From the NCBI RefSeq assembly GCF_900220975.1, contig NZ_OBQD01000020.1:1-64000 (forward strand): a DNA stretch of 64,000 nt, in the 5' to 3' direction. The DNA is from Rhizobium subbaraonis (GTDB taxonomy: Bacteria > Pseudomonadota > Alphaproteobacteria > Rhizobiales > Rhizobiaceae). Below, piece by piece: positions 1-64,000 of the stretch (its first letter is position 1; each line of letters begins with the position of its first letter). The notes under the pieces were generated by a model. It was given only the letters and a program-made list of their open reading frames with translations, searched no databases and had not been told where the DNA came from. Position numbers and translations under genes: made by a program.

Positions 1-57
1 TCTCATCTTCGCTTCCTTTGAATGAGCTACGATGAGCCGAAAATCCTCTCTTCTCAA

Positions 58-445
58 TTAAACCAATTCTGTCTCATGGGCGCTGATGTCGGACACAGAT
101 CGAAATCCCAGCATCATTCGTTCTCGTTTTCCAAGTGTCACGAGAGATTCTCCGCAAGATTGTTCAGGCCCTTGTGCGCTCGAAGCTCGACAGCGGGCAT
201 CATGGCCCTCTTGCCGCGCCGTATGGGCGCACCTTGTCGACGACGGTGCGCCTCGGCGGCAGGCCGAATGCCGCTTGCGGCGCAGTCATTTTTCATAGGC
301 CGCTCTAAACTTCCGCCTCCATCGGCGGATCGTTTCATACGAGACGATGATCCCGGGCTCCACTCCTCGACCGTTTCGCCAGCAAATGCTGAGCATTGAG
401 AGCCACCTGCGACGTCGTATTAGTTTTGTCCCGCCGCTCCGTCGG
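58..445 (-). pseudogene. IS6-family transposase remnant
   Basis: Read on the minus strand, pieces of an IS6-type DDE transposase appear in shifting frames. A VSYETIRRW segment lies at about 345-319, followed by an in-frame TGA. A VDKVRPYGAA-like piece leads into MPAVELRAHKGLNN at about 205-150, the conserved region with the last catalytic acidic residue. KRERMMLGFRSV lies at about 125-90, and the frame closes near 58. The catalytic core between the first two pieces is missing, so this is an internally deleted, frameshifted and inactive copy. Family assignment rests on remembered IS6 motifs. Exact ends and terminal repeats were not identified. Confidence 0.72.
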
Positions 446-507
446 AAAAGTGTCATGTCCCGCCACTAGTTGCGGGCGTTTCTTTCACTGCCAAGTCACT
501 CGAAACC

Positions 508-630
508 ATGCTTTCTTCTTCAAAACCCGCCACAAGCCGCGAACTCGTCCTAGAGAACGCCCGGATCGTTCTGGAGCATGGCGCGCCACGACAGCCCGGC
601 ACAATGAACCATCGATCCAGCACGCCTTAG
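508..630 (+). pseudogene. truncated amidohydrolase-like N-terminus
   Basis: A 40-codon frame starts at ATG 508 and contains RELVLENARIVLEHG. This resembles the first beta strands of amidohydrolase-superfamily enzymes (PhnM- or dihydroorotase-like 'NARIVLEDG' starts). It then diverges and stops at 628-630. It lies between an IS6 remnant and a LysR remnant, which fits a broken gene start. The match is short, so the assignment is tentative. Confidence 0.3.
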
Positions 631-636
631 GTTTCC

Positions 637-815
637 ATGGACACGGTCATTCTCGAAACCTTCGTGACAATTGTCGACACCGGCTCGATTGCAGAGGCCG
701 CACGCCGCCGCGAGATTGAACATGCCGGCGCCATCGCTGCTCCTGAATGGAGCAGCGTGATCTCTGCGGCTCCGCGTCCTTGACCGTAGCGGATGCATGG
801 CGACTGGTCCGTAAT
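637..815 (+). pseudogene. LysR-family regulator N-terminal remnant
   Basis: ATG 637 opens a frame beginning MDTVILETFVTIVDTGSIAE then AARR, the typical first helix and helix-turn-helix entry of LysR regulators. After that the frame goes out of register. In the +1 frame the sequence resumes as RLNMPAPSLLLNG and, past another stop, something like RVLDRSG, the end of a LysR DNA-binding domain. Only about 55 codons survive, with at least one frameshift and one stop. The intact LysR gene at 897 begins about 80 bases downstream and is a different paralogue. Confidence 0.55.
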
Positions 816-896
816 CTGGAAGTCCCTTCACACGACTTTCGACGTCGATATTTTAATTATGACTTTATAAACGATTGATACCTTCAAGGTGTCACC

Positions 897-1820
897 ATGA
901 TCGAAACCCGCCTGCTCCGGCAGTTCATCGTCGTTGCCGAGGAGCTGCATTTCAACCGTGCCGCGAACCGTTTGAACATGGCTCAGCCTCCGCTCAGTCA
1001 GGCGATCAAGCGGCTGGAAGAGGAAATCGGCGCCCGTCTCCTCGAGCGCGACAACCGGAATGTGACCTTGACGGGCGCCGGCCAGGACTTCCTTCGAACG
1101 GCGCGCAAGCTTCTGGGTGAATTGGAAGAAGGCGTCGAAAACGCGCGCAGGATCGCAAGCGGGGTTGCTGGCCGCCTGTCCGTTTCCTTCATCGACACCG
1201 CGCATCTGGACTTCCTGCCGCAGATCCTCCGTTCGTTCCGGCAGGCCTATCCCGACGTGCAACTGGATTTGCACGAAGGCACGACTGCCCATCAGATCAA
1301 GCTTCTGCAATCCGCAACGATGGATGCGGGCTTCATGCGCTGGCCTGGCACGCCCGTGACCGGATTGGTGTTCAAGCGGGTGCGGAGCGAGGCTGTTCTG
1401 GTGGCGCTTCCGGCAGGACATAGGCTTGCTGTAGCATCCCGGGTTCCCCTGGCGGCACTTGCAGACGAGAACTTCATAGCCTCGCCCCGATCGGAGGGGC
1501 TCGGATTTCACGACCAGATGGTGGGGCTCTGCCGAAAGGCCGGGTACTCCCCCCGGATCGTGCAATTCGCCAACCAGATGCAGACCATCGCAAGTCTCGT
1601 CGCCGCTGGCATCGGAGCAGCCCTTGTTCCTGGATCTCTGGCCGCCGTCCGGCGCGATGACGTCGTGTTCCGGCGTATCGAAGTCGACGCGCCGGAACAC
1701 GAATTGCATATCGATCTCGTTGTCTGCTGGAGGGCGGAAGAGCGTGGAGCCGTTCTGGACCGGTTCCTCGATCTGGTGGGGTCGATGCCGCCCCCGAGCC
1801 AGGAGCTGACTAACCCTTGA
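897..1820 (+). CDS. LysR-family transcriptional regulator
   Basis: 307 aa, normal LysR length. Residues 1-60 form the winged helix-turn-helix (LHFNRAANRLNMAQPPLSQA with the following LERDNRNVTLTGAG wing), and about 90-295 is the periplasmic-binding-protein-like effector domain. The N-terminus resembles the CatR/BenM branch (LLRQFIVVAEELHFNRAA), which often senses aromatic or organic acids. The start at 897 follows a short AT-rich leader. Its 3' end overlaps the convergent amidase gene by 11 bp. The target is not obvious: the amidase is the nearest candidate, but LysR targets are more often divergent, and upstream there is only debris. Confidence 0.93.
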   Translation: MIETRLLRQFIVVAEELHFNRAANRLNMAQPPLSQAIKRLEEEIGARLLERDNRNVTLTGAGQDFLRTARKLLGELEEGVENARRIASGVAGRLSVSFIDTAHLDFLPQILRSFRQAYPDVQLDLHEGTTAHQIKLLQSATMDAGFMRWPGTPVTGLVFKRVRSEAVLVALPAGHRLAVASRVPLAALADENFIASPRSEGLGFHDQMVGLCRKAGYSPRIVQFANQMQTIASLVAAGIGAALVPGSLAAVRRDDVVFRRIEVDAPEHELHIDLVVCWRAEERGAVLDRFLDLVGSMPPPSQELTNP

Positions 1821-3348
1821 CCGGATCGGTGATTGTCGATTGCGGAAACGCCGTCTGAATGACTTCGGCTACCATCAAGGCGTCCTCGTCGGCAAATCGG
1901 CGGGCAATGACCTGCACGCCGGTCGGCAGACCGTTTGGCGCGTCGGCCGCATTGACGAAGGCGGTGGGAACCGCGACGGAAGGAAGTCCGAGAAGGTTCA
2001 CCGTCACCATGAGGGCTTGAGACGCGATCTGGTGACGCGTGTCATCCGCCGAGACAATGTCAAAGCCGCTCATGAAAGGCAGGTCGCCCGAGTTGGGGCC
2101 GATGAGGATGGGCCATCTCTCCATGAACTCGGACCAGCGACGGCGCATCGCCATGACCGCGGCCGTCCCGGCGACGTAGTCATCGATGGAAAGGGTCGGA
2201 GCAAGGTCGAGGAAGAACTGGTTCGCCTTGCGGGCCCCTTCGTCCGCGATCTGGCTGAATCCAGGCCATGCGGCGCGCAACTCGCTGAATACCATTCTTG
2301 CCCAGAGTTCCACGGCCTCCTCGATCACGGGAGGCGTGACCTCCTCCACCTGGAAACCTCGATCGGCGAGCCGTCGCGCGGTCTCCGTCAGGGCGTCTTT
2401 TACAGGCTGCGAAACGTAGAGGCCCGGGGACTCCATGATGATGCCCACCCGTTGCGGTCCCGGAAGTCCGGTTTGCGACGGGACGCCGTTCCATGCGGGG
2501 TCTCTGGCATCTCCCTCGCTGATGGCGGGCAGGCTGAGCAGAAGGTCCTCCACGTTTCGGGCAAGCATGCCTTCCACGTTGAACATCTGGTTGCAGAAGG
2601 AACGATCGTTTCGATAGGAACCGTTGAACATGGGGGTTCGTCCCATGGAAGGGCGGAGGCCGGTCACACCGCAGCAATAGGCAGGGTATCGGATCGAGCC
2701 CCCGATGTCGTTTCCATGAGCCAGCGCACCCATGCCGCTGGCCAACGCAGCCGCAGCGCCTCCGGATGACCCGCCGGGCGTGCGTTCCCGCGACCACGGG
2801 TTCACGGTCCGTCCGTAGACCGAATTGTCTGTTTCCCACCTGGAGGAAAGGCAGGGCGTGTTCGTCTTGCCGATGATGATGGCGCCCGCCGAGCGAAGAC
2901 TTCGAACAACCGGGCTGTCGTCGGTGGCAGCTTCGGCGCTCGCCGAAGCGAGACCGTTGACGGTCCGGTGTCCTTTCAGATCCGTGTTGTCCTTCACGGT
3001 CATCGGGACGCCGAAAAGTCGCCCCGGCTCGAAGCCCTGGGCGAGCATCTGGTCTGCCAGGGTTGCGCTCGCAATGGCTTCCTCGGGTGCGAAATCCACG
3101 ATTGCGTTGACCACGGGGTTCACCACCGCATAGCGCGCCAGGTGGGCGTCAACGACCTCCCTGCACGAGATCTGCCGCGCGACGATCGCACTTCGCGTCT
3201 GAGTGGCACTCCATTTCCAGGGATCGGCAGGAAGGCTTTGTCCCCGCAGGCTGGTGCTCGCACGCAAAAGCGGAACATTGAAAGCAGACGCACCGGTCAA
3301 AGCTAACACACCCGCAATAAATCGACGTCTTTCCATAAGATACTCCAT
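1810..3348 (-). CDS. Tat-exported amidase signature family hydrolase
   Basis: 512 aa. The amidase-signature triad is complete with family spacing: Lys119 in GVPMTVKDN, the cis-Ser at 194 in GGSSGG, and the nucleophile Ser218 in NDIGGSIRYP (Lys-75-Ser-24-Ser, the spacing known from FAAH). The N-terminus carries an ERRRF twin-arginine-like motif, a hydrophobic stretch and an Ala-rich cleavage region, so Tat export to the periplasm is likely. Met5, just before ERRRF, is an equally good start. It should hydrolyse a carboxamide or similar amide; the substrate cannot be read from sequence. The 3' end overlaps the LysR gene by 11 bp, tail to tail. Confidence 0.93.
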   Translation of the reverse strand: MEYLMERRRFIAGVLALTGASAFNVPLLRASTSLRGQSLPADPWKWSATQTRSAIVARQISCREVVDAHLARYAVVNPVVNAIVDFAPEEAIASATLADQMLAQGFEPGRLFGVPMTVKDNTDLKGHRTVNGLASASAEAATDDSPVVRSLRSAGAIIIGKTNTPCLSSRWETDNSVYGRTVNPWSRERTPGGSSGGAAAALASGMGALAHGNDIGGSIRYPAYCCGVTGLRPSMGRTPMFNGSYRNDRSFCNQMFNVEGMLARNVEDLLLSLPAISEGDARDPAWNGVPSQTGLPGPQRVGIIMESPGLYVSQPVKDALTETARRLADRGFQVEEVTPPVIEEAVELWARMVFSELRAAWPGFSQIADEGARKANQFFLDLAPTLSIDDYVAGTAAVMAMRRRWSEFMERWPILIGPNSGDLPFMSGFDIVSADDTRHQIASQALMVTVNLLGLPSVAVPTAFVNAADAPNGLPTGVQVIARRFADEDALMVAEVIQTAFPQSTITDPVKG

Positions 3349-4019
3349 TCAGGAAGAGACTCGTTATTTTTCGGGGCGGGATGATCCTGTCCAATACTCT
3401 CTTTTGACGATCTGATATCGAGAAAGTCTTGCACACCGAAAATGCAATCGCTGCACAATCAAGAGGCTGCGCGATCGCAGTTGGTGCAGCCAATGCGATC
3501 CGATGACGCTCGGCGCAGCCCCCCTGCCCCGCAGCATGATGCAATTCGTTCCGCCAGCAGATTGTCGGCGCCCAGAACCAATTGCGGCGTGGCAAGAATG
3601 GTTCAGATCAGTCGGCGCCGAGATGCTCACGCCCCACCTCATGGCGTTAGGACGTTGAAGAAAATCAATGTAACCGCACCGGCGCCGGAATGCTCGATAC
3701 GACCATCGCCACGGCCTCAATCTGCAGCCGATTTATGTGGGATCACGCGCTCGCCGCATCGACAACGATCTTGTAGTTTTTCTAACGATTTTCCTCATTA
3801 TTCTAAATTGAGCTAATCCCTCTTCAGTCCTACAGTTTCTCCATAAGCCGTTGTGGGAGGCGGCTGGGAGAGGCGCGGTGAAGGCCGCGTTTCCGGAGGA
3901 GACCTGTCGATCCGTGCGTTCCGTGTTCCGGAGGGTGTTCGCCCGATATCCGGAGGACCCTGCACGTCGATGATCCGGCCGGATGCTCTCGAGAGTTTTC
4001 CCCTGCCGAGGATGTTGAA
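3349..4019. other. 671-bp intergenic region, no gene recognised
   Basis: No open frame here looks like a protein family, and codon patterns are not convincing on either strand. The part near 3349 should hold the amidase promoter. An AT-rich stretch at about 3770-3815 is the best promoter candidate for the rightward operon. Three copies of TCCGGAGG occur at 3892, 3927 and 3949 upstream of the 4020 start. Some of the middle may be decayed coding sequence, but nothing was identifiable. Confidence 0.4.
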
Positions 4020-5378
4020 ATGAACCTTTATTCCCTGCTTTCGCTGCGCGCCGCCAACGGGCGGCCAGTCCGGGTCGGCCTGATTGGCGCCGGAAAATTC
4101 GGCTCGATGGTGCTGGCCCAGGCGCAACGCATCGCCGGCCTGCACATGGTGGCAGTCGCCGATCTCAATGTAGGCAAGGCCAAGGAAGCGCTCGAGCGCG
4201 TCGGCTGGCCGACGGAACGCTATTCAGCAATGAGCATTGGCGATGCCGTCAAGAACGGCACGACCTTCGTGACGGAAGATGCCAAGGCTCTCTTCGAATG
4301 CGGCGAGATCGAGTGTATCATCGAAGCGACCGGCCATCCCATCGCCGGAACGCGCCATGCGCTCGGCGCCATCGAAAGCCGCAAGCACGTGGTCATGGTC
4401 AATGTCGAGGCCGATGTCATGGTCGGGCCGATCCTTGCTGAGAAGGCGCGCGCCAACGGCGTCATCTATTCGATGGCCTATGGCGATCAGCCGGCCTTGA
4501 TCTGCGAATTGGTCGACTGGGCGCGTGCCACTGGCTTCGAGGTGACAGCCGCCGGCAAAGGCATGAACTTCGAGCCACGCTACCGCTATTCAACGCCGGA
4601 CACCGTCTGGGGCTTCTTCGGCTGGACAGAGGAAGAGGTCGCCAAGGGCGACTTCAATCCGAAGATGTACAATTCCTTCACCGACGGCACCAAGGCGGCC
4701 ATCGAGATGGCGGCGGTCGCAAACGGCACGGGCCTCGATTGCCCGGATGACGGCCTCGCCTTTCCCCCGGCCGGACTGCACGATCTCGCTCGCGTCTTCC
4801 GCCCGGCCGCAGATGGCGGGCGCATGGCCCGCTCCGGCCTTGTCGACATCGCCGCCAGCCAGGAACCGGACGGGCGCGAAGTCTTCAACAACATCCGCTA
4901 CGGCGTCTTCGTCACGTTCAAGGCACACAACGAGTATGCCCGCGCCTGCTTCAAGCAGTACGGCCTGCTCACCGATCCGTCCGGCTGGTATGCTTCGATG
5001 TGGCGCCCGTTCCACATCATCGGCCTCGAAACGTCGGTCAGTGTGCTATCGGCCGTGCTGCGCAACGAGCCCACCGGCTCGTCCAAGGAGTTCCGCGGCG
5101 ATGCGGTGGCGACGGCGAAGAAGGATATGCAGCCGGGCGAGATGCTCGACGGCGAAGGCGGTTACGCCGTCTGGGCGAATGCCATCCCGGCCACCCGCAG
5201 CCTCGACCTGAAGGCACTGCCCATCGGCCTCGCCCACAATGTGAAACTCAAGCGGCCGGTGAAGAAGGATCAGATCGTCTCCTTCGATGACGTGGAGATC
5301 ACCAACGATCTCGATGTCGTGGGGCTGCGCCATGAGATGGAAGAGCGCTTCCGCCCCGCCCGGACCGATGCTGTGTGA
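4020..5378 (+). CDS. NAD(P)-dependent oxidoreductase with C-terminal SAF domain
   Basis: 452 aa. An N-terminal Rossmann fold with GLIGAGKFG (about 20-28) matches homoserine-dehydrogenase-like NAD(P)-binding domains. The last 90 residues (from about KKDMQPGEMLDGEGG) match a SAF domain, which is why relatives are often mislabelled as FlgA flagellar proteins. The family is common in sugar-acid operons, but its exact reaction is not something I can state; oxidation or reduction of a hydroxy-acid intermediate is plausible. A good ribosome site (GAGGATGTTGAA) precedes ATG 4020. It is the first gene of an operon running to gluconokinase. Confidence 0.87.
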   Translation: MNLYSLLSLRAANGRPVRVGLIGAGKFGSMVLAQAQRIAGLHMVAVADLNVGKAKEALERVGWPTERYSAMSIGDAVKNGTTFVTEDAKALFECGEIECIIEATGHPIAGTRHALGAIESRKHVVMVNVEADVMVGPILAEKARANGVIYSMAYGDQPALICELVDWARATGFEVTAAGKGMNFEPRYRYSTPDTVWGFFGWTEEEVAKGDFNPKMYNSFTDGTKAAIEMAAVANGTGLDCPDDGLAFPPAGLHDLARVFRPAADGGRMARSGLVDIAASQEPDGREVFNNIRYGVFVTFKAHNEYARACFKQYGLLTDPSGWYASMWRPFHIIGLETSVSVLSAVLRNEPTGSSKEFRGDAVATAKKDMQPGEMLDGEGGYAVWANAIPATRSLDLKALPIGLAHNVKLKRPVKKDQIVSFDDVEITNDLDVVGLRHEMEERFRPARTDAV

Positions 5379-5391
5379 TAGGGAGGGTGTG

Positions 5392-5697
5392 ATGAGCAAC
5401 TCTGCCTTTGTCGTGATCGCGGAATTTCAGGTGAAGCCGGGCATGATGGCCGCCTTCCTAGCGGCGGCGCGGGAGGATGCGCGCCACTCCGTTGCCGACG
5501 AGCCGGGATGCCGGCAGTTCGACGTCATCAGCCCGGAAGGGGAAGAAGACACGGTCGTCTTCTACGAGGTCTATGATGACCGGGCAGCATTCGACGCCCA
5601 TCTGGAGACACCGCATCTGGCGCGTTTCCGCGAGGCGTTCCCGCCGCTGATCATCGAGGAACGGCCCGTTCGCTTCGCCGGACGGCAATATCCCTGA
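5392..5697 (+). CDS. ABM-domain (antibiotic biosynthesis monooxygenase-like) protein
   Basis: 101 aa, a compact dimeric ferredoxin-like alpha/beta barrel: FVVIAEFQVKPG at the start, DEPGCRQFDV and FYEVYDD in the middle, HLETPHLARF near the end. These are hallmarks of the ABM/YgiN/LsrG group. Members act as cofactor-free monooxygenases or as isomerase-like enzymes in carbohydrate pathways. ATG 5392 follows GGGAGGG. It sits 13 bp after the SAF oxidoreductase and 16 bp before the beta-hydroxyacid dehydrogenase, so its role is probably catabolic, not antibiotic-related. Confidence 0.87.
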   Translation: MSNSAFVVIAEFQVKPGMMAAFLAAAREDARHSVADEPGCRQFDVISPEGEEDTVVFYEVYDDRAAFDAHLETPHLARFREAFPPLIIEERPVRFAGRQYP

Positions 5698-5713
5698 AGC
5701 GAGGGAGAGAACC

Positions 5714-6613
5714 ATGCCTGACGCACAACCACACATCGCCGTGATCGGCACGGGCATCATGGGCGCGCCGATGGCCGCTCGCCTTGCGGGCGCCGGCTTC
5801 CCGGTGACGGCGTGGAACCGAACGACGGAAAAGGCGACGGCCCTTCGGGAGAAGGGTGTCGCCATCGCCGAAAGCGCGATCGAAGCCGTGGCGCAGGCCG
5901 ATGTCGTCATCGTCATGCTCAGCTCCGGCCCGGTCTGCCAATCGGTTCTGGCCGAGCCGGGCGGTGTCATCGACCATATGCGGCCGGAGGCGATCCTGGT
6001 CGTGATGAGTTCCATTCCCGTGGAAACGGCGATTTCGATCGCCGAGGCCGCCGCCGCGCGGGGCATCGCCTGTCTCGACGCTCCGGTCTCCGGCGGCGAG
6101 AAAGGGGCGCGGGAGGGGGCACTGGCCATCATGGCGGGCGGCGAGGCTCGCGTTGTCGACGCGCTCGCCAAAGTGTTTGCGCCGCTCGGACGGGTAACGC
6201 ATGTCGGGCCGGCGGGCAGCGGGGCGCTGACCAAGCTCGCCAACCAGCTCATCGTCGCATCCACGATCTGCGCGGTGGCCGAGGCGTTGACGCTGGCCGA
6301 ACGTGGCGGAGCGAACCCCGCCAAGGTGCGGCAGGCGCTGCTCGGCGGCTTTGCTGACTCCACCGTCTTCCGCCAGCACGGGCTGCGCATGGTGGAAGGC
6401 GATTTCCAGCCGGGCGGACCGGCGAAATATCAGGTGAAGGACACCTCGACGGCGCTGGCCTTTGCCCGCGCCCGAGGCTTGACGCTTCCGGTCGGCGAGG
6501 AGGTTGACCGGCTGTTCCGCGCCATGGTGGATCACGGTGATGGAGACCTCGACCACAGCGGCGTCATTCTTGAACTGCGACGCATGAACCAGAGCGGAGG
6601 CGATTCCGCTTAA
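5714..6613 (+). CDS. beta-hydroxyacid dehydrogenase (tartronate-semialdehyde reductase / L-threonate dehydrogenase type)
   Basis: 299 aa. The NAD(P)-binding motif GTGIMGAPMAARL lies at residues 12-24. The substrate motif DAPVSGGEKGAREG is near 120. The catalytic lysine is Lys174 in GSGALTKLANQ. These define the 3-hydroxyisobutyrate/2-hydroxy-3-oxopropionate dehydrogenase family (GarR, GlxR, LtnD, MmsB). Within an operon encoding a TRAP importer and gluconokinase, a sugar-acid or four-carbon hydroxyacid substrate is more likely than 3-hydroxyisobutyrate. RBS GGGAGAG precedes ATG 5714. Confidence 0.92.
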   Translation: MPDAQPHIAVIGTGIMGAPMAARLAGAGFPVTAWNRTTEKATALREKGVAIAESAIEAVAQADVVIVMLSSGPVCQSVLAEPGGVIDHMRPEAILVVMSSIPVETAISIAEAAAARGIACLDAPVSGGEKGAREGALAIMAGGEARVVDALAKVFAPLGRVTHVGPAGSGALTKLANQLIVASTICAVAEALTLAERGGANPAKVRQALLGGFADSTVFRQHGLRMVEGDFQPGGPAKYQVKDTSTALAFARARGLTLPVGEEVDRLFRAMVDHGDGDLDHSGVILELRRMNQSGGDSA

Positions 6614-6646
6614 ATCGACCTGAGACTTTCAACTGGGAGGACTGAA

Positions 6647-7642
6647 ATGAAGCACTTTTCCATTCGCGCGCTGCTCGCTGCCGCAACCATGCTGACGGCC
6701 TCGATGGCGAGAGCCGAGACCCTGACGCTTTCGACGCCCGATCCGGACAATTCCGAAATCACCGTCGCAGCCAACAAGTTCGCGGAACTCGTTTCCGCCA
6801 AGACCAATGGCGAAGTGACCATCAAGGTCTTCCCGAACGGCACGCTCTACGGCGGCGATCCGTCGGGCGCGGTCAAGCAGCTTGCCGGCGGTTCGCTCGA
6901 CATGCTGCTGCTGGCGACCTCGCTTTATGCCAACTTCAATCCGAAGTTTTCCGCGATCTCCATTCCCTATCTCTTCGATGACGAATCCCAGCTCCGCGAC
7001 TATCTCGCGGGCGAGCCCGGCCAGGAACTGATCGCCGACCTTGCAACGATCGGCATCAAGGGCATCAACCTCTGGCCGCGTCCTTTCCGCCAAATGACCA
7101 ACTCCAAACACCCTATCGAAAAGCCGGAGGATCTGTCCGGCCTCAAGTTCCGCGTGCCGAACAACCCGCTCTGGGTGGAGTTCTTCAAGAAGATGGGCGC
7201 TGCGCCGACGCCGATGGCTTTTGCGGAGGTCTATAACGCGCTTCAGTTGAAAGTCGTCGATGGGCAGGAAAATCCGATCAACGTGCCCCTCAGCGCGAAA
7301 TTCTACGAAGTGCAGAAATACGCATCGATCACCAACCACATGGGCGACGGCTGGGTTCTCGGCATCAACCCGGCAAAGTTTGACGGCCTGAGCGACGCGC
7401 ACAAGAAGGCGCTCGAAGAAGCGGCGGAGGAGGCTGAGGCCTGGAAGGTCGAGAACGACGCCGCGACCGCCGAAACGACCATTGCAGAGCTGGAAAAGCA
7501 AGGAATGGCGGTCAACCGTCTGACGCCTGAACAGCAGAAGGCTTTCGTCGCGATCTCGAAAGAACTCTATCCGGTCTTCGCGGGCCTCGTGAAAGACCAG
7601 GCGTTCTTCGACAAGACGATCGCGTCCGTTGGCAAGAACTGA
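6647..7642 (+). CDS. TRAP transporter solute-binding protein (DctP family)
   Basis: 331 aa. A signal peptide ends near the MARAE sequence at about residue 23, so the protein is periplasmic. The family signature is clear: GDPSGAVKQLAGGSLDM, GLKFRVPNNPLWVEFFKK with the carboxylate-clamping arginine, and PMAFAEVYNALQLKVVDGQE. DctP proteins deliver organic acids, including sugar acids, to the QM membrane pair encoded just downstream. Start at 6647 after GGGAGGACTGAA. A strong hairpin follows the stop codon. Confidence 0.95.
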   Translation: MKHFSIRALLAAATMLTASMARAETLTLSTPDPDNSEITVAANKFAELVSAKTNGEVTIKVFPNGTLYGGDPSGAVKQLAGGSLDMLLLATSLYANFNPKFSAISIPYLFDDESQLRDYLAGEPGQELIADLATIGIKGINLWPRPFRQMTNSKHPIEKPEDLSGLKFRVPNNPLWVEFFKKMGAAPTPMAFAEVYNALQLKVVDGQENPINVPLSAKFYEVQKYASITNHMGDGWVLGINPAKFDGLSDAHKKALEEAAEEAEAWKVENDAATAETTIAELEKQGMAVNRLTPEQQKAFVAISKELYPVFAGLVKDQAFFDKTIASVGKN

Positions 7643-7655
7643 GTGGCATGCCGAG

Positions 7656-7680
7656 CCGGATCGGCCTATGGCCGATCCGG
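7656..7680 (+). promoter_or_regulatory. dctP-dctQ intercistronic hairpin
   Basis: Perfect inverted repeat: CCGGATCGGCC, loop TAT, GGCCGATCCGG (11-bp arms), lying 13 bases after the dctP stop and directly before the AGGAGG ribosome site of dctQ. There is no U-run, so it is not a classical terminator. In many binding-protein-first operons such a stem protects the upstream message and lowers downstream expression, giving excess binding protein over membrane subunits. That role is inferred. Confidence 0.7.
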
Positions 7681-7692
7681 ACAGGAGGATAC

Positions 7693-8253
7693 ATGATGCA
7701 CAAGAGCACTTCATTCTTTGGATGGATTCTCAAACTGGCGACCGATGCGATGGCCGGCGTTGCCGTGACGGGCGTGTTGATCGTCGTGCTGATCCAGGTT
7801 TCGAGCCGCGTTCTCGGCATGCCGGTTTCATGGACGGAGGAGGCGACCCGCTATCTCTTCGTCTGGATGATCTTCCTCGGCCTCGCCGCCGGCTTCCGGA
7901 CGGTCGAAACCGCCCGCGTCACTGTCCTCCTCGCCGTGATGCCGGGCATTATCCGGCGTCTTTCGGTCCCGATCTATGTCGTCAGCTGCCTCCTGTTCTT
8001 CGCCCTGATGGGCTGGACCGGTTACAATCTCGTTCGTCAGCAGCTCGTCATGAACGAGACGGCCGCGACGCTCGGCGTGCCCATGTGGGTCATCGGCACG
8101 GTGATGCCGGCCAGCGCGCTGCTTGCTGTGCTCGCCATCCTTGAATCGCTGCGCTACCGCCGCGACCTGATCGCGCTTGCCGATCCGGCGCAGGGCATGC
8201 CCGAACTCATCCTCGCCGAGGAAGCAAAGCCGGCTGCGGAGAAAGAACCATGA
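7693..8253 (+). CDS. TRAP transporter small permease (DctQ family)
   Basis: 186 aa from ATG 7693, chosen because an AGGAGG sits at 7682-7687; longer in-frame starts lie inside the hairpin. Four hydrophobic helices are visible, with the DctQ signature VSWTEEATRYLFVWMIFLG at about 42-60. The C-terminal tail is short and charged. It forms the inner-membrane translocator with DctM, whose ATG overlaps its stop (ATGA, 8250-8253). Together with the 6647 gene it makes a complete tripartite, sodium-gradient-type importer. Confidence 0.92.
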   Translation: MMHKSTSFFGWILKLATDAMAGVAVTGVLIVVLIQVSSRVLGMPVSWTEEATRYLFVWMIFLGLAAGFRTVETARVTVLLAVMPGIIRRLSVPIYVVSCLLFFALMGWTGYNLVRQQLVMNETAATLGVPMWVIGTVMPASALLAVLAILESLRYRRDLIALADPAQGMPELILAEEAKPAAEKEP

Positions 8254-9530
8254 GCCTTTTCCTTCTCGCCCTCTTTCTGGTCATGAGTGCACTCGGCGTG
8301 CCGCTGGCCGTCGCGCTCGGTCTTGCCAGCGTCGCCGCCATCCTGCTGTTCACCTCCACGCCGGTCGATCTCCTGGCCCAGAGCATGTTCTCCGCGATGA
8401 ATTCGTTCCTGCTCGTGGCCGTGCCGCTCTTCATCCTCGTTGGCGTGCTCATGGAGCGTGGCCGGGTCGCCGAAAAGCTCTTCGATTTCGCGGAGGCCAT
8501 GGTCGGCTGGCTGCCGGGCGGCCTCGGCCATGTAAACGTGGCCTCCTCGGTGATCTTTGGCGGCGTTTCCGGATCGTCCGTCGCCGACATCGCCTCCATC
8601 GGAGCGATCGAAATCAAGGCGATGGAGCGCCACGGCTTTCCCAAGGGGTACGCCGTCGGCTTGACGTTGAGCACCTCCACGCTCTCGTCGATCATCCCGC
8701 CCTCGATCCTCATCGTGATTGCCGGTTCGATTGCCAATGCCTCGATCGGCACCCTCCTGGTAGCCGGTCTCATTCCGGGCCTCTTCATCGCGCTGACCTT
8801 CATGGTCTTCAATCACTGCTACGCCGTCCGGTACGGCTACAATCCGCCCAAGCCGTTCAATCTGCGGCTTGTCGTCACCACGGGTATCGCCGCGATCCTT
8901 CCGATGCTGACGCCGGTGATCCTGTTGGTCGGCATCGTCGACGGCTATTTCACACCGACCGAGGCGGCCGGTATTGCGGTTCTCTACACGCTTTTCCTGT
9001 CCGTGGTGCTTTATCGCACCATCGCTCCTGGCGAGCTTCCGGGCATCTTCGTGGAGACGGCGCGCACGTCCGGCACAATCCTGTTCATCGCCGCGACGGC
9101 CAAGCTCGCCGCCTGGGTCTTCACCTTCGACGGGCTGCCTGCGCAGGTGGCGACCTTCCTTGGGACGATTAGCACCGGCCCCACCATGGCGCTCATCCTG
9201 ATCTTCCTGTTCCTCATCGTCGTCGGCATGTTCATGGATGCGATCGCTGCCATGTTCATCCTTATTCCCGTGCTGCTGCCGCCGGCGGTCTCGCTCGGTG
9301 TGGATCCGATCCACTTCCTCGTCATCATGGTGATCACGCTGACGCTCGGCCTCGTTACGCCCCCCGTCGGAGTGTGCCTATTCGCGGTGGCGCAGGTGGC
9401 GAAGATGTCGATTGAGGACGTGGTGAAAGGCTCGCTCGCGCCGATGTCCATCCTCGTCGCGGCCATTATCGCCCTCGTGCTCTTCCCGAGCCTGACATTG
9501 ATGCCCATCCGCCTGCTGGGGCTTTACTGA
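8250..9530 (+). CDS. TRAP transporter large permease (DctM family)
   Basis: 426 aa with about a dozen hydrophobic segments. Family motifs include FILVGVLMERGRVAEKLFDF, VIFGGVSGSSVADIASIG, LSTSTLSSIIPPSI and TLGLVTPPVGVCLF. This is the ion-coupled transport subunit. The start overlaps the dctQ stop by 4 bp, and the stop is followed within two bases by the next open frame, so the operon is tightly packed. Closest functional classes are dicarboxylate, 2,3-diketogulonate and other sugar-acid TRAP systems; the substrate is not readable. Confidence 0.95.
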   Translation: MSLFLLALFLVMSALGVPLAVALGLASVAAILLFTSTPVDLLAQSMFSAMNSFLLVAVPLFILVGVLMERGRVAEKLFDFAEAMVGWLPGGLGHVNVASSVIFGGVSGSSVADIASIGAIEIKAMERHGFPKGYAVGLTLSTSTLSSIIPPSILIVIAGSIANASIGTLLVAGLIPGLFIALTFMVFNHCYAVRYGYNPPKPFNLRLVVTTGIAAILPMLTPVILLVGIVDGYFTPTEAAGIAVLYTLFLSVVLYRTIAPGELPGIFVETARTSGTILFIAATAKLAAWVFTFDGLPAQVATFLGTISTGPTMALILIFLFLIVVGMFMDAIAAMFILIPVLLPPAVSLGVDPIHFLVIMVITLTLGLVTPPVGVCLFAVAQVAKMSIEDVVKGSLAPMSILVAAIIALVLFPSLTLMPIRLLGLY

Positions 9531-9549
9531 GATGACGAGGGATCACGAA

Positions 9550-10056
9550 ATGTCACATGACGGCTTCCTGGTCGTCATGGGAACGGCTGGAACCGGTAAA
9601 TCGGAGATCGGCCGGCGGCTTTCCGAACGCCTGCATTGCGCCTTCGTCGAAGCCGACGACCTTCATGCCCCAGACAGCGTCGCGCAGATGCGCCAGGGTA
9701 TTCCGCTCAGCGATGCCCAGCGCGAACCGTGGTTGCAGGCAGTTTGCGAGCGAGCGATTTCGGTTCCAACTCGGCCGGTTGTCATCGCCTGCTCCGCCCT
9801 GAAACGGAGCTATCGCGACTTGATGCGCACCCGGCTTGGTCCCGTCCGGTTCCTCTTTCTTGACGGGTCACCCGAACTGATTGCAGCCCGTCTCACGGCG
9901 CGACAAGGCCATTTCGCCTCCATCTCGCTGCTGGAAAGCCAGCTGCGCACGCTCGAGCGGCCGGATGCCTCGGAACAGGCGGTCGTTCTCGACATTGCCC
10001 AGCCGGCGGACGTTGTGGTCACGAAGGCGATCCAGGCCGTTTCACCCGGTCTGTGA
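9550..10056 (+). CDS. gluconokinase
   Basis: 168 aa from ATG 9550. The Walker A GTAGTGKS is at residues 11-18, followed by FVEADDLHAPDSVAQMRQG (substrate-binding region), ACSALKRSYRD and FLDGSPELIAARL. These are diagnostic of the GntK shikimate-kinase-like fold, which phosphorylates D-gluconate to 6-phosphogluconate. ATG 9532 is in frame but lacks a ribosome site; GAGGGA before 9550 supports the shorter form. Its place after the TRAP genes suggests imported acids enter the pentose-phosphate or Entner-Doudoroff route. The 3' end overlaps the convergent LysR gene by 15 bp. Confidence 0.92.
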   Translation: MSHDGFLVVMGTAGTGKSEIGRRLSERLHCAFVEADDLHAPDSVAQMRQGIPLSDAQREPWLQAVCERAISVPTRPVVIACSALKRSYRDLMRTRLGPVRFLFLDGSPELIAARLTARQGHFASISLLESQLRTLERPDASEQAVVLDIAQPADVVVTKAIQAVSPGL

Positions 10057-10938
10057 GGCCTGCCAGGCATCGCGCTCTTCCCGCAGCCAGTCCAGGAACT
10101 GACGCACCTTTTTCTGGCGCAGGTGATCGCGCGGGCAGACAATCCATTGGGTGACGATGCGCAGGTCCGGCGGCGCCGCGATCGGGCAGACAAGGCGGCC
10201 GCTCTTCAGTTCGTCCTGCATCATCAGCGTGCTCTCCAAAGCGATGCCCATGCCCCGCACGGCGGCGTCGATGGCCATGTGGCTGCGGTCGAACAGCACA
10301 CGGCGCCAGCGTTCACCGGGGGTGACCTCCGCAAGCTGGAGCCAGCCCGTCCACTGCGCCTGCGACTTTACGGAATGGATCAAGCGATGGGCCAGGAGAT
10401 CGGCGGGCAGGAGTGTGCCCGCCGCGGCGTACTCTGGCGCACAGACCGGCAGGAAGCGCTCCTCGGCGAGGCCCTCCACGAACAGGCCCGGCCATCGGCC
10501 GTTGCCGTGGCGCAGCTCCACATCGACCAGTTCCTGGTTGAAGTCGGTCGGTTCGTTGGTGCCGTCCAGACGGACCTCGAGATCGGGGTGCCGGTCCAGC
10601 AGCGCACCCAGCCGGGGCAGCAGCCATTTGTTGGACAAGGTAGGCGTTGCGCGGATCGTGAGCGTTGTCACCGATCGGAAACCACGGATGGTACCGGTAG
10701 CCTCCTCGATCCGCTCGATCTGCTCGGAAATCATGGAGAAGTAGCGCTCGCCAGCCTCCGTCAGCGCGACGCCCCTGCCGGCCTTGGCAAGCAACGAAAC
10801 GCCGAGCTGGACCTCGAGCAGCTGAATCTGCTGACTGACAGCCGAAGGAGTTACACTGAGTTCCTCGGCGGCGCGGGAAATGCTGCCGGCCCGCGCCGTG
10901 GCGTGGAATACGAGGATTGCCTTGATGGGAAGCTGCAT
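10042..10938 (-). CDS. LysR-family regulator (GcvA-like)
   Basis: 298 aa. Residues 1-62 are the helix-turn-helix (LVFHATARAGSISRAAEELS, VTPSAVSQQIQLLE), with the GcvA-type wing AGRGVALTEAGERYF. The effector domain contains LSNKWLLPRLGALLDRHP and DVELRHGNGRWPG, typical of the GcvA/AmpR branch. It faces the TRAP/gluconokinase operon tail to tail with a 15-bp overlap. It is the best candidate regulator of that operon, although its sites would lie 6 kb away at 3800-4020. Confidence 0.92.
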   Translation of the reverse strand: MQLPIKAILVFHATARAGSISRAAEELSVTPSAVSQQIQLLEVQLGVSLLAKAGRGVALTEAGERYFSMISEQIERIEEATGTIRGFRSVTTLTIRATPTLSNKWLLPRLGALLDRHPDLEVRLDGTNEPTDFNQELVDVELRHGNGRWPGLFVEGLAEERFLPVCAPEYAAAGTLLPADLLAHRLIHSVKSQAQWTGWLQLAEVTPGERWRRVLFDRSHMAIDAAVRGMGIALESTLMMQDELKSGRLVCPIAAPPDLRIVTQWIVCPRDHLRQKKVRQFLDWLREERDAWQASQTG

Positions 10939-11445
10939 TCTGTCTCACGATCTCGATCTGGCGGATGTTAGAGCACGCAAGCCCGAATGAGAATAGAGCC
11001 GCGTCCGAGCGCCAGGTTGCGGGGGGCAGCCATGCAAAATCCGTACAGCACAACGCCACCGCGACTGACTATAATGCGACGAGTTCAAAGAGGTGACGGA
11101 AGATGATCTCGCAAGAAAAGCAGCCGAAGCGTGAAGCGGCATGGCGTAAAGTGTGGCAAGCCGTAATAGGCGAGCGGACCCGCGAGGCCCGTCGGGCCTT
11201 GTCCAAGCGGCATCTCTGAAACAGGTATTTTTGCGGTGGCGGAAGTGATGCGGCGGTGGCCGTAAAAATCCAAGCCGCAAAACCAACAGTCAAGGCTTCG
11301 AGCGCTCGAGACGGCATTGCGGTGCCCTATGCGACTGGAAATGCAGGGACGAGGCTCCCGATCCTGTTTATCCCTGCCCTGATGTGCATGACGTCCAGGA
11401 AAACGGCAAAGCCGTTGGCAGATCCCTGATCGAGTTGTGTCCAGC
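10939..11445. other. 507-bp intergenic region, no certain gene
   Basis: This lies between the start of the GcvA-like gene (minus) and the end of the next LysR gene (minus). A 38-codon plus-strand frame at 11103-11219 has a purine-rich leader and a basic product, but nothing recognised. A perfect 12-bp palindrome TCGAGCGCTCGA lies at 11298-11309. Otherwise no features were seen. Confidence 0.4.
11103..11219 (+). CDS. possible small basic ORF (38 aa)
   Basis: ATG 11103 opens 38 codons ending TGA at 11217-11219. The product is Lys/Arg-rich (EKQPKREAAWRKVWQAVIGE and onward), predicted helical and without a signal. A purine-rich AGAGGTGACGGAAG precedes the start but is close to it. Another frame over the same bases is also open for a short distance. 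No family is recognised, and this may be chance. Confidence 0.22.
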   Translation: MISQEKQPKREAAWRKVWQAVIGERTREARRALSKRHL

Positions 11446-12336
11446 TCAGTTCAGTAACCGGTTTTCCCTCAGGCGGGCGGCTGCCATATCCACGAAGGCG
11501 CGAACCTTGGCGGGCGCGTGTCGTCCTTCCGGGTGGAGAATATGGATCGGCATGGGTGGTTCTTCATAGTCGCCGAGAACGATCTGCAACTCTCCCGCAA
11601 GCAAGGCCGGGCCAATCTGGTAGTGCAGAACCCTGGTCAACCCCCACCCTTCCCGGGCCGCCGTGATGACGGCCTCATTCGTGTTGCACTGGAGAACGGG
11701 ATCGATCGTTACCCGATGGTCATTGGCAAAACGCCATTCCGGCGACGCCCAGGCGCTCGTTGACGCGGCGATGCGATGGTTCTTGAGGTCAGCAGGCGTG
11801 GTTGGGACGCCATGGCTTTTGAAATAGCCCGGAGAGCCGCAGATCACGTGTCGGACGGCACCGACTTTGACGGCGGAAAAGCCCGAATCCCGCAGATGGC
11901 CGATGCGAACAGCAACGTCCACTCCTTCTTCAACGATGTTGACCGGTCTATCGATAAACAGCGTCCTTGCATGCATGGTCGGGAAGGTGTTGAGGAAATC
12001 AGTGACAATCGGCAGGACGTACATTTGTCCGAACAAGGCCGAGGCTGTGATCGCCAGAGTACCGGTCGGGGTCGCATAGGAGCCACCGGCAGCAGCTTCC
12101 GCTTCCGCGATATCGGCCAAGATGCGCCGGCAATCCTCGAAATACCGGGTTCCTGCCTCGGTCATTTTGACAGAGCGCGTCGTGCGAACGAACAGGCGGG
12201 CACCAATGAGATCTTCAAGTGCTGCGACGGCTCGGGTCACCGCAGGCGCGCTCATATGCAGTTGGCGGGCGGTGTCGGCAAAACTTCCCGTCTCCGCGAC
12301 CTTGGCAAAAATTCGCATTGCCTGCCATCGATCCAT
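11446..12336 (-). CDS. LysR-family transcriptional regulator
   Basis: 296 aa. N-terminal helix-turn-helix with MRIFAKVAETGSFADTARQL and MSAPAVTRAVAALEDLIGAR, the pattern of the large DsdC/CrgA-like LysR clade. The effector domain includes LFIDRPVNIVEEGVDVAVRI, SPGYFKSHGVPTTPADLKNH and NTNEAVITAAREGWGLTR. It is read in the same direction as the fusion reductase and GST genes, 145 bp downstream of the former, so it may be co-transcribed and regulate them, a common arrangement for redox-enzyme operons. Confidence 0.93.
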   Translation of the reverse strand: MDRWQAMRIFAKVAETGSFADTARQLHMSAPAVTRAVAALEDLIGARLFVRTTRSVKMTEAGTRYFEDCRRILADIAEAEAAAGGSYATPTGTLAITASALFGQMYVLPIVTDFLNTFPTMHARTLFIDRPVNIVEEGVDVAVRIGHLRDSGFSAVKVGAVRHVICGSPGYFKSHGVPTTPADLKNHRIAASTSAWASPEWRFANDHRVTIDPVLQCNTNEAVITAAREGWGLTRVLHYQIGPALLAGELQIVLGDYEEPPMPIHILHPEGRHAPAKVRAFVDMAAARLRENRLLN

Positions 12337-12481
12337 GCGCCCCCCAGGATTGCTCCTGCTGCTTCAACATGACCACTGCTCAATGGCCTAACCCCCGAAA
12401 CAGGCCGAGCAAGGCCGTTTCGAGATCGATACCAATGACATAACTGGAGTTGCCATGAAAGAAGCGTCGGCGGCGGCCGTG

Positions 12482-14551
12482 TCAGAGTTCGAGTTGAATG
12501 TGATTTTCCCCATCACCCTCCTGCTCGGCCGGAACGGCGCAGCACAGCAGCACTTCGCCTTCGCCAATCGCTGCCGCTGGTTCCCTGACATAGGTCACCG
12601 CGCCCTTGGTGAGTGTGGTGCGGCATGTTCCGCAGCTGCCTGTCCGACAGCTGAAATCCGGGTTCAGGCCGCGGGCTTCGGCCAGCTCCAGAAGCGTGCC
12701 GGCTTCCGGCGTCCAGCGCGCCTCCTTCATGGACCCCATGAAGGCGACGGGCACGGGCCTGGTGGATGGTGGCCTGCGGACCGGGGATGCAACGACGCCA
12801 GCGTCGAGCGTTCGATTCAACGATGAAGGGCCAAACGCTTCTGCGTGAATCCGGCTATCGGCAATGTTGTAGCCTCGCAGCCCGTCATAGAGCGCCTGCG
12901 TGAACTGCGGCGGCCCGCAGACATAGAAATCATAGTCGTTGAACGGCAGGTACCGGGACAGCAGCGACATGTCGATGCGCCCGATCACGTCGTAGTCAAC
13001 GCCCTCTTCAGCACCGCTTGCGTCGCTCAGAACCCGGATCAGCCGGACAGCGCCCTGCCCTGCCCTGGTCAACTCGGCGATTTCCCGGTCAAATGGCCGT
13101 TCCTGCCTGGAGCGCGCCGCATGAAACAGAATGACAGGTCGGATGCGCTGCTTGCGAAGCCCCTCGTAAACGACGTGGCGCAGCATGGCGAGCATGGGCG
13201 TGATCCCGACACCGCCAGCCAAAAGCACCGCCGGGCGGGTCGCGCGGGCGTCGATGGTAAAGTCGCCGGCCGGCGCCCGCGCCTCGATCGTATCGCCGAC
13301 GCGGATGGTGTCGTGCAGGTGCTGGGACACGAGCCCGTCCCGCTTGACGCTGATGCGGTAGACGCCGTCCGATGGAGCCGCCGACAGGGTGTAGGTCCGG
13401 ATGGCCGGCTTGTCGGCGCCGGGAATTCTGAGGCGGATCGGCAGATGCTGGCCGGCCGCATACGGCAGCAAACCTGCGCCATCGCCGGGCTGCAGATGAA
13501 ACGAACGGATCGATGCACTTTCGTCCACGACCTTTGTGACCGTCAGGGTACGCCACTGTGTGGCAAGCTCCGTGGCACGCAGCCGGTCGGCGGCCTGCGC
13601 CCAGTCGCCGGTCATCAGCGAATTGGCCGACCATCCATTTTCCCGGAAGGTCCAGCGCAGGGCCAATGCGTTGCGGCGGCGAACGATCCGGCGCGCCTTG
13701 AAGGTCCACAGCCGCTCCGCGCCCTGGAAGGCGGCGATCTCCGGGGAGGCCAGGATGACCTCGGCATTGCCGGACATCTGCAGCATGTCGCCACTTGCAT
13801 AATCGACGAAGAGCAGCCCGGCCTTGCCATTCAACAGGATGTTGCCGAGCGTGGAGAAGAACAGATTGCCATCGAAATCCGGAATGGTCAGCGTCCCGCC
13901 CTCTGCAACGCGAACGAAGCCAGCCTTGCCGCCCCGATGGGACACATCAACCTGGCGCCGGTCTTCGCGGTCGACATAGGACGCAACGAAAAAGGCATCC
14001 GCCGCCCCGATCATCGAACGTGCTGCACCATCCAGAGTTGGCAGGTACTCGACCGAGCCCGCATATGGCTCGCCGGGCTCACGCACGAATTCAAAGTCAC
14101 GCAACTGGATATAGCGCGGGCAGTTTCCGAAACTCTGGTCGACATCGACACGGACGCCTTCCGGTGAACTGGAGACGATCCCGTTCATGCGGTTGCGGCG
14201 CCTTGTGTGCATTTCCATGCCGAGCAGGCCGATCGGCTGGTTCTCGCCCAGACCCTCGCTTGCGGGGTCGCTGGCATCGCCTCGGGCGGCGATATCCAGG
14301 ATCTTTGGTGAAGGAGAAGACATGAAGCCGGAGCGGCCTTCAAGGAAGGTTGCCCACGCATCACCGCTTCCATCAACGCTGCCCAGCACAATATAGGGGA
14401 GCTGCGCATAGAAATCGCGGTGCTGATCGGGCATGAAGTCACGGATAACGCGCTGACCGACGGCGGCCATGCGCTCGGCCACGCCAAGCTTCTCCTGAAT
14501 GAAGGTTTCGCCTTCGTGCCAGACCGGTAGTGCCTTCAATGTATCGCCCAT
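12482..14551 (-). CDS. PNPOx-like / flavin reductase / 2Fe-2S ferredoxin fusion protein
   Basis: 689 aa from ATG 14551 (ribosome site AGGAGACGGAAC). Three domains: an FMN-binding split-barrel of the pyridoxamine-phosphate-oxidase-like type (about 40-310, with GDAWATFLEGRSGFM and NLFFSTLGNILLNGKAGLLF); a ferredoxin-NADP reductase module (about 335-590, with RTYTLSAAPS for FAD and LLAGGVGITPMLAML for NAD(P)); and a plant-type 2Fe-2S domain (about 600-689) with ligands in CRTGSCGTC plus a later Cys in LLCCAVP. Electrons could run NAD(P)H to FAD to the iron-sulfur centre, and possibly to the FMN barrel. It is cytoplasmic, as no signal is seen. It lies 59 bp after the GST gene, suggesting detoxification or reduction of an electrophile. 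Confidence 0.9.
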   Translation of the reverse strand: MGDTLKALPVWHEGETFIQEKLGVAERMAAVGQRVIRDFMPDQHRDFYAQLPYIVLGSVDGSGDAWATFLEGRSGFMSSPSPKILDIAARGDASDPASEGLGENQPIGLLGMEMHTRRRNRMNGIVSSSPEGVRVDVDQSFGNCPRYIQLRDFEFVREPGEPYAGSVEYLPTLDGAARSMIGAADAFFVASYVDREDRRQVDVSHRGGKAGFVRVAEGGTLTIPDFDGNLFFSTLGNILLNGKAGLLFVDYASGDMLQMSGNAEVILASPEIAAFQGAERLWTFKARRIVRRRNALALRWTFRENGWSANSLMTGDWAQAADRLRATELATQWRTLTVTKVVDESASIRSFHLQPGDGAGLLPYAAGQHLPIRLRIPGADKPAIRTYTLSAAPSDGVYRISVKRDGLVSQHLHDTIRVGDTIEARAPAGDFTIDARATRPAVLLAGGVGITPMLAMLRHVVYEGLRKQRIRPVILFHAARSRQERPFDREIAELTRAGQGAVRLIRVLSDASGAEEGVDYDVIGRIDMSLLSRYLPFNDYDFYVCGPPQFTQALYDGLRGYNIADSRIHAEAFGPSSLNRTLDAGVVASPVRRPPSTRPVPVAFMGSMKEARWTPEAGTLLELAEARGLNPDFSCRTGSCGTCRTTLTKGAVTYVREPAAAIGEGEVLLCCAVPAEQEGDGENHIQLEL

Positions 14552-14610
14552 GTTCCGTCTCCTGAAAAAGAAGGACCGGGCGTGCGCATTTACACGCCCG
14601 GATCTCGCCA

Positions 14611-15225
14611 TCAAGCAGCCGCGAGACCCGCCGGCGTTTGAACGAAGGGGACGAAGCCTGGCAGGGATTCAACGCGGCGGAGAAATGCGTCGACCGCCGG
14701 GTAGGTGGAAAGATCGACATTTCCCTCAGGCGCCCTGGCCACATAGCTGTAGATCGCCACGTCGGCGATCGTCGGACCGGCACCAACCAACCATTGACGA
14801 TCCGCCAAATGGCTTTCGAGCCTGCCGAGCAGCGTGTGGGCGCGGCCGATCACCTCTTCAGGATTGAACTTGGCGCCGAAAACCGTGATCAGGCGTGCCG
14901 CTGCCGGGCCAAAAGCCACTTCGCCGGCGGCAACCGACAGCCAGCGCTGGATGGCGGCAGAGCCTTGCGCGTCTTCGGGTAGCCAATCGGTACGGGAAGC
15001 CTTTTTGGCGAGGTAGACCAGAATGGCGTTGCTGTCGGAGACCACCACGCCATCGTCTTCCAGCACCGGCACCTGGCCGAACGGGTTGAGTTTGAGGAAT
15101 TCCGGCCTCTTGTGCGCGCCGGCTTTCAGATCGACCTCGACCAGTTCGTGCGGCAAGCCAAGCAACGACAAGAAGAGGCAAGCCCGGTGCGAGTGGCCCG
15201 ACAAAGGGTGATGATAAAGTTTCAT
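14611..15225 (-). CDS. glutathione S-transferase family protein
   Basis: 204 aa from ATG 15225 (GGGAG upstream). The N-terminal thioredoxin-like domain shows [33 protein letters not shown] (cis-proline loop) and [12 protein letters not shown] (glutathione gamma-glutamyl binding). The C-terminal helical domain ends with [19 protein letters not shown]. It resembles theta/beta-like bacterial GSTs. It is the first gene of a probable operon with the three-domain reductase. The leader upstream contains only gene debris. Confidence 0.92.
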
Positions 15226-15331
15226 TGTGTGCTCCCGCGAAAGTGTTGGATGGGTCCATTCCCGATCCGCATTCCGACGGTGCACCGATCAGCCGTCCGT
15301 GAGAACGGTCGACCTCCACAGTTCATAATTA

Positions 15332-15538
15332 CAGCTGACGCAACAATCCCGATACGCGAACATCTCGCGGGCGGCCGAAGTCACCGAGGCGGACGGAACC
15401 GTGGCACGCTCGGTCCTCGATACCGTGAACGGTTACACGTTCGAGCCGATGGCTGCCGCGGAAGCAGCCCGGTGTGTGCTTGCCGGTGAGGCACGGCCAG
15501 GCTTCCATCCGCCGGAGGGCCTGTTCGGCAGTGACTGA
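15332..15538 (+). pseudogene. C-terminal tail of a saccharopine-dehydrogenase-like (NAD(P)-binding) protein
   Basis: A 69-codon frame ends at TGA 15536-15538 and has no start. It reads ANISRAAEVTEADGTVARSV, then LDTVNGYTFEPMAAAEAARC, then VLAGEARPGFHPPEGLFGSD. This matches the end of the saccharopine-dehydrogenase-like / trans-acting enoyl reductase family, where 'LAGEVKPGFQTPA..FGAD' is the usual tail. The rest of the gene is gone. It points toward a LysR tail about 75 bp away. Confidence 0.6.
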
Positions 15539-15611
15539 TCGACGAGTGGCGCCAGCGGCACGGCACAAGAGCCGCAGTGTTTCTATCGCTATCGGCCACC
15601 CGTGCGTAGGA

Positions 15612-15698
15612 TCATGCGGCAAGGGGTATTCTCGATTGAACGAAATCCACGAACGCCCGCGCCTTGGCTCTTGCGAGCCGTCCGGTCGGGCGGACGGC
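15612..15698 (-). pseudogene. C-terminal tail of a LysR-family regulator
   Basis: On the minus strand 28 codons read AVRPTGRLARAKARAFVDFV then QSRIPLAA and a stop. This is a typical last helix of LysR effector domains ('..RAKARAFVDFV..L'). A stop codon lies just upstream in the same frame, and no start is present. With the tail at 15332-15538 it forms a convergent gene junction whose flanking gene bodies are lost. Confidence 0.55.
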
Positions 15699-15761
15699 TC
15701 AGAGATCGGTGTCCGAGAGCTCCCAGTCACCATGCACGTCCGGTCTAGGCCCGAAACGGCA

Positions 15762-15974
15762 TCAGCAGTAGTAGACGCCGGCCGCGCATCGCCTGACTGT
15801 TCGTCTTGCCACGCCGGCCGCGCTGACCGGGGTGAGCGGCCGGCCGACGCGGGCTTCGGCGGGAAGGCCGGGGTCGAACGTTCCGGTTACGATCAGGCTC
15901 GAGCCTGTTTCCATTGCTCCCATGCCGATTGCGAGCATGACGAGCATCCATCTGATCCGTTTCGTCGTTTTCAT
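15762..15974 (-). CDS. small exported hypothetical protein coupled to DUF2092 gene
   Basis: 70 aa. A basic N-terminus and hydrophobic stretch (MLVMLAIGMGAMETG) look like a signal peptide or single anchor. The mature part is short and Arg/Ala-rich and ends CAAGVYYC. Its ATG overlaps the TGA of the upstream DUF2092 gene (ATGA, 15971-15974), which argues for translational coupling and a real gene. Two cysteines near the C-terminus could form a disulfide in the periplasm. No function is known to me; the pairing suggests an envelope role. Confidence 0.6.
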   Translation of the reverse strand: MKTTKRIRWMLVMLAIGMGAMETGSSLIVTGTFDPGLPAEARVGRPLTPVSAAGVARRTVRRCAAGVYYC

Positions 15975-16771
15975 TTCACGACCTTTCCCTTGTAGATCCC
16001 GGCGATCTCATCGAGATCCGGGATATCCTTGATCTCCACCTTCTTCGCCCCTTCCGGGGCCGCAAACGTGAACGTGGCATCGGCAGCGCCCGCGCCCCAC
16101 GCGCTGAAGTCAAGCGTGTATTGGGGCAAGCCCTCGACCGTCTTGCTGGTGATCACGAACCGGCAGGGATGCGGCGTCTCGCCCTGGGCGATCCACATCT
16201 GCCAGTCCACCTCGGGGGTGCGGAAAGCGACGTGGTCGCATTCCTTGCCCCGGATCACGCCGCTGCCGAGATCCTTCACTTCGGTCACCTCGGCCAGAAG
16301 CACGGCCTCGGCGTCTGCACCCAGCAGGTCGGCGGCGGGCAGCGGGCGATGGTACTCATCGCGGAGCTTGTCGACCAACTGGTCGATCGTGCCCGGCAGT
16401 TCGGTCTGGGCGAAAATTTTCTCGCCGCGGTTCAGCACGGACAGCGTCTTGCCATCGAAAATCATCTCTACATCTGCGAAGCCACCCTGCCGCATGACAT
16501 GCATCTTGTCGGGCCGCTGCATATGGACGCTGCCCGAGCTTGCTATGGCCAGTTTCTGGCCGTCCGTCGTCACGATCTCGAGGCTCGAGTCCACATCGAA
16601 GGACAGGTTCTGTTGCGCCCCGAGGTACTGGGTCATCGCCTTCAGGATCTCGCGCGCCTGCGCCTCGTCTGCCTGGGCCGCGGGCGCCCAAGTTCCCACG
16701 ATCATGGCCGCCGTGATTGCCGCGATCGAGACTGCCCTGCGAAGATTTGGAAGATCAGGAGAATGTTGCAT
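15971..16771 (-). CDS. DUF2092-family exported protein
   Basis: 266 aa from ATG 16771, selected because GGAGGG precedes it by about 7 bases. Signal peptide with a cleavage region near WAPAAQADE. The mature part resembles the DUF2092/LolA-like lipid-binding beta fold: AMTQYLGAQQNLSFDVDSSL, SSGSVHMQRPDKMHV and FDGKTLSVLNRGEKIFAQ. Probably periplasmic, perhaps binding a lipid or hydrophobic ligand; function unknown. A near-perfect FNR/FixK box lies about 90 bp upstream, so expression may respond to low oxygen. The small gene at 15762 is coupled behind it. Confidence 0.87.
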   Translation of the reverse strand: MQHSPDLPNLRRAVSIAAITAAMIVGTWAPAAQADEAQAREILKAMTQYLGAQQNLSFDVDSSLEIVTTDGQKLAIASSGSVHMQRPDKMHVMRQGGFADVEMIFDGKTLSVLNRGEKIFAQTELPGTIDQLVDKLRDEYHRPLPAADLLGADAEAVLLAEVTEVKDLGSGVIRGKECDHVAFRTPEVDWQMWIAQGETPHPCRFVITSKTVEGLPQYTLDFSAWGAGAADATFTFAAPEGAKKVEIKDIPDLDEIAGIYKGKVVK

Positions 16772-16860
16772 AGCGTCGCCCTCCATCGACCTGGCCCGGA
16801 CGCGCCGTGACAGGACAAACATTCACCTTACACCAATCGCACCGAAAACAGTGGACTGCA

Positions 16861-16874
16861 TTGACGTGGATCAT
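16861..16874. promoter_or_regulatory. FNR/FixK-type box (near match)
   Basis: TTGACGTGGATCAT differs by one base from the TTGA-N6-TCAA consensus; TTGACGTGGATCAA is a typical alphaproteobacterial FixK/FnrL site. It lies 90 bp upstream of the DUF2092 start, a sensible activator position. A perfect match occurs at 23487-23500. Confidence 0.5.
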
Positions 16875-16983
16875 GGGCAAGGCACAGCGCAGGGCTTGGT
16901 CGGGAAGAGACGGGTCAACGTGCCCGGATGCCATCGCCTTGCGAGCCCATCATGGCCAGCAGCGATCTCGGCATCGTCCGGTA

Positions 16984-17060
16984 CTAGGGCGCGGACTCAT
17001 TAGCACGTAGCCAAATTCGGATTGATGCGAGTTTGACGAATGCCAGGCAGTCTGAGCGAG
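16984..17060 (-). pseudogene. IS5-family transposase C-terminal tail
   Basis: Minus-strand codons read LAFVKLASIRIWLRANESAP and stop at 16984-16986. This is nearly the standard end of many IS5-family transposases ('..NFLASVKLASIRIWLRAYEST'). Upstream (to about 17060) the similarity fades. The remainder of the element is absent, so this is a relic in the leader region of the SMP-30 gene. Confidence 0.65.
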
Positions 17061-17203
17061 ACGCCGAAGATCGACGGCTGGCACGAAGCGTCGAACTGGG
17101 CGGCATCGTCTTACTTAGCCATGAAGCCCGAACCAATGCACAATCTGTTCAGCCTATTGGGAAAAAGGTACGATGCACTCTCGCTATGATAGTTGGGAGG
17201 CGG

Positions 17204-18184
17204 ATGATGTATTATCCCGCACGCTGCATTGCGTTGTTGTTCTTCGTGCTGCTCGCACCACAACCGGCTTATTCAGAAACGATTCAAGAAAGCACTCGCC
17301 CGTGTAAAGGCGGGACACTGTCCAGCGAACTTGTCCGATGCGGCGCAGCGAATTCCTCCATCATCGCGCCAGGCGCGCAGCTTGAGAAGTTGGGCGAAGG
17401 CTATTCAGCAACTGAAGGCCCAGCGGCGGATCGTGACGGCAACGTGTTCTTCACGGATCACCCGAATGACCGGATCGTCAAGTGGAATGCAGCAGACGGG
17501 AAATTCTCCGACTGGCTCAAGCCGGCGGGACGCTCGAACGGAACTTACTTCGACAAGGCCGGCAACCTCCTGGCCGCCGCCGCCGAAAAAGGTGAACTAT
17601 GGTCCATCGCGCCCGACAAGAAAGTGACGGTGCTCGCGACGAACTTCGGTGGCAAGCTATTCAACGGCCCAAATGACTTGTGGATTCGTCCAGATGGGGG
17701 CCTCTATTTCACCGACCCATTTTACTATGAGTCTTACTGGTTTCGCGACCCCGAGACGCGGATTCGCGGCAGAAACGTGTACTTCATGGCGCCCGACCGC
17801 AGGACTATCACACCTGTCACGAACGACATTAATGAACCCAACGGCATCATAGGTACGCCGGACGGCAAGGTGCTTTACGTTGCGGACCCTAGCCAGCAAA
17901 TGACCTGGGCCTACGACATCCGGCCTGATGGCCAGCTCACGAACAAACGTATCTTCTGCCAACTCGGTTCTGACGGCATGACCATCGACTCTGATGGCAA
18001 CGTTTATCTCACCGGGAAAGGCGTGACCGTATTCGACAAGACGGGCAAGCAGATAGAACACATCGTCGTCCCCGAGAGTTGGATTACAAACGTGGACTTT
18101 GGCGGCAAAAACCACGACCTGCTCTTCATCACCGCGGGCAGGAATGTTTACGGCCTCAAGATGAGAGTGAAGGGCGCGCGCTAG
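17204..18184 (+). CDS. SMP-30/gluconolactonase-like beta-propeller protein, exported
   Basis: 326 aa from ATG 17204 (GGGAGG upstream; longer in-frame starts lack signals). Signal peptide with core CIALLFFVLLAPQPAYS. The mature protein shows propeller repeats: TEGPAADRDGNVFFTDHPND, NGPNDLWIRPDGGLYFTDP, NEPNGIIGTPDGKVLYVADP and GSDGMTIDSDGNVYLTGKG. These contain the metal-binding Glu, Asn and Asp expected in the SMP-30 family, which hydrolyses sugar lactones. A periplasmic lactonase is the likely role. Neighbours give little functional context. Confidence 0.9.
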   Translation: MMYYPARCIALLFFVLLAPQPAYSETIQESTRPCKGGTLSSELVRCGAANSSIIAPGAQLEKLGEGYSATEGPAADRDGNVFFTDHPNDRIVKWNAADGKFSDWLKPAGRSNGTYFDKAGNLLAAAAEKGELWSIAPDKKVTVLATNFGGKLFNGPNDLWIRPDGGLYFTDPFYYESYWFRDPETRIRGRNVYFMAPDRRTITPVTNDINEPNGIIGTPDGKVLYVADPSQQMTWAYDIRPDGQLTNKRIFCQLGSDGMTIDSDGNVYLTGKGVTVFDKTGKQIEHIVVPESWITNVDFGGKNHDLLFITAGRNVYGLKMRVKGAR

Positions 18185-18426
18185 ACAAGGAGCCAGAACA
18201 TCCCTTGCGGGGACACGTATCAAAGCTGCAGGCTCGATTACGCGGCGCAACGTGGTTTTTCTAATGCACCTCCGACTGTACCGATGGCCATCAGTAAGCG
18301 ATGTTCAAAGTTCGACTTCTGCTTATGGCCCTTCACGTCGTTTCGCTGCGATGCAGAATTTGGTCGCTATCGGTGTATAGCGGACTCTGGCAAGCCGTCC
18401 GCCCGGCAGATTTATGGGTTCACGGC

Positions 18427-19419
18427 CTAGTTCCCCACGATGCGGATCGGCACGCTTTCCAGGATCCTGTCGAGGCCGGGGGTGGCGCTTTCACCGAAGC
18501 GGCCGGCGGTGTTCAACCCGGACCCGATGAGTTGGACGACTTCGGGAGAGCCGGCGAACTTTGAATGGCTGCCCGAACTCGAGTTGTCGATTTCGGAGAG
18601 GTCGATGACGGTGGGCCCTAGTCGCTCCAGTTCCTGCGCATCCGCCGCGCCGACGCGCGGGACGCCCCCCGCAATCCGACGCGAGAGACGAAGAGCGCTG
18701 TCGTCCTTGGAGACGAGGATATACATCTTCTCGCGCACGGGCTGCGGCAGCAGCCCGATCTGGGTGCGGAACAGGTCGATGTCGATGTCGGGAGAGGCCA
18801 GGATGAAGTGGTTGATGGTCTTGCGGCGACCGAGGTAGCCGGCCTGCTCAGCGTCGACGAGGCCCTCCATCATCAGAAAGGCGCCCATGGAATGAGCGAA
18901 GAGATCGGCACTCTCGGCGCGGGTTCGCACCAGGATGTCGGCCATCTCCTTGATCTTGACGCGCGCCACAAGCGCGCTGTTGAGGTCGTAGACATAACGG
19001 GGCGCCCTGGCCGCGGAGGCCCAGGTGAAGAGGACGGGCACGCCCTGGAACCCCGTATCCTCGACGAACTGTGCCAGCCGAAGGAGCGCATCGCTCGTCG
19101 TGTTGTTGTAGCCGTGGATAAAGAGCAGCAGCTTGCGCTGGCCCGCCGGCCTCTTGGCCAGTTGACGGTCGATCTCGGCGATAAAGGAGGCTTCGTTGCT
19201 GTATGTCACCGGATCGACGATGGTGAACTCGGTGCGCGGATTGGGCGGCAGACGCTTCGCGCGTTCGAGCTTCCCCAGGGTGTGGTTCGGCGGAATAGTG
19301 ACTTCCACCGAGGCAAGACCAAGCTCCGGCGCACGGCTTGCTGAGTAGAAGGCTCCCACGACCTCAGAGGCCTCGCGCGTGGTGATGATGAAGATGCGCT
19401 GGCGGCTGAGGTCGCGCAC
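18427..19419 (-). CDS. alpha/beta hydrolase (DUF900 type), probably 5'-truncated
   Basis: The frame holds 330 aa from GTG 19419, but similarity to the family continues a few residues upstream (AVPAAS) with no start codon before the reading runs into an unrelated potassium-channel fragment. Family members normally begin with a lipoprotein signal, missing here. Recognisable parts: IFIITTREAS, VEVTIPPNHTLGKLE, LLFIHGYNNTTSDAL (oxyanion region), LFAHSMGAFLMMEG (GxSxG-like nucleophile, Ser in HSMG) and FILASPDIDIDLFR. Without export the product would be cytoplasmic, or the gene may not be expressed. Confidence 0.7.
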   Translation of the reverse strand: MRDLSRQRIFIITTREASEVVGAFYSASRAPELGLASVEVTIPPNHTLGKLERAKRLPPNPRTEFTIVDPVTYSNEASFIAEIDRQLAKRPAGQRKLLLFIHGYNNTTSDALLRLAQFVEDTGFQGVPVLFTWASAARAPRYVYDLNSALVARVKIKEMADILVRTRAESADLFAHSMGAFLMMEGLVDAEQAGYLGRRKTINHFILASPDIDIDLFRTQIGLLPQPVREKMYILVSKDDSALRLSRRIAGGVPRVGAADAQELERLGPTVIDLSEIDNSSSGSHSKFAGSPEVVQLIGSGLNTAGRFGESATPGLDRILESVPIRIVGN

Positions 19420-19442
19420 CGATGCGGCCGGGACCGCCGGGT

Positions 19443-19574
19443 TGGCTATGCCAGTCCGCGATCGGCAAGATCTTCACGATTGGCTACATCTTTTCGGGGA
19501 TCGGCATTTTCGTGGCGGCGGTGACAGCCCTCGCCCAGGCGACGATGCGAGCCAAGCCGCCGCATGAGGACTGA
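19443..19574 (+). pseudogene. C-terminal fragment of a two-TM potassium channel
   Basis: A 43-codon frame, open from about 19443 to TGA 19572-19574, reads SAIGKIFTIGYIFSGIGIFV then AAVTALAQATMRAKPPHED. This is the inner helix that follows the selectivity filter in bacterial Ion_trans_2 channels ('..TPQTDIGKIFTIGYIFSGIG..'). The filter and first helix are absent. It abuts, head to head, the truncated 5' end of the DUF900 hydrolase, marking a recombination joint. Confidence 0.65.
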
Positions 19575-19801
19575 CACACTGGCCGGCGGTGATCTTGAGC
19601 CATATCAAGGCGGAACCGCGGTTGTGTGATAGGGTGCTCAACTCTGCAAGTGCGGGACTTCCGGACGTCGCGCGAGACTCCCGTCGGCGGAGACCGTCTC
19701 TTGGAGTTTCAAGACCTCGAGCATTTCAGAATAGACGTCCAGTCGTCCGTTTCGGGTCCTTTTGCTTCCCGGGATGAGCTGGGAAACGGGGTGGCGTGCA
19801 A

Positions 19802-20887
19802 ATGGATCGTGCCCTGAACGAGATGCGAACGTCACCGTTGCTCTGGCTGCTGGTGTTCGTCCCCGTAGTCCTTGCGGGCGAACGCCTCTGGCCCGATCGC
19901 CATACGCTGCTGTTCCTGCTTTCGGTACTGGCCATCGTCCCACTGGCGGCGCTGCTGAGCCGGGCGACCGAGTCGGTGGCGGCGCGGACCGGCGATGCGA
20001 TCGGCGGCCTTCTGAACGCCACGCTCGGCAACCTCACGGAACTCGTCATCGCGCTGACGGCCCTTCAGGCCGGCCAATACCTGCTGGTGAAGGCCTCGAT
20101 TGCCGGCGCCGTCGTCACCAACACCCTCTTCATGCTCGGCGGGGCCTTCCTGATCGGTGGGCTGAAGTACCACGAGCAGGAGTTCAACCGCATAACCGCG
20201 CGCGTCCAGTCCGGCCTGCTCTTCCTCGCGACCGTGGCTCTGCTCGTGCCCTCGTTCGTCGCCCAGGTGGACGGACGCGAAGCCGTCACCCAGCCCCTCA
20301 GCCTCGGGCTCTCGGTCCTGCTGATCCTCGGTTACGGCCTCTCGTTGCTGTTCGCCCTGAAGACCCACAAGGAGGCCTTCGCGAGCGCCGGCCATGGCGA
20401 GGCGGATGAGGAGCCCTGGCCGATCAGCTTCGCCCTGGTCACCCTGGCGCTGGTGACGGTGCTGGTCGCCCTCGTCAGCGAGGTCTTCGTGTCCTCGGTA
20501 CAGATCGCGGCCGAGACGCTGGGAATGTCGTCCGCCTTCGTCGGCTTCGTCGTCGTCGCGATCGTCGGCGCCGCCGCCGAGATGACGACGGCCTTCTCGG
20601 CCGCCGCCAAGGACCGCCTCGACCTCAGCGTCGGCATCGCACTCGGCAGCGCCGCCCAGATCGCGCTCTTCGTGGCGCCGCTGCTTGTGCTCCTGAGCTA
20701 TGTCATCGGGCCGCAGCCGATGAGCCTGCAGTTCTGGCCGGGCGCCATCGCGATGATGCTGATTGCGACCATGGCGGCTGCGCTGATGACGAACGGCGGC
20801 CGCTCCGCCTGGTTCCTCGGCGTGATGATCCTGATGGTCTATGCGATTTTTGCGCTGACCCTCTTCCTGCTTCCGCCGGCGTCATGA
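19802..20887 (+). CDS. calcium/proton antiporter (CaCA family, Cax type)
   Basis: 361 aa from ATG 19802 (a GTG at 19796 is also in frame). About eleven hydrophobic helices. The two inverted alpha-repeat motifs are plain: GNLTELVIAL at about 75 and GAAAEMTTAF at about 255, each with the acidic cation-binding residue. An acidic loop (HGEADEEPW) separates the halves. It should export Ca2+ from the cytoplasm in exchange for H+. It overlaps the VIT-like gene by ATGA and opens a run of ion and phosphate genes. Confidence 0.93.
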   Translation: MDRALNEMRTSPLLWLLVFVPVVLAGERLWPDRHTLLFLLSVLAIVPLAALLSRATESVAARTGDAIGGLLNATLGNLTELVIALTALQAGQYLLVKASIAGAVVTNTLFMLGGAFLIGGLKYHEQEFNRITARVQSGLLFLATVALLVPSFVAQVDGREAVTQPLSLGLSVLLILGYGLSLLFALKTHKEAFASAGHGEADEEPWPISFALVTLALVTVLVALVSEVFVSSVQIAAETLGMSSAFVGFVVVAIVGAAAEMTTAFSAAAKDRLDLSVGIALGSAAQIALFVAPLLVLLSYVIGPQPMSLQFWPGAIAMMLIATMAAALMTNGGRSAWFLGVMILMVYAIFALTLFLLPPAS

Positions 20888-21591
20888 CCATGAAACACGA
20901 TCCACCTCCGGCGGCTGTGACAAGGGGCGAAGCCGCAACGGTGCGCGCCGCCACATCCCGCCGCGTGCTCGACCCGGTGGCGCGTGCGAGCGAGGTTCTG
21001 TTCGGCCTGATCATGGTCCTGACCTTTACGTTGTCCCTCGCCGCAGCCGGGGCCGGCCGGGCGGACGTGCCGGCCGTGCTGCTCGGGGCACTCGGCTGCA
21101 ACCTCGCCTGGGCCATCATCGATGCCGCCATGTACCTGATGGGCGTGCGCGGGGAACGCCGGCTGGCGATTTCCACCATCCAGGCGATCCGCGGCGCCGA
21201 AAGCCCCGAGGTCGGGCGCGCGATCGTCGCGGAGAACATCCCGCCCGCAGTCCTGCCGGCGCTGACGACATCCGACCTGGATCGCATCCGGCTGCATCTC
21301 TCCCGTCTTCCGCCCGAAACCCTCGAAACCCGGTTCAACCGGGAGGACTATCTGGCTGCCCTTGGCGTCTTCCTGCTTGTCTTCCTGTGTCTCTTTCCGG
21401 TCGCCGCACCCTTCCTCCTCTTTGCCGACCTGACGCTCGCCCTCAGGCTCTCGAACATCGTCGCCGTCGCCATGCTGTTCCTGACCGGCTTCACCTTTGG
21501 CCGGCAGGTTGGGCGGCCCTGGCGCGGCGGTTTCCTGATGGTGGCGATCGGGGTGGCGCTCGTCGCCGTTGCGCTGGCCCTGGGCGGATAA
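20884..21591 (+). CDS. VIT1/CCC1-like membrane protein
   Basis: 235 aa. ATG 20884 overlaps the antiporter stop (ATGA). Hydrophobic segments around GLIMVLTFTLSLAAAGAG, LLGALGCNLAWAIIDAAMYL, the FLLVFLCLFPVAAPFLLF hairpin and the C-terminal MVAIGVALVAVALALGG match divergent VIT/CCC1 proteins, with a soluble helical segment between helices 2 and 3. Classical members move Fe2+ or Mn2+ out of the cytosol. Coupling to a Ca2+/H+ antiporter suggests shared divalent-cation handling; the cation specificity is unknown. Confidence 0.78.
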   Translation: MTMKHDPPPAAVTRGEAATVRAATSRRVLDPVARASEVLFGLIMVLTFTLSLAAAGAGRADVPAVLLGALGCNLAWAIIDAAMYLMGVRGERRLAISTIQAIRGAESPEVGRAIVAENIPPAVLPALTTSDLDRIRLHLSRLPPETLETRFNREDYLAALGVFLLVFLCLFPVAAPFLLFADLTLALRLSNIVAVAMLFLTGFTFGRQVGRPWRGGFLMVAIGVALVAVALALGG

Positions 21592-21732
21592 GCCGCTCCC
21601 GGCCTCCACCGGCTGCAGTCGGGAGCACGCCGTCTTACGGCAGCGTGCGGGTGCTTGCCCGCTCTCTCGGCGCCGACCGGTATCACGCCGCAGGCCGCCA
21701 TGCCCGGGCGGGGAACAAGGAAGGGGAGCGAA

Positions 21733-23466
21733 GTGACACAGCCAGCACACGCCCAGCGCGCGACCCTTCCCTCCGGGACGGGATTGCGTCCGGATGTCAT
21801 CGCCGGCCTGACAGCGGCCGCCGTCGTCCTGCCCAAGGCCATGGCTTATGCCACGGTGGCGGGCCTCTCGGTGAGCGTGGGTCTCTACACGGCCTTCGTC
21901 CCGATGATCGTCTATGCCCTTCTTGGCACATCGCGGGTGCTCAGCGTCAGCTCGACGACGACGCTTGCGATTCTCGTCGCGGCGCAACTGGCGCTGGTCG
22001 TTCCGGACGGAAATCCCGCCGCGCTCGTCGTCACGACTGCGACGCTCACCGCGCTGACGGGGCTCCTGCTGGTCGCGGCCTCCGTCCTGCGCCTCGGCTT
22101 CGTCGCGAACTTCGTCTCGGCGCCCGTCCTGACCGGTTTCAAGGCCGGGATCGGGCTGGTGATCGTGCTCGACCAGGTTCCGAAGCTGTTCGGAATCCAC
22201 ATCACCAAGGAGGGTTTCTTTCGCGATGTGCTGAGCCTCGTGCAGCAACTTCCGGAATCCTCGATGCTCACTCTGGCGATCGGGGGAGTGACCCTGTTGC
22301 TGCTGCTGGCAATGGAGCGGCTCTGGCCCCATTCTCCGGCCCCGCTTGCGGTGGTCGCCGGCGGCATCGCGGTGTCCTGGCTTGCCGGGCTCTCCGCCGG
22401 AGGCGTCGCGACGGTCGGCCACATCCCGCAGGCACTGCCGTCGATGACCCTGCCGGACCTCGGCCTCGTCATGCAATTGCTGCCCGGCGCGATCGGCATC
22501 GCACTGATGAGCTTCACCGAGACGATCGCCGCCGGCCGCGCCTTCGCCCTGCCGCCGGAGCCGCCGATCCGGGCCGACCGCGAGCTTCTGGCGACCGGCG
22601 CCGCCAACCTGGCCGGAGCCCTCTTCGGGGCGATGCCGGCCGGCGGCGGAACGTCTCAGACGGCTGTCGTCCGCGCGGTCGGCGGTCGCACGCAGAAGGC
22701 GTCGCTCGTCACCGCGGCCGCTTCGGCCGCGACCATGCTGGTTCTGGCGCCCGCGCTTGGCCTCCTGCCGCAGGCGGTGCTTGCCGCCATTGTGATCGTC
22801 TACTCGATCGGACTGATCCAGCCACTTGAGTTTGCGGCGATCCGCAAGGTCCGCACCATGGAATTCGGCTGGGCGCTGGCGGCCTTCGCCGGCGTACTCG
22901 TGTTCGGCACGTTGCAGGGCATCCTCGTCGCCATCATCCTGTCGCTGCTGGGACTGGCCGGCCAGGCGGCAAACCCGCGGGTCCACGTCATCGGCCGAAA
23001 GCGTAGCGACGACGTTCTGCGCCCGCTATCGCCGGAACATCCCGACGACGAGACCTTCGAAGGCCTGCTGATCCTGCGGCCCGAGGGCCGGCTCTTCTTC
23101 GCCAACGCGCAGCAGGTCAGCGACCGGATCCGGGAACTCGTGGCCCAGCATAAGCCCCGCGTTCTGATGCTCGACCTCAGCCGGGTCTTCGACATCGGAT
23201 ACTCCGCGCTGCTGGTGATGACGGAGGGCGAACGCCGCTTTGCCGAAGCGGGCGTGACGGTCTGGCTCGCCGGACTGAACCCGGACGTCCTGCGCTACAT
23301 CCGCTCGTCCGGGCTCGCCGAGCATCTCGGAAACGACCGCATGTTCGCCAACGCCCGCGCGGGTCTCCGCAGATACCTCGAAGCCCCGCCCGGCGGCGGG
23401 AGCGATGCGGACGCGAAAGAGAGTTTCGGCCGCTCGGATGCGAAAGGTGAAGCGACACCAGAGTGA
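21733..23466 (+). CDS. SulP-family anion transporter with STAS domain
   Basis: 577 aa from GTG 21733, chosen for the GGGGAG just upstream and because the extra 26 residues of the longer frame are not family-like. The membrane part has the SulP signature (AVVLPKAMAYATVAGLSVSV) and SFTETIAAGRAFALPPEPPI plus GAMPAGGGTSQTAVVRAVGG. The C-terminal cytoplasmic STAS domain (about 440-550) contains VLMLDLSRVFDIGYSALLVM. Substrates of the family include sulfate, bicarbonate and dicarboxylates. It follows the VIT-like gene by about 140 bp and precedes the CYTH-Ppx gene. Confidence 0.93.
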   Translation: MTQPAHAQRATLPSGTGLRPDVIAGLTAAAVVLPKAMAYATVAGLSVSVGLYTAFVPMIVYALLGTSRVLSVSSTTTLAILVAAQLALVVPDGNPAALVVTTATLTALTGLLLVAASVLRLGFVANFVSAPVLTGFKAGIGLVIVLDQVPKLFGIHITKEGFFRDVLSLVQQLPESSMLTLAIGGVTLLLLLAMERLWPHSPAPLAVVAGGIAVSWLAGLSAGGVATVGHIPQALPSMTLPDLGLVMQLLPGAIGIALMSFTETIAAGRAFALPPEPPIRADRELLATGAANLAGALFGAMPAGGGTSQTAVVRAVGGRTQKASLVTAAASAATMLVLAPALGLLPQAVLAAIVIVYSIGLIQPLEFAAIRKVRTMEFGWALAAFAGVLVFGTLQGILVAIILSLLGLAGQAANPRVHVIGRKRSDDVLRPLSPEHPDDETFEGLLILRPEGRLFFANAQQVSDRIRELVAQHKPRVLMLDLSRVFDIGYSALLVMTEGERRFAEAGVTVWLAGLNPDVLRYIRSSGLAEHLGNDRMFANARAGLRRYLEAPPGGGSDADAKESFGRSDAKGEATPE

Positions 23467-23486
23467 CCGAGGTTCGCCCTGGCACT

Positions 23487-23500
23487 TTGACGAGGATCAA
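23487..23500. promoter_or_regulatory. FNR/FixK-type box (perfect TTGA-N6-TCAA)
   Basis: TTGACGAGGATCAA lies 50 bp before the ATG of the CYTH-Ppx gene and 20 bp after the SulP stop. It matches the CRP/FNR-family half-site pair used by FixK, FnrL and Anr. At this distance it could overlap the core promoter. It suggests oxygen-linked control of the polyphosphate genes. Confidence 0.55.
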
Positions 23501-23549
23501 AGAACGCTTCTCGCGCTTACATTAGCATTCCACCAATTAGGGGTGGATC

Positions 23550-25043
23550 ATGCAAAAGATCGTTCCACGGTGGGAGTGGCGCTCCTTTGGGCGCAGTTTC
23601 CCGGCGGCAGAGAGTTCCCTCTCCCGTCTGACGCCCAGCGGCGTCCAGGAAACCGACGAGATCTACCTTCTTTCCGGCAGTGGCGAAAATGTGAAGGTCC
23701 GCGGCGAGCTGATGGACGTGAAGGTCCTGCGCGAGACCAGCGTTGATGGCCCGGAACAGTGGACACCCGTCATGAAGGCGGCCTTTCCGTTATCTGCGGC
23801 CGACACGGCAGGGGTGCTCGGCGCCTTGCACTTGCCGGTGCCAGGGTCCCTGCGTGACAGCTACACGCTCGACGCGTTCCTTGCAGCGTTCGCGGGCCGC
23901 GACAGCGCCATCCGGATCGCCCGGGTTCACAAGCGACGTGTGCGCTACACGATTGACGGATGCATGGCCGAGCTTTCAGACATCCTAGTGGAGGGACGAT
24001 CGACCCGCACGATCGCCGTCGAATCCGAAGACGCGGGCGCGGTCGTCCGCGCCGTCGCGGGACTGGGGCTCGGCGACTACCTCAATGTCAGCTATCCCCG
24101 CGGCCTGCCGGCCCTGCTGGACGACGAGCCGGAACGCTACGCCGTCATCGACGTCGGCACGAATTCGGTCAAGTTCAACATCAGTGCCCGGGACAGCCAG
24201 GGCGCGTGGCGGACCGTCGCCGACCGTGCCGAGGTCACCCGCCTGGGCGAGGGGCTGTCGGCGACGGGCGTGATCGGCGACACGCCGATCGAGCGAACGG
24301 TCGCGGCGATCTCCGGAATGGTTGGCGAGGCGCGCCGAAACGGCGTTCGGGCGATCGCCGCGGTCGGCACAGCCGGGTTGAGGATTGCCACGAACGGCGC
24401 CGAGGTGGTCTCGGCCATCCGCGCACGTACAGGGCTGCAGATCGAGGTCATATCGGGCGAGGACGAGGCACGGCTGGCATACCGGGCGACGGTCGCCGCA
24501 CTGGGGTCGACGGCCGGGTCGCTGGTGGTGTTCGACACCGGCGGCGGCAGCTCGCAGTTCACCTTCGGGCATGGCACCAAGATCGACGAGCGCTTCAGCG
24601 TTGACGTCGGCGCGGCCCGCTACACCGAGCGGTTCGGCCTCGACGGTGCCGTGCCGCAATCAAAGCTCGGCGAAGCGATGGCGGCGATTTCCATGGATCT
24701 CGCGCGCCTTGACGGGCGCCCGGCTCCCGACGTGCTGGTGGGCATGGGCGGCGCGGTCACCAACCTCACTGCGGTCATGCACGGTCTTGCCACATACGAT
24801 CCGCGCATCGTTCAGGGGTCGGTCCTGGTTCGCACCGAGGTGGATCGTCAGATCGCGCTCTACCGCTCGCAAGGCTGCGATGCGCGCCGATCCATCGTCG
24901 GCCTTCAGCCGAACCGCGCGGAGGTGATCCTCGCGGGGGCCTGCATCGTGCGGACGGTGATGGAGAAGCTCGGCATGGCCAGCCTGACGGTGAGCGACCG
25001 CGGTCTGCGCCACGGCGTGCTTGTAGAGAAGTTTGGCGGATGA
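23550..25043 (+). CDS. CYTH-like domain fused to Ppx/GppA exopolyphosphatase
   Basis: 497 aa. Residues 1 to about 195 look like a CYTH-type triphosphate tunnel fold: opening WEWRSFGRSF, then NVKVRGELMDVKVLRETS and RRVRYTIDGCMAELSDILVE, with alternating charged beta strands. Residues about 197-497 are a Ppx/GppA phosphohydrolase: YAVIDVGTNSVKFN (phosphate 1 loop), VGTAGLRIA, VISGEDEARLAYRA (catalytic Glu region), VFDTGGGSSQF (phosphate 2 loop) and LVGMGGAVTNL. Typical Ppx proteins lack the first domain. The Ppx half should cut polyphosphate or pppGpp; the CYTH half may bind the polymer or another triphosphate. Cytoplasmic. It is followed at 37 bp by a separate CYTH gene. Confidence 0.88.
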   Translation: MQKIVPRWEWRSFGRSFPAAESSLSRLTPSGVQETDEIYLLSGSGENVKVRGELMDVKVLRETSVDGPEQWTPVMKAAFPLSAADTAGVLGALHLPVPGSLRDSYTLDAFLAAFAGRDSAIRIARVHKRRVRYTIDGCMAELSDILVEGRSTRTIAVESEDAGAVVRAVAGLGLGDYLNVSYPRGLPALLDDEPERYAVIDVGTNSVKFNISARDSQGAWRTVADRAEVTRLGEGLSATGVIGDTPIERTVAAISGMVGEARRNGVRAIAAVGTAGLRIATNGAEVVSAIRARTGLQIEVISGEDEARLAYRATVAALGSTAGSLVVFDTGGGSSQFTFGHGTKIDERFSVDVGAARYTERFGLDGAVPQSKLGEAMAAISMDLARLDGRPAPDVLVGMGGAVTNLTAVMHGLATYDPRIVQGSVLVRTEVDRQIALYRSQGCDARRSIVGLQPNRAEVILAGACIVRTVMEKLGMASLTVSDRGLRHGVLVEKFGG

Positions 25044-25080
25044 GCCGGCGACGCGCCGTCGGCCCATGGAGGAGGAAACG

Positions 25081-25887
25081 ATGAACGTTCAGAAGCCGAC
25101 CAAACCGCGCCCCGGCGCCGACGGAACAGCCTTGTCCGGCGAGGACATGCTGAGGGTGTTCGAACTGTTGCAGGGCGCAACCAGCGTCGAACTGAAGCTG
25201 ATGGTGCCCGACTCCAGCCGCCGTGCGGCGGTGAAGGGGCTCGCCTTCGACCCCGTCGAGGCGGAACCGCGCCAAGTCTATTTCTTCGATACACCCGATC
25301 TTGCCTTGAACAAGGCTGGCGTGGTGCTGCGCGCCCGCAGGATCCAGGGCGGAGGCGGGGATACCGTCGTGAAGCTTCGCCCGGTCGATCCGTCGGCGCT
25401 CGACCCCGAGCTGCGCAAGGCGGCGGGCTTCAAGATCGAGCTCGACGCGATGCCGGGAGGGTATGTCTGCTCCGCCTCCTACAAGGGCGCCTGCACGGGC
25501 CAGGAGGTGCTCGACGTGGTGGAAGGCAAGGCGCCGCTCGTGTCCCTCTTCTCCAAGGAACAGCGGGACTTTTGCACGGCACATGCCCCGGCTGACATCC
25601 CGATGGAGGCGCTGGTGCCGCTTGGCCCGACGTTCCTTCTGCGCCTCAAGCACCAGCCGAAGGGCTTCGATCGTCGTCTCACCATCGAGTTCTGGCTCTA
25701 CCCCGACGGGTCTCGTGTCTTCGAAGTCTCGACGAAATGCGACACCAGGGAAGCCTTCCAGGTGGGCGTCGAGTTCAGAGCGCTGATGGCCAAGTGCGGA
25801 ATCCCCGTGGAGGTGAGCCAGGAAGCGAAAACGAACAGCGCGCTTGCCTTCTTCAGCAAAGAGCTCGCAACAGGACAACCCGGATGA
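25081..25887 (+). CDS. stand-alone CYTH-domain protein
   Basis: 268 aa, ATG 25081 after GGAGGAAACG. CYTH features are visible: the charged first strand SVELKLMV (variant ExExK), VYFFDTPDLALNKAGVVLRA, DTVVKLRPVDPS and RRLTIEFWLYPDGSRVFEVS. The family binds and often cleaves triphosphates (thiamine triphosphate, inorganic tripolyphosphate) with Mg2+, inside a beta tunnel. The length exceeds the minimal domain (about 180 aa), with a helical C-terminal extension. It sits between the CYTH-Ppx fusion and an efflux adaptor whose ATG overlaps its stop. Triphosphatase activity is likely but the substrate is unknown. Confidence 0.85.
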   Translation: MNVQKPTKPRPGADGTALSGEDMLRVFELLQGATSVELKLMVPDSSRRAAVKGLAFDPVEAEPRQVYFFDTPDLALNKAGVVLRARRIQGGGGDTVVKLRPVDPSALDPELRKAAGFKIELDAMPGGYVCSASYKGACTGQEVLDVVEGKAPLVSLFSKEQRDFCTAHAPADIPMEALVPLGPTFLLRLKHQPKGFDRRLTIEFWLYPDGSRVFEVSTKCDTREAFQVGVEFRALMAKCGIPVEVSQEAKTNSALAFFSKELATGQPG

Positions 25888-27146
25888 CCCACGCGGCGGC
25901 AGACCACACAGCTCGAAGGTATGTGCGAAATTCGAAGCAATCGGCCGTCACCGTCGAGGCGACGATTCCTGGGCCGGCATCGTCCCAGACGCCTTTGACA
26001 GTGCATGCGAGGAAGCGCCGATTTCTCGCCTTCGCGACGATGGCCGTCGTCATTGCTGCCACGATCTCTGAAGCCGCAGGCCAGGAAAACGGCAATACGG
26101 CCGCCGCATCGCCGTCTGTGACGGTGATGCGGGTGGTCTCCAAAGACATTCGGCCCTCAATTACCTTCTCCGGGCGCGTCGAAGCCATCGACAAGGTAGA
26201 TTTGCGCGCTCGCGTTGACGGCTTTCTGGAGCAGAGGCTCTTCACCGAGGGACAGGACGTGAACGACGGCGACCTTCTCTTTGTGATGGAGAAGGGCCAG
26301 TATGAGGCCGCCGTGGTCCAGGCCGAGGGGGCGATCGAGTCGGCGAAGGCGGGGCTGACACTTGCCAACATCGAGGTCGAGCGCCAGGGCACCCTTGTCG
26401 GGAAGGGCGCTGCGGCCAAGCAGCAACTGGACCTGGCGACAGCCAAGCAGCAAGAGGCCACGGGAAGCCTGACCCAGCTCCGGGCCGCCCTCGACAGGGC
26501 CAGGCTGGACCTGGGCTACACCGATATCCGGGCGCCGATCGCGGGACGCATCGGCCGCTCGCAATACTCTGTGGGAAATTTTGTCGGCCCGTCGAGCGAT
26601 GTGCTTGCGACAATCGTCAGTCAGGATCCGATCTACGCGACCTTCTCGGTGTCGCAGCGGGAAATTCTGGCGGTTCGCGAAAAACTGGGCAGCACCGGAA
26701 AGCTGGGCGGGCATCTGAGCGCGGCGAATGTCTTTTTGCTGCTTGCCAACGGCAAAAGGTATCCAGAGCCCGGAAAGGTCAATTTCGTCGACGTGACCGT
26801 CGATCAGGGCACCGACACCGTGCCCGTGCGAGCGGCCTTTCCCAATCCCGACCGCGTGCTGATCGATGGCCAACTCGTCGACGTCATCGTTGAGGGCGGA
26901 ACTGCGGAGGCCGCGCTGCTCGTGCCGCAGGCGGCGATCCAGATCGATCAGGCGGGTCCCTACGCGCTTGTCGTCAACAAGGAGAACAAGATCGAGGTCC
27001 GTCGGATAGAGCCTGGGCAAGTTCAAGGTGCGGATCTGGCGGTAACCAAGGGGCTCGCGGCGGGCGACATGGTGGTTACCGAAGGGGTGCAAAAGGTTCG
27101 TCCCGGCCAGGTGGTGGAACCGGTCGAAGCAAAGACGGGCTCCTGA
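25884..27146 (+). CDS. RND efflux periplasmic adaptor (membrane fusion protein)
   Basis: 420 aa. ATG 25884 overlaps the CYTH stop (ATGA), so translation is probably coupled. An N-terminal hydrophobic signal or anchor lies at about 52-68. The adaptor body shows the lipoyl half-motifs VDLRARVDGFLEQRLFTEGQ and YTDIRAPIAGRIGRSQYSVG, an alpha hairpin between them, and the beta-barrel/MP parts (VPQAAIQIDQAGPYALVVNK, GLAAGDMVVTEGVQKVRPGQ). It links the pump encoded next to an outer-membrane channel, which is not in the window. Its TGA is directly in frame with the pump reading frame. Confidence 0.93.
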   Translation: MTHAAADHTARRYVRNSKQSAVTVEATIPGPASSQTPLTVHARKRRFLAFATMAVVIAATISEAAGQENGNTAAASPSVTVMRVVSKDIRPSITFSGRVEAIDKVDLRARVDGFLEQRLFTEGQDVNDGDLLFVMEKGQYEAAVVQAEGAIESAKAGLTLANIEVERQGTLVGKGAAAKQQLDLATAKQQEATGSLTQLRAALDRARLDLGYTDIRAPIAGRIGRSQYSVGNFVGPSSDVLATIVSQDPIYATFSVSQREILAVREKLGSTGKLGGHLSAANVFLLLANGKRYPEPGKVNFVDVTVDQGTDTVPVRAAFPNPDRVLIDGQLVDVIVEGGTAEAALLVPQAAIQIDQAGPYALVVNKENKIEVRRIEPGQVQGADLAVTKGLAAGDMVVTEGVQKVRPGQVVEPVEAKTGS

Positions 27147-27152
27147 GCCAGG

Positions 27153-30100
27153 CTGTCCGCGACCTTCATCGATCGGCCACGGCTTGCAATCGTCATTTCT
27201 CTGGTCATCACCATCGCGGGTCTGGTCGCGCTCGCCGTCATTCCCATCGCACAGTTCCCGGACATCGTGCCACCGCAGGTGTCGGTAACCGTGAGCTATC
27301 CCGGGGCGAGCGCGGAGATCGTTCAGCAATCCATTGCCCAGCCGATCGAATCGCGCGTCGTCGGCGTCGACAACATGATCTACATGAAGTCGACCAGCGG
27401 CAATGACGGCAGCTACACGCTGACCGTCAGTTTCTCGGTCGGCACCGATCCCGATATCAATGCGGTCAACGTGCAGAATCGCGTCAACCTTGCCGAAGCG
27501 CAGCTTCCGCAAGAGGCGCGCGCTCAGGGCATCAGTGTCAAAAAGAAGTCTTCGGCGCTGATGCAGTTGATCGCACTGACATCGCCCGATGGCAACCATG
27601 ACCAGCTTTTCCTGTCGAACTACGCGACAATCAACATCATTGACGGCCTGAAGCGGATACGCGGCGTCGGCGACGTCTCGCTCCTGACCCCGTCCGACTA
27701 CAGCATGCGCATCTGGGTCACGCCCCAGCGTCTGACGAACTACAACCTCACCCCGAACGATATCGTCGATGCGCTGAAACGCCAGAACGTTCAGGCAGCG
27801 ATCGGCCGCATCGGCGCCCAGCCCGCCCTGCCCGACCAGCAGTTCCAGCTCACCATCCAGACCAAGGGCCGCCTCGTCACCGTCGAGGAATTCGAAAGCG
27901 TCGTGCTGAGGGCCAATCCCGATGGCTCGTTCGTCAGGATCCGTGACGTCGCGCGCGTGGAACTCGCCTCGAAATCGTCCGAGCAAATCGGAAGGCAGGA
28001 CGGTAAAGCCGCTGCCGTCCTCGGGATCTATCAAGCTCCAGGCGGCAATGCGATCGCAACGGCGGAAGCCATCGATCAGCTCCTGGAGCAACTCAAACCC
28101 TCGTTTCCGGAAGACGTCGAGTACCAGATCACATACGACACGACGACGTTCGTCGAGGAGAGCATCCACGAGGTCGTCAAGACCTTGTTGGAAGCCTTCG
28201 TCCTCGTCATCATCGTCGTTTACCTGTTTCTTGGAAGTGTCCGCGCAACGCTCATTCCGCTGATCGCTGTGCCCGTATCGCTTATCGGCACCTTCGCGGT
28301 GATGCTGGCGCTGGGATTTTCGGCCAATACGGTCTCGCTTCTCGCCCTGGTCCTGGCGATCGGCATCGTGGTCGACGACGCTATCGTGGTGGTCGAAGCG
28401 GTGGAGGCGCATCTGGAGAAAGATCCGAGCGCGACGCCGGCAGAGGCTGCGCGCCGGGCGATGGCCGAGATCACCGCGCCTATCATCGCGATCACGCTGG
28501 TCCTGCTGTCGGTATTCGTCCCGGTGGCCTTCATCCCAGGCATTTCCGGCGAGCTCTTCCGGCAGTTCGCCGTTGCGGTCTCTGTGTCCATGGTGATTTC
28601 CGCCATCAACGCGCTGACGCTGTCGCCGGCGCTCTGCGGCATCCTGCTCAAGGCGCATCATGGACCGAAACGCGGTCCCATCCGCTATGTGCTGAGGGGC
28701 ATCGACCTCGCCCGCGATGGTTATGCTGCCATCGTGCGCCGGCTCGTTCGCGTCGCCGTGCTTGGCCTGGTGGTCCTGGCGGCTCTCTTCGTGGGCACGG
28801 CGTGGTTGTTCAAGACGACACCGACAGGCTTCCTTCCCTCCGAGGACCAGGGTGCCATCTTCGGCGAAATCGTGTTGCCGGATGGCGCCTCGGTCAACCG
28901 GACGGATGCCGTGGCCAAGAGCGTCGAAGAGTTGATGCGCGGCACGGATGGCGTTCAGGGCGTCATGTCGGTCGTGGGCTACAGCCTGCTTGACGGACAG
29001 GTGAAATCGAACGCCGCCCTGCTCGTAATGACCCTGAAGCCCTTTGCAGACCGCACCGAGCCCGCCCTGTCCGTCAACGGCCTGATCGCCAAATTGAGCG
29101 AAGAACTCGGCGCGATCCGTGAAGCCAATGTCATCGTCTACAACCTGCCGCCGATCATCGGACTTGGGACGGGCAGCGGCTTCGAATACCAGCTCTTGAG
29201 CCTCGGCGGCGCCGGGGCCACCGAAATTGCCCAGGCTTCCCGTGGCCTTGTGTTCGCGGCAAATCAGGATCCGGCGCTGAACCGGGTCTTCACGACCTAT
29301 GCCGCCGCCACGCCCCAGCTTTATCTCGATATCGACCGTGAGAAAGTGCAGACGCTCGGCATCGAGGTTTCGGATGTCTTCAATGTGCTTCAGTCGGTCC
29401 TCGGCAGTGCCTACGCCAACGACTTCAACCTGTTCGGCCGAACCTGGCAGGTGACGGTCCAGGGCGAAGCTTCCGAGCGGGCGAAGGTCGATGACATCTA
29501 CCGGATCAACGTCCGCAACAACAAGGGACAGATGGTGCCGGTCAGGGCATTTGCCGAGGCGCGCCTCATTCTCGGGCCCCAGTTCATCGTGCGCTACAAC
29601 AACTATGTCAGCGCCACGATCAACGGCGAGCCCGCGCCGGGCCGCAGTTCGGGCGAGGCCATCGCCGCAATGGAAGAGGTTTCCGCAAAAACGCTGCCGC
29701 CGGGCTACAGCTATGAGTGGACCGGAACGGCGCTGCAGGAGATCGAGGCCAGCGGCAAGACGGCAATGATACTGGGGCTCGCCGTGCTCTTCGCCTATCT
29801 GTTCCTCGTCGGGCTCTACGAGAGCTGGACCATCCCGGTCGCCGTTCTGCTTTCGGTGACCGCCGGCATCGCCGGGTCGATGCTGGCTCTCAAGATCGCC
29901 GGTCTCGACAACAACCTCTACGCCCAGATCGGCCTTGTGGTGCTGATCGCCCTTGCCGCGAAGAACGGCATTCTCATCGTCGAGTTCGCCATGGAGCGCC
30001 GCAGGCACGGATTGGAGATCGCGGAAGCGGCGGTCGAGGGGGCGAAGGAACGGTTCCGCGCCGTGATGATGACTAGCTTTGCTTTCATTGCCGGCCTCCT

Positions 30101-30296
30101 TCCGCTGGTCACGGCCGAAGGTGCCGGCATGCTCAGCCGCCGCGGCGTCGGCACGGCAGTGTTCGGCGGCATGCTGGCGGCGGCGGTGCTCGGCATCTTC
30201 CTGATCCCGGTGCTCTATGTGATCTTCCAGTGGCTCCGTGAAAAGCTGAAGGGCATCAAACGAATGCCGAAACCTCGGGTGACGAAGGAGAGCTAG
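27153..30296 (+). CDS. RND efflux pump (HAE1/AcrB type), start codon abnormal
   Basis: About 1047 aa if read from CTG 27153. The expected N-terminus ([20 protein letters not shown], transmembrane helix 1) is present from 27153, but no ATG, GTG or TTG exists between the adaptor stop (27144-27146) and a GTG at 27267 that would remove the first helix. The codon before CTG is AGG, one base from ATG. The rest is intact: [20 protein letters not shown], the TM4 acidic pair in [35 protein letters not shown] and a complete C-terminus with TM10 Lys in [16 protein letters not shown]. Drug/proton antiport is the family role. Candidates are CTG initiation, TGA readthrough, or an inactivating or sequencing change. 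Confidence 0.85.
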
Positions 30297-30432
30297 CGCT
30301 AAAGTCGGCCGGCTCAGGCGGAATCTGAGGCAAGGAGGCCTTCATGGGCAAGGCCAGTTCCACCGACGATTTCAAGCCACCGCGGTTGAGCTCGCCCGCT
30401 CAAAAAATCTGCAACCCGCCGCCCGACAAGCC

Positions 30433-31062
30433 TTAGCTGCGGACGCCGTCGATCTGGGTCGTGACGATCCGTTCTGCCAGCATCTGACGATCCATTTCTG
30501 TCTCGTCCGATGCCGGGCGATACCAGACGGAGAGCCAGTTGATCGCCCCGAGCATTGCCTTCGCGCTGATGGAAATATCGATGTTGCGGATCGAGCCGTC
30601 GTCGACGCCCTCCTGCAGCACCTGCTTGAACAGACCTTCGAAGCGCCGGCGGATGGCGATGAGATCGTCCAGCGTGCGCCGCTGGTCCGGGGTCGTGGCG
30701 GCCATGCGGTGCATATGTACGCCCTGGACGACGACGGCTTCAAAGGCGGCGTTGGTCATCATCGCCATGGCATGCGCGGTCAGCATGGCCCTCAGGCGAA
30801 CGACGCCTGAGCCTTCAATTCCCATGACCGGCTCAACCGCCTGGAACAGGCGCTCCAGGCCCTCGCGATGCACGTCGAAGAACAGATCGGTCTTGGAAGA
30901 GTAATAGTGATAGATGCGGCCCTTGGTGGCGCCGAGACGGCGCGCGACGTCATCGATGCTCGTCGCCGAGAAGCCCTGTTCCATGAAGCATTGGGCCGCT
31001 GTCTCCAGAATATCCGCATTGCCCGTCCCGTCCGTCCTGACCTGGCGGCGATTCTCGATCAT
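30433..31062 (-). CDS. TetR-family repressor of the CoA-ester regulon
   Basis: 209 aa from ATG 31062 (AAGGAGAGC upstream; the frame extends further but into the promoter). The helix-turn-helix is at about 15-60: ILETAAQCFMEQGFSATSID, DVARRLGATKGRIYHYYSSK. The C-terminal ligand domain includes the HAMAMMTNAAFEAVVVQGVH region. It is divergent from the MaoC/SDR/thiolase operon, and a 16-bp palindrome lies between them. The same palindrome recurs at 40258. An acyl-CoA or aryl-CoA inducer is likely by analogy with PaaR/FadR-type TetRs; the ligand is unproven. Confidence 0.92.
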   Translation of the reverse strand: MIENRRQVRTDGTGNADILETAAQCFMEQGFSATSIDDVARRLGATKGRIYHYYSSKTDLFFDVHREGLERLFQAVEPVMGIEGSGVVRLRAMLTAHAMAMMTNAAFEAVVVQGVHMHRMAATTPDQRRTLDDLIAIRRRFEGLFKQVLQEGVDDGSIRNIDISISAKAMLGAINWLSVWYRPASDETEMDRQMLAERIVTTQIDGVRS

Positions 31063-31165
31063 GGGCAGCTCTCCTTTGATTTGACTATAGTTATGGCCCG
31101 CCCCGGAAAGCAACTGCCTGCGTTTGCCGGCCGAAAATGCCACTGGACAACACCGGTTGCAAGTG

Positions 31166-31181
31166 CATACTACTGAGTATG
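31166..31181. promoter_or_regulatory. palindromic TetR operator, copy 1
   Basis: CATACTACTGAGTATG: perfect 6-bp arms CATACT/AGTATG around ACTG. It lies in the divergent region between the TetR gene (minus) and the MaoC gene (plus), between a possible -35 (TTGCAA, 31157-31162) and the start region, where bound repressor would block transcription. The same site with one spacer change is at 40258-40273, and both are followed by TTG. Confidence 0.72.
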
Positions 31182-31246
31182 TTGTTGACGGACGCGATGT
31201 TTCGCGCCGCCTCGCACTCCACATGCCTTTCAGGAGGAACAGGATA

Positions 31247-31705
31247 TTGGACACTCTTCCCGCGGCGGAAAACGGCGCGACCACCGATGCCGCCATTCCC
31301 CTCGTCACCGACTGGATGCGGATCGATCAGGACCTGATCGATCGTTTTGCTGATGTCGTCGACGACCATCAGTTCATTCATGTCGATCCCGTACGCGCCG
31401 CCCGGGAAAGCGCCTTCGGCGGTACCATCGCCCACGGTTTTCTCGTGCTTTCGCTGCTAACGAAGCTGAGCCGGCAGGTCTTTGTCGAACCCGCGGCTGG
31501 AGCGGCCGAGATCAACTACGGCTTCGACAAGGTTCGCTTCCTCGCGCCGGTTCGATCAGGTGCCCGCATTCGCGCCTGCTTCAATCTCGTCGCCAGCCAG
31601 AAAAAAGGTGGCGGCACCCTCGCCACCTACGCCGCCACCATGGAGATCGAAGGTCAGCCGAAGCCGGCGCTCGCCGCCGACTGGCTGGTACTGACAACGA
31701 ACTGA
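31247..31705 (+). CDS. MaoC-like (R)-specific enoyl-CoA hydratase
   Basis: 152 aa from TTG 31247, preferred because AGGAGG at 31232-31237 is correctly spaced; an ATG at 31223 is in frame but has that ribosome site inside it. Hot-dog fold with the hydratase signature FADVVDDHQFIHVDP and AFGGTIAHGFLVLSLLTKL, containing the catalytic Asp/His pair. It should hydrate trans-2-enoyl-CoA to an (R)-3-hydroxyacyl-CoA, matching the following SDR, which resembles the (R)-specific dehydrogenase part of MFE-2. First gene of a four-gene operon. Confidence 0.9.
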   Translation: MDTLPAAENGATTDAAIPLVTDWMRIDQDLIDRFADVVDDHQFIHVDPVRAARESAFGGTIAHGFLVLSLLTKLSRQVFVEPAAGAAEINYGFDKVRFLAPVRSGARIRACFNLVASQKKGGGTLATYAATMEIEGQPKPALAADWLVLTTN

Positions 31706-31716
31706 GGACCAGAACT

Positions 31717-32646
31717 ATGAGCATTTCCTTCGAAAACCGCGTTTCCATCGTGACGGGTGCCGGTGGCGGCCTGGGCCGCGCCTATGCGCTCGAACTCGCC
31801 GCTCGCGGCGCCAAGGTCGTCATCAACGACTTCGGCGGCTCGCGCGATGGAAGCGGCGGATCCAGCGAGGCGGCTGAAAAGGTCGTGACGGAAATCCGCG
31901 CGAAGGGCGGTCAGGCGATTGCGGACGGCGGCAACGTGACAAGCTTCGATGATATGCAGGCGCTGGTCGCCCGCACGCTTGCCGAGTTCGGCCGCATCGA
32001 CGTCTTGATCAACAATGCCGGCATCCTGCGCGACAAGACCTTCGCCAAGATGTCGACGGAAGATTTCCGTGCCGTTGTCGATGTACATCTCATCGGATCG
32101 GCCAATGCGACCAAGGCTGTGTGGGAAGCCATGCGGGCGCAGGGCTATGGCCGCATTCTGATGACCTCCTCGACCTCCGGTGTCTACGGCAATTTCGGCC
32201 AGTCGAACTACGGCGCCGCCAAGGCCGGGCTCATCGGCCTCATGAATGTGCTGCATTTCGAAGGCGCCCGCTACGGCATCAAGGTGAACGCCGTGCTGCC
32301 GACGGCCGCGACCCGGATGACCGGCGACATGATGGACGAGGAGATGCTGCGTCATCTCGCGCCGGAAAACGTCGTTCCGGCCGCACTCTTCCTCGTCGGT
32401 GAGGACGCTCCGAGCCGGGTTGCGCTTCTGGCCGGAGCCGGCACAGTGGCGCGCATGGCAATTGTGGAAAGCGAAGGCGTCTACTTGCCGGCAGGCAAGC
32501 GCACGCCGGAAGCCGTTGCCGAAGCCTTCGGGACGATATCCAGCCTCGACGGTTCGATCGAGACCGAGGCCGGGCTTGCGCATGTCGACCGCATCATAGC
32601 CAATGCCCGAACTGCCGAGGCCCTCGCCGCCGAGATCAGGGCATGA
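31717..32646 (+). CDS. MFE-2-like short-chain 3-hydroxyacyl-CoA dehydrogenase
   Basis: 309 aa. The cofactor motif TGAGGGLGRAYALELAARGA and the insertion VVINDFGGSRDGSGGSSEAA are characteristic of the HSD17B4/MFE-2 dehydrogenase unit. NNAGILRDKTFAKM and the active-site TSSTSGVYGNFGQSNYGAAK (Ser, Tyr, Lys) follow. The C-terminal extension EAVAEAFGTISSLDG is also MFE-2-like. It should oxidise (R)-3-hydroxyacyl-CoA with NAD+. It starts 11 bp after the MaoC stop and overlaps the next gene by ATGA. Confidence 0.92.
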   Translation: MSISFENRVSIVTGAGGGLGRAYALELAARGAKVVINDFGGSRDGSGGSSEAAEKVVTEIRAKGGQAIADGGNVTSFDDMQALVARTLAEFGRIDVLINNAGILRDKTFAKMSTEDFRAVVDVHLIGSANATKAVWEAMRAQGYGRILMTSSTSGVYGNFGQSNYGAAKAGLIGLMNVLHFEGARYGIKVNAVLPTAATRMTGDMMDEEMLRHLAPENVVPAALFLVGEDAPSRVALLAGAGTVARMAIVESEGVYLPAGKRTPEAVAEAFGTISSLDGSIETEAGLAHVDRIIANARTAEALAAEIRA

Positions 32647-33098
32647 CGGCAGCACCAGTGCGGGCGACGGCCCATCACAGACAGAAGTATCGCCGCTTCT
32701 TCGACATGGAGACCCGCTGGAACGACATGGACCTCTATGGCCACATGAACAATGTCGTCTACCTGGAGTATTTCGATTCCGCGCTCAACCGGGTGCTGAT
32801 CGAAGCAGGCGCGCTCGCGCTTCATGGCGGAAGCCCGATCGGCGTGGTGGCCCACAGCCATACCAACTACTTCTCCGAGGTCTCCTACCCTGACCGCGTG
32901 ACGGTCGGGGTGCGGATCGACCGGATCGGCAACACCAGCCTGTCGTGGGGCTTCGCGCTCTTCCGCGAGGATCAGGACCATGCGGCCGCACAGGGCGGCT
33001 ACGTGCACGTCTATGTCGATCGGGCGACACGCCGGCCGGTTGCTCTTGGTCCGGAGCATCGCGCCTTGGCGGAGCGACTGCTGGTTTCCGAGGATTGA
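32643..33098 (+). CDS. acyl-CoA thioesterase (4HBT/YbgC type)
   Basis: 151 aa hot-dog protein. The 4-hydroxybenzoyl-CoA thioesterase motif METRWNDMDLYGHMNNVVYL carries the catalytic Asp and the helix entry. EVSYPDRVTVGVRIDRIGNT and GYVHVYVDRATRRPVAL complete the fold. Its ATG overlaps the SDR stop. It may release free acid from an overflow or dead-end CoA ester, regenerating CoA. A second, unrelated thioesterase is encoded in the transporter operon. Confidence 0.9.
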   Translation: MTAAPVRATAHHRQKYRRFFDMETRWNDMDLYGHMNNVVYLEYFDSALNRVLIEAGALALHGGSPIGVVAHSHTNYFSEVSYPDRVTVGVRIDRIGNTSLSWGFALFREDQDHAAAQGGYVHVYVDRATRRPVALGPEHRALAERLLVSED

Positions 33099-33113
33099 GA
33101 AGGAGAAATCACC

Positions 33114-34316
33114 ATGAGAGAAGCCGTCATCGTATCCACTGCCCGCACGCCGATCGGCAAGGCCTATCGCGGCGCCTTCAACGACACGACCGCCCCCACG
33201 CTTGCAGGGCACGCCATTGCCCATGCGGTATCGCGCGCCGGGGTTGATCCCGGCGAGGTCGATGATGTCGTCCTGGGTGCGGCCCTCCAGCAGGGCACGA
33301 CCCACATGAACATTGGCCGGACGGCGGCTCTCAGGGCGGGCCTGCCCGTCACCGTTGCCGGCCAGAGCGTTGACCGTCAATGCGCCTCCGGGCTGATGGG
33401 TATCGCGATCGCGGCCAAGCAGATCATCGCAGACGGCATGACCGTCACCGTCGGTGGCGGCGTCGAGCAGATATCGCTGGTGCAGAACGAGCGCATGAAC
33501 ACGGATCGTTGGCGCGACCCGTGGCTTGTGGAGAACCTGCCCTCCACCTACGTCAGCATGATCGAAACGGCGGAGGTCGTTGCCGCCCGCTACGGCATTT
33601 CCCGCGAAGCACAGGATGCCTACGCGCTTCAATCGCAAAAGCGCACGGCGCAAGCGCAGGCAAACGGTCGCCTTGATGCGGAGATCGTCCCCTTCGAAAC
33701 GACAATGCTGGTCACCGACAGGGCGTCCAACGAAACCTCCTCGAGGGCGGTGACGCTCGCCCGGGACGAAGGCAATCGCCCGGAGACGACCCTTGAGGGA
33801 CTGTCTTCGCTGAAGCCGGTGTTTGCCGGCGGCGAGATTGTGGCAGAAGGCCGTTTTGTCACCGCGGGCAACGCCTCGCAACTCTCCGATGGCGCCTCGG
33901 CATCCGTGCTGATGGAAGCCCGAGAGGCGGAACGGCGCGGCATGTCGCCGCTCGGCATCTATCGCGGCATCGCTGTCGCCGGCTGCGCGCCGGAGGAGAT
34001 GGGCATCGGGCCGGTCTTTGCCGTTCCGAAGCTTCTCGCGCAGCATGGCTTGAAGATCGACGACATCGGTTTGTGGGAACTGAATGAGGCCTTTGCCTCG
34101 CAAGTCGTCTATTGCCGCGATCGCCTCGGCATCGACAATGAAAAGCTCAACATCAACGGCGGTGCAATCTCCATCGGCCACCCCTACGGCATGTCCGGCG
34201 CACGCATGGTCGGCCACGCGCTGATCGAAGGCCGCCGTCTCGGCCTTCGCTATGTCGTTGTTACGATGTGCATCGGCGGAGGCATGGGCGCGGCTGGTCT
34301 TTTCGAGATCGCCTGA
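33114..34316 (+). CDS. thiolase (acetyl-CoA acyltransferase)
   Basis: 400 aa, standard thiolase length. The nucleophilic Cys lies in [18 protein letters not shown] (about residue 90), the loop [13 protein letters not shown] follows, then His in [17 protein letters not shown] and the general-base Cys in [16 protein letters not shown]. It should cleave a 3-ketoacyl-CoA, completing the path begun by MaoC and the SDR. RBS GAGAAGGAG. It lies 15 bp after the thioesterase and ends the operon; a strong terminator follows 30 bp later. Confidence 0.95.
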
Positions 34317-34347
34317 CAACAGGGGCCAACTCGGTCCACCACGAACG

Positions 34348-34385
34348 ACAATGCCCCGGACACCTGGATGTGTCCGGGGCATTGT
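34348..34385. terminator. bidirectional intrinsic terminator
   Basis: Perfect 16-bp inverted repeat (ACAATGCCCCGGACAC, 6-base loop, then the complement), followed by CTGTTTGT on the plus strand. It sits between the convergent thiolase (stop 34316) and thioesterase (stop 34407) genes. The stem is AT-paired at its base (ACAAT/ATTGT), so both strands have some U content in the transcript. Confidence 0.85.
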
Positions 34386-34406
34386 CTGTTTGTCCCGAAA
34401 GAGATA

Positions 34407-34895
34407 TCAGCCGCGGGACAGTCCGATCCGCTGGCTGAGCCAGGCGGGGCGTTCCATCGTACTATGGGCTTTGAGGTCGGCCATCAGCCGCTCCAGTGAC
34501 GGACCGGGCAGCGACGCCGAGCGCGGCTTTCCATCCGCTCGGGAAACGTGCATCAGCACCTGTTCGCATAGGGCCAGTTCGTCACCCGCCGCATTGATCA
34601 GGCGCATGAACAGGTGCAGGCGTTTTGCGTCTGCCGCAAGCACGAGTGTGTCGACATGTAGGACTTCACCGACGTGACACTCCTTGAGGAAGCCGATGCG
34701 GCTGTCGAGCGTGTACAGCGTGGCTGCGGTTTCAGCCCGGTAGGCCTCGTCGATGCCGATCCTGTCCATGTAGGCAGTCGCGGCATCGGAAAACACGATG
34801 CCATAGGCGTAGTCGCCCATATGGCCGTTGTAGTCGACCCAGGTGTCGCAGACCGTGGCGGAGAGAATGCGTAGCAGGCTTCTGTACTCGCTCAT
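34407..34895 (-). CDS. acyl-CoA thioesterase-like hot-dog protein
   Basis: 162 aa from ATG 34895, which overlaps the livM stop (ATGA). The 4HBT-like motif ATVCDTWVDYNGHMGDYAYG, with Asp and the GHM turn, and GFLKECHVGEVLHVDTLVLA mark a thioesterase-superfamily protein. A similar fold occurs in carnitine-pathway thioesterases encoded beside CaiC-like ligases and dehydrogenases. Translational coupling to livM is unusual and ties it to uptake. It probably hydrolyses a CoA intermediate of the pathway; specificity is unknown. Confidence 0.87.
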   Translation of the reverse strand: MSEYRSLLRILSATVCDTWVDYNGHMGDYAYGIVFSDAATAYMDRIGIDEAYRAETAATLYTLDSRIGFLKECHVGEVLHVDTLVLAADAKRLHLFMRLINAAGDELALCEQVLMHVSRADGKPRSASLPGPSLERLMADLKAHSTMERPAWLSQRIGLSRG

Positions 34896-35869
34896 CGGCG
34901 TTTCCATCTGTCGATTGCTGCTTCGAACTCGCCGACGATGCCGCGGCGGAAGGCAAGGACGCAGAGCATGAAGGTGGCACCGGTGATCACGGTGACCGGG
35001 AATTCGGAGGTGGCGAGCACGTTTTGCAAGGTCACCACGAGACCTGCCCCGACCACCGGCCCAAGCAACGTGCCGATGCCGCCCATCAGCGTCATCAGGA
35101 TTACCTCGCCCGACATCTGCCACGTCACGTCGGTCAGTGTCGCGAACTGGAAGATCAACGCCTTGGTTGATCCCGCAAGCCCGGCAATGGCGGCCGACAT
35201 GACGAAAGCCGAGAGCTTGTAGGCATTGACGGACAGGCCAAGCGAAATGGCCCGGGTCTCGTTTTCGCGTATTGATTTCAGGATCGCGCCGAAGGGCGAA
35301 TTGACGATCCGCCAGATGGCGAAGATGCCGAGCAGGAACACGCCGAGGACGAAATAATACATGTTCATCGTCTGGCCGAGGTCGATCAGACCGAAGAGCT
35401 TGCCGCGCGGCACGCCCTGAATGCCGTCTTCCCCGCCGGTAAACGGCGCTTGCAGGCAGAAGAAGTAGAACATCTGCGACAACGCAAGCGTGATCATCGC
35501 GAAATAGATGCCCTGGCGCCTGATGGCAAGGAAACCGATGACCGCTCCGATCACGATGGCGCTTGATACCCCGGCAACGACGGCAAGTTCAGGTGGAAAA
35601 CCCCAGACTTTCGCCGCATGGGCCGTCACATAGGCCGCACCTCCGAAAAAGGCCGCATGGCCGAAGGACAGAAGCCCCGTATAGCCGAGCAGCAGGTTGA
35701 AGGCCGAGGCAAACAGTGCAAAGCAGAGGATCTTCATGACGAAGATCGGGTAGAAGAACATCGGCGCGGCGACGAGCGCGGCAATGCCGATGCAGACGGC
35801 GAGGAGCTGCAGGGGGGCGCGGCCAGTGGCCGGCTCGACGATGGGGTGGGACAGGGACGTCTCGGTCAT
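34892..35869 (-). CDS. branched-chain-type ABC transporter permease (LivM)
   Basis: 325 aa, about ten hydrophobic helices. LivM motifs: AFNLLLGYTGLLSFGHAAFF, AIRRQGIYFAMITLALSQMF, LKSIRENETRAISLG and LMGGIGTLLGPVVGAG. It forms the inner-membrane channel with LivH. ATG 35869 lies two bases from the livH stop. Given the CoA-pathway neighbours, the imported compound is more likely an aromatic or short organic acid than an amino acid. Confidence 0.94.
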   Translation of the reverse strand: MTETSLSHPIVEPATGRAPLQLLAVCIGIAALVAAPMFFYPIFVMKILCFALFASAFNLLLGYTGLLSFGHAAFFGGAAYVTAHAAKVWGFPPELAVVAGVSSAIVIGAVIGFLAIRRQGIYFAMITLALSQMFYFFCLQAPFTGGEDGIQGVPRGKLFGLIDLGQTMNMYYFVLGVFLLGIFAIWRIVNSPFGAILKSIRENETRAISLGLSVNAYKLSAFVMSAAIAGLAGSTKALIFQFATLTDVTWQMSGEVILMTLMGGIGTLLGPVVGAGLVVTLQNVLATSEFPVTVITGATFMLCVLAFRRGIVGEFEAAIDRWKRR

Positions 35870-35870
35870 G

Positions 35871-36758
35871 TCACGCTTCCTTTCCGAAAAGTCCGGCCGG
35901 GCGAAGCAGCAGCACCACAGCCATGATGACGAAGACGACGATGTTGGACGCTTCGGGATAGATGACCTTCGTCAGTCCCTCGGCGAGACCGAGCAGATAA
36001 CCGGTTGCGATCGCGCCGAAGATCGACCCCATGCCGCCGACGACGACCACGGCAAAGACGATGATGATGATGTTGGAGCCCATGACCGGGCTCACCTGGT
36101 AGATCGGCGCGGCGAGAATGCCGGTGAAGCCCGCCAGTGCGCAGCCGAAGGCATAGGTGAACGTCAGCAGGAGCGGTACGTTGACGCCGAACGCCTGCAC
36201 GAGCGTCGGGTTTTCCGTCGCCGCCCGCAGGTAGGAGCCGAGCTTCGTCCGCTCGATCAGGAACCAGGTGCCGATGCAGACCGCAAAGGACGCGACGACG
36301 ACCCAGGCGCGGTAGTTGGGCAGGAACATGAAGCCGAGATTGGTGCCGCCGGCAAGGCTGGGCGGTACCGCGTAGGGTTGGCCGGAGGAGCCGTAGAAAT
36401 AGCGGAACGTGCCTTCGATGAAGAGCGCCAGCCCGAAGGTGAAGAGCAGGCTGTAGAGATGATCGAGCTTGTAGAGGCGCGACAGCATGGTTCGCTCGAG
36501 AACCGCGCCGAGGAGGCCAACGACCAGCGGCGCCAAGATCAGCGCCGGCCAGTAGCCGATGCCCGCGAAGGCGAGCAAAAGGTAGCCGACGAAGGCGCCC
36601 AGCATGTAGAGCGCCCCATGGGCGAAATTGATGATGCGCAGCAGTCCGAAGATGACGGCGAGGCCAAGGCTGAGCACGGCATAGAACGAGCCGTTGATCA
36701 AGCCTACCAGAAGCTGGCCCAGGAGCGCCTGGAGGGGAATTCCGAAAATCATCGTCAT
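35871..36758 (-). CDS. branched-chain-type ABC transporter permease (LivH)
   Basis: 295 aa. LivH signature: LVGLINGSFYAVLSLGLAVI, INFAHGALYMLGAF, LRAATENPTLVQAFGVN and VFAVVVVGGMGSIFGAIATG. Membrane partner of LivM. The ATG follows the livF stop with two bases between, in the order K, G, F, H, M of one operon. Length and topology are normal. Confidence 0.94.
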   Translation of the reverse strand: MTMIFGIPLQALLGQLLVGLINGSFYAVLSLGLAVIFGLLRIINFAHGALYMLGAFVGYLLLAFAGIGYWPALILAPLVVGLLGAVLERTMLSRLYKLDHLYSLLFTFGLALFIEGTFRYFYGSSGQPYAVPPSLAGGTNLGFMFLPNYRAWVVVASFAVCIGTWFLIERTKLGSYLRAATENPTLVQAFGVNVPLLLTFTYAFGCALAGFTGILAAPIYQVSPVMGSNIIIIVFAVVVVGGMGSIFGAIATGYLLGLAEGLTKVIYPEASNIVVFVIMAVVLLLRPAGLFGKEA

Positions 36759-36760
36759 GC

Positions 36761-37471
36761 TCAGACTCCGAGCGCCCGGTTGAGTGACTGGATACGATCC
36801 GGCAGCTGCGCGGTAGTGAAGCTATCGGTGACCTGGCCGTGATCCATCACATAGAAGCGGTCGGCGATCTTGGACGCGAAGCGGAAGTTCTGCTCGACCA
36901 GAAGCACGGTCAGCCCCCGCTGCTTGAGGGCAAGCAGCATTTCGCCGATGCGCTGGACGATGACAGGCGCAAGCCCTTCGGTCGGCTCGTCGAGGAGGAT
37001 CAGCTTGACGCCGGTGCGCAGGATGCGGGCGATCGCCAGCATCTGCTGTTCGCCGCCGGACAGCTTCGTTCCCGGACTCGAGCGCCGCTCCAGCAGGTTG
37101 GGGAACAGCGTGTAGATTTCCTCGACCGACATTCCACCTCTGTCGACGACCGGCGGCAGCAGTAGGTTCTCCTCGACCGTCAGTGTCGCGAAGATACCGC
37201 GCTCTTCCGGCACGAAGCCGATGCCGGCATGGGCAGTGCGGTGCAGCGGCAGCTTGAGCACATCCTGCCCATCGAAAGTCACCGAACCGGTGCGCTTGCG
37301 CAGGATGCCCATAATGGCCCGCAAAGTCGTGGTCTTTCCCACGCCGTTGCGGCCGAGAAGGGTCACGGTTTCACCCGGCCAGATATCCAGATCGACGCCA
37401 TGCAGCGCGTGGCTTTCGCCGTACCAGGCATTGAGCCCCCGCACGGAAAGAAGCGGTTGCGAACTATGCAT
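36761..37471 (-). CDS. branched-chain-type ABC transporter ATPase (LivF)
   Basis: 236 aa from ATG 37471 (ATG 37477 also possible). Walker A GRNGVGKTT, the LivF-specific GIGFVPEERGIFATLTVEEN, signature LSGGEQQMLAIARIL, Walker B LILLDEPTEGLAP and switch His replaced by the usual Gln region (VEQN). It energises import with LivG. The start overlaps the livG 3' end by a few bases. Confidence 0.94.
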   Translation of the reverse strand: MHSSQPLLSVRGLNAWYGESHALHGVDLDIWPGETVTLLGRNGVGKTTTLRAIMGILRKRTGSVTFDGQDVLKLPLHRTAHAGIGFVPEERGIFATLTVEENLLLPPVVDRGGMSVEEIYTLFPNLLERRSSPGTKLSGGEQQMLAIARILRTGVKLILLDEPTEGLAPVIVQRIGEMLLALKQRGLTVLLVEQNFRFASKIADRFYVMDHGQVTDSFTTAQLPDRIQSLNRALGV

Positions 37472-38258
37472 CTTCATTTCCCATATAGGCGGCGCGAACA
37501 CGCGGATCGTTGCTGACGGTCTCATAGTCGCCGGTCGTCAGGATCTCGCCGCGCTGGAGCACGGTCACGTCGTGACAGATCTCGGAGACGACCTTCAGAT
37601 TGTGCTCGACCATCAGCACGGCGCGATCCTTCGCGACTTCGCTGATCAGGCCGGCCATCACGGAAACGTCTTCCTGACCCATGCCGGCCAGCGGCTCGTC
37701 AAGCAGAAGCACTCTGGGGTCAAGCGCCAGCGTCGTTGCGATCTCCAGTGCTCGCTTCCGCCCATAGGAAAGGTCCGAGGCGAGGCGGTGGCGCATGTCC
37801 TGCAAGCCGACGCGCTCCAGAAGCTCGAGCGCCTGCCGGTCGAGGTTGCGAAGCGACCCGAGCGACCGCCAGAACTGGACGGCCTGACCGTTCGGGCGCT
37901 GCAGGGCCACCCGGACATTCTCAAGCAGCGTCATCTGCGGAAAGGTCGCCGAAATCTGGAAGGAACGCACCAGACCCATGCGCGCGACTTTTGCCGGCGC
38001 GGACCGGGTGATGTCGGTTCCCTCCAGTCGGATCGTGCCTGCCGTCGACGGAAGGAACTTTGTCAGCAGATTGAAGACAGTGGTCTTCCCGGCACCATTC
38101 GGTCCGATCAAGGCGTGAACGCGGGCGTGATGGACGTCGAGATCGACATTCCTGACCGCATGGAAACCGCCGAATGTCTTGGACAGGCCCCGTGCCGACA
38201 GAACGGCACGAGGCTTTTCGACATGGGCGTCTCCGAAGGGGAGCACCGCAACCGTCAT
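37464..38258 (-). CDS. branched-chain-type ABC transporter ATPase (LivG)
   Basis: 264 aa from ATG 38258, which overlaps the livK stop (ATGA). Walker A GPNGAGKTTVFNLLT, LivG-type GLVRSFQISATFPQMTLLEN, a signature that reads LSYGRKRALEIATTLAL (the SYG variant usual in LivG), and Walker B VLLLDEPLAGMGQED. A longer in-frame start exists but would lie within livK. Confidence 0.93.
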   Translation of the reverse strand: MTVAVLPFGDAHVEKPRAVLSARGLSKTFGGFHAVRNVDLDVHHARVHALIGPNGAGKTTVFNLLTKFLPSTAGTIRLEGTDITRSAPAKVARMGLVRSFQISATFPQMTLLENVRVALQRPNGQAVQFWRSLGSLRNLDRQALELLERVGLQDMRHRLASDLSYGRKRALEIATTLALDPRVLLLDEPLAGMGQEDVSVMAGLISEVAKDRAVLMVEHNLKVVSEICHDVTVLQRGEILTTGDYETVSNDPRVRAAYMGNEDA

Positions 38259-39457
38259 TTCTTGACCAGCGGGCATTCGCTCTTGTCGAGCGGGCGGAAG
38301 GCCTGGTCGCCGGGGATGGTGCGAATGACCTTGTAGTAATCCCACGGCCCCTTTGACTCCTCAGGCTTCTTGACCTGTACCAGGTACATGTCGTGAACCA
38401 TGCGGCCGTCTTCGCGCAGACGGGCATTGCGGGCAAAGAAGTCGTTGATGTCCATGGTGCGCATCTTGTCGATGGCAGCCTTGCCGCTGACGCTGCCAGC
38501 CGCTTCCGCAGCCTTCAGGTAGTTCATGACCGAGGAGTACACGCCGGCATGAACCATGGTCGGCATCTTGCCGTTCATGCGTTCGCCGAAGCGCTTTGAC
38601 CAGGCGCGGGTCTCGTCGTCGAGGTCCCAGTAGAAGCCCGTCGTCAGGGTCAGGCCCTGCGCGGTTTCAAGCCCGACTGCATGGACGTCCGAAAGGAACA
38701 GCAGCATGCCGGCGATACGCTGGCCAGAGGCAGTGATGCCATATTCGGCGGCCTGCTTGAGGGCCGTCATGGTGTCGCCGGACGAGTTCGCCAGGGCAAC
38801 GACGTCAGCGCCCGAAGACTGGGCCTGCAACAGATAAGAGGAGAAGTCCGTCGTTTCGCGCGGATGGCGCACCGTGCCGACCACTTCGCCACCGGCCGCA
38901 AGCACGGCTTCCGACGTGTCGCGCTCAAGCGCGTGGCCGAAGGTGTAGTCGACGGTGACGAAATACCACTTCTTGCCGCCCTCCTCGGTGATCGCGCGGC
39001 CCGTACCATTCGCCAGTGCGTAGGTGTCCCAGGTCCACTGGGCGGTCGTCGGCGAGCAGGCCTTGCCCGTCAGGTCAGAGGAGCCGGCAGTCGACACCAG
39101 GAAGGCGACATCCGCGTTACGGGTGATTTCCTGGACGGCCATGGCGACAGACGACGTCGGCACGTCGACAATGGCCTTGACGTTCTGTTCGTCGATCCAG
39201 CGCCGAGCGAGCGTCGAGCCGACATCAGGCTTGTTCTGATGGTCGCCGACGATGACCTCGACAGGTTCGCCCAGAAGCTTGCCGCCGAAATCCTCGACAG
39301 CCATCTGTGCGGCCACGACCGAACCCTGGCCGGCCAGATCGAAGTTCATGCCCGACATGTCTGTCAGGACGCCGAGCCGATAGGGTTCGGCGAGCGCCGG
39401 TGTCGCCGCCAGCAGGGCTGACGTCGCTGCGGCAAGGATCGTAGATTTGAATGGCAT
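38255..39457 (-). CDS. ABC transporter substrate-binding protein (LivK-like, Peripla_BP_6)
   Basis: 400 aa with a signal peptide ending near ATPALAEP. The type-I fold shows YRLGVLTDMSGMNFDLAGQG, VEVIVGDHQNKPDVGSTLAR, DVPTSSVAMAVQEI, KWYFVTVDYTFGHALERDTS and TTDFSSYLLQAQSSGADVVA. Such divergent LivK proteins in catabolic operons often bind aromatic or aliphatic acids and not leucine. It is preceded at 39 bp by the enoyl-CoA hydratase gene and overlaps livG by ATGA. Confidence 0.93.
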   Translation of the reverse strand: MPFKSTILAAATSALLAATPALAEPYRLGVLTDMSGMNFDLAGQGSVVAAQMAVEDFGGKLLGEPVEVIVGDHQNKPDVGSTLARRWIDEQNVKAIVDVPTSSVAMAVQEITRNADVAFLVSTAGSSDLTGKACSPTTAQWTWDTYALANGTGRAITEEGGKKWYFVTVDYTFGHALERDTSEAVLAAGGEVVGTVRHPRETTDFSSYLLQAQSSGADVVALANSSGDTMTALKQAAEYGITASGQRIAGMLLFLSDVHAVGLETAQGLTLTTGFYWDLDDETRAWSKRFGERMNGKMPTMVHAGVYSSVMNYLKAAEAAGSVSGKAAIDKMRTMDINDFFARNARLREDGRMVHDMYLVQVKKPEESKGPWDYYKVIRTIPGDQAFRPLDKSECPLVKK

Positions 39458-39496
39458 GCGGTTCCTCCTCCTGAATTGATCTGTATTGCAGCGCCG

Positions 39497-40228
39497 TCAG
39501 CCACCTTGCTCCGTCAAGGTGCGTGACAGAAAAAACTGGTCCTGCTCGAAACCGGCCGCCCAGTTTGCCCTGAGGTTGGCGTCGATCGAGCGCTTGGTCA
39601 TGCGCAGGGCTGCGGGCGGGCAAAGGGCGATTGTATCGCCCAGCGCGCGAGCCGCATCGACCGCCCCGCCCTTCACCGCAAACTCGTCGCAAAGGCCGAT
39701 GGAAAGAGCCTCTTCAGCCTCGATACGCTGATCGGTAAACAAAGCCCTCTTGGCCCGGGTCGCACCGATCAAATTGGAAAGCAGCGGCAGGCCGCCCCAG
39801 CCGAGCGTCATGCCGAGCTTCACCTCGGGAAAACGGAAATAGGCACCTTCGCCAGCGATACGAAAATCCGCAGTCAGCGCCAGGATTGCACCACCGCCAA
39901 TGACCGCGCCTTCAAGGGCGGCGATGGTGACCTGGGGCAGACGCAGCCAGCGCTCGCACATGCGCCCGCCGGCCGACATGGCGCGGCTACGCACCACCGG
40001 ATCGGCATCCTTCCGCCACAGCCGGTCGTCATCGAGATCGACGCCGGCCGAGAACCGCGCCTCCGTTCCGGTCAGGACCACGATCTGCACGCCTGTATCG
40101 GCGGCAAGTTCATCCGCGGCTGCCGTCAGGGCCTCTATCGCCTCCATATTCAGGGCGTTTGCCTTGCTTCCACGGTCGTAGCGCACCAGCGCCAACGGAC
40201 CTTCGCGTTCAATGCTGACGACGGTCAA
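39497..40228 (-). CDS. enoyl-CoA hydratase/isomerase (crotonase family)
   Basis: 243 aa from TTG 40228, chosen because a GGGGGAGGGG run sits just upstream; a TTG at 40246 is also in frame. Crotonase features: SKANALNMEAIEAL, ARFSAGVDLDDD (first oxyanion strand), LEGAVIGGGAILALTADFRI (second oxyanion) and FRFPEVKLGMTLGWGG, the position of the usual catalytic Glu. ECH members hydrate enoyl-CoA, isomerise or cleave CoA esters; with a MaoC hydratase already present this one may do a different step. First gene of the leftward operon with livKGFHM. Confidence 0.9.
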   Translation of the reverse strand: MTVVSIEREGPLALVRYDRGSKANALNMEAIEALTAAADELAADTGVQIVVLTGTEARFSAGVDLDDDRLWRKDADPVVRSRAMSAGGRMCERWLRLPQVTIAALEGAVIGGGAILALTADFRIAGEGAYFRFPEVKLGMTLGWGGLPLLSNLIGATRAKRALFTDQRIEAEEALSIGLCDEFAVKGGAVDAARALGDTIALCPPAALRMTKRSIDANLRANWAAGFEQDQFFLSRTLTEQGG

Positions 40229-40257
40229 GAACCCCTCCCCCGGCAAAACTTCTTTGA

Positions 40258-40273
40258 CATACTACCGAGTATG
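40258..40273. promoter_or_regulatory. palindromic TetR operator, copy 2, over a promoter
   Basis: CATACTACCGAGTATG has the same perfect arms as 31166-31181. A -35 TTGACA (40254-40259) overlaps its left arm, and a CATATT -10 candidate lies 17 bases further at 40277-40282, toward the ligase gene. The site is between the divergent hydratase/transporter and ligase/ADH transcripts, so one dimer could repress both. Confidence 0.75.
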
Positions 40274-40348
40274 TTGCATATTCATTCCGACTTTGCAACG
40301 GGCTCTTTTCGTGCTTTGTCGAGGATGCCCTGGAGGAGGATTCTGAGA

Positions 40349-41950
40349 ATGACGGACTTGGAAAGCGCGCTGAACCGCGACCGATCGGTGCTGCGCTATC
40401 TGCTGGATCGCTATGCACAGGAAACGCCGGACGCGCCGTTCGTGCATTTCTGGCCCACGGTGAAATGGGATTATCGCACCGCGCGCGAACAGGTCCGCCG
40501 TCGCGCGGCAACGCTTCACGCCCATGGCGTCCGCCGGGGCGATCACGTCCTCTGCTTCATGGGAAATGGGCCGGATCTGCTCGCCACCTGGTTTGCAATC
40601 AATTACCTCGGTGCGGTCTATGTGCCGATCAACACCGGCGCACGAGGCCGACCGCTCGAACACATCTTCTCGGACGCGGATGCGCCGCTGATGGTCGCTG
40701 AAGAAGCCCTGCTCGACAGGCTGGACGGTATTTCCCCGGGCAAATTGAAAAAGGTGCTGACTGTGGCTGGTGCAGGCACTGCCACGGTGCGGCAAGGTGT
40801 GGAGATCGTCCCGCTTGCAGACGTCTCCGAGATCGATGACACGGCCTTGACACTCGACCGCCCGATCGAGCCATGGGACACGCTGGCGATCATGTACACC
40901 TCCGGCACGACCGGAAATGCCAAGGGGGTCGTCACCTCCTACGTCCAGCTCTACACGATGGGACCCGATGCCTTCGACTGCGTCGAGCCTGACGACCGCT
41001 GCATGATCTGCGGGCCGATCTTCCATTGCGGATCGACCCTTTATGTCTATGCCATGCTCGCCCGCGGCGGTTCGATCGGCATGATGCGCGAATTCAAGAC
41101 GCAGGATTTCTGGCCGGCGGTGCGCGATACGGGCTCGACCTTCGCGCTTCTGCTTGGGGTCATGGCGAGCTTCCTCCTCAAGCAGCCGCCATCGGCGGAT
41201 GACCGGAACCACCCGCTGCGTCGGGTCTTCATCACGCCCTTCGGCGAGGATGGACCGCTCTTTGCCGAGCGTTTCGGCGTGGATGCCTGGACGATCTACA
41301 ACATGACCGAGATCGCAAGCCCGCTGCATGCCGGCCCGGGCCTCACCGAAAAGGGCATCACCGGAAAGCCACGTCCCTGGTGCGAACTGCGCATCGTCGA
41401 TGAAAACGACATGGAGGTGCCAGACGGCGCAACCGGCGAATTGGTCATCCGCTCGCATCGTCCCTGGGCTCTGATGAAGGGATATTACAACAACCCCACA
41501 GCGACCGTGGAAGCCATGCGAAACGGCTGGTTCCATACCGGCGATGGCTTCCGTCGCGATGCCGAGGGCCGCTACTTCTTTGTCGACCGGCTGAAGGACG
41601 TCATCCGCCGACGCGGCGAAAACATCTCCTCTTTCGCGCTGGAAAGCGAAGTCACCACCCATGACGACGTCAAGGAATGCGCGGCCGTTGCCGTCCCAAG
41701 CGAGCATTCCGAAGACGAGGTGCTGATTGCGGTGACGCCGGTCGAGGGCCACAACATCGATCCGGTCGCACTCATGATGTTCCTCGCCGATCGGCTTCCC
41801 CGCTACATGGTGCCGCGCTACCTGCGGATCGTCGATGCGCTTCCAAAGACCGCAAGCGGCAAGATCCAGAAGCACCTGCTGCGGACGGAGGGCGTTACCG
41901 CCGACGCCTATGACCGCGAAGCAGAGGGGCTAAAACTTCGCCGCGCCTGA
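40349..41950 (+). CDS. acyl-CoA ligase (AMP-forming, CaiC-like)
   Basis: 533 aa from ATG 40349 (GGAGGAGG at 40332-40339). An in-frame ATG at 40271 lies inside the operator and promoter and is excluded. ANL motifs: IMYTSGTTGNAKGVV (P-loop), YNMTEIASPLHAGPG, GYYNNPTATVEAM with GWFHTGDGF, DRLKDVIRRRGENIS (hinge) and PKTASGKIQKHLLR with the catalytic Lys. It is closest to crotonobetaine/carnitine-CoA ligases. It should activate the imported acid to its CoA ester, the entry step of the pathway. Confidence 0.92.
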   Translation: MTDLESALNRDRSVLRYLLDRYAQETPDAPFVHFWPTVKWDYRTAREQVRRRAATLHAHGVRRGDHVLCFMGNGPDLLATWFAINYLGAVYVPINTGARGRPLEHIFSDADAPLMVAEEALLDRLDGISPGKLKKVLTVAGAGTATVRQGVEIVPLADVSEIDDTALTLDRPIEPWDTLAIMYTSGTTGNAKGVVTSYVQLYTMGPDAFDCVEPDDRCMICGPIFHCGSTLYVYAMLARGGSIGMMREFKTQDFWPAVRDTGSTFALLLGVMASFLLKQPPSADDRNHPLRRVFITPFGEDGPLFAERFGVDAWTIYNMTEIASPLHAGPGLTEKGITGKPRPWCELRIVDENDMEVPDGATGELVIRSHRPWALMKGYYNNPTATVEAMRNGWFHTGDGFRRDAEGRYFFVDRLKDVIRRRGENISSFALESEVTTHDDVKECAAVAVPSEHSEDEVLIAVTPVEGHNIDPVALMMFLADRLPRYMVPRYLRIVDALPKTASGKIQKHLLRTEGVTADAYDREAEGLKLRRA

Positions 41951-41972
41951 GGCGGCAGCATCAAATCTTCTT

Positions 41973-41993
41973 CTCCCGGCCCCGTGCCGGGAG
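41973..41993 (+). promoter_or_regulatory. hairpin between ligase and Fe-ADH genes
   Basis: CTCCCGGC, loop CCCGT, GCCGGGAG: a perfect 8-bp stem 23 bases after the ligase stop, with no U-run after it. It could stabilise the upstream message or act as a weak attenuator before the dehydrogenase gene. Confidence 0.45.
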
Positions 41994-42046
41994 CCTCAAA
42001 CACGGAAAAGGCGTACGCAGAGCGCTGCCGGAACGGAACTGATGCC

Positions 42047-43204
42047 ATGAGCAACTTTATCTTCAACACAACGAAATCGGTCGTCGCGGAAGCGGGTGCC
42101 AGTGTGCGAATGGCAGACATCGCCGGCGGCTTGCTCGGCGATCGCGTCGTTGTTGTCACCGACAAGGGCGTGCGCGCCCTTGGCCTCGCCGACGCTGCCA
42201 TAGCCTCGCTCGAAGCGGCCGGTATCGCCGTCGCCATCTTCGACGACGTTGCCGCCGACCCTCCGGAAAGCAACATTCACGCGCTGGTCGAGGCCGTCAG
42301 GGCGCATCAGACAACCGGAATTCTGGCGATCGGCGGCGGTTCCCCGATGGACGTTGCAAAGGTGGCGGCTCTTCTGGTGGGCGGCGGCGAAAGGCTCGCC
42401 GACGTCTATGGCGTCAACGTCGCACGTGGGCCGCGCCTGCCGCTGGTGCTTGTGCCGACGACGGCCGGGACAGGCTCCGAAGTCACGCCGATTGCAATCA
42501 TCACGACGGGCGACGCAGAAAAGAAGGGTGTCGTCTCGCCGCTGCTGCTGCCGGACATGGCAATCCTCGACGCCGATCTGACCCTTGGTCTGCCACCCGC
42601 TGTCACTGCGGCAACCGGCATCGATGCGATGGTCCATGCTATCGAATCCTACGCCTCGATATCGGCCAACAACAATCCGATCTCCCGTGGCCTCGCCCGT
42701 CAGGCACTGCAACTGCTCGGCGCCAATATCCGCGAGGCCGTTTTCAATGGCCGCGATCGCGCTGCGCGTTCCGCCATGCTACTCGGATCGCTGCTGGCGG
42801 GTCAGGCTTTTGCGAACTCTCCGGTCGCCGCCGTGCATGCGCTTGCCTATCCGATCGGCGGGCATTTCCATGTGCCGCATGGACTTTCGAATGCGCTGGT
42901 CTTGGCGCATGTGCTGCGTTTCAACCTGCCGGCCACCCGGGACGTCTATGCCGAGATCGCGGCGGATGCTTTTCCCGAGCTTGCCGATGTCGCTGCGGCC
43001 GAGCGGGCCCAGGCCTTCATCGAGGCACTGGCGAATCTTGGACGCGATCTGAGAATTCCTCAGTCTCTGCGAGAGGTTGGCATCCCCCGTGACGCACTGC
43101 CGATGATGGCACGCGACGCGATGAAACAGACCCGTCTTCTCGTCAACAACCCCCGTCCGCTGGCCGAGGAGGATGCTTTGGCGATCTATGAGGCGGCGTT
43201 CTGA
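42047..43204 (+). CDS. iron-containing alcohol dehydrogenase
   Basis: 385 aa from ATG 42047. Family III ADH motifs: ILAIGGGSPMDVAKVAALL (NAD-binding), VPTTAGTGSEVTPIAII, a metal site with Asp and His in GIDAMVHAIESYAS, and later His in HGLSNALVLAHVL. It interconverts an alcohol and aldehyde or ketone with NAD(P). It lies in the ligase transcription unit and may oxidise an alcohol precursor to feed the ligase. A paralogue is encoded at 58271, in another cassette. Confidence 0.92.
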   Translation: MSNFIFNTTKSVVAEAGASVRMADIAGGLLGDRVVVVTDKGVRALGLADAAIASLEAAGIAVAIFDDVAADPPESNIHALVEAVRAHQTTGILAIGGGSPMDVAKVAALLVGGGERLADVYGVNVARGPRLPLVLVPTTAGTGSEVTPIAIITTGDAEKKGVVSPLLLPDMAILDADLTLGLPPAVTAATGIDAMVHAIESYASISANNNPISRGLARQALQLLGANIREAVFNGRDRAARSAMLLGSLLAGQAFANSPVAAVHALAYPIGGHFHVPHGLSNALVLAHVLRFNLPATRDVYAEIAADAFPELADVAAAERAQAFIEALANLGRDLRIPQSLREVGIPRDALPMMARDAMKQTRLLVNNPRPLAEEDALAIYEAAF

Positions 43205-43254
43205 ACAGGATGGGCTGCGACGCCGCCTGCTCAACTTTGCGGCGGCGAGGTCTG

Positions 43255-43492
43255 CGCCACAGCCCGGGCAAATCGCCCATGCCATGCCTCTTGCACGCCG
43301 CACCGCCCACTCATGGTTTTGCTTTCGCAGCAATGCGCCGACGAGACGGCTGATGGCTTCGTAGTCGGGAAAGATCTTAACGACCTCGGTGCGCCAATCG
43401 GAGAGCGCTCTGTCCTCGGTGCTTTCCTTGTTCGGCCATACGGCACGGTGAAATTGTCGCGCTGCGCTCCCTCCACTCTCCCTGGCAATCAA
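43255..43492 (-). pseudogene. IS256-family (mutator) transposase C-terminal remnant
   Basis: On the minus strand a frame reads HRAVWPNKESTEDRALSDW, RTEVVKIFPDYEAISRLVGA and LLRKQNHEWAVRRARGMAW. It matches the end of IS256-type transposases ('[44 protein letters not shown]' with 'NDEWAVQRARYM'). The ERLNGEIKR core is degraded, the N-terminal two thirds are missing, and the frame runs antisense into the Fe-ADH gene. An inactive relic between the CoA regulon and the RpoE cluster. Confidence 0.72.
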
Positions 43493-43539
43493 CGGCCCAC
43501 TCTATGAGCATCGCGCCGAACCGGAAAAGACCATTCGGC

Positions 43540-43567
43540 TGATCCAAAGGAAACCGCCGACCGTACA
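43540..43567 (+). promoter_or_regulatory. RpoE-type (ECF) promoter for the 43608 operon
   Basis: TGATCC (43540-43545), 16-base spacer, CGTACA (43562-43567), 40 bases before ATG 43608. It has the same -35 and spacer as the promoter ahead of the sigma gene (50293-50320), with a -10 that shares CGTA. This ties the four-gene rightward operon to the RpoE-ChrR pair. Confidence 0.65.
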
Positions 43568-43607
43568 AAGTACGCAGAAAACTGTTTCAACTGGAGCAGG
43601 ACATCAG

Positions 43608-43997
43608 ATGCGTATGAAGATCACCATGATCGCTGCTGTGCTCGCGGCTTCGTCGTCGCAGGCCATGGCCGAGCGCTATTCAGCCCAGGACATACGGGAC
43701 GGCATCGTCGGCCGCAGGATCTTTCTTGCCGTGCCCTTTGGCGGTGAGTTTCCGCTGAATTACAGGCAGGGCGGCAGCGTCGACGGCAACGGCGAGGCGC
43801 TGGGCCTTGGCCGCTTTGCCAAGCCGAATGACACGGGCAAGTGGTGGATCGAAGCCGACCGCCTCTGCCAGAAATTTCGCAGCTGGTATGACGGCAGGCC
43901 CATGTGTTTCGATCTCTACCGCATCGATGACAAGCGGCTGAAATGGATCCGAAACGATGGCAAGTCCGGCACGGCACGCATCGGGCCGCAGCTGTGA
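43608..43997 (+). CDS. small exported hypothetical protein in RpoE cluster
   Basis: 129 aa. Signal peptide with core ITMIAAVLAASSSQAMA (ATG 43614 also possible). The mature part starts RYSAQDIRDGIVGRRIFLAV and has a Trp/Cys-containing section (GKWWIEADRLCQKFRSWYDG with PMCFDLYRIDDKRLKWIRND), so one disulfide between the two Cys is likely. It resembles uncharacterised periplasmic beta proteins; no function is assigned. An RpoE-type promoter lies 40 bp upstream, and DUF3833, MFS and SDR genes follow. Confidence 0.75.
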   Translation: MRMKITMIAAVLAASSSQAMAERYSAQDIRDGIVGRRIFLAVPFGGEFPLNYRQGGSVDGNGEALGLGRFAKPNDTGKWWIEADRLCQKFRSWYDGRPMCFDLYRIDDKRLKWIRNDGKSGTARIGPQL

Positions 43998-44091
43998 GCG
44001 CTTCCGGATCGGGAATGACTGTGGCCGCGGAACGGACCCGAGGGGCGGCCCGTCGCACAGCGGGACAACCATATCGCCAGGAGATTGAAAA

Positions 44092-44598
44092 ATGCGCCTG
44101 TTCGCAGCATTCTTCGTTGCCGCTGCCATGACCCTGACCTTTGCGATCGCACCGGCACAGGCCCGCGGCTTCTCGCTTGAGGATTTCTTTGCCGGCAGGA
44201 CCGAAGCCAATGGCAGCTTTCGCGCCATCACCGGCCTGCGACGGACGTTCACCGTCGCCCTCTACGGCAAATGGGACGGGCGCACGCTGACGCTCAGGGA
44301 AGACTTCGCCTTCGACGACGGCACCCGGGACCGCAAGACCTGGCGCTTCGTGAAGACCGGACCCGACAGTTACCGCGGCACGCGCGAGGACGTGGTCGGC
44401 GAGACGCTGGTCAAGATCGACGGCAACGTGGCGCGATTCACCTACCTCGTCTATCTCGATGCGGCCAACCGGACGAACAAGGTCCGCTTCCACGACACGA
44501 TGACGCTGAGAAACGACGGAACGGTGCTCAATTCCGCATACGTCACGAAATTCGGGTTGCCGGTCGCATGGACGCGCGTGGAATTCAGGAGGCGCTGA
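44092..44598 (+). CDS. DUF3833-family exported protein
   Basis: 168 aa, RBS CAGGAGATT before ATG 44092. Signal peptide ends near APAQARG. The DUF3833 pattern is clear: LEDFFAGRTEANGSFRAITG, RRTFTVALYGKWDGRTLTLR, EDFAFDDGTRDRKTWRFVKT and NDGTVLNSAYVTKFGLPVAW. This family is habitually encoded beside CFA-synthase-like methyltransferases, DUF1365 and FAD oxidoreductases in RpoE regulons, which is the arrangement here. Periplasmic and possibly lipid-binding; biochemical role unknown. Confidence 0.88.
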   Translation: MRLFAAFFVAAAMTLTFAIAPAQARGFSLEDFFAGRTEANGSFRAITGLRRTFTVALYGKWDGRTLTLREDFAFDDGTRDRKTWRFVKTGPDSYRGTREDVVGETLVKIDGNVARFTYLVYLDAANRTNKVRFHDTMTLRNDGTVLNSAYVTKFGLPVAWTRVEFRRR

Positions 44599-44601
44599 GC
44601 G

Positions 44602-45963
44602 ATGTGGGGAGCGCGGGGGATCAGTGATGACAGGCACAGAACGGCGCCTAGTGCACGGACCGCCCTCGTCCATATAGCCTATGCCCTTCCCGCCCTGCCA
44701 CTGGCCGCACTGGCCCTGCCACTCTACGTTATCGTGCCGACGTTCTATTCGGAAGCGATCGGCCTGCCGGTCGCGGCCGTCGGAACGGTTCTCCTTGCGA
44801 TCCGTCTTCTCGACGCGGCCACCGATCCCGTGTTCGGCTGGCTTGCCGACCGGTGGCGCGGGCCTGGTGGCCGTCGCCGCGGCTTCTTCCTCGCCTCGCT
44901 GCCCCTTACCGCAGGTTCCGCCTTCATGCTCTTCTGGCCACCCGGAGAGGCGGGCCTTGCCTATCTCGCCTTTTGGGCCGCGCTTGTCTCGATCGGCTTC
45001 ACGTGGACCTCCCTACCCTACACCGCCTGGGGCGCCGAATTGTCCGGCGACTACTCGGAACGCACGCGCATCTCCGCCTTCCGCGAGGGTGCCACGCTGA
45101 TCGGGATTCTGCTTGCCACGAGCCTGCCCTTCTCGATCGGCCTGACAGGAGCAGGAGGGACGCACGGGCTTCAGGTCATGGCGATCCTTGTTGCGATCCT
45201 GCTGCCGATTTCGGGTCTCGCGGCCGTACTGCTTGTACCGGAACCAAAGAACCGTTCGTCGAGAGAGCTCGGCCTCCTCGAGGGAGCGGCCTTCATGGCC
45301 GCAAACCGGCCGTTCCTCCGGCTGATCGCCGCCTTCCTGCTCAACGGGTTTGCCAATGCCATCCCGGCCACCCTTTTCCTCTATTTCGTCTCCGACCGGC
45401 TGGGTGCGCCGGACTGGCGCGGACCGCTGCTTCTTGTCTATTTCGCCTGTGCCGTGCTCGGCGTCCCGCTGGCGGTGCGGGCCGCGAACCGCTTCGGCAA
45501 GCACCGCGCATGGTGCGGCGCGATGCTGGCGACCTGCCCGATCTTCGCCCTCTCGGGGTTCCTCGGCCCCGGCGACGTGATCGCGTTCGCCGTCATCTGC
45601 GTGCTAACAGGACTTTTCCTCGGCTTCGACCTTGCCCTACCGCCATCCATCCAGGCCGACGTGATCGATCACGACACCGCTCGCTCCGGCGCGCAGCGCT
45701 CCGGCCTCTATTTTGCGGCATGGAGCCTTGCAACGAAGCTGTCGCTCGCAGCCGCGGTCGGACTGGTCTTTCCCCTGCTCGCTCTGTCCGGCTTCGACCC
45801 GCAGGCAGGCGGCGGCTCACGGAGTTCGTCGGACGCGGTTGCGGCGCTCTATGCATGGCTGCCGATCGTCCCGAAGCTCGGCGCAATCTGGCTGATGTGG
45901 CGCTTTCCGCTCGACAAGGTGGCGCAAGCGGAACTGTTGAGCCGGATCGGGAAGGACGGATGA
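44602..45963 (+). CDS. MFS transporter of the glycoside-pentoside-hexuronide type
   Basis: 453 aa, twelve hydrophobic helices. MelB-like features: RLLDAATDPVFGWLADRWRG at the first cytoplasmic loop, LPYTAWGAELSGDYSERTRI in the middle and PSIQADVIDHDTARSGAQRS. In RpoE clusters such proteins accompany lipid-modifying enzymes, so it may move a lipid or small envelope compound and not a sugar. AGGAGG precedes ATG 44602, only 3 bp after DUF3833. Confidence 0.9.
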   Translation: MWGARGISDDRHRTAPSARTALVHIAYALPALPLAALALPLYVIVPTFYSEAIGLPVAAVGTVLLAIRLLDAATDPVFGWLADRWRGPGGRRRGFFLASLPLTAGSAFMLFWPPGEAGLAYLAFWAALVSIGFTWTSLPYTAWGAELSGDYSERTRISAFREGATLIGILLATSLPFSIGLTGAGGTHGLQVMAILVAILLPISGLAAVLLVPEPKNRSSRELGLLEGAAFMAANRPFLRLIAAFLLNGFANAIPATLFLYFVSDRLGAPDWRGPLLLVYFACAVLGVPLAVRAANRFGKHRAWCGAMLATCPIFALSGFLGPGDVIAFAVICVLTGLFLGFDLALPPSIQADVIDHDTARSGAQRSGLYFAAWSLATKLSLAAAVGLVFPLLALSGFDPQAGGGSRSSSDAVAALYAWLPIVPKLGAIWLMWRFPLDKVAQAELLSRIGKDG

Positions 45964-46024
45964 ACACGAAGCCGATCCCGGCTGATCCGAAAGCACTCCC
46001 GCCCCGTAGTCGAGGAGGATCGAC

Positions 46025-46831
46025 ATGAACGTGAGGCTCAAATTGGTCAGCAACAACCAACCGAACCGCAAGGACATCACGGGCAAGGTGGCCTGGATTA
46101 CCGGAGCAAGCTCGGGCATCGGCCGCTCACTTGCCATAAGGCTGGCGCAGAGCGGGTGGACGGTCGCTGCCAGCGCACGCAACGCGGCCGCACTCGAAAA
46201 GCTCGCCGCGGTGCTGCCCGGGATCATCCACCCCTATCCGCTCGACGTCACCGACCGCAAGGCGACGGCGGAGGCTCTCGCCGCGATCGAGGCAAATCTG
46301 GCACCCGTCTCCCTTGCCGTCTTCGGTGCGGGAACTTACCGGCGCGAGACGCTCGCAAGCTTCGACGCGGGAGCGATCGGCGAAATGGTTGCACTCAACA
46401 TCATGGGTACCGTCAACTGCCTGGAGGCGGCAATGCCGCCGATGGTTGCGCGTCGGTCCGGCCAGATCGCCGTGATGGCGTCGGTCGCAGGCTATACCGG
46501 CCTGCCCGGTGCTGCCGGCTACGGCGCGACGAAGGCGGCGCTGATCAACATGTGCGAAGCCCTCTATCCCGAACTCGAGCGTCACGGCGTTCGGATGACC
46601 GTCATCAACCCCGGCTTCGTCGACACGCCGCTGACGCAAAGGAACGACTTTCCCATGCCCTTCCTGATCTCGTCGGAGGAAGCGGCGGGCCACATCCTGA
46701 GGGGTCTCGACAGTGGAAGCTTCGAAATCGCCTTTCCGTGGAAGATGAAGATGGTCATGAAGCTCTTGCAGGCGCTGCCTCCGCGCCTGCGCTTCGCGCT
46801 CACCCGGCGAATGCTTCGCAACGACGCGTGA
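46025..46831 (+). CDS. short-chain dehydrogenase/reductase
   Basis: 268 aa. Cofactor site WITGASSGIGRSLAIRLAQS, ASARN for NADP preference, FGAGTYRRET, catalytic MASVAGYTGLPGAAGYGATK (Ser, Tyr, Lys) and GFVDTPLTQRN. The C-terminal helical region (KMKMVMKLLQALPPRLRFAL) suggests membrane association. Last gene of the rightward RpoE operon; GAGGAGG upstream. It ends 2 bp from the convergent methyltransferase gene. Reduction of a lipid carbonyl is plausible. Confidence 0.9.
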   Translation: MNVRLKLVSNNQPNRKDITGKVAWITGASSGIGRSLAIRLAQSGWTVAASARNAAALEKLAAVLPGIIHPYPLDVTDRKATAEALAAIEANLAPVSLAVFGAGTYRRETLASFDAGAIGEMVALNIMGTVNCLEAAMPPMVARRSGQIAVMASVAGYTGLPGAAGYGATKAALINMCEALYPELERHGVRMTVINPGFVDTPLTQRNDFPMPFLISSEEAAGHILRGLDSGSFEIAFPWKMKMVMKLLQALPPRLRFALTRRMLRNDA

Positions 46832-46833
46832 CG

Positions 46834-48051
46834 TCACGGCCTTTCCAGGCGGAACTGGTACACGCCGATCCTGCCGGTACGAAACCCTGCGGCGCAGTAG
46901 TGCAGGTAGTACCGCCACATCCGAAAGAAGCGTTCGTCGAAGCCGAGCGGCCGTATCGCCGCCCAATTCTCGACGAACGCGCGTTCCCAGTGCACGAGCG
47001 TCTTCTCGTAGTCGCGACCGAAGGAGAAGGAATCGCTAACGGCCAGGCCGGACGCAACCGCCCTTTCGCTGAAGATCGTCGGCGACGGGAGCATGCCGCC
47101 CGGGAAGATGTAGGTCTGGATGAAGTCGGCATTGCGCCGGTAGTGCTCGAAGCGCGTCTCGTCGATGGTGATGACCTGGATCATCGCCTGACCGCCCGGC
47201 GCCAGCAATTGCCGCAGGCGATCGAAGTAGAGCCGCCAGTTCTCCTCGCCGACCGCCTCGAACATCTCGATCGAGACGACCTTGGTGAAGCATCCCTCGC
47301 AGTCGCGATAGTCCTGGAGTCGAACCTCCGCCCGGTCGGACAGACCCGCGGCCGCCAGTCGCGCCCGTGCATACTGCGCCTGCTCTGTTGACAGCGTCAG
47401 TCCCGTGACCCGGCAACCGGTGCGCGATACTGCGTGTTCCATGAACCCGCCCCAGCCGCAGCCGATCTCGAGCACGTGGTCCTCCGGACCGATCCGAAGC
47501 GCCTCCACGATCCGGTCGTACTTCGCCTGCTGGGCCTCGGGCAGCGGCTGCGCCTCATGCTCGAAGACGGCGGCGGAATAGGTCATCGTCTCGTCGAGCC
47601 AGGCGCCGTAGAAGGCGTTGCCGAGATCGTAGTGGAAGGCGATGTTGCGACGGCTGCCTGCACGCGAGTTGCGCCGCAGCCGATGCCGCAGATAGGCAAG
47701 CTTGCCGATCAGCGGCGACGACGCTAGCACCGGACGCAACGCCGGCTCGTTGGCGATCGCCAGCTCCATGACCGCCCCCAGATCCGGCGAATCCCAGTCG
47801 CCGTCGAGATAGGCGCGCGAAAAGCCAAGGCTGCCGCCTGTCAGAAGACGCCAGAAAGGTCGCGCATTGTTGAACCGGATGGCGGCGGACGGGCCGGCTT
47901 CCTCGCCGACTGCCGCGTGCTCCCCGCCGCAGGGAAACTGAATCCGGATACGCCCGCGATCGATGCGGTCGGCCCAGCGGCAAACAAGCTGCTGCCAGAA
48001 CGACCGGCGCGGCGCAAGGAAAGTCGGGACCTGTTGTTCAGCCTGGCTCAT
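46834..48051 (-). CDS. cyclopropane-fatty-acid-synthase-like SAM methyltransferase
   Basis: 405 aa. The N-terminal helical lid is followed by RNIAFHYDLGNAFYGAWLDE, the SAM site DHVLEIGCGWGGFMEHA, SIEMFEAVGEENWRLYFD, TYIFPGGMLPSPT and GFDERFFRMWRYYLHYCAAG, all CFA-synthase hallmarks. It acts on membrane phospholipid acyl chains with S-adenosylmethionine. In Rhodobacter sphaeroides an RpoE-regulated relative is linked to singlet-oxygen defence and methylated furan fatty acids; that comparison is from memory. It overlaps the DUF1365 gene by 14 bp and closes the leftward RpoE operon. Confidence 0.93.
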   Translation of the reverse strand: MSQAEQQVPTFLAPRRSFWQQLVCRWADRIDRGRIRIQFPCGGEHAAVGEEAGPSAAIRFNNARPFWRLLTGGSLGFSRAYLDGDWDSPDLGAVMELAIANEPALRPVLASSPLIGKLAYLRHRLRRNSRAGSRRNIAFHYDLGNAFYGAWLDETMTYSAAVFEHEAQPLPEAQQAKYDRIVEALRIGPEDHVLEIGCGWGGFMEHAVSRTGCRVTGLTLSTEQAQYARARLAAAGLSDRAEVRLQDYRDCEGCFTKVVSIEMFEAVGEENWRLYFDRLRQLLAPGGQAMIQVITIDETRFEHYRRNADFIQTYIFPGGMLPSPTIFSERAVASGLAVSDSFSFGRDYEKTLVHWERAFVENWAAIRPLGFDERFFRMWRYYLHYCAAGFRTGRIGVYQFRLERP

Positions 48052-48847
48052 GCTGTGGTTCTTCCGATGGATTGCGGGAAACGATGGTGGTGGCGACCAG
48101 GATGTCGGCGGGTCGATGGCGATGGACAGGAACGCCCTTCATCCAGAGCCGCAGAGCCTCCCAGTGGATGCCGCCCATGACCTTCAACGTCATCAGCGGA
48201 TATTTGAAGAGCATGGAAAGCAGCCGGCGATCGGATATCTCGACCCGCTTACCGGAGAAGGTGGCGACCAGCAGCGGCCCCTGACCGTCACGTTCATTGA
48301 TCGCGATCATCACGCGCTCGCCTGGCGGCTCTATGCAAAAATCGTAGCGGCAATCCATCGGCACGAAGGGCGAGACATAGAGCTCCTTGGCGCAGGACTG
48401 CCGGATGGTGCCATCTCCCGCGTCCGGGACAGGGATCACATAAGTATGCCGCTCGCGGAACGTGTTGCAGACCTCGTAGAGGACGGCCCGCATAGCCCCG
48501 TCCGGGCCGCTGCAGAAGTAGACCGTCAGCGGATTGAACACGAAGCCGAAGATGCGCGGATAGCAGAGCAGACGGATGCGGATACCGTCGACATCGACCC
48601 CGGCGGCGATGAGCTGGCGCTCGACCCAGGCACGCAGCCCGCCGAGCATCCCGTCGCCGTGGTCGGTATCCTGGAAGGAATACAGCGCCCGGCGATTGTG
48701 ACCGAACAGCCGCAGCCTGCGGTCCAGCGCCGGCAGCTCGTCGAGATCCAGCAGCACGGAGAACACGCGATAGCGCAGTCGATGCCGGCGCGGCCGATTC
48801 CGCGCGTGCATCACGGCACCGACATAGAGGGTCGAGGCGCCTGTCAT
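48038..48847 (-). CDS. DUF1365-family protein
   Basis: 269 aa. The DUF1365 pattern: LYVGAVMHARNRPRRHRLRY, RVFSVLLDLDELPALDRRLR, RLLCYPRIFGFVFNPLTVYF, ELYVSPFVPMDCRYDFCIEP and KYPLMTLKVMGGIHWEALRL. It is nearly always found between an FAD amine-oxidase-like protein and a CFA-synthase-like methyltransferase, as here, with ATGA overlap upstream and a 14-bp overlap downstream. Biochemistry unproven; a lipid-modification accessory role is inferred. Confidence 0.92.
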   Translation of the reverse strand: MTGASTLYVGAVMHARNRPRRHRLRYRVFSVLLDLDELPALDRRLRLFGHNRRALYSFQDTDHGDGMLGGLRAWVERQLIAAGVDVDGIRIRLLCYPRIFGFVFNPLTVYFCSGPDGAMRAVLYEVCNTFRERHTYVIPVPDAGDGTIRQSCAKELYVSPFVPMDCRYDFCIEPPGERVMIAINERDGQGPLLVATFSGKRVEISDRRLLSMLFKYPLMTLKVMGGIHWEALRLWMKGVPVHRHRPADILVATTIVSRNPSEEPQHEPG

Positions 48848-50202
48848 TGCGCCATCGCAAGACTAGCGGTGGAAGGGATGCGGCCAGACTCATTTTCGAC
48901 AGACCAGGGTCGGCGCTGGCCGCAGATCGCCTCGGCGACCGAAAGCCCTGATTGCAGGCCGTCCTCATGGAAGCCGCTGCCGAAATGGGCCCCGCAGAAC
49001 CAGAGGCCGCCGCGGCCCTGCAGGCGCCAGAGTTCCTTCCGCGCCGCAAGCGCTGCCGTGTCGAACAGGGGATGGTCGTAGCCGACCTCGGCGATGATCC
49101 GTTCATCGGGGATATCGCGGTGAGGATTGAGCGTAACGAATAGCGGCGTGGCCGGATCGATGCCCTGAAGCCGGTTCATCCAGTAGGTGACGCAGAGCGG
49201 CCGTTCGCCGTCCCGTTCCGGCTCGCCGATGTAGTTCCAGCTCGACCAGACCTTTTTGCGTCTCGGCATCAGCCGCTCGTCGGTGTGCAGCACGGCGGTA
49301 TTGGCCGTGTAGCCGATCGCCCCTAACAGCTCCCGCTCCTGCCCGAGGGGATCGGCGAGCATGGCAAGCGCGCGATCGGCATGGGTCGCGATCACGACGT
49401 CGGTGAAAACATCGCGGTTGCCGCGCCAGTCGATCACCGACACAGAGCCCATCTCGCGGCGGACCTCCCGGACGGCGCTGCGCAGGCGGATTTCCCCGGA
49501 AAAGTCCGCAATCAGCCGATTGACGTACTCGCGGCTGCCGCCGGTCACCGTGCGCCAGCGCGGCCGGTCGGAAAGGGCAAGCAGACCGTGGCTCTCGAAG
49601 AAGCGGATGAACGCATGGAGAGGATAGTCGCGCATCCGCCTCGCCGTCGTCGACCAGATCGCCGCTCCCATCGGCAGGAGGTGATCGGTGACGAAGGCGT
49701 GACTGTAGTGGTTTTCGGCAAGGTACTGGCCGAGCGTCATCGACGCCAGCTCCTCGCGAGCAAGCGCAGTTGGCGCCTCTTTGTAGAATCGCAGCGTATC
49801 GGACAGCATGCGCCAGAAGCGCGGTCGCAATACGTTCCCTGGCTGGCCAAGCAAGCCGCCGATGCCGGAGCCGGAATATTCGAACGCGCCGCCATCGAGC
49901 GATGCCGCAAACGACATGTCCGAGGCCTGGGTGGGCACCCGCAGATGCTCGAACAGGGCGACGAGGTTCGGGTAGTTGCGGTCGTTGTAGACGATGAACC
50001 CGGTGTCGACCGGGATCGGGCCGGAACGTGAGGGCGCCGATACCGTGTTGGCATGGCCGCCCGGCCTGTCGGCCGCCTCGTAGAGAACGACGTCCATGCT
50101 GCGGCCGATGAGCCAGGCAGCGGACATTCCGGATATGCCCGCGCCGATCACGGCCACCCGCCGGCGGCGCGGAACGTCGGCAAGATCGCGGTCGACGCGC
50201 AT
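48844..50202 (-). CDS. FAD-dependent oxidoreductase (amine-oxidase/desaturase-like)
   Basis: 452 aa from ATG 50202 (AAAGG upstream; 50217 also possible). Dinucleotide fold RRVAVIGAGISGMSAAWLIG, then VVLYEAADRPGGHANTV, LTVTGGSREYVNR-like region near WRTVTGGSREYVN, VVIATHADRALAMLADP and the C-terminal FAD contact FCGAHFGSGFHEDGLQSGLS. Relatives in RpoE regulons are proposed flavin fatty-acid desaturases acting with the CFA-like methyltransferase (UfaD-like, by recollection). First gene of the leftward RpoE operon; its promoter is the minus-strand element at 50238-50265. Confidence 0.9.
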   Translation of the reverse strand: MRVDRDLADVPRRRRVAVIGAGISGMSAAWLIGRSMDVVLYEAADRPGGHANTVSAPSRSGPIPVDTGFIVYNDRNYPNLVALFEHLRVPTQASDMSFAASLDGGAFEYSGSGIGGLLGQPGNVLRPRFWRMLSDTLRFYKEAPTALAREELASMTLGQYLAENHYSHAFVTDHLLPMGAAIWSTTARRMRDYPLHAFIRFFESHGLLALSDRPRWRTVTGGSREYVNRLIADFSGEIRLRSAVREVRREMGSVSVIDWRGNRDVFTDVVIATHADRALAMLADPLGQERELLGAIGYTANTAVLHTDERLMPRRKKVWSSWNYIGEPERDGERPLCVTYWMNRLQGIDPATPLFVTLNPHRDIPDERIIAEVGYDHPLFDTAALAARKELWRLQGRGGLWFCGAHFGSGFHEDGLQSGLSVAEAICGQRRPWSVENESGRIPSTASLAMAQ

Positions 50203-50237
50203 GATAACCCTTTCCATCAGCAATAGCTTTGGGTGTA

Positions 50238-50265
50238 GATACGAAGGAAACGCATAACCGGATTG
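50238..50265 (-). promoter_or_regulatory. RpoE-type promoter for the FAD/DUF1365/CFA operon
   Basis: Read on the minus strand: CAATCC (50265-50260), 16-base spacer, CGTATC (50243-50238), 36 bases before ATG 50202. The spacing and -10 are identical to the plus-strand promoter at 50293-50320; the -35 differs at two bases. Confidence 0.6.
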
Positions 50266-50292
50266 ATACCTGCGCAGATTTTTGAACAATGG

Positions 50293-50320
50293 TGATCCGG
50301 CACGCAGTCGCCTCCGTATC
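50293..50320 (+). promoter_or_regulatory. RpoE-type promoter for the sigma/anti-sigma operon
   Basis: TGATCC (50293-50298), 16 bases, CGTATC (50315-50320), giving a leader of about 110 bases before ATG 50436. It matches the TGATC...CGTA pattern known for RpoE of Rhodobacter and related ECF11 factors, so the sigma gene is probably autoregulated. Confidence 0.68.
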
Positions 50321-50435
50321 GGCCTGCATGACAATCGCAGTCCCCATCTTGGCGCCCGCGTGCCCCGACATCCCGATCCCGAAGCCCCGGCGCGATTGCG
50401 CGGCAGGGCTTCAGGTCAAGATTAAGCGTGCACGG

Positions 50436-51005
50436 ATGAGCGAGACTGCCAGGGAACTGACAAAAGACGAAGCCCGCGCGCTGCTCGAAGCGGTCGGCCG
50501 CGATCGGGACATGGCGGCCTTCGAGGCGCTCTTTCGCCACTACGGACCACGTATCAAGGCCTATATGGCCCGTCTGGCCCGCGACGGCAGCGTTGCCGAG
50601 GAACTGATGCAGGAAACCATGATTGCGGTCTGGAACAAGGCCGCCCAGTTCGAGCCGGGCCGCGGGAACGTCTCGACCTGGATCTTCACCATCGCCCGCA
50701 ACCTTCGGATCGATGCCTACCGTAAGACCCGCCGGCCGGATTTCGATCCGAACGACCCCGCTTTCGTCCCGGACGACAGCCCGCCGGCGGACGCCGCCGT
50801 CGAGGAACGGCAGGAGGCCGAACGGCTGCGCAACGCCATGGCGGTGCTGCCCGAGGAGCAACTGGAGCTGCTTCGCCTCTCCTTTTTCAACGATTGTTCG
50901 CACAGCTCGATCGCCGAGCGGCTCAACCTGCCGCTCGGCACGGTGAAGTCCCGCATCCGGCTCGCCTTCGCCAAGCTGCGCACCGCGCTGGAGGACGGAC
51001 AATGA
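50436..51005 (+). CDS. rpoE: ECF sigma factor of the RpoE/ECF11 type
   Basis: 189 aa from ATG 50436. Sigma region 2: AFEALFRHYGPRIKAYMARL, AEELMQETMIAVWNKAAQFE and STWIFTIARNLRIDAYRKTR. Region 4: LPEEQLELLRLSFFNDCSHS with SSIAERLNLPLGTVKSRIRL. The acidic linker PDFDPNDPAFVPDD is typical of the ChrR-controlled RpoE group. The gene for a zinc anti-sigma factor overlaps by ATGA. It directs transcription in response to singlet oxygen or organic peroxide in characterised relatives. Three matching promoters in the window define its local regulon. Confidence 0.92.
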   Translation: MSETARELTKDEARALLEAVGRDRDMAAFEALFRHYGPRIKAYMARLARDGSVAEELMQETMIAVWNKAAQFEPGRGNVSTWIFTIARNLRIDAYRKTRRPDFDPNDPAFVPDDSPPADAAVEERQEAERLRNAMAVLPEEQLELLRLSFFNDCSHSSIAERLNLPLGTVKSRIRLAFAKLRTALEDGQ

Positions 51006-51676
51006 CGATCCGTCACCATGTCAGCGACGAACTGCTGCTTGCCTACGCTGCCGGCACGCTCGAGGAGGGCTGGCGGCTTGCCGTCGCAACGCATCTGGCG
51101 CTCTGCCCCGATTGCCGCAAGCGGCTTTCGCTGATGGAGGACGCAGGGGGCCAGTTGCTCGAGGAGATTGTGCCCGAACCGGCGATGGCAACGTCGTTTG
51201 AACGTTTGCGACAGCGCGTCCTGGAAAAAAGCGCGCCGGTCCGTCCTGCGTCTGCAGCCGCACGCCCGGCCGCGCCGGCTCGCGCCGCGGCGCCGGTCCT
51301 GCCGGAGCCGCTTCGCTCCTATGTCGGGGGTGATGTCGAAACGCTGAAGTGGAAGTCGCTCGGGCGCGGCGCCTACCACATTCCGATCAGGACCGACGAC
51401 GGAACGACGATGGTGCGGCTCCTGCGGATACCGGCAGGCAAACCGGTGCCCGAACACGGCCACGGCGGCCGCGAACTCACGCTCGTCCTCAGCGGAAGCT
51501 TTCATGACGGTGAGACGCTCTTCGCGCGTGGCGATCTGGAGGAGGCCGACGCCAGCGTCCAGCACCAGCCGGTCGCAACGCCCGGTGAGGACTGCATCTG
51601 CCTCGCCGTTACCGACGCGCCTCTGAAGTTCAGAAGCTGGCTGGTGCGTCTGGTCCAGCCGGTGCTCGGCATATGA
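51002..51676 (+). CDS. chrR: ChrR-family zinc anti-sigma factor with cupin domain
   Basis: 224 aa. The N-terminal zinc anti-sigma domain has His6, His31, Cys35 and Cys38 (HLALCPDC), the same ligand positions known from Rhodobacter sphaeroides ChrR. The C-terminal cupin (about 110-210) has EHGHGGRELTLVLSGSFHDG with His152, His154 and Glu158, plus His188, suitable for a second metal. An Ala/Pro-rich linker joins them. It should hold RpoE inactive until singlet oxygen or related stress triggers release. Start 51002 overlaps the sigma stop (ATGA). Confidence 0.93.
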   Translation: MTIRHHVSDELLLAYAAGTLEEGWRLAVATHLALCPDCRKRLSLMEDAGGQLLEEIVPEPAMATSFERLRQRVLEKSAPVRPASAAARPAAPARAAAPVLPEPLRSYVGGDVETLKWKSLGRGAYHIPIRTDDGTTMVRLLRIPAGKPVPEHGHGGRELTLVLSGSFHDGETLFARGDLEEADASVQHQPVATPGEDCICLAVTDAPLKFRSWLVRLVQPVLGI

Positions 51677-51701
51677 TCGACGTTCGGGAGCGTGTACCGG
51701 T

Positions 51702-52115
51702 ATGACCTACCTGATTTCGTATCTGGCAACAGCGCTTGTCTTTCTCGGCCTCGACTTCATCTGGTTGACGCGCATCTCGCCCGCGTTCTATCGCAGCCGC
51801 ATCGGCGAGCTTCTGCTGGCACAGCCGAATTTCGCCGCCGCCGCGGCCTTCTACCTGCTGTACGTCGCGGGCATCGTCTATTTCGCCGTCGTTCCGGCGA
51901 TGAACGCCGGGAGCTGGACCACCGCACTCCTGTCCGGCGCCATCCTCGGCCTCGTCGCCTTCGGCACCTACGACATGACGAATCTAGCGACGCTCAAGGG
52001 GTGGTCGCTGCAGGTCAGCCTCGTCGACATGCTGTGGGGGATGGTGATCACGGCCACTTCCGCTACCGCCAGCTACCTGGTGACCATGCATTGGTTCCTA
52101 CCCACAAAGTCGTGA
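51702..52115 (+). CDS. DUF2177-family membrane protein
   Basis: 137 aa, four hydrophobic helices. DUF2177 features: ALVFLGLDFIWLTRISPAFY, IGELLLAQPNFAAAAAFYLL, GLVAFGTYDMTNLATLKGWS and VDMLWGMVITATSATASYLV. Inner membrane, function unknown. It follows chrR by 25 bp and is likely part of the RpoE operon; the family commonly travels with these stress clusters. Confidence 0.9.
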   Translation: MTYLISYLATALVFLGLDFIWLTRISPAFYRSRIGELLLAQPNFAAAAAFYLLYVAGIVYFAVVPAMNAGSWTTALLSGAILGLVAFGTYDMTNLATLKGWSLQVSLVDMLWGMVITATSATASYLVTMHWFLPTKS

Positions 52116-52212
52116 GGCCGGTTCCACCGGGGTAGCGACCTGCGAGCAACCGCGGCCGATGTTTGCCAGCCGAGGCCAGTGTGCGGTCCGCGATCGTTGC
52201 TATCGCTGCGAA

Positions 52213-52236
52213 TGCCCCCGCACAGATGCGGGGGCA
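52213..52236. terminator. hairpin between convergent genes
   Basis: TGCCCCCGCA, loop CAGA, TGCGGGGGCA: a perfect 10-bp stem between the DUF2177 gene (plus, stop 52115) and the PfpI gene (minus, stop 52260). No clear U-run on either side, so termination strength is uncertain. Confidence 0.55.
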
Positions 52237-52259
52237 GGCGGTGTTAGGGCACACCGCTC

Positions 52260-52847
52260 TCAGGCGTGGGTGATTTTCGTACCGAGCACATTCAGGCACT
52301 CCCGCATGAAGGCTGCGAGGCCCGTCCAGCCTTTGGCCGAGACCATGTTGCCGTCAACATAGGCTTCGGTCGGCTTGACGTCGATGTACGTTCCGCCGAC
52401 AGCGGTCACCTCCGGTTCGCATGCGCCCAGTCCGGCGACCTTTCGTCCCTTCAGCACGCCCGGTACCGCCATCAGGATCTGCACGCCATGGCAGATCGTG
52501 AAGATCGGTTTTCCGGTTTCGTGGAAATGGCGGACCATGTCCTGGACGCGCTTGTCGGTGCGGATGTATTCCGGGCCACGGCCACCCGCTGCATAGACGG
52601 CGTCGTATTCCTCTACGCGTACTTCGGAGAATGTCTTGTTGATATCGGCATAGTGGCCCAGCTTTTCGGTGTAGGTCTGATCGCCCTCGAAGTCGTGAAG
52701 CGAGGTCTTGATACGATCGCCGGCCGACTTGTCCGGGCATACGACGTGGACCGTGTGGCCGACAGCCTCCATCCCCTGCTGGAACACGTAGATCTCATAT
52801 TCCTCGGTGAACTCGCCGGTCAGCATGAGGATTTTCTTACCGCTCAT
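52260..52847 (-). CDS. DJ-1/PfpI-family protein
   Basis: 195 aa from ATG 52847 (AGGAGACATGAT). The DJ-1 fold shows KKILMLTGEFTEEYEIYVFQ, HTVHVVCPDKSAGDR, EYDAVYAAGGRGPEYIRTDK and the nucleophile elbow PIFTICHGVQILMAVPG with the conserved Cys. Family roles include glyoxalase III, deglycase-like and chaperone or stress protection. It lies beside the RpoE cluster but on the opposite strand, and after the sugar-ABC operon; a stem-loop separates it from the latter. Confidence 0.9.
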   Translation of the reverse strand: MSGKKILMLTGEFTEEYEIYVFQQGMEAVGHTVHVVCPDKSAGDRIKTSLHDFEGDQTYTEKLGHYADINKTFSEVRVEEYDAVYAAGGRGPEYIRTDKRVQDMVRHFHETGKPIFTICHGVQILMAVPGVLKGRKVAGLGACEPEVTAVGGTYIDVKPTEAYVDGNMVSAKGWTGLAAFMRECLNVLGTKITHA

Positions 52848-52875
52848 ATCATGTCTCCTGTGTCGTGAAATTTTT

Positions 52876-52904
52876 GCAGTGCCCGGCATTTGGCCGGACA
52901 CTGC
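52876..52904 (-). terminator. stem-loop after the ABC binding-protein gene
   Basis: On the minus strand GCAGTG-T-CCGGCC, loop AAAT, GCCGGG-CACTGC forms a nearly perfect stem just after the stop of the sugar-binding gene, followed by AAAAATTT. It probably ends or attenuates the ABC operon before the PfpI gene; the missing U-run lowers confidence. Confidence 0.5.
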
Positions 52905-52911
52905 CGTCTGA

Positions 52912-53877
52912 TCAGAATGGGGAGTCGGGGAAGTAGAACTGGTCGGCGTTGTCAGGCGTGATCAGGGGCGCGCCAAGCAGGAAGGAGCCGCGCACCGGGG
53001 CCTGACCGCTGAACTGCGCCGCAGTCATGTAAATCGCCGACTTGATCATCGAGGGCGGATAGGGCGTCGAGATCGGCGTGCGCTCGTTCTTCTCCTTCAC
53101 CATCTCGATGACCTGCTTCATGCCGTTGCCACCGAGCGCGTATTTGATGTCCTTGCGCCCTGCATTGTCGACCGCCTCGAGCACGCCGAGCAACATGTCG
53201 TCGTCGTTGGCCCAGACGGCGTCGATCTTCGGGTACTTTGCAAGATAGTCCTGCATAAGCTTGAAGGCTTCGTCCTGATTCCAGTTGGCATACTGGATAT
53301 CGAGAATCTTGATGTTGGTCTTGTTGATGACGTCGGAGAATCCCTTGATGCGCTCATCGTCGATGACCGTGGGAATTCCGCGCAGCACGACGATCTGGCC
53401 TTCGCCGCCAAGCTTGTCCGCAAGCCAGTGCGCCGTGTTGGCACCCACCGCGATGTTGTCGCCGGCGACGTAGAGATCCTGGACACTGGGATCGGTAAGG
53501 CCGCGATCGACCACGGAAATGAAGGTGCCGTTCTGCTTGATCTGTTCGACCGGCCCGGTGAGTTCTTCCGAGGTGAAGGGCAGGATGACAAGTGCGTCGA
53601 GCTTGCGGCTCGCCGAAAGGTCTTCCAGTGCGGAAACCTGCGCAGTCGCAGAGGATGCCGTCGAAAGCACCACATCGATGTTCGGAAACGCGGCCTCGAT
53701 CTCCTTTTCGGCCTGCTCGGCGTGATAGACGACCCCTCCCGTCCATCCATGCGTCGCTGCCGGGATCGAGACGGCAATCGTCACCTTGTCCTCGGCCTGG
53801 GCACTGCCGAGCGGCAGCGAAAGAGCCAATGCCGCAGTCGATAACAAAAATCCAGCTTTCCGGATAATAGACTTCAT
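52912..53877 (-). CDS. ribose-type ABC transporter sugar-binding protein
   Basis: 321 aa from ATG 53877 (GGAGGAGAAA). Signal peptide ends near PLGSAQAED. Peripla_BP_4 features: VTIAVSIPAATHGWTGGVVY, DALVILPFTSEELTGPVEQI, FISVVDRGLTDPSVQDLYVA, GQIVVLRGIPTVIDDERIKG and DAVWANDDDMLLGVLEAVDN. Periplasmic binder of a sugar or polyol. Third gene of the minus-strand unit, after the permease by 29 bp. Confidence 0.94.
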   Translation of the reverse strand: MKSIIRKAGFLLSTAALALSLPLGSAQAEDKVTIAVSIPAATHGWTGGVVYHAEQAEKEIEAAFPNIDVVLSTASSATAQVSALEDLSASRKLDALVILPFTSEELTGPVEQIKQNGTFISVVDRGLTDPSVQDLYVAGDNIAVGANTAHWLADKLGGEGQIVVLRGIPTVIDDERIKGFSDVINKTNIKILDIQYANWNQDEAFKLMQDYLAKYPKIDAVWANDDDMLLGVLEAVDNAGRKDIKYALGGNGMKQVIEMVKEKNERTPISTPYPPSMIKSAIYMTAAQFSGQAPVRGSFLLGAPLITPDNADQFYFPDSPF

Positions 53878-53906
53878 TTTCTCCTCCTTTGAAGTCAGTG
53901 CTGTTT

Positions 53907-54902
53907 TCAGCGGTTTGCAGTAAAGCGGTGTGCCAGCATGGCGATGATAATGATCGCGCCCTGAACGGCGGCGACGAGGTATTCCGAGACCATGTCCGAA
54001 AGAACCATGACGTTGGCGATCACCTCGAGGATGAGGGCGCCGGCCACGGTGCCGCCGATCCGCCCTCGTCCGCCGCGAAGAAGTGTGCCGCCGATCACGA
54101 CGGCTGTGATGACCTGCAACTCCCAGAGCTGCCCGGTCGTCGGCGTCGCAGCGCCGAGACGGGGTACGTAGCAGATCGCAGCGACCGCGACGCAGAAGCC
54201 CTGGATCACGTAGGCAATGGTGCGCACGGCAGCGACATTGACGCCGGAAAAGCGAGCCACCTCCACATTTGATCCGGCAGACGTCAGGCGGCGCCCGTAT
54301 TTGGTCTTGTAGAGCAGGAACGCGCCGAGCAGGACGACGACAAACGTGATGAGAACCGGATAGGGAATACCGAAAAAGCTGCCGAAGTAGACAGGCCGGT
54401 AGGCTTCGCGCAGGCTGCGGTCGATCGGCAGCGAGCCGCCATCCGTCATGAAGGTGATGAAGGCGCGGAAAATGCCCATCGTGCCGAGGGTGACGATGAA
54501 CGGCTCTATTCGTCCGACGGTCACGATCAGTCCGTTGAAGAGGCCGCAAAGCGAGCCGACGACCAGGGCAACGCCTGCTCCCATGGGAATGGCCCATGCT
54601 CCGTAGGAGGGAGCGAGGTGGTTCATCACCATGATCATGATGCCGGTAACGAAGGCCATCATCGAGCCCACCGACAGGTCCAGCCCGCCGGACGAGATCA
54701 CGAACGTCGCCCCGACCGCGATGATCGCCACAAAGGCGCTGCGCGTGATCACGTTGATCAGGTTCGCCGACGACAAGAAATTGGCATTCACCAACGCGCC
54801 AAACAGCACGATCACTGCAAGCGCTATGAAAGGCGCCAGATCGGCCCAACGGATGTGAAATCCATCATCAGCCGGTGAGATTGTTACTGCCGCTGTCGTC
54901 AT
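53907..54902 (-). CDS. ribose-type ABC transporter permease
   Basis: 331 aa from ATG 54902, chosen because GGAGG is six bases ahead; ATG 54908 touches the ribosome site. RbsC-type motifs: NVITRSAFVAIIAVGATFVI, SSGGLDLSVGSMMAFV, GLFNGLIVTVGRIEPFIVTL, TSAGSNVEVARFSGVNV and VIGGTLLRGGRGRIGGTVAG. Inner membrane, about eight to ten helices. It overlaps the end of the ATPase gene by 35 bp, so translation is coupled. Confidence 0.93.
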   Translation of the reverse strand: MTTAAVTISPADDGFHIRWADLAPFIALAVIVLFGALVNANFLSSANLINVITRSAFVAIIAVGATFVISSGGLDLSVGSMMAFVTGIMIMVMNHLAPSYGAWAIPMGAGVALVVGSLCGLFNGLIVTVGRIEPFIVTLGTMGIFRAFITFMTDGGSLPIDRSLREAYRPVYFGSFFGIPYPVLITFVVVLLGAFLLYKTKYGRRLTSAGSNVEVARFSGVNVAAVRTIAYVIQGFCVAVAAICYVPRLGAATPTTGQLWELQVITAVVIGGTLLRGGRGRIGGTVAGALILEVIANVMVLSDMVSEYLVAAVQGAIIIIAMLAHRFTANR

Positions 54903-56460
54903 ATCCATCCTCCCCGACGCCTTCGCGCCCACCGGTCGTGGCAGCGAAGACGACATTCTCCTCGTTGATTTCATTGCCCCGAAGCTCGGCTACGATCTTG
55001 CCGGCCCGCATCACGAGGACGCGATCCGCAAGGCCTACGAGCTCCGACATTTCCGACGAGATGACGATGCAAGCCTTGCCCTCCCGCACCATCGCGTCGA
55101 TGAAGTCGTAGATCTGGCTCTTGTTGCCGATGTCGATGCCGCGCGTCGGCTCATCGATGATGACGACCGCCGGGTCGGCCAGCATCACCTTGGCGAGCAG
55201 CAGCTTCTGCTGGTTGCCACCCGAGAGCTTCCCCGCCTCCAGCCGCAGAGAACGCACGCGTATATCGTAGTCCGCCACGACCCTCTCGAGGCGGGAATTC
55301 TCTTTCCCCCTGTCGAGAACGGCACCGGGATTGACCGTGTCGAGCGCCTGAAGCGTCAGGTTCGGTCCAAGCTTCTCCTCCAGAAGCAGGCCCTTTCCCT
55401 TTCGGTCTTCGGTCAGGTAGACGAGGCCGGCTTCCATCATCGTGCGGACCGACCGGTGTTTGATGTCCTTGCCGTTCAGAACGACACTTCGCGCCTGCGA
55501 CGGACGCAGGCCCATCAGTCCCTCGATCAGTTCGGTACGGCCCGCACCGATCATGCCTCCGATGCCCAACACCTCGCCGGGGCTGACGGCGAAGGAAACC
55601 TTCTGCCCGCCGTTGTCGACCGACAGATCCGTCACGGACAGGGCCGGCGCCTCTGTGGTGGCGGGGCGCTTGTGTGGGTAGAGCATGTCGAGTTCACGCC
55701 CCACCATCAGCTCTGCCATTTCGCGCTGGCCGAGGCTCGCCCCCGGCCAGGTGCCGATCATGCGGCCATCGCGCAGCACGGTGATGCGGTCGGCAAGCGC
55801 CTGCACTTCGTCGAGACGGTGGGAGATATAAAGCACCGCCACCCCCTGATCGCGCAGGCTGCGTACGATATCGAGCAGCGCCGCCACCTCTTCATTGGCA
55901 AGGACAGCCGTCGGCTCGTCAAAGATGACAACCTTGCGCTCATCCAGGAGCGCTCGCGCTATCTGCACGAGCTGGCGCTGGGCAAGCGACAGCGTGCCCA
56001 CCCGGTCACGCGGGCGGGCGGTCGAACCGACCCGCGCCAGCAATTCGGCCGTGCGCCGGTTCATCAACGTGTCGTCCACCATCAGGCCGCGGCCGGCCTC
56101 CCTGCCGAGAAACAGGTTTTCAGCCACAGTCAGATCGGCGGCCAGGAGGATTTCCTGGTGCACGAGCACTATGCCGGCGGCTTCCGCCTCGACTGCGGTG
56201 CGGAATTCGATCGGTTGCCCCGCCATGAGCAGACGGCCTGTCGTCGGCACGACATGGCCTGAAAGCAATTTCATAAGCGTCGACTTGCCCGCACCGTTCT
56301 CGCCGATGATGGCGTGAACCTCTCCTGGGTGGATATCGAGCGTGACGTCCGACAGGACGGTGATCTGGCCGTAGACCTTACCGATATCCTCGGCCCGGAG
56401 GGCGGCAACGGCCGGCCGTTCCGGTGACGATACCATTGGAGAAGAGACAACCGCGTTCAT
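54868..56460 (-). CDS. ribose-type ABC transporter ATPase (two NBDs)
   Basis: 530 aa, duplicated RbsA-like ATPase. NBD1: Walker A GENGAGKSTLMKLLSG, signature LSLAQRQLVQIARAL and Walker B VVIFDEPTAVL. NBD2: degenerate Walker A GGMIGAGRTELIEGLMG, signature LSGGNQQKLLLAKVM and Walker B VVIIDEPTRGIDIGNK. NBD2 is thus the usual degenerate site. Its ATG overlaps the GntR stop (ATGA), and the 3' end overlaps the permease gene. Confidence 0.94.
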   Translation of the reverse strand: MNAVVSSPMVSSPERPAVAALRAEDIGKVYGQITVLSDVTLDIHPGEVHAIIGENGAGKSTLMKLLSGHVVPTTGRLLMAGQPIEFRTAVEAEAAGIVLVHQEILLAADLTVAENLFLGREAGRGLMVDDTLMNRRTAELLARVGSTARPRDRVGTLSLAQRQLVQIARALLDERKVVIFDEPTAVLANEEVAALLDIVRSLRDQGVAVLYISHRLDEVQALADRITVLRDGRMIGTWPGASLGQREMAELMVGRELDMLYPHKRPATTEAPALSVTDLSVDNGGQKVSFAVSPGEVLGIGGMIGAGRTELIEGLMGLRPSQARSVVLNGKDIKHRSVRTMMEAGLVYLTEDRKGKGLLLEEKLGPNLTLQALDTVNPGAVLDRGKENSRLERVVADYDIRVRSLRLEAGKLSGGNQQKLLLAKVMLADPAVVIIDEPTRGIDIGNKSQIYDFIDAMVREGKACIVISSEMSELVGLADRVLVMRAGKIVAELRGNEINEENVVFAATTGGREGVGEDGYDDSGSNNLTG

Positions 56461-57143
56461 TCGAAGGCCGAAAGCAAACGGTCGCGCGAGCGTTCGATGT
56501 GGGTCCGCATGGCGTCGAATGCTGCCTGCGGATCGCCGGCCCGAAAGGCAGAGAGCAGGTTCTCGTGCTCCTCGAGCGCCTCCTGCGTCACACGCGTATG
56601 GAACATCAACCGGAAAATGTGGAGATGGACGTGCTGGTTCGACAACGTGCTGCGGATCACCTCATTGCCAGCGATCTTGAGGATCGCGTCATGGAAGTGC
56701 GCGTCGGCGCGCGCGAAACGGGAATAACGCGTGTTGCGGTCAACGGGCGCCTCGCCATGCCCCATGTCGGCGGCGGATTCATCAAGTTGCTGGAGCGCTT
56801 CGGGAGTCATGTTGATTGCCGCAAGTCTTGCAGCTTCCGGCTCTACCAGCAGGCGGAACGCATACAGGTCCTCGAACTGCTTGCGCGTCCACTGCGGCGC
56901 CGCGCTATAGCCGATCAAGTGCTCCTTGCGCACGAGACCTTCGCGCTCCAGCCGGCTCAGGGCCTCGCGGATCGGAGTCTGCGACACCCCCAGGTCCCGA
57001 GCGAACACGTCGATCGGAATGCGCGCGCCCGGCGTAATCTCCAAGGACATCAAACGGTGGTAGATGCTGTCGTAAACACCGTCGACCACGCTGCTCGGAC
57101 GAATGCTCGCCGGTCTTCCTTCCCGTTCCGCCGCAAATGCCAC
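56457..57143 (-). CDS. GntR-family (FadR/FCD subfamily) regulator
   Basis: 228 aa from GTG 57143, preferred for its CGGAG site; the frame extends to 57218 through the promoter. Winged helix-turn-helix: VVDGVYDSIYHRLMSLEITP, DVFARDLGVSQTPIREALSR. The C-terminal FCD domain has ARADAHFHDAILKIAG (Asp, His), NQHVHLHIFRLMF and HENLLSAF and THIERS, giving the three-His metal site that binds organic-acid effectors. It is the first gene of the ABC transporter transcription unit and divergent from the dehydrogenase operon, so it probably controls both. Confidence 0.92.
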   Translation of the reverse strand: MAFAAEREGRPASIRPSSVVDGVYDSIYHRLMSLEITPGARIPIDVFARDLGVSQTPIREALSRLEREGLVRKEHLIGYSAAPQWTRKQFEDLYAFRLLVEPEAARLAAINMTPEALQQLDESAADMGHGEAPVDRNTRYSRFARADAHFHDAILKIAGNEVIRSTLSNQHVHLHIFRLMFHTRVTQEALEEHENLLSAFRAGDPQAAFDAMRTHIERSRDRLLSAFE

Positions 57144-57190
57144 TTTCACTCTCCGACTGCTGCTTGACACGCCAGCATTTGTTGCAAATA

Positions 57191-57236
57191 AGATATCGTA
57201 TGTCAAATACAATATCATATACGATCTGATATAGGA
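57191..57236. promoter_or_regulatory. divergent AT-rich promoter/operator for GntR and LDH2 operons
   Basis: An unusually AT-rich 46-bp stretch between the divergent genes. It holds the inverted repeat ATCGTAT (57195-57201) ... ATACGAT (57219-57225) with 17 bases between, and a minus-strand TTGACA (57206-57201). FadR/VanR-type regulators often bind AT-rich palindromes here. The exact half-sites are uncertain. Confidence 0.5.
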
Positions 57237-57243
57237 TTCTGGA

Positions 57244-58248
57244 ATGAAGATGCAGCCAGCACGGCTCCGCGATCTGACAACCGACCTGCTTCAAAGGCGC
57301 GGCACCCCATCCGAGAATGCCAGCCTCCAGGCCGATCTCCTTCTGGAGGCTGAGTTGCGCGGGCTGCCGTCCCACGGGCTGCAGCGGCTGCCTCTCCTGC
57401 TTTCGCGGCTGGACAAGGGCTTGGCAGACGGCCGCGCGCGCGGCACCGGGACATGGCGGCGTCAAGCGTTTCTGAGCGTTGACGGCGAGCGCGGGCTGGG
57501 GCCGGTCGTCATGATGAACGCGATGCAAAGCCTCCGAAGCGTGCTGGCCGAAACGGGGATCGCCATCGCAGCGATCCGGAACGCCAACCATATCGGCATG
57601 CTCGCCTTTTACGCCGAGGCTGCCGCAAGATACGGCCTGATCGGCATCGTCATGTCGACGAGCGAGGCGCTGGTCCACCCGTTCGGCGGCACCAAAGCCA
57701 TGCTCGGCACCAACCCGTTCGCCATTGGCATTCCGTCCGGCGACCGCCCTTTCGGGCTCGACCTTGCAACCAGCATCGTTTCCATGGGCAAAATCAACAA
57801 TCATGCCATGCGCGGCATACCGATCCCGCACGGTTGGGCCGTGGATGGCGAAGGTCGCCCGACGATCGATCCGCAGGCAGCAAAAACCGGGGCGATCGCG
57901 CCTTTCGGCGGCGCGAAGGGTTACGGGATCGGCCTTGCGATTGAGCTTCTCGTCGCCGCCCTCGCCGGCTCTGACCTCGCCCCCGATGTGCACGGCACCC
58001 TCGACGACATCCATGCCGCCAACAAGGGCGACCTCCTCGTTTTGATCGATGCAGCGGCAGGCGCCGGCAGCGCCCGGTCGCTCGCGATGTATCTCGACCG
58101 CCTGCGCCGGTCCCTGCCTCTTGACCCCGGGAGCCCGGTCACCGTTCCGGGCGACGGCGCGCGCGCTCGCCGCGCCGCGGCGATGGAAGCCGGCATAGAC
58201 CTGCCGCAGCCGCTTTTCGAACACCTTATGGCTCTCGAGGCTGCCTGA
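57244..58248 (+). CDS. malate/L-lactate/ureidoglycolate dehydrogenase family (LDH2) oxidoreductase
   Basis: 334 aa. LDH2/YlbC family features: AELRGLPSHGLQRLPLLLSR, VVMMNAMQSLRSVLAETGIA, IRNANHIGMLAFYAEAAARY with the catalytic His, GGTKAMLGTNPFAIGIPSGD and APFGGAKGYGIGLAIELLVA. These NAD(P)-dependent enzymes oxidise 2-hydroxyacids or reduce 2-oxoacids. First gene of the rightward operon with Fe-ADH and ALDH; the ribosome site is weak. Confidence 0.93.
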   Translation: MKMQPARLRDLTTDLLQRRGTPSENASLQADLLLEAELRGLPSHGLQRLPLLLSRLDKGLADGRARGTGTWRRQAFLSVDGERGLGPVVMMNAMQSLRSVLAETGIAIAAIRNANHIGMLAFYAEAAARYGLIGIVMSTSEALVHPFGGTKAMLGTNPFAIGIPSGDRPFGLDLATSIVSMGKINNHAMRGIPIPHGWAVDGEGRPTIDPQAAKTGAIAPFGGAKGYGIGLAIELLVAALAGSDLAPDVHGTLDDIHAANKGDLLVLIDAAAGAGSARSLAMYLDRLRRSLPLDPGSPVTVPGDGARARRAAAMEAGIDLPQPLFEHLMALEAA

Positions 58249-58270
58249 ACTTTATCGGAGGAGACACGGA

Positions 58271-59470
58271 ATGAACCTATTTGCCACGTTGAGGGCGCCA
58301 CGCGAACTACTTTTCGGCGCCGGCCAGCGACATGCGCTCGGCAGCATCGCCTCCCGATTGGGTAAGCGCGCGCTGATCGTCACGGACGCGCGCCTTGCAG
58401 CCGACGCGGATCTTCTCGCGCTCGCCCGGCAGATCGAAGAGGCCGGGGTAGCTGTCATGGTCGACAGTTCCACCCTGCCGGACGTTCCCGTCGAATCGGC
58501 AGCCGCCAGCGCCAGGGATGCCCGCCGCTTTGCGCCGGACCTCGTCATCGGCATCGGCGGCGGCTCGTGCCTCGACATGGCCAAATGCGTCGCCCTGCTG
58601 CTGGCCCATGGCGGCCGGCCGCAGGACTACTATGGGGAGCATGCCGTGCCGGGGCCCGTGATACCGTTGATTGCCATTCCGACTACTGCCGGCACCGGCT
58701 CGGAGGTGACCCCGGTCGCAGTCCTTTCGGATGCCGAACGCAGCTTGAAGGTCGGCATTTCGAGCCCTTACCTCATCCCGATCGTCTCTATCTGCGACCC
58801 GGAACTCACCCTTTCCTGCCCACCCGCACTGACGGCGATCGCGGGCGCGGATGCGCTGACCCACGCAATCGAGGCCTTCACCGCGATCCGGCGCGATCCC
58901 GTACCCGGCATCTCGCAGCAACGCGTCTTCGTCGGCAAGAACGAACTGTCTGACCATTTTGCGCTCAGCGCCATCGCGCTCCTGTGGCAGGGGCTGGAAG
59001 CCGCCTGCCAGAATGGCGCCGACCGGGCCGCGCGCGAAAAGGTAATGCTTGGGGCGACGCTCGCCGGCCTTGCCTTCGGCGTGGCGGGCACTGCCGCCGC
59101 CCACGCCATCCAGTATCCCGTCGGCGCGCTCACCCATACCGCCCACGGCCTCGGCGTGGCCTGCCTCATGCCCTACGTGATGACTTGGAATGCTCCCGTC
59201 ATAGGAGACGAACTGGCAAAGATTGCGCACGCCACCGACCTGGATGGCCCCGATGATGTGATCCCGACCCTCGCCTCCCTTCTCGCCCGGATCGGCATTC
59301 CTGCAACCCTTCGCGACCTCGGCCTCGAAGAGGCACGGATCGACTGGGTGGCGGAGCAAAGCTCCGGCATTACGCGTCTGATCCAGAACAATCCCCGCCC
59401 CTTGAACCCGAACGAAATGCGCAACCTCGTCGCCGCCGCCTATCGCGGCGACCGGGCGAGCCTCAACTGA
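58271..59470 (+). CDS. iron-containing alcohol dehydrogenase
   Basis: 399 aa, RBS CGGAGGAGACACGGA. NAD-binding VIGIGGGSCLDMAKCVALLL, IPTTAGTGSEVTPVAVLSD, metal site residues in AGADALTHAIEAFTAIRRD (Asp, His) and THTAHGLGVACLMPYV (His). C-terminal LIQNNPRPLNPNEMRNLVAA is shared with the paralogue at 42047 (LVNNPRPLAEEDALAIYEAA), showing common ancestry. Likely oxidises an alcohol or polyol to the aldehyde used by the following ALDH. Confidence 0.92.
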   Translation: MNLFATLRAPRELLFGAGQRHALGSIASRLGKRALIVTDARLAADADLLALARQIEEAGVAVMVDSSTLPDVPVESAAASARDARRFAPDLVIGIGGGSCLDMAKCVALLLAHGGRPQDYYGEHAVPGPVIPLIAIPTTAGTGSEVTPVAVLSDAERSLKVGISSPYLIPIVSICDPELTLSCPPALTAIAGADALTHAIEAFTAIRRDPVPGISQQRVFVGKNELSDHFALSAIALLWQGLEAACQNGADRAAREKVMLGATLAGLAFGVAGTAAAHAIQYPVGALTHTAHGLGVACLMPYVMTWNAPVIGDELAKIAHATDLDGPDDVIPTLASLLARIGIPATLRDLGLEEARIDWVAEQSSGITRLIQNNPRPLNPNEMRNLVAAAYRGDRASLN

Positions 59471-59489
59471 ATTGGAAGGGATAACCGCC

Positions 59490-60953
59490 ATGACATTCCA
59501 AGCCCGGATTTCCGGCTATGCCGATCCCGCCCTTCACGCCGAGGGCCTCTATATCGGCGGTAAATGGTACAAGGGCGGCGGCATTGCCGTCATGGACCCC
59601 TCGACGGGCGCCAGGCTGGCCGAGGTCGCGGACGCCTCTGTCGAAGATGCGATGCGCGCCGTCGATGCCGCCGAGGCCGCCGCCGCCGGATGGCGCGCCA
59701 CCCCTGCCCGCCAGCGCTCGGAAATTCTGCGCCGCTGGTTCGAGTTGATGACGCAGCATGCCGAGGAACTCGCCACCCTCATCGCGCTGGAGAACGGCAA
59801 GGCCCTTCCTGACGCACGTGGCGAAGTGGCCTACGCCGCCGAATTCTTCCGCTGGTACGCTGAAGAGGCCACGCGCATTGCCGGAGAATACCGGCGCACC
59901 CCTTCCGGCTCACACAATATCCTCGTCGACCATGAGCCGATCGGCATCGCCGTACTTATCACGCCGTGGAATTTTCCCGCCGCGATGGCGACGCGAAAGA
60001 TCGGCCCTGCCCTTGCCGCCGGCTGTACGGTGATCCTGAAGCCGGCCTCCGAAACGCCGTTGACGGCCTATGCCATGGTGCGGCTCGGTGAAGAAGCAGG
60101 CGTGCCGGCGGGCGTCGTAAACGTGCTGACCACAACCAGACCGGCCGCGGTGACGAATGCCATGCTCGCCGACCAGCGCGTGCGGAAACTGTCCTTCACC
60201 GGCTCGACCGGCGTCGGTCGCACCCTTCTCGCAGAGGCCGCGAAGTCTGTCGTCAGTTGCTCAATGGAACTCGGCGGCAACGCGCCTTTCCTGGTCTTCG
60301 ACGACACCGACCTCCAAGCCGCAATCGACGGCGCGATGATCGCCAAGATGCGCAATGCCGGTGAGGCCTGCACCGCTGCCAACCGCTTCTATGTCCAGTC
60401 GGGAATACACGACGCTTTCGTTGCCGGTCTCACGGCCCGCATGGCCGCGCTGAAGATCGGCCCCGGCTACGATCCGGCCACGCAGTGTGGACCGATGATC
60501 ACGATGAACGCCGTGCGCAAGATCGACCGGCTCGTCTCCGACGCGATCGCGGCAGGCGCCCGGGCGACGACCGGCGGCAAGCCGCTTGCGGAGAACGGCT
60601 ATTTCTATCCGCCGACCGTGCTCGACAACGTCCCCGCAGGCGCTGCAATCGCAAGAGAGGAAATCTTCGGCCCCGTCGCGCCGGTCTACAGGTTCGAGAG
60701 CGAGGACGAGGCCATCCGCCTCGCAAACGACACGGAGTACGGCCTTGCCGCCTATATCTACACAGGCGATCTGAAACGTGCGATGCGGGTCGGCCAGCGC
60801 CTCGAAACGGGCATGCTCGGCATCAACAGGGGCCTCATGTCCGACCCCGCCGCTCCCTTCGGTGGCGTCAAGCAGAGTGGCCTTGGCCGCGAAGGTGGGG
60901 TGACGGGCATTCTGGAATTCATGGAGGCAAAGTACTACGCAGTGGACTACTGA
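59490..60953 (+). CDS. NAD(P)-dependent aldehyde dehydrogenase (succinate-semialdehyde type)
   Basis: 487 aa from ATG 59490 (GGAAGGGAT upstream). ALDH motifs: VLITPWNFPAAMATRKIGPA (cofactor and oxyanion Asn), LKPASETPLTAYAM (Lys), SFTGSTGVGRTLL, the catalytic Glu in SCSMELGGNAPFLVF and Cys in NAGEACTAANRF. EEIFGPVAPVYRF and PFGGVKQSGLGREGG complete the GabD-like pattern. It would oxidise the aldehyde made by the upstream Fe-ADH. An IS5 remnant begins at its stop codon. Confidence 0.94.
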   Translation: MTFQARISGYADPALHAEGLYIGGKWYKGGGIAVMDPSTGARLAEVADASVEDAMRAVDAAEAAAAGWRATPARQRSEILRRWFELMTQHAEELATLIALENGKALPDARGEVAYAAEFFRWYAEEATRIAGEYRRTPSGSHNILVDHEPIGIAVLITPWNFPAAMATRKIGPALAAGCTVILKPASETPLTAYAMVRLGEEAGVPAGVVNVLTTTRPAAVTNAMLADQRVRKLSFTGSTGVGRTLLAEAAKSVVSCSMELGGNAPFLVFDDTDLQAAIDGAMIAKMRNAGEACTAANRFYVQSGIHDAFVAGLTARMAALKIGPGYDPATQCGPMITMNAVRKIDRLVSDAIAAGARATTGGKPLAENGYFYPPTVLDNVPAGAAIAREEIFGPVAPVYRFESEDEAIRLANDTEYGLAAYIYTGDLKRAMRVGQRLETGMLGINRGLMSDPAAPFGGVKQSGLGREGGVTGILEFMEAKYYAVDY

Positions 60954-60954
60954 T

Positions 60955-61300
60955 CGTGGAGGAAATTAGGTTCTGTTGTCGGGTCTTCTCGTATCGGGTT
61001 GCAACGCGCCGGAACTGCTTGAGGCGGTTGAGCATCCGCTCAATGCGGTTTCGGTCCTTGTAGGCCCGGAAGTCGCATGCCAGCGGGTTCTTCCGGTTTG
61101 CCTTCGGCGGGATCAATGGTCTGATCCCGTGGGTCAGAAGTTCCTCGCGCAGGAAATCACCACCATAGCCCCTGCCAGCAACAACAGTCTCGGTTTACCG
61201 ACCGGTATTGCCGGAAGATCAGGTACTGCATTCTAATCCGGGGCCTCGCCACCGGTCAGGGCAAAGCCGAGAGGACGTCCCAGACCGTCTGCGCGAGCGT
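60955..61300 (-). pseudogene. IS5-family transposase C-terminal remnant
   Basis: On the minus strand: ARADGLGRPLGFALTGGEAP, then D, an in-frame TAG, NAVPDLPAIPVGKPRLLLAG; a frameshift near 61190; then ETVVAGRGYGGDFLREELLT, PPKANRKNPLACDF, AYKDRNRIERMLNRLKQFRR and VATRYEKT. These are the catalytic C-terminal blocks of IS5/IS427-type transposases (the 'YKxRNxIERxxNRLKxFRRxATRY' Glu region). The N-terminal half is absent and the terminal helix is replaced. Inactive. Confidence 0.78.
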
Positions 61301-61475
61301 GCCTCCGTCTTCAGGACAATACGCTACGCGCACGGCTTCCTTCGTGATCGCACCAGAGTGAGAACGCTCCGGGCTGGTCGGCAGTCGCCGCCAGCGAGGC
61401 TACCACGCGCCGCTCCAAATCGATCTCAAACAGCCAGACGGAAATGCCACTTGACAACGACACGTCCATACGAGA
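61301..61475. other. non-coding leader between IS5 remnant and DUF1348 gene
   Basis: No gene recognised. A good -35 TTGACA lies at 61451-61456, with a poor -10 about 17 bases on (GATTGT), close to the operator at 61476-61512. Some of the leftward part may be decayed transposase. Confidence 0.35.
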
Positions 61476-61512
61476 TTGTACCAATCGGTAAAGTAATTAC
61501 CAATCGGTACAA
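61476..61512. promoter_or_regulatory. tandem TetR operator upstream of DUF1348/TetR operon
   Basis: TACCAATCGGTA occurs twice (61479-61490 and 61498-61509), with TTG before the first and CAA after the second, so the whole block is also a rough inverted repeat. Each unit is close to the ACCGATCGGT-type palindrome used by TetR proteins. It lies 28 bases before ATG 61540 and after a TTGACA, well placed for repression by the TetR encoded second in the operon. Confidence 0.65.
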
Positions 61513-61539
61513 ATGCCTCAGCTAGACAAGGAACTGAAG

Positions 61540-62004
61540 ATGTCACGTCCCCCGCTTCCCCCCTTCACCCGCGAAACCGCCATCGAAAAGGTTCGACTGG
61601 CCGAAGACGGCTGGAACACTCGAGACGCGGCCAAAGTCGCTCTGGCCTATACGCTCGACACCCGCTGGCGGAACCGCGTCGAGTTCGCAAGCAATCGCGA
61701 AGAAGCTCAGGCATTTCTGACACGTAAGTGGAACAAGGAGCACGAATACCGCCTCATAAAGGAGCTTTGGGCTTTCACCGGCAACCGCATCGCGGTACGC
61801 TACGCGTATGAATATCGCGACGATGGCGGCCGCTGGTACCGCGCTTATGGTAACGAGAACTGGGAATTCGCGGAGGACGGTCTGATGGCGCACAGACACG
61901 CGAGCATCAATGAAATGCCGATTGCTGAAAGCGATCGTTTGTTCCACTGGCCTCTTGGCCGTCGGCCGGATGATCACGCCAGCCTCAGCGATCTGGGCCT
62001 CTAA
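61540..62004 (+). CDS. DUF1348 (SnoaL/NTF2-like) protein
   Basis: 154 aa from ATG 61540 (AAGGAACTGAAG). Pattern: [80 protein letters not shown] and [20 protein letters not shown]. This is the conserved DUF1348 family of small cone-shaped NTF2-like proteins, very often controlled by a TetR encoded alongside. Possible hydrolase, isomerase or binding role; not established. Confidence 0.92.
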
Positions 62005-62006
62005 TC

Positions 62007-62630
62007 ATGGCCCGCATGGTCGCTGAGAGATCCGACGCCATAGCCCCGTTGGCTGAAGTTTTCCGCGAACATGGCTATGAAGGCGCAAGCCTTGCCTTGA
62101 TCGGCAAGGCTACCGGTCTCGGCAAGGGCAGCCTCTACCACTTCTTCCCGAACGGAAAGGAAGAGATGGTGCGGGCTGTTCTCGGCGAAATCGGCCAATG
62201 GTTCGAGGATGCCGTATATTCCCCGTTGCGTAACGAGAGCGATGCTAATGGTGCCATCGGTGCAATGCTCGACGCGACGGACCAGTATTTCAGGTCCGGC
62301 AGGCGTGTGTGCCTCGTCGGTGCCTTGGCAGTCGCCAATACGCGTGACCTCTTCGCGCAAGCCATCCGAGGCTATTTCGTATCTTGGGTGGACGCGTTGC
62401 AGTCAGCGCTTATTCGGCAGGGCCGTGACGCCGATCAATCGCGCATCCTCGCGGAAGAGGCCGTTCTTGCTATTCAGGGAGCAATTGTTCTTTCTCGGGC
62501 GTTGGACGATCCGGCCGTTTTTCAACGGGCTATCGACCAACTCCGCGGACGATTGGTGATCGAAAACGATGCCTCCAACAACAGAGGCACAATCGACGAT
62601 TCATCGCAAAATGAAGGTTGTCTTGTCTGA
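62007..62630 (+). CDS. TetR-family regulator (autoregulatory)
   Basis: 207 aa, starting 2 bp after the DUF1348 stop. DNA-binding helix-turn-helix: LAEVFREHGYEGASLALIGK and ATGLGKGSLYHFFPNGKEEM. The ligand domain has GRRVCLVGALAVANTRDLFA with one Cys (CLVGAL), a feature of the TetR group that senses electrophiles or oxidants in some relatives. It probably represses its own operon through the tandem site at 61476-61512. Confidence 0.92.
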   Translation: MARMVAERSDAIAPLAEVFREHGYEGASLALIGKATGLGKGSLYHFFPNGKEEMVRAVLGEIGQWFEDAVYSPLRNESDANGAIGAMLDATDQYFRSGRRVCLVGALAVANTRDLFAQAIRGYFVSWVDALQSALIRQGRDADQSRILAEEAVLAIQGAIVLSRALDDPAVFQRAIDQLRGRLVIENDASNNRGTIDDSSQNEGCLV

Positions 62631-62737
62631 GAATAGCGGAGATGTTCTCGCGACTCCACGAGCGGTCAAAGGCCAGCAGCAGGAGTCAGCAAAGCGTCCG
62701 CAGGAGGAGGGGGTAGAACTTTGTCAACGGAACCTAG

Positions 62738-63577
62738 ATGACGTCACGCGACCTTTACCGAATTCGTGACTTCGTGCCCGATTTCGACGCCATCGCCGCC
62801 GAATTCGCCGAACGCAGCCGGGCACTTTCTGCCGAAGCCACCGTGCTGGCGGACGTGCGATACGGCGCACGCCGCCGGGAGGTTCTCGACGTCATCCGGC
62901 CGGAGCGTCAGATAGCGGGCGCGCCGCTGCACATATTCGTCCATGGCGGTTACTGGCGATCCGGCGAAAAGGAAAACTACCGTTTCGTGGCCTCTCCGGT
63001 CCTGGCGGCCGGGGGTGTTGCCGCCATCGTCGAATACGACCTGATGCCGGGCGAGCGGCTTGATGTGCTGGTCGATCAGGTGCGGCGATCGGTTCTCTGG
63101 CTCCAGCACCATGCCGGCGATTTCAGCGCGGACCCGCTGAGGATGACGGTCAGCGGCCATTCGGCCGGCGCCCACCTTGCCTCCTTCCTCGCGGCGACTG
63201 GCCCGACGGAAAGAGCCGCGCCCTCGCTTCCCTCCATACGGGGCCTCTTGCTCCTGAGCGGCATCTACGATCTCGCAGGAATTCCCAACAGCTTCCTGCG
63301 AGACGAAGCCGAGATGACGCCGGCGGAGGCGGCAGCCTGGTCACCGTTGACGTCACGTCAGCTCCCGTGCCCTCAGCGGATCATTGCATTCGGCACGGAG
63401 GAAACGCAGCCGTTCCACGAGCAGGCTGCGGCACTGCATTCGCGGCTTGCCGGCCAGAGCGAAACCGTGGAACTGGTCCCTGTACCGGGCCTCAACCACA
63501 TGAACGTCGTCCTGGATCTGGCAGATCCTTCAGGCCATCTGGGCGGTCTTGTCTCCGACATGGTCTCATCGAGCTAA
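62738..63577 (+). CDS. alpha/beta hydrolase, kynurenine-formamidase-like
   Basis: 279 aa. The oxyanion motif HIFVHGGYWRSGEKENYRFV (HGGYW, as in BNA7-type arylformamidases), nucleophile in MTVSGHSAGAHLASFLA (Ser of GHSAG), acid region FGTEETQPFHEQ and His in PVPGLNHMNVVLDL form a complete triad. No other tryptophan-catabolic gene is nearby, so the substrate may be another N-formyl or carboxylic ester. The start at 62738 has a weak GGAA site. Confidence 0.88.
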   Translation: MTSRDLYRIRDFVPDFDAIAAEFAERSRALSAEATVLADVRYGARRREVLDVIRPERQIAGAPLHIFVHGGYWRSGEKENYRFVASPVLAAGGVAAIVEYDLMPGERLDVLVDQVRRSVLWLQHHAGDFSADPLRMTVSGHSAGAHLASFLAATGPTERAAPSLPSIRGLLLLSGIYDLAGIPNSFLRDEAEMTPAEAAAWSPLTSRQLPCPQRIIAFGTEETQPFHEQAAALHSRLAGQSETVELVPVPGLNHMNVVLDLADPSGHLGGLVSDMVSSS

Positions 63578-63627
63578 GTTCGTCGGTGACCATCGACCGT
63601 GAACCCAAGTCCGCCCCGGGGCACGTC

Positions 63628-64000
63628 TCAGAAGCCTTCGAGAACGATCTTGCCTTTGGTCTTGCCGCTCTCGATGGCCAGGTGCGCCTTCTTCAGGTTT
63701 GCGGCATTGATCGGCGACAGGGTCTCGGTGACGGTCGTGCGGATCCTGCCTTCATCGACAAGGCGGGAAACCTCGTTCAGCAGCCTGCCCTGCTCCGCGA
63801 TGTCTGCCGTCTCATACATCGAACGCGTGAACATCAGCTCCCAGTGGATCGACACCGCCTTGCGCTTGAACCCATTTACGTCAAGGGTTTCGGGATCGTC
63901 GATCAGGCCGAAGCGGCCCTGAGGTGAGATCAGCTCGCTGATCTCCTTGAGATGACGATGCGTTTCCGTTGTCGAGAAGACGAAGGCCGGAGCGCCGATG
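63628..64000 (-). CDS. MDR-type zinc-independent alcohol dehydrogenase/quinone reductase, partial
   Basis: Minus-strand frame, C-terminal 123 codons; the start lies beyond the window end. It reads IGAPAFVFSTTETHRHLKEI, SELISPQGRFGLIDDPETLD, VNGFKRKAVSIHWELMFTRS, then SRLVDEGRIRTTVTETLSPI and ANLKKAHLAIESGKTKGKIV. This matches the end of the ZADH branch of medium-chain dehydrogenase/reductases (zinc-binding alcohol dehydrogenase family protein), where 'A..A..GK..GKIVL' is the usual tail. Reduces a quinone, enone or ketone with NADPH. Only the cofactor-domain end is visible. Confidence 0.85.
   Translation of the reverse strand, partial: IGAPAFVFSTTETHRHLKEISELISPQGRFGLIDDPETLDVNGFKRKAVSIHWELMFTRSMYETADIAEQGRLLNEVSRLVDEGRIRTTVTETLSPINAANLKKAHLAIESGKTKGKIVLEGF

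Follow-up and report, generated by a model that had tools for sequence, protein, structure and literature searches.

A Ppx/GppA fusion and a predicted CYTH-fold protein form the conserved core of an ion-carrier-associated locus of Rhizobium subbaraonis

Introduction

Why would a bacterium encode cation and anion carriers in line with proteins of the Ppx/GppA and CYTH families? The question is raised by five consecutive genes at positions 19802 to 25887 of the window, the whole 64,000-nucleotide stretch of R. subbaraonis DNA analysed here, for which the initial annotation had proposed a link between divalent-cation load and polyphosphate or triphosphate turnover. The R. subbaraonis genome also encodes PPK1 and two PPK2.

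Results

Inspection of the open reading frame coordinates bore out the initial annotation of five genes, all on the plus strand, with two tight junctions. A 4-bp overlap at 20884 joins P0001 (19802..20887), a CAX-type Ca2+/H+ antiporter, to P0002 (20884..21591), a VIT1/CCC1-like membrane protein, and a 37-bp gap separates P0004 (23550..25043), a fusion of an N-terminal domain to a Ppx/GppA domain, from P0005 (25081..25887), a second CYTH/TTM protein according to its predicted model. P0003 (21733..23466) is a SulP anion transporter that passed both PF00916 and the STAS model PF01740 and missed TIGR00815 (349 bits, cut-off 380). P0001 passed TIGR00378 as a CAX Ca2+/H+ antiporter (298 bits, cut-off 211), while the family label of P0002 is weak by sequence, with 20.9 bits against PF01988 (VIT1) and a gathering score of 28.1, the value that its relative in locus L047 reaches.

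The conserved core of this module is the pair formed by P0004 (N-domain plus Ppx/GppA) and P0005. We surveyed 79 loci, drawn from the 80 best among 250 confirmed stretches, to which all locus counts below refer; one peptide pattern was used, so that distant members are under-sampled, and contig ends truncate many of the loci, with genes taken as mechanical open reading frames (L038 and L040 appear to be genomes G244 and G243, respectively). The N-domain was found in Pseudomonadota, Actinomycetota, Chloroflexota, Acidobacteriota, Ignavibacteriota, Bacillota and others, and in 75 of the 79 loci a phosphohydrolase-type partner is fused to it or follows it: a fused Ppx in 32, a separate Ppx in 17 (including L049, a possible broken fusion, and L116, a 71-aa piece) and an NE1496-related CYTH protein in 26. 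The other four are L060, cut inside an apparent fusion, and L099-L101, with Ppx far off or none in the stretch. A more distant N-domain member, in L010, adjoins a DHH/DHHA2 phosphoesterase. Separate Ppx genes start 9-32 bp after the N-domain in 14/17 loci and NE1496-type CYTH genes 3-18 bp after it in 21/26, with outliers at 0.4 kb (L115) and 1.1 kb (L087), respectively. Since Ppx (49 loci) and NE1496-type CYTH (26 loci) never occupy the same locus slot together, the two partners look as if they were interchangeable. Standalone N-domains have a CYTH partner related in sequence to NE1496 (E 5.8e-24), a specific tripolyphosphatase according to PMC3440374. In 25 of the 32 fused loci the fusion has a P0005-type CYTH gene as its neighbour, and this adjacency exceeds chance.

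The CYTH label of P0005 is also weak by sequence (20.0 bits against Pfam CYTH, gathering score 23.2). Its AlphaFold2 model (pLDDT 88.7), however, has the TTM tunnel fold in the VIA comparison, with Z 16.9 to 2gfg (rmsd 2.6 over 186 residues), 16.7 to AtTTM3 (5a68), 13.3 to ygiF (5a60) and 9.7 to Vtc4 (3g3r), supporting a CYTH/TTM fold for the modelled protein. The ExExK motif is incomplete: in a register taken from the start of the structure-aligned range, and thus partly inferred, it reads S35-x-E37-x-K39, with Glu at position 35 in 0/26 sequences and E37 and K39 in 26/26. Likewise, in a partly inferred register, Ser217 (26/26) takes the place expected of the second C-terminal Glu. The family alignment (A4) took in 25 of the 29 loci having a P0005-type gene. 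P0005 keeps basic tunnel residues and, with the same reservation on register, seems to lack two residues of the acidic patch.

These results point to a reading that we favour at somewhat less than even confidence, namely that the N-domain, the Ppx/GppA domain and the P0005-type CYTH protein act together as a soluble unit for the binding and turnover of inorganic polyphosphate or short oligophosphates. We infer the substrate of this unit, its direction, its coupling to transporters and the fold of its N-domain.

One part of this unit is the Ppx/GppA domain of P0004 (residues 194-497; 24129..25043, plus strand), of which residues 215-494 match PF02541 with 157 bits (gathering score 27) and which gives Z 39.2 to 3cer. 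In an alignment to A. aeolicus Ppx/GppA, Gln336 occupies the position of E. coli Ppx Glu150. This Gln is present in 30/30 aligned fusions, as are E306 and D329, equated with Glu121 and Asp143 (alignment A3 holds 29 of the 30 full fusions, omitting L062). Across assessable Ppx partners the Gln state reaches 36/47, the Gln rows form one group of 39 rows on a quick tree (SH-aLRT 99), and a P0005-type CYTH accompanies 27 of the 36 Gln-type Ppx and none of the 11 Glu-type. The Glu150-to-Gln change is called unique to yeast Rtg2p in PMC5417653, and set against that statement its occurrence in these bacterial fusions was unexpected. Because E. coli Ppx mutated at the equivalent residues retains residual activity (same source), turnover by the P0004 domain is uncertain.

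The distribution of this Gln, together with its coupling to P0005-type CYTH, favours the strongest alternative, to which we give a real but minor share of credence: the Gln-type Ppx and the two CYTH-like parts would be a sensor and not an enzyme, one that binds a nucleotide, tripolyphosphate or polyphosphate, hydrolyses it slowly if at all and regulates the neighbouring transporters, by analogy with the Gln-type Ppx fold of Rtg2p in signalling. NTPDases carry Gln at the equivalent place and yet are active, so that Gln need not mean inactive, and this, with the invariance of E306 and D329, argues against a pure sensor. The title of one record names a Q193E variant of Legionella NTPDase1.

The neighbouring carriers bear on the substrate of the unit. 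Carrier families were checked with Pfam or NCBIfam, as a rule on one representative each. Within the stretches examined, SulP, DASS or Tct anion carriers occur in 45 of the 79 loci and PiT/NptA phosphate carriers in 27; the PiT-like representative also gave a weak hit to a model of sulfate permeases (73 bits against a cut-off of 400). PiT, DUF47 and NptA, sought in the fused loci, which are the window's own type, were found in 0/32; PPK2 lies near the module in four of these 32. Both the absence of the sought phosphate carriers from fused loci and the many substrates of SulP, DASS and Tct carriers were counted against the phosphate-unit reading. The substrate could instead be a nucleotide or an organic phosphate of another kind (pppGpp or thiamine triphosphate, for example), with the module tuning anion transport to a signal; the sought phosphate carriers were not found in fused loci, pppGpp hydrolases are among the solved Ppx/GppA structures, thiamine triphosphatases and adenylate cyclases are among those of the TTM fold, and P0003 bears a STAS domain. 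We consider this improbable, as the PPK2 genes near fused loci, the phosphate carriers beside related versions and the tripolyphosphatase-type partner all point to inorganic phosphates.

The N-terminal domain of P0004 (residues 1-189; 23550..24116, plus strand), of about 190 residues, is an unnamed part of the proposed phosphate-chain unit. P0004 itself has no Pfam match there, and no CYTH or VTC match was found in any of 42 members searched with Pfam at E up to 10; the weak matches were scattered, the best of them (EF-Ts_N, 8e-4, in 2/42) being taken as chance. The model (pLDDT 93.4) has eight predicted strands in an order plausible for a TTM tunnel, and E9, R11, Y39, K49, R51, K58, P80, K128, R130, E141 and E158 are invariant in 42/42 N-domains. 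In the structure comparison of the whole fusion the 50 rows listed are filled by the Ppx part, with no CYTH chain among them, and hence are no measure of the N-domain. Profile comparison of the N-domain alignment (A5, 35 of the 79 loci) with canonical CYTH (A6) and with A4, also in global mode, detected no similarity. This comparison is insensitive, since A4 against A6 also gave nothing although both families are CYTH by fold or sequence. A profile search of solved structures returned none for A4 and, for A5, a single match judged chance (E 1.2). From predicted strand order and conserved residues the N-domain would be CYTH-like; of the fusion claimed initially, the Ppx/GppA half stands on PF02541, and the N-terminal half has a model that does not contradict CYTH and lacks a Pfam match.

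An N-domain acting as a bacterial VTC4-like polyphosphate polymerase is highly improbable. In PMC4641920, AtTTM3 glutamates 2, 4, 90 and 171 are reported to stand in place of basic residues of Vtc4p, and Arg7 of the N-domain (39/42) would lie, in an inferred register, at the place of the first of them; against a polymerase, Glu9 is invariant in 42/42, no VTC model appears among the Pfam matches listed for the 42 domains and the partner is of hydrolase type.

The carriers upstream of the core were examined among the 49 Ppx-type loci (best 80 of 250), many cut by contig ends, where CAX is present in 3, VIT-like proteins in 5 and SulP in 10; CAX was not found in 46/49 and VIT in 44/49. VIT-like relatives lie near the module in L041, L043, L045 (a 132-aa piece), L047 and L068. 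Three of the 49, L043 and L047 (both Thiobacillus) and L068 (Holophagae), bring CAX, VIT-like and SulP genes together with the N-domain, Ppx and a P0005-type CYTH; the L068 CAX is 71% identical to P0001, the L047 SulP is a fragment of 220 aa where its contig ends, and in L043 and L047 CAX and VIT lie on the strand opposite to the fusion. In the same-genus relatives L034, L035 and L036 the pair is present and CAX and VIT are absent near it in the stretches examined. If each 4-Mb genome is assumed to have one CAX and the span is set at 18 kb, a rough calculation by hand predicts about 0.2 CAX in 49 loci; 3 were seen, two of them in Thiobacillus relatives. Only 1 of 230 class genomes, the present one, has a CAX over the TIGR00378 cut-off, with weaker matches in 100/230. 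The least credible reading, that CAX and VIT are unrelated chance neighbours of the pair, fits the failure to find them near the pair in most loci and in the examined stretches of the three same-genus relatives, and their opposite strand in L043 and L047, but not their joint recurrence with SulP in two phyla or the rarity of such a CAX. The five-family linkage suggested at first therefore extends beyond this genome, its recurrence being real, but CAX, VIT-like and SulP are accessory to the core pair. In L055, L064 and L070 the fusion is preceded, at a distance of 22-38 bp, by the end of a gene for a type II P-type ATPase, of which L070 has a 63-aa piece at the end of its contig; its best match, for the one representative tested, is to Ca2+ pumps, below cut-off.

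Discussion

In the favoured unit for binding and turning over phosphate chains, the basic tunnel of the N-domain would capture a chain and hand it to the fused Ppx domain, and P0005 would bind or trim short chains, for example tripolyphosphate. The flanking carriers would then move ions freed by chain release or chelation, with Ca2+ going through CAX or the P-type ATPase, anions through SulP, DASS or Tct and, in related versions, phosphate through PiT/NptA. For CYTH tripolyphosphatases Mg2+ is an activator and Ca2+ an inhibitor (PMC3440374), which offers a simple reason for co-encoded Ca2+ transport. Cation load may plausibly be coupled to polyphosphate.

The module resembles several known systems in part. 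P0005 would share its fold with the tripolyphosphatases NeuTTM/NE1496 and AtTTM3/ygiF, and a relative of NE1496 is the CYTH partner of standalone N-domains, but in a partly inferred register P0005 has Ser35 and Ser217 at the expected Glu places. P0004 belongs to the family and fold of the Ppx/GppA exopolyphosphatases, with E306 and D329 kept, but is fused behind a Pfam-less domain and has Gln336 at the Glu150 position. That Gln is common to Rtg2p (PMC5417653), a eukaryotic signalling protein. The comparison first drawn with the yeast VTC4/acidocalcisome-like set, which by analogy pairs a TTM fold with nearby CAX- and CCC1-type carriers, proved weak, since the P0005 model is nearer to 2gfg and AtTTM3 than to Vtc4. 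CHAD-containing CYTH proteins of the ygiF type are linked to polyphosphate biology (PMC6537752), whereas Pfam found no CHAD domain in P0004 or P0005; the arrangement described in PMC6416229, where PPK1 and an RND pump are encoded close to a CYTH-CHAD protein, is a different one. Among the matches listed, which cover the literature partially, we recognised no published description of the fusion or the module.

A bolder proposal, which we hold to be rather unlikely, is that in one bacterial clade Ppx/GppA, having exchanged Glu150 for Gln and been joined to a tunnel-like domain, has become a sensor of polyphosphate or tripolyphosphate which, together with a second CYTH protein of thinned catalytic equipment, sets calcium and anion transport. 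If true, the logic of Rtg2p and of the vacuole/acidocalcisome set would have a parallel in bacteria. A single residue, the conserved Gln, gives a handle on the question of enzyme or sensor for a widespread Ppx clade. The recurrence of the N-domain beside phosphohydrolase-type genes and ion carriers suggests a little-known form of polyphosphate handling or sensing, and this domain, with no convincing Pfam match, may be a missing part of bacterial phosphate storage.

Results

The five genes that the initial annotation had described as a CYTH, polyphosphatase and cation-transporter module were found at 19802-25887, all on the + strand. The CAX gene (P0001) overlaps the VIT-like gene (P0002) by 4 bp, and gaps of 141, 83 and 37 bp separate, in turn, the VIT-like gene, the SulP+STAS gene (P0003), the fusion gene (P0004) and the second CYTH gene (P0005). 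In family scans CAX, SulP+STAS and Ppx/GppA matched strongly, and the VIT1 and CYTH matches stayed below threshold. The region 20000-25999 has a G+C content of 0.67-0.68 against 0.60-0.64 in the flanks examined, which fits a recent arrival of the block but does not prove it. Immediately 3', at 25737-30296, lie an RND efflux adaptor and a pump (the pump recognized by eye), which were not seen within the recurring gene set of the module. The genome also carries two Ppx/GppA matches beyond P0004, a CYTH gene above the Pfam cut-off on contig C43, PPK1 and two PPK2 genes.

P0004 consists of two domains, a C-terminal Ppx/GppA part and an N-terminal part of about 190 residues (N-domain) without a Pfam match. 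Among 42 N-domain members scanned alone (49 were scanned as given), none matched CYTH in Pfam, and the few weak hits seem fortuitous. The AlphaFold2 model of P0004, built from 49 sequences (mean pLDDT 93.4), predicts eight N-domain strands (8-14, 31-41, 47-51, 54-63, 69-78, 121-135, 138-147 and 150-159), and E9, R11, K49, R51, K58, K128, R130, E141 and E158 are invariant in 42/42 members. In 14 canonical CYTH partners, relatives of the tripolyphosphatase NE1496 encoded beside other N-domains, the invariant or near-invariant residues are E6/E8, R41/R43, T52/K54, E66/E68, K90/R92, E103/D105 and E118/E120, and their order along the chain is the same. From the predicted strands and the order of the conserved residues, we read the N-domain as a probable CYTH-like tunnel, with an inferred matching of strands. 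Direct support came neither from fold searches with the whole fusion, where the Ppx part filled the listed matches, nor from profile comparison with CYTH, in a test that also missed a pair of which both were CYTH.

By its predicted structure, P0005 is a TTM protein, closest to 2gfg (Z 16.9) and AtTTM3 (5a68, Z 16.7) and more distant from ygiF (5a60, Z 13.3) and Vtc4 (Z 9.7). Its first strand reads S35-x-E37-x-K39, with E37 and K39 invariant in 26/26 family members and Glu at position 35 in none of the 26; E215 and S217 are also invariant. As described in PMC4641920, the acidic patch of AtTTM3 comprises Glu2, Glu4, Glu90 and Glu171, and Glu169 is a ligand of the first metal. Compared with AtTTM3 in an inferred register, P0005 retains the equivalents of Glu4 and Glu169 but not those of Glu2 and Glu171.

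In an alignment to solved Ppx structures, Q336 of P0004 falls on Glu148 of A. aeolicus Ppx, equivalent to E. coli Glu150 (equivalences as reported in PMC5417653). Gln occupies this position in 30/30 aligned fusions and in 36 of the 47 assessable Ppx partners; the remaining 11, every one a separate gene, have Glu. A P0005-type CYTH accompanies 27/36 Gln-type and 0/11 Glu-type proteins. A quick N-domain tree with several long branches gathers the Gln-type rows into a single group (39 rows, SH-aLRT 99), which also includes two others, one unresolved and one of unknown state. According to PMC5417653, Rtg2p is the sole member of its family with Gln, and E. coli Ppx mutated at the three equivalent residues keeps residual activity; the N-domain-linked Gln-type clade would be a second case besides Rtg2p.

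The N-domain is rare yet widely distributed, occurring in 5/240 genomes of the class and 7/398 of the phylum (own genome counted in both), and the fusion is present in 3/6 other genomes of the genus. Plasmid records place a fusion preceded by a P0005-type gene on Cupriavidus pMTS1, near a reverse-transcriptase-like gene recognized by eye (L007:12354-13721). On a mobilizable Citrobacter freundii plasmid (L008:14445-18730), genes for CYTH and an SLC13 permease flank a standalone N-domain, in a stretch that also encodes a 491-aa protein without a Pfam match. A Nostoc plasmid carries a P0005-type gene and, at the limit applied, no N-domain match.

One scan of the genome collection yielded 250 confirmed stretches, and neighbourhoods were counted at 79 loci taken from the best of these, over at most 10 kb each side, with families named from representatives by Pfam or NCBIfam. 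The partner slot holds a fusion at 32 loci, a separate downstream Ppx at 17, and a canonical CYTH at 26, and 4 loci could be assigned to none of these classes by the rule used; Ppx and canonical CYTH share the slot at 0/79. A P0005-type CYTH lies near 25/32 fused, 3/17 separate-Ppx, 0/26 canonical-CYTH and 1/4 other loci. Fused and separate-Ppx loci have, respectively, SulP at 8 and 2, CAX at 2 and 1, VIT-like at 4 and 1, P-type ATPase at 5 (one 8 kb distant) and 0, and PPK2 at 4 and 0; none of these five occurs at the 26 canonical-CYTH loci. These last carry DASS/SLC13 (19/26), TctA (10/26), PiT (17/26), DUF47 (18/26), NptA (8/26), PhnD (21/26) and an NtrC-type regulator (18/26), and separate-Ppx loci carry DASS/SLC13 (3), TctA (5), PiT (3) and NptA (2). 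DASS, Tct, PiT, DUF47, NptA and PhnD were found at 0/32 fused loci.

Several individual loci differ in architecture. The N-domain follows a fused GPP34 (GOLPH3-like) domain at L012:9378-11018 (GPP34 by eye) and L013:4815-6032 (Pfam-checked), the latter adjoining genes for PiT-like phosphate permease and ChrA-like proteins (by eye). At L010:8053-9825 a standalone N-domain adjoins a DHH/DHHA2 phosphoesterase on the opposite strand and a DUF389 membrane protein. A lipoprotein-like family present at 10 loci (L078:17666-18604) has a CYTH-like stretch by eye and, in the one member scanned, no Pfam match; at a Neomarinimicrobiota locus a single protein with TctC and TctB domains adjoins TctA (L085:11071-12621).

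The proposed linkage of all five families held in part. CAX, VIT-like, SulP, N-domain, Ppx and P0005-type CYTH occur together at three loci, L043, L047 and L068. At L068 the CAX and VIT-like genes adjoin each other in the window's order, with 71% and 50% identity to the window's; SulP there reaches 37% identity, and the P0005-type gene lies on the opposite strand. At L043 and L047, CAX, VIT-like and SulP lie on the strand opposite the fusion, and these sets are therefore neighbourhoods rather than a single operon. A CAX above the TIGR00378 cut-off was found in 1/230 class genomes, the window's own, and those of L047 and L068 also exceed it. Evidence against a fixed gene set comes from three same-genus relatives (Rhizobiaceae), where neither CAX nor VIT lies near the pair; one of the three has SulP.

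Discussion

What recurs is a putative tunnel-like domain next to a phosphohydrolase-type protein, surrounded by anion, phosphate or calcium carriers in a mix that varies with locus type. Its simplest reading is polyphosphate or short-chain handling; polymerase activity has the least support. A Ca2+ link of the module is reasonable, since PMC3440374 reports both inhibition of CYTH tripolyphosphatases by Ca2+ and a high affinity of tripolyphosphate for Ca2+. With a Gln in its Ppx domain, a thinned acidic patch in P0005 and no phosphate carriers found near fused loci, the version in the window may hydrolyse such chains, or may mainly bind and report them.
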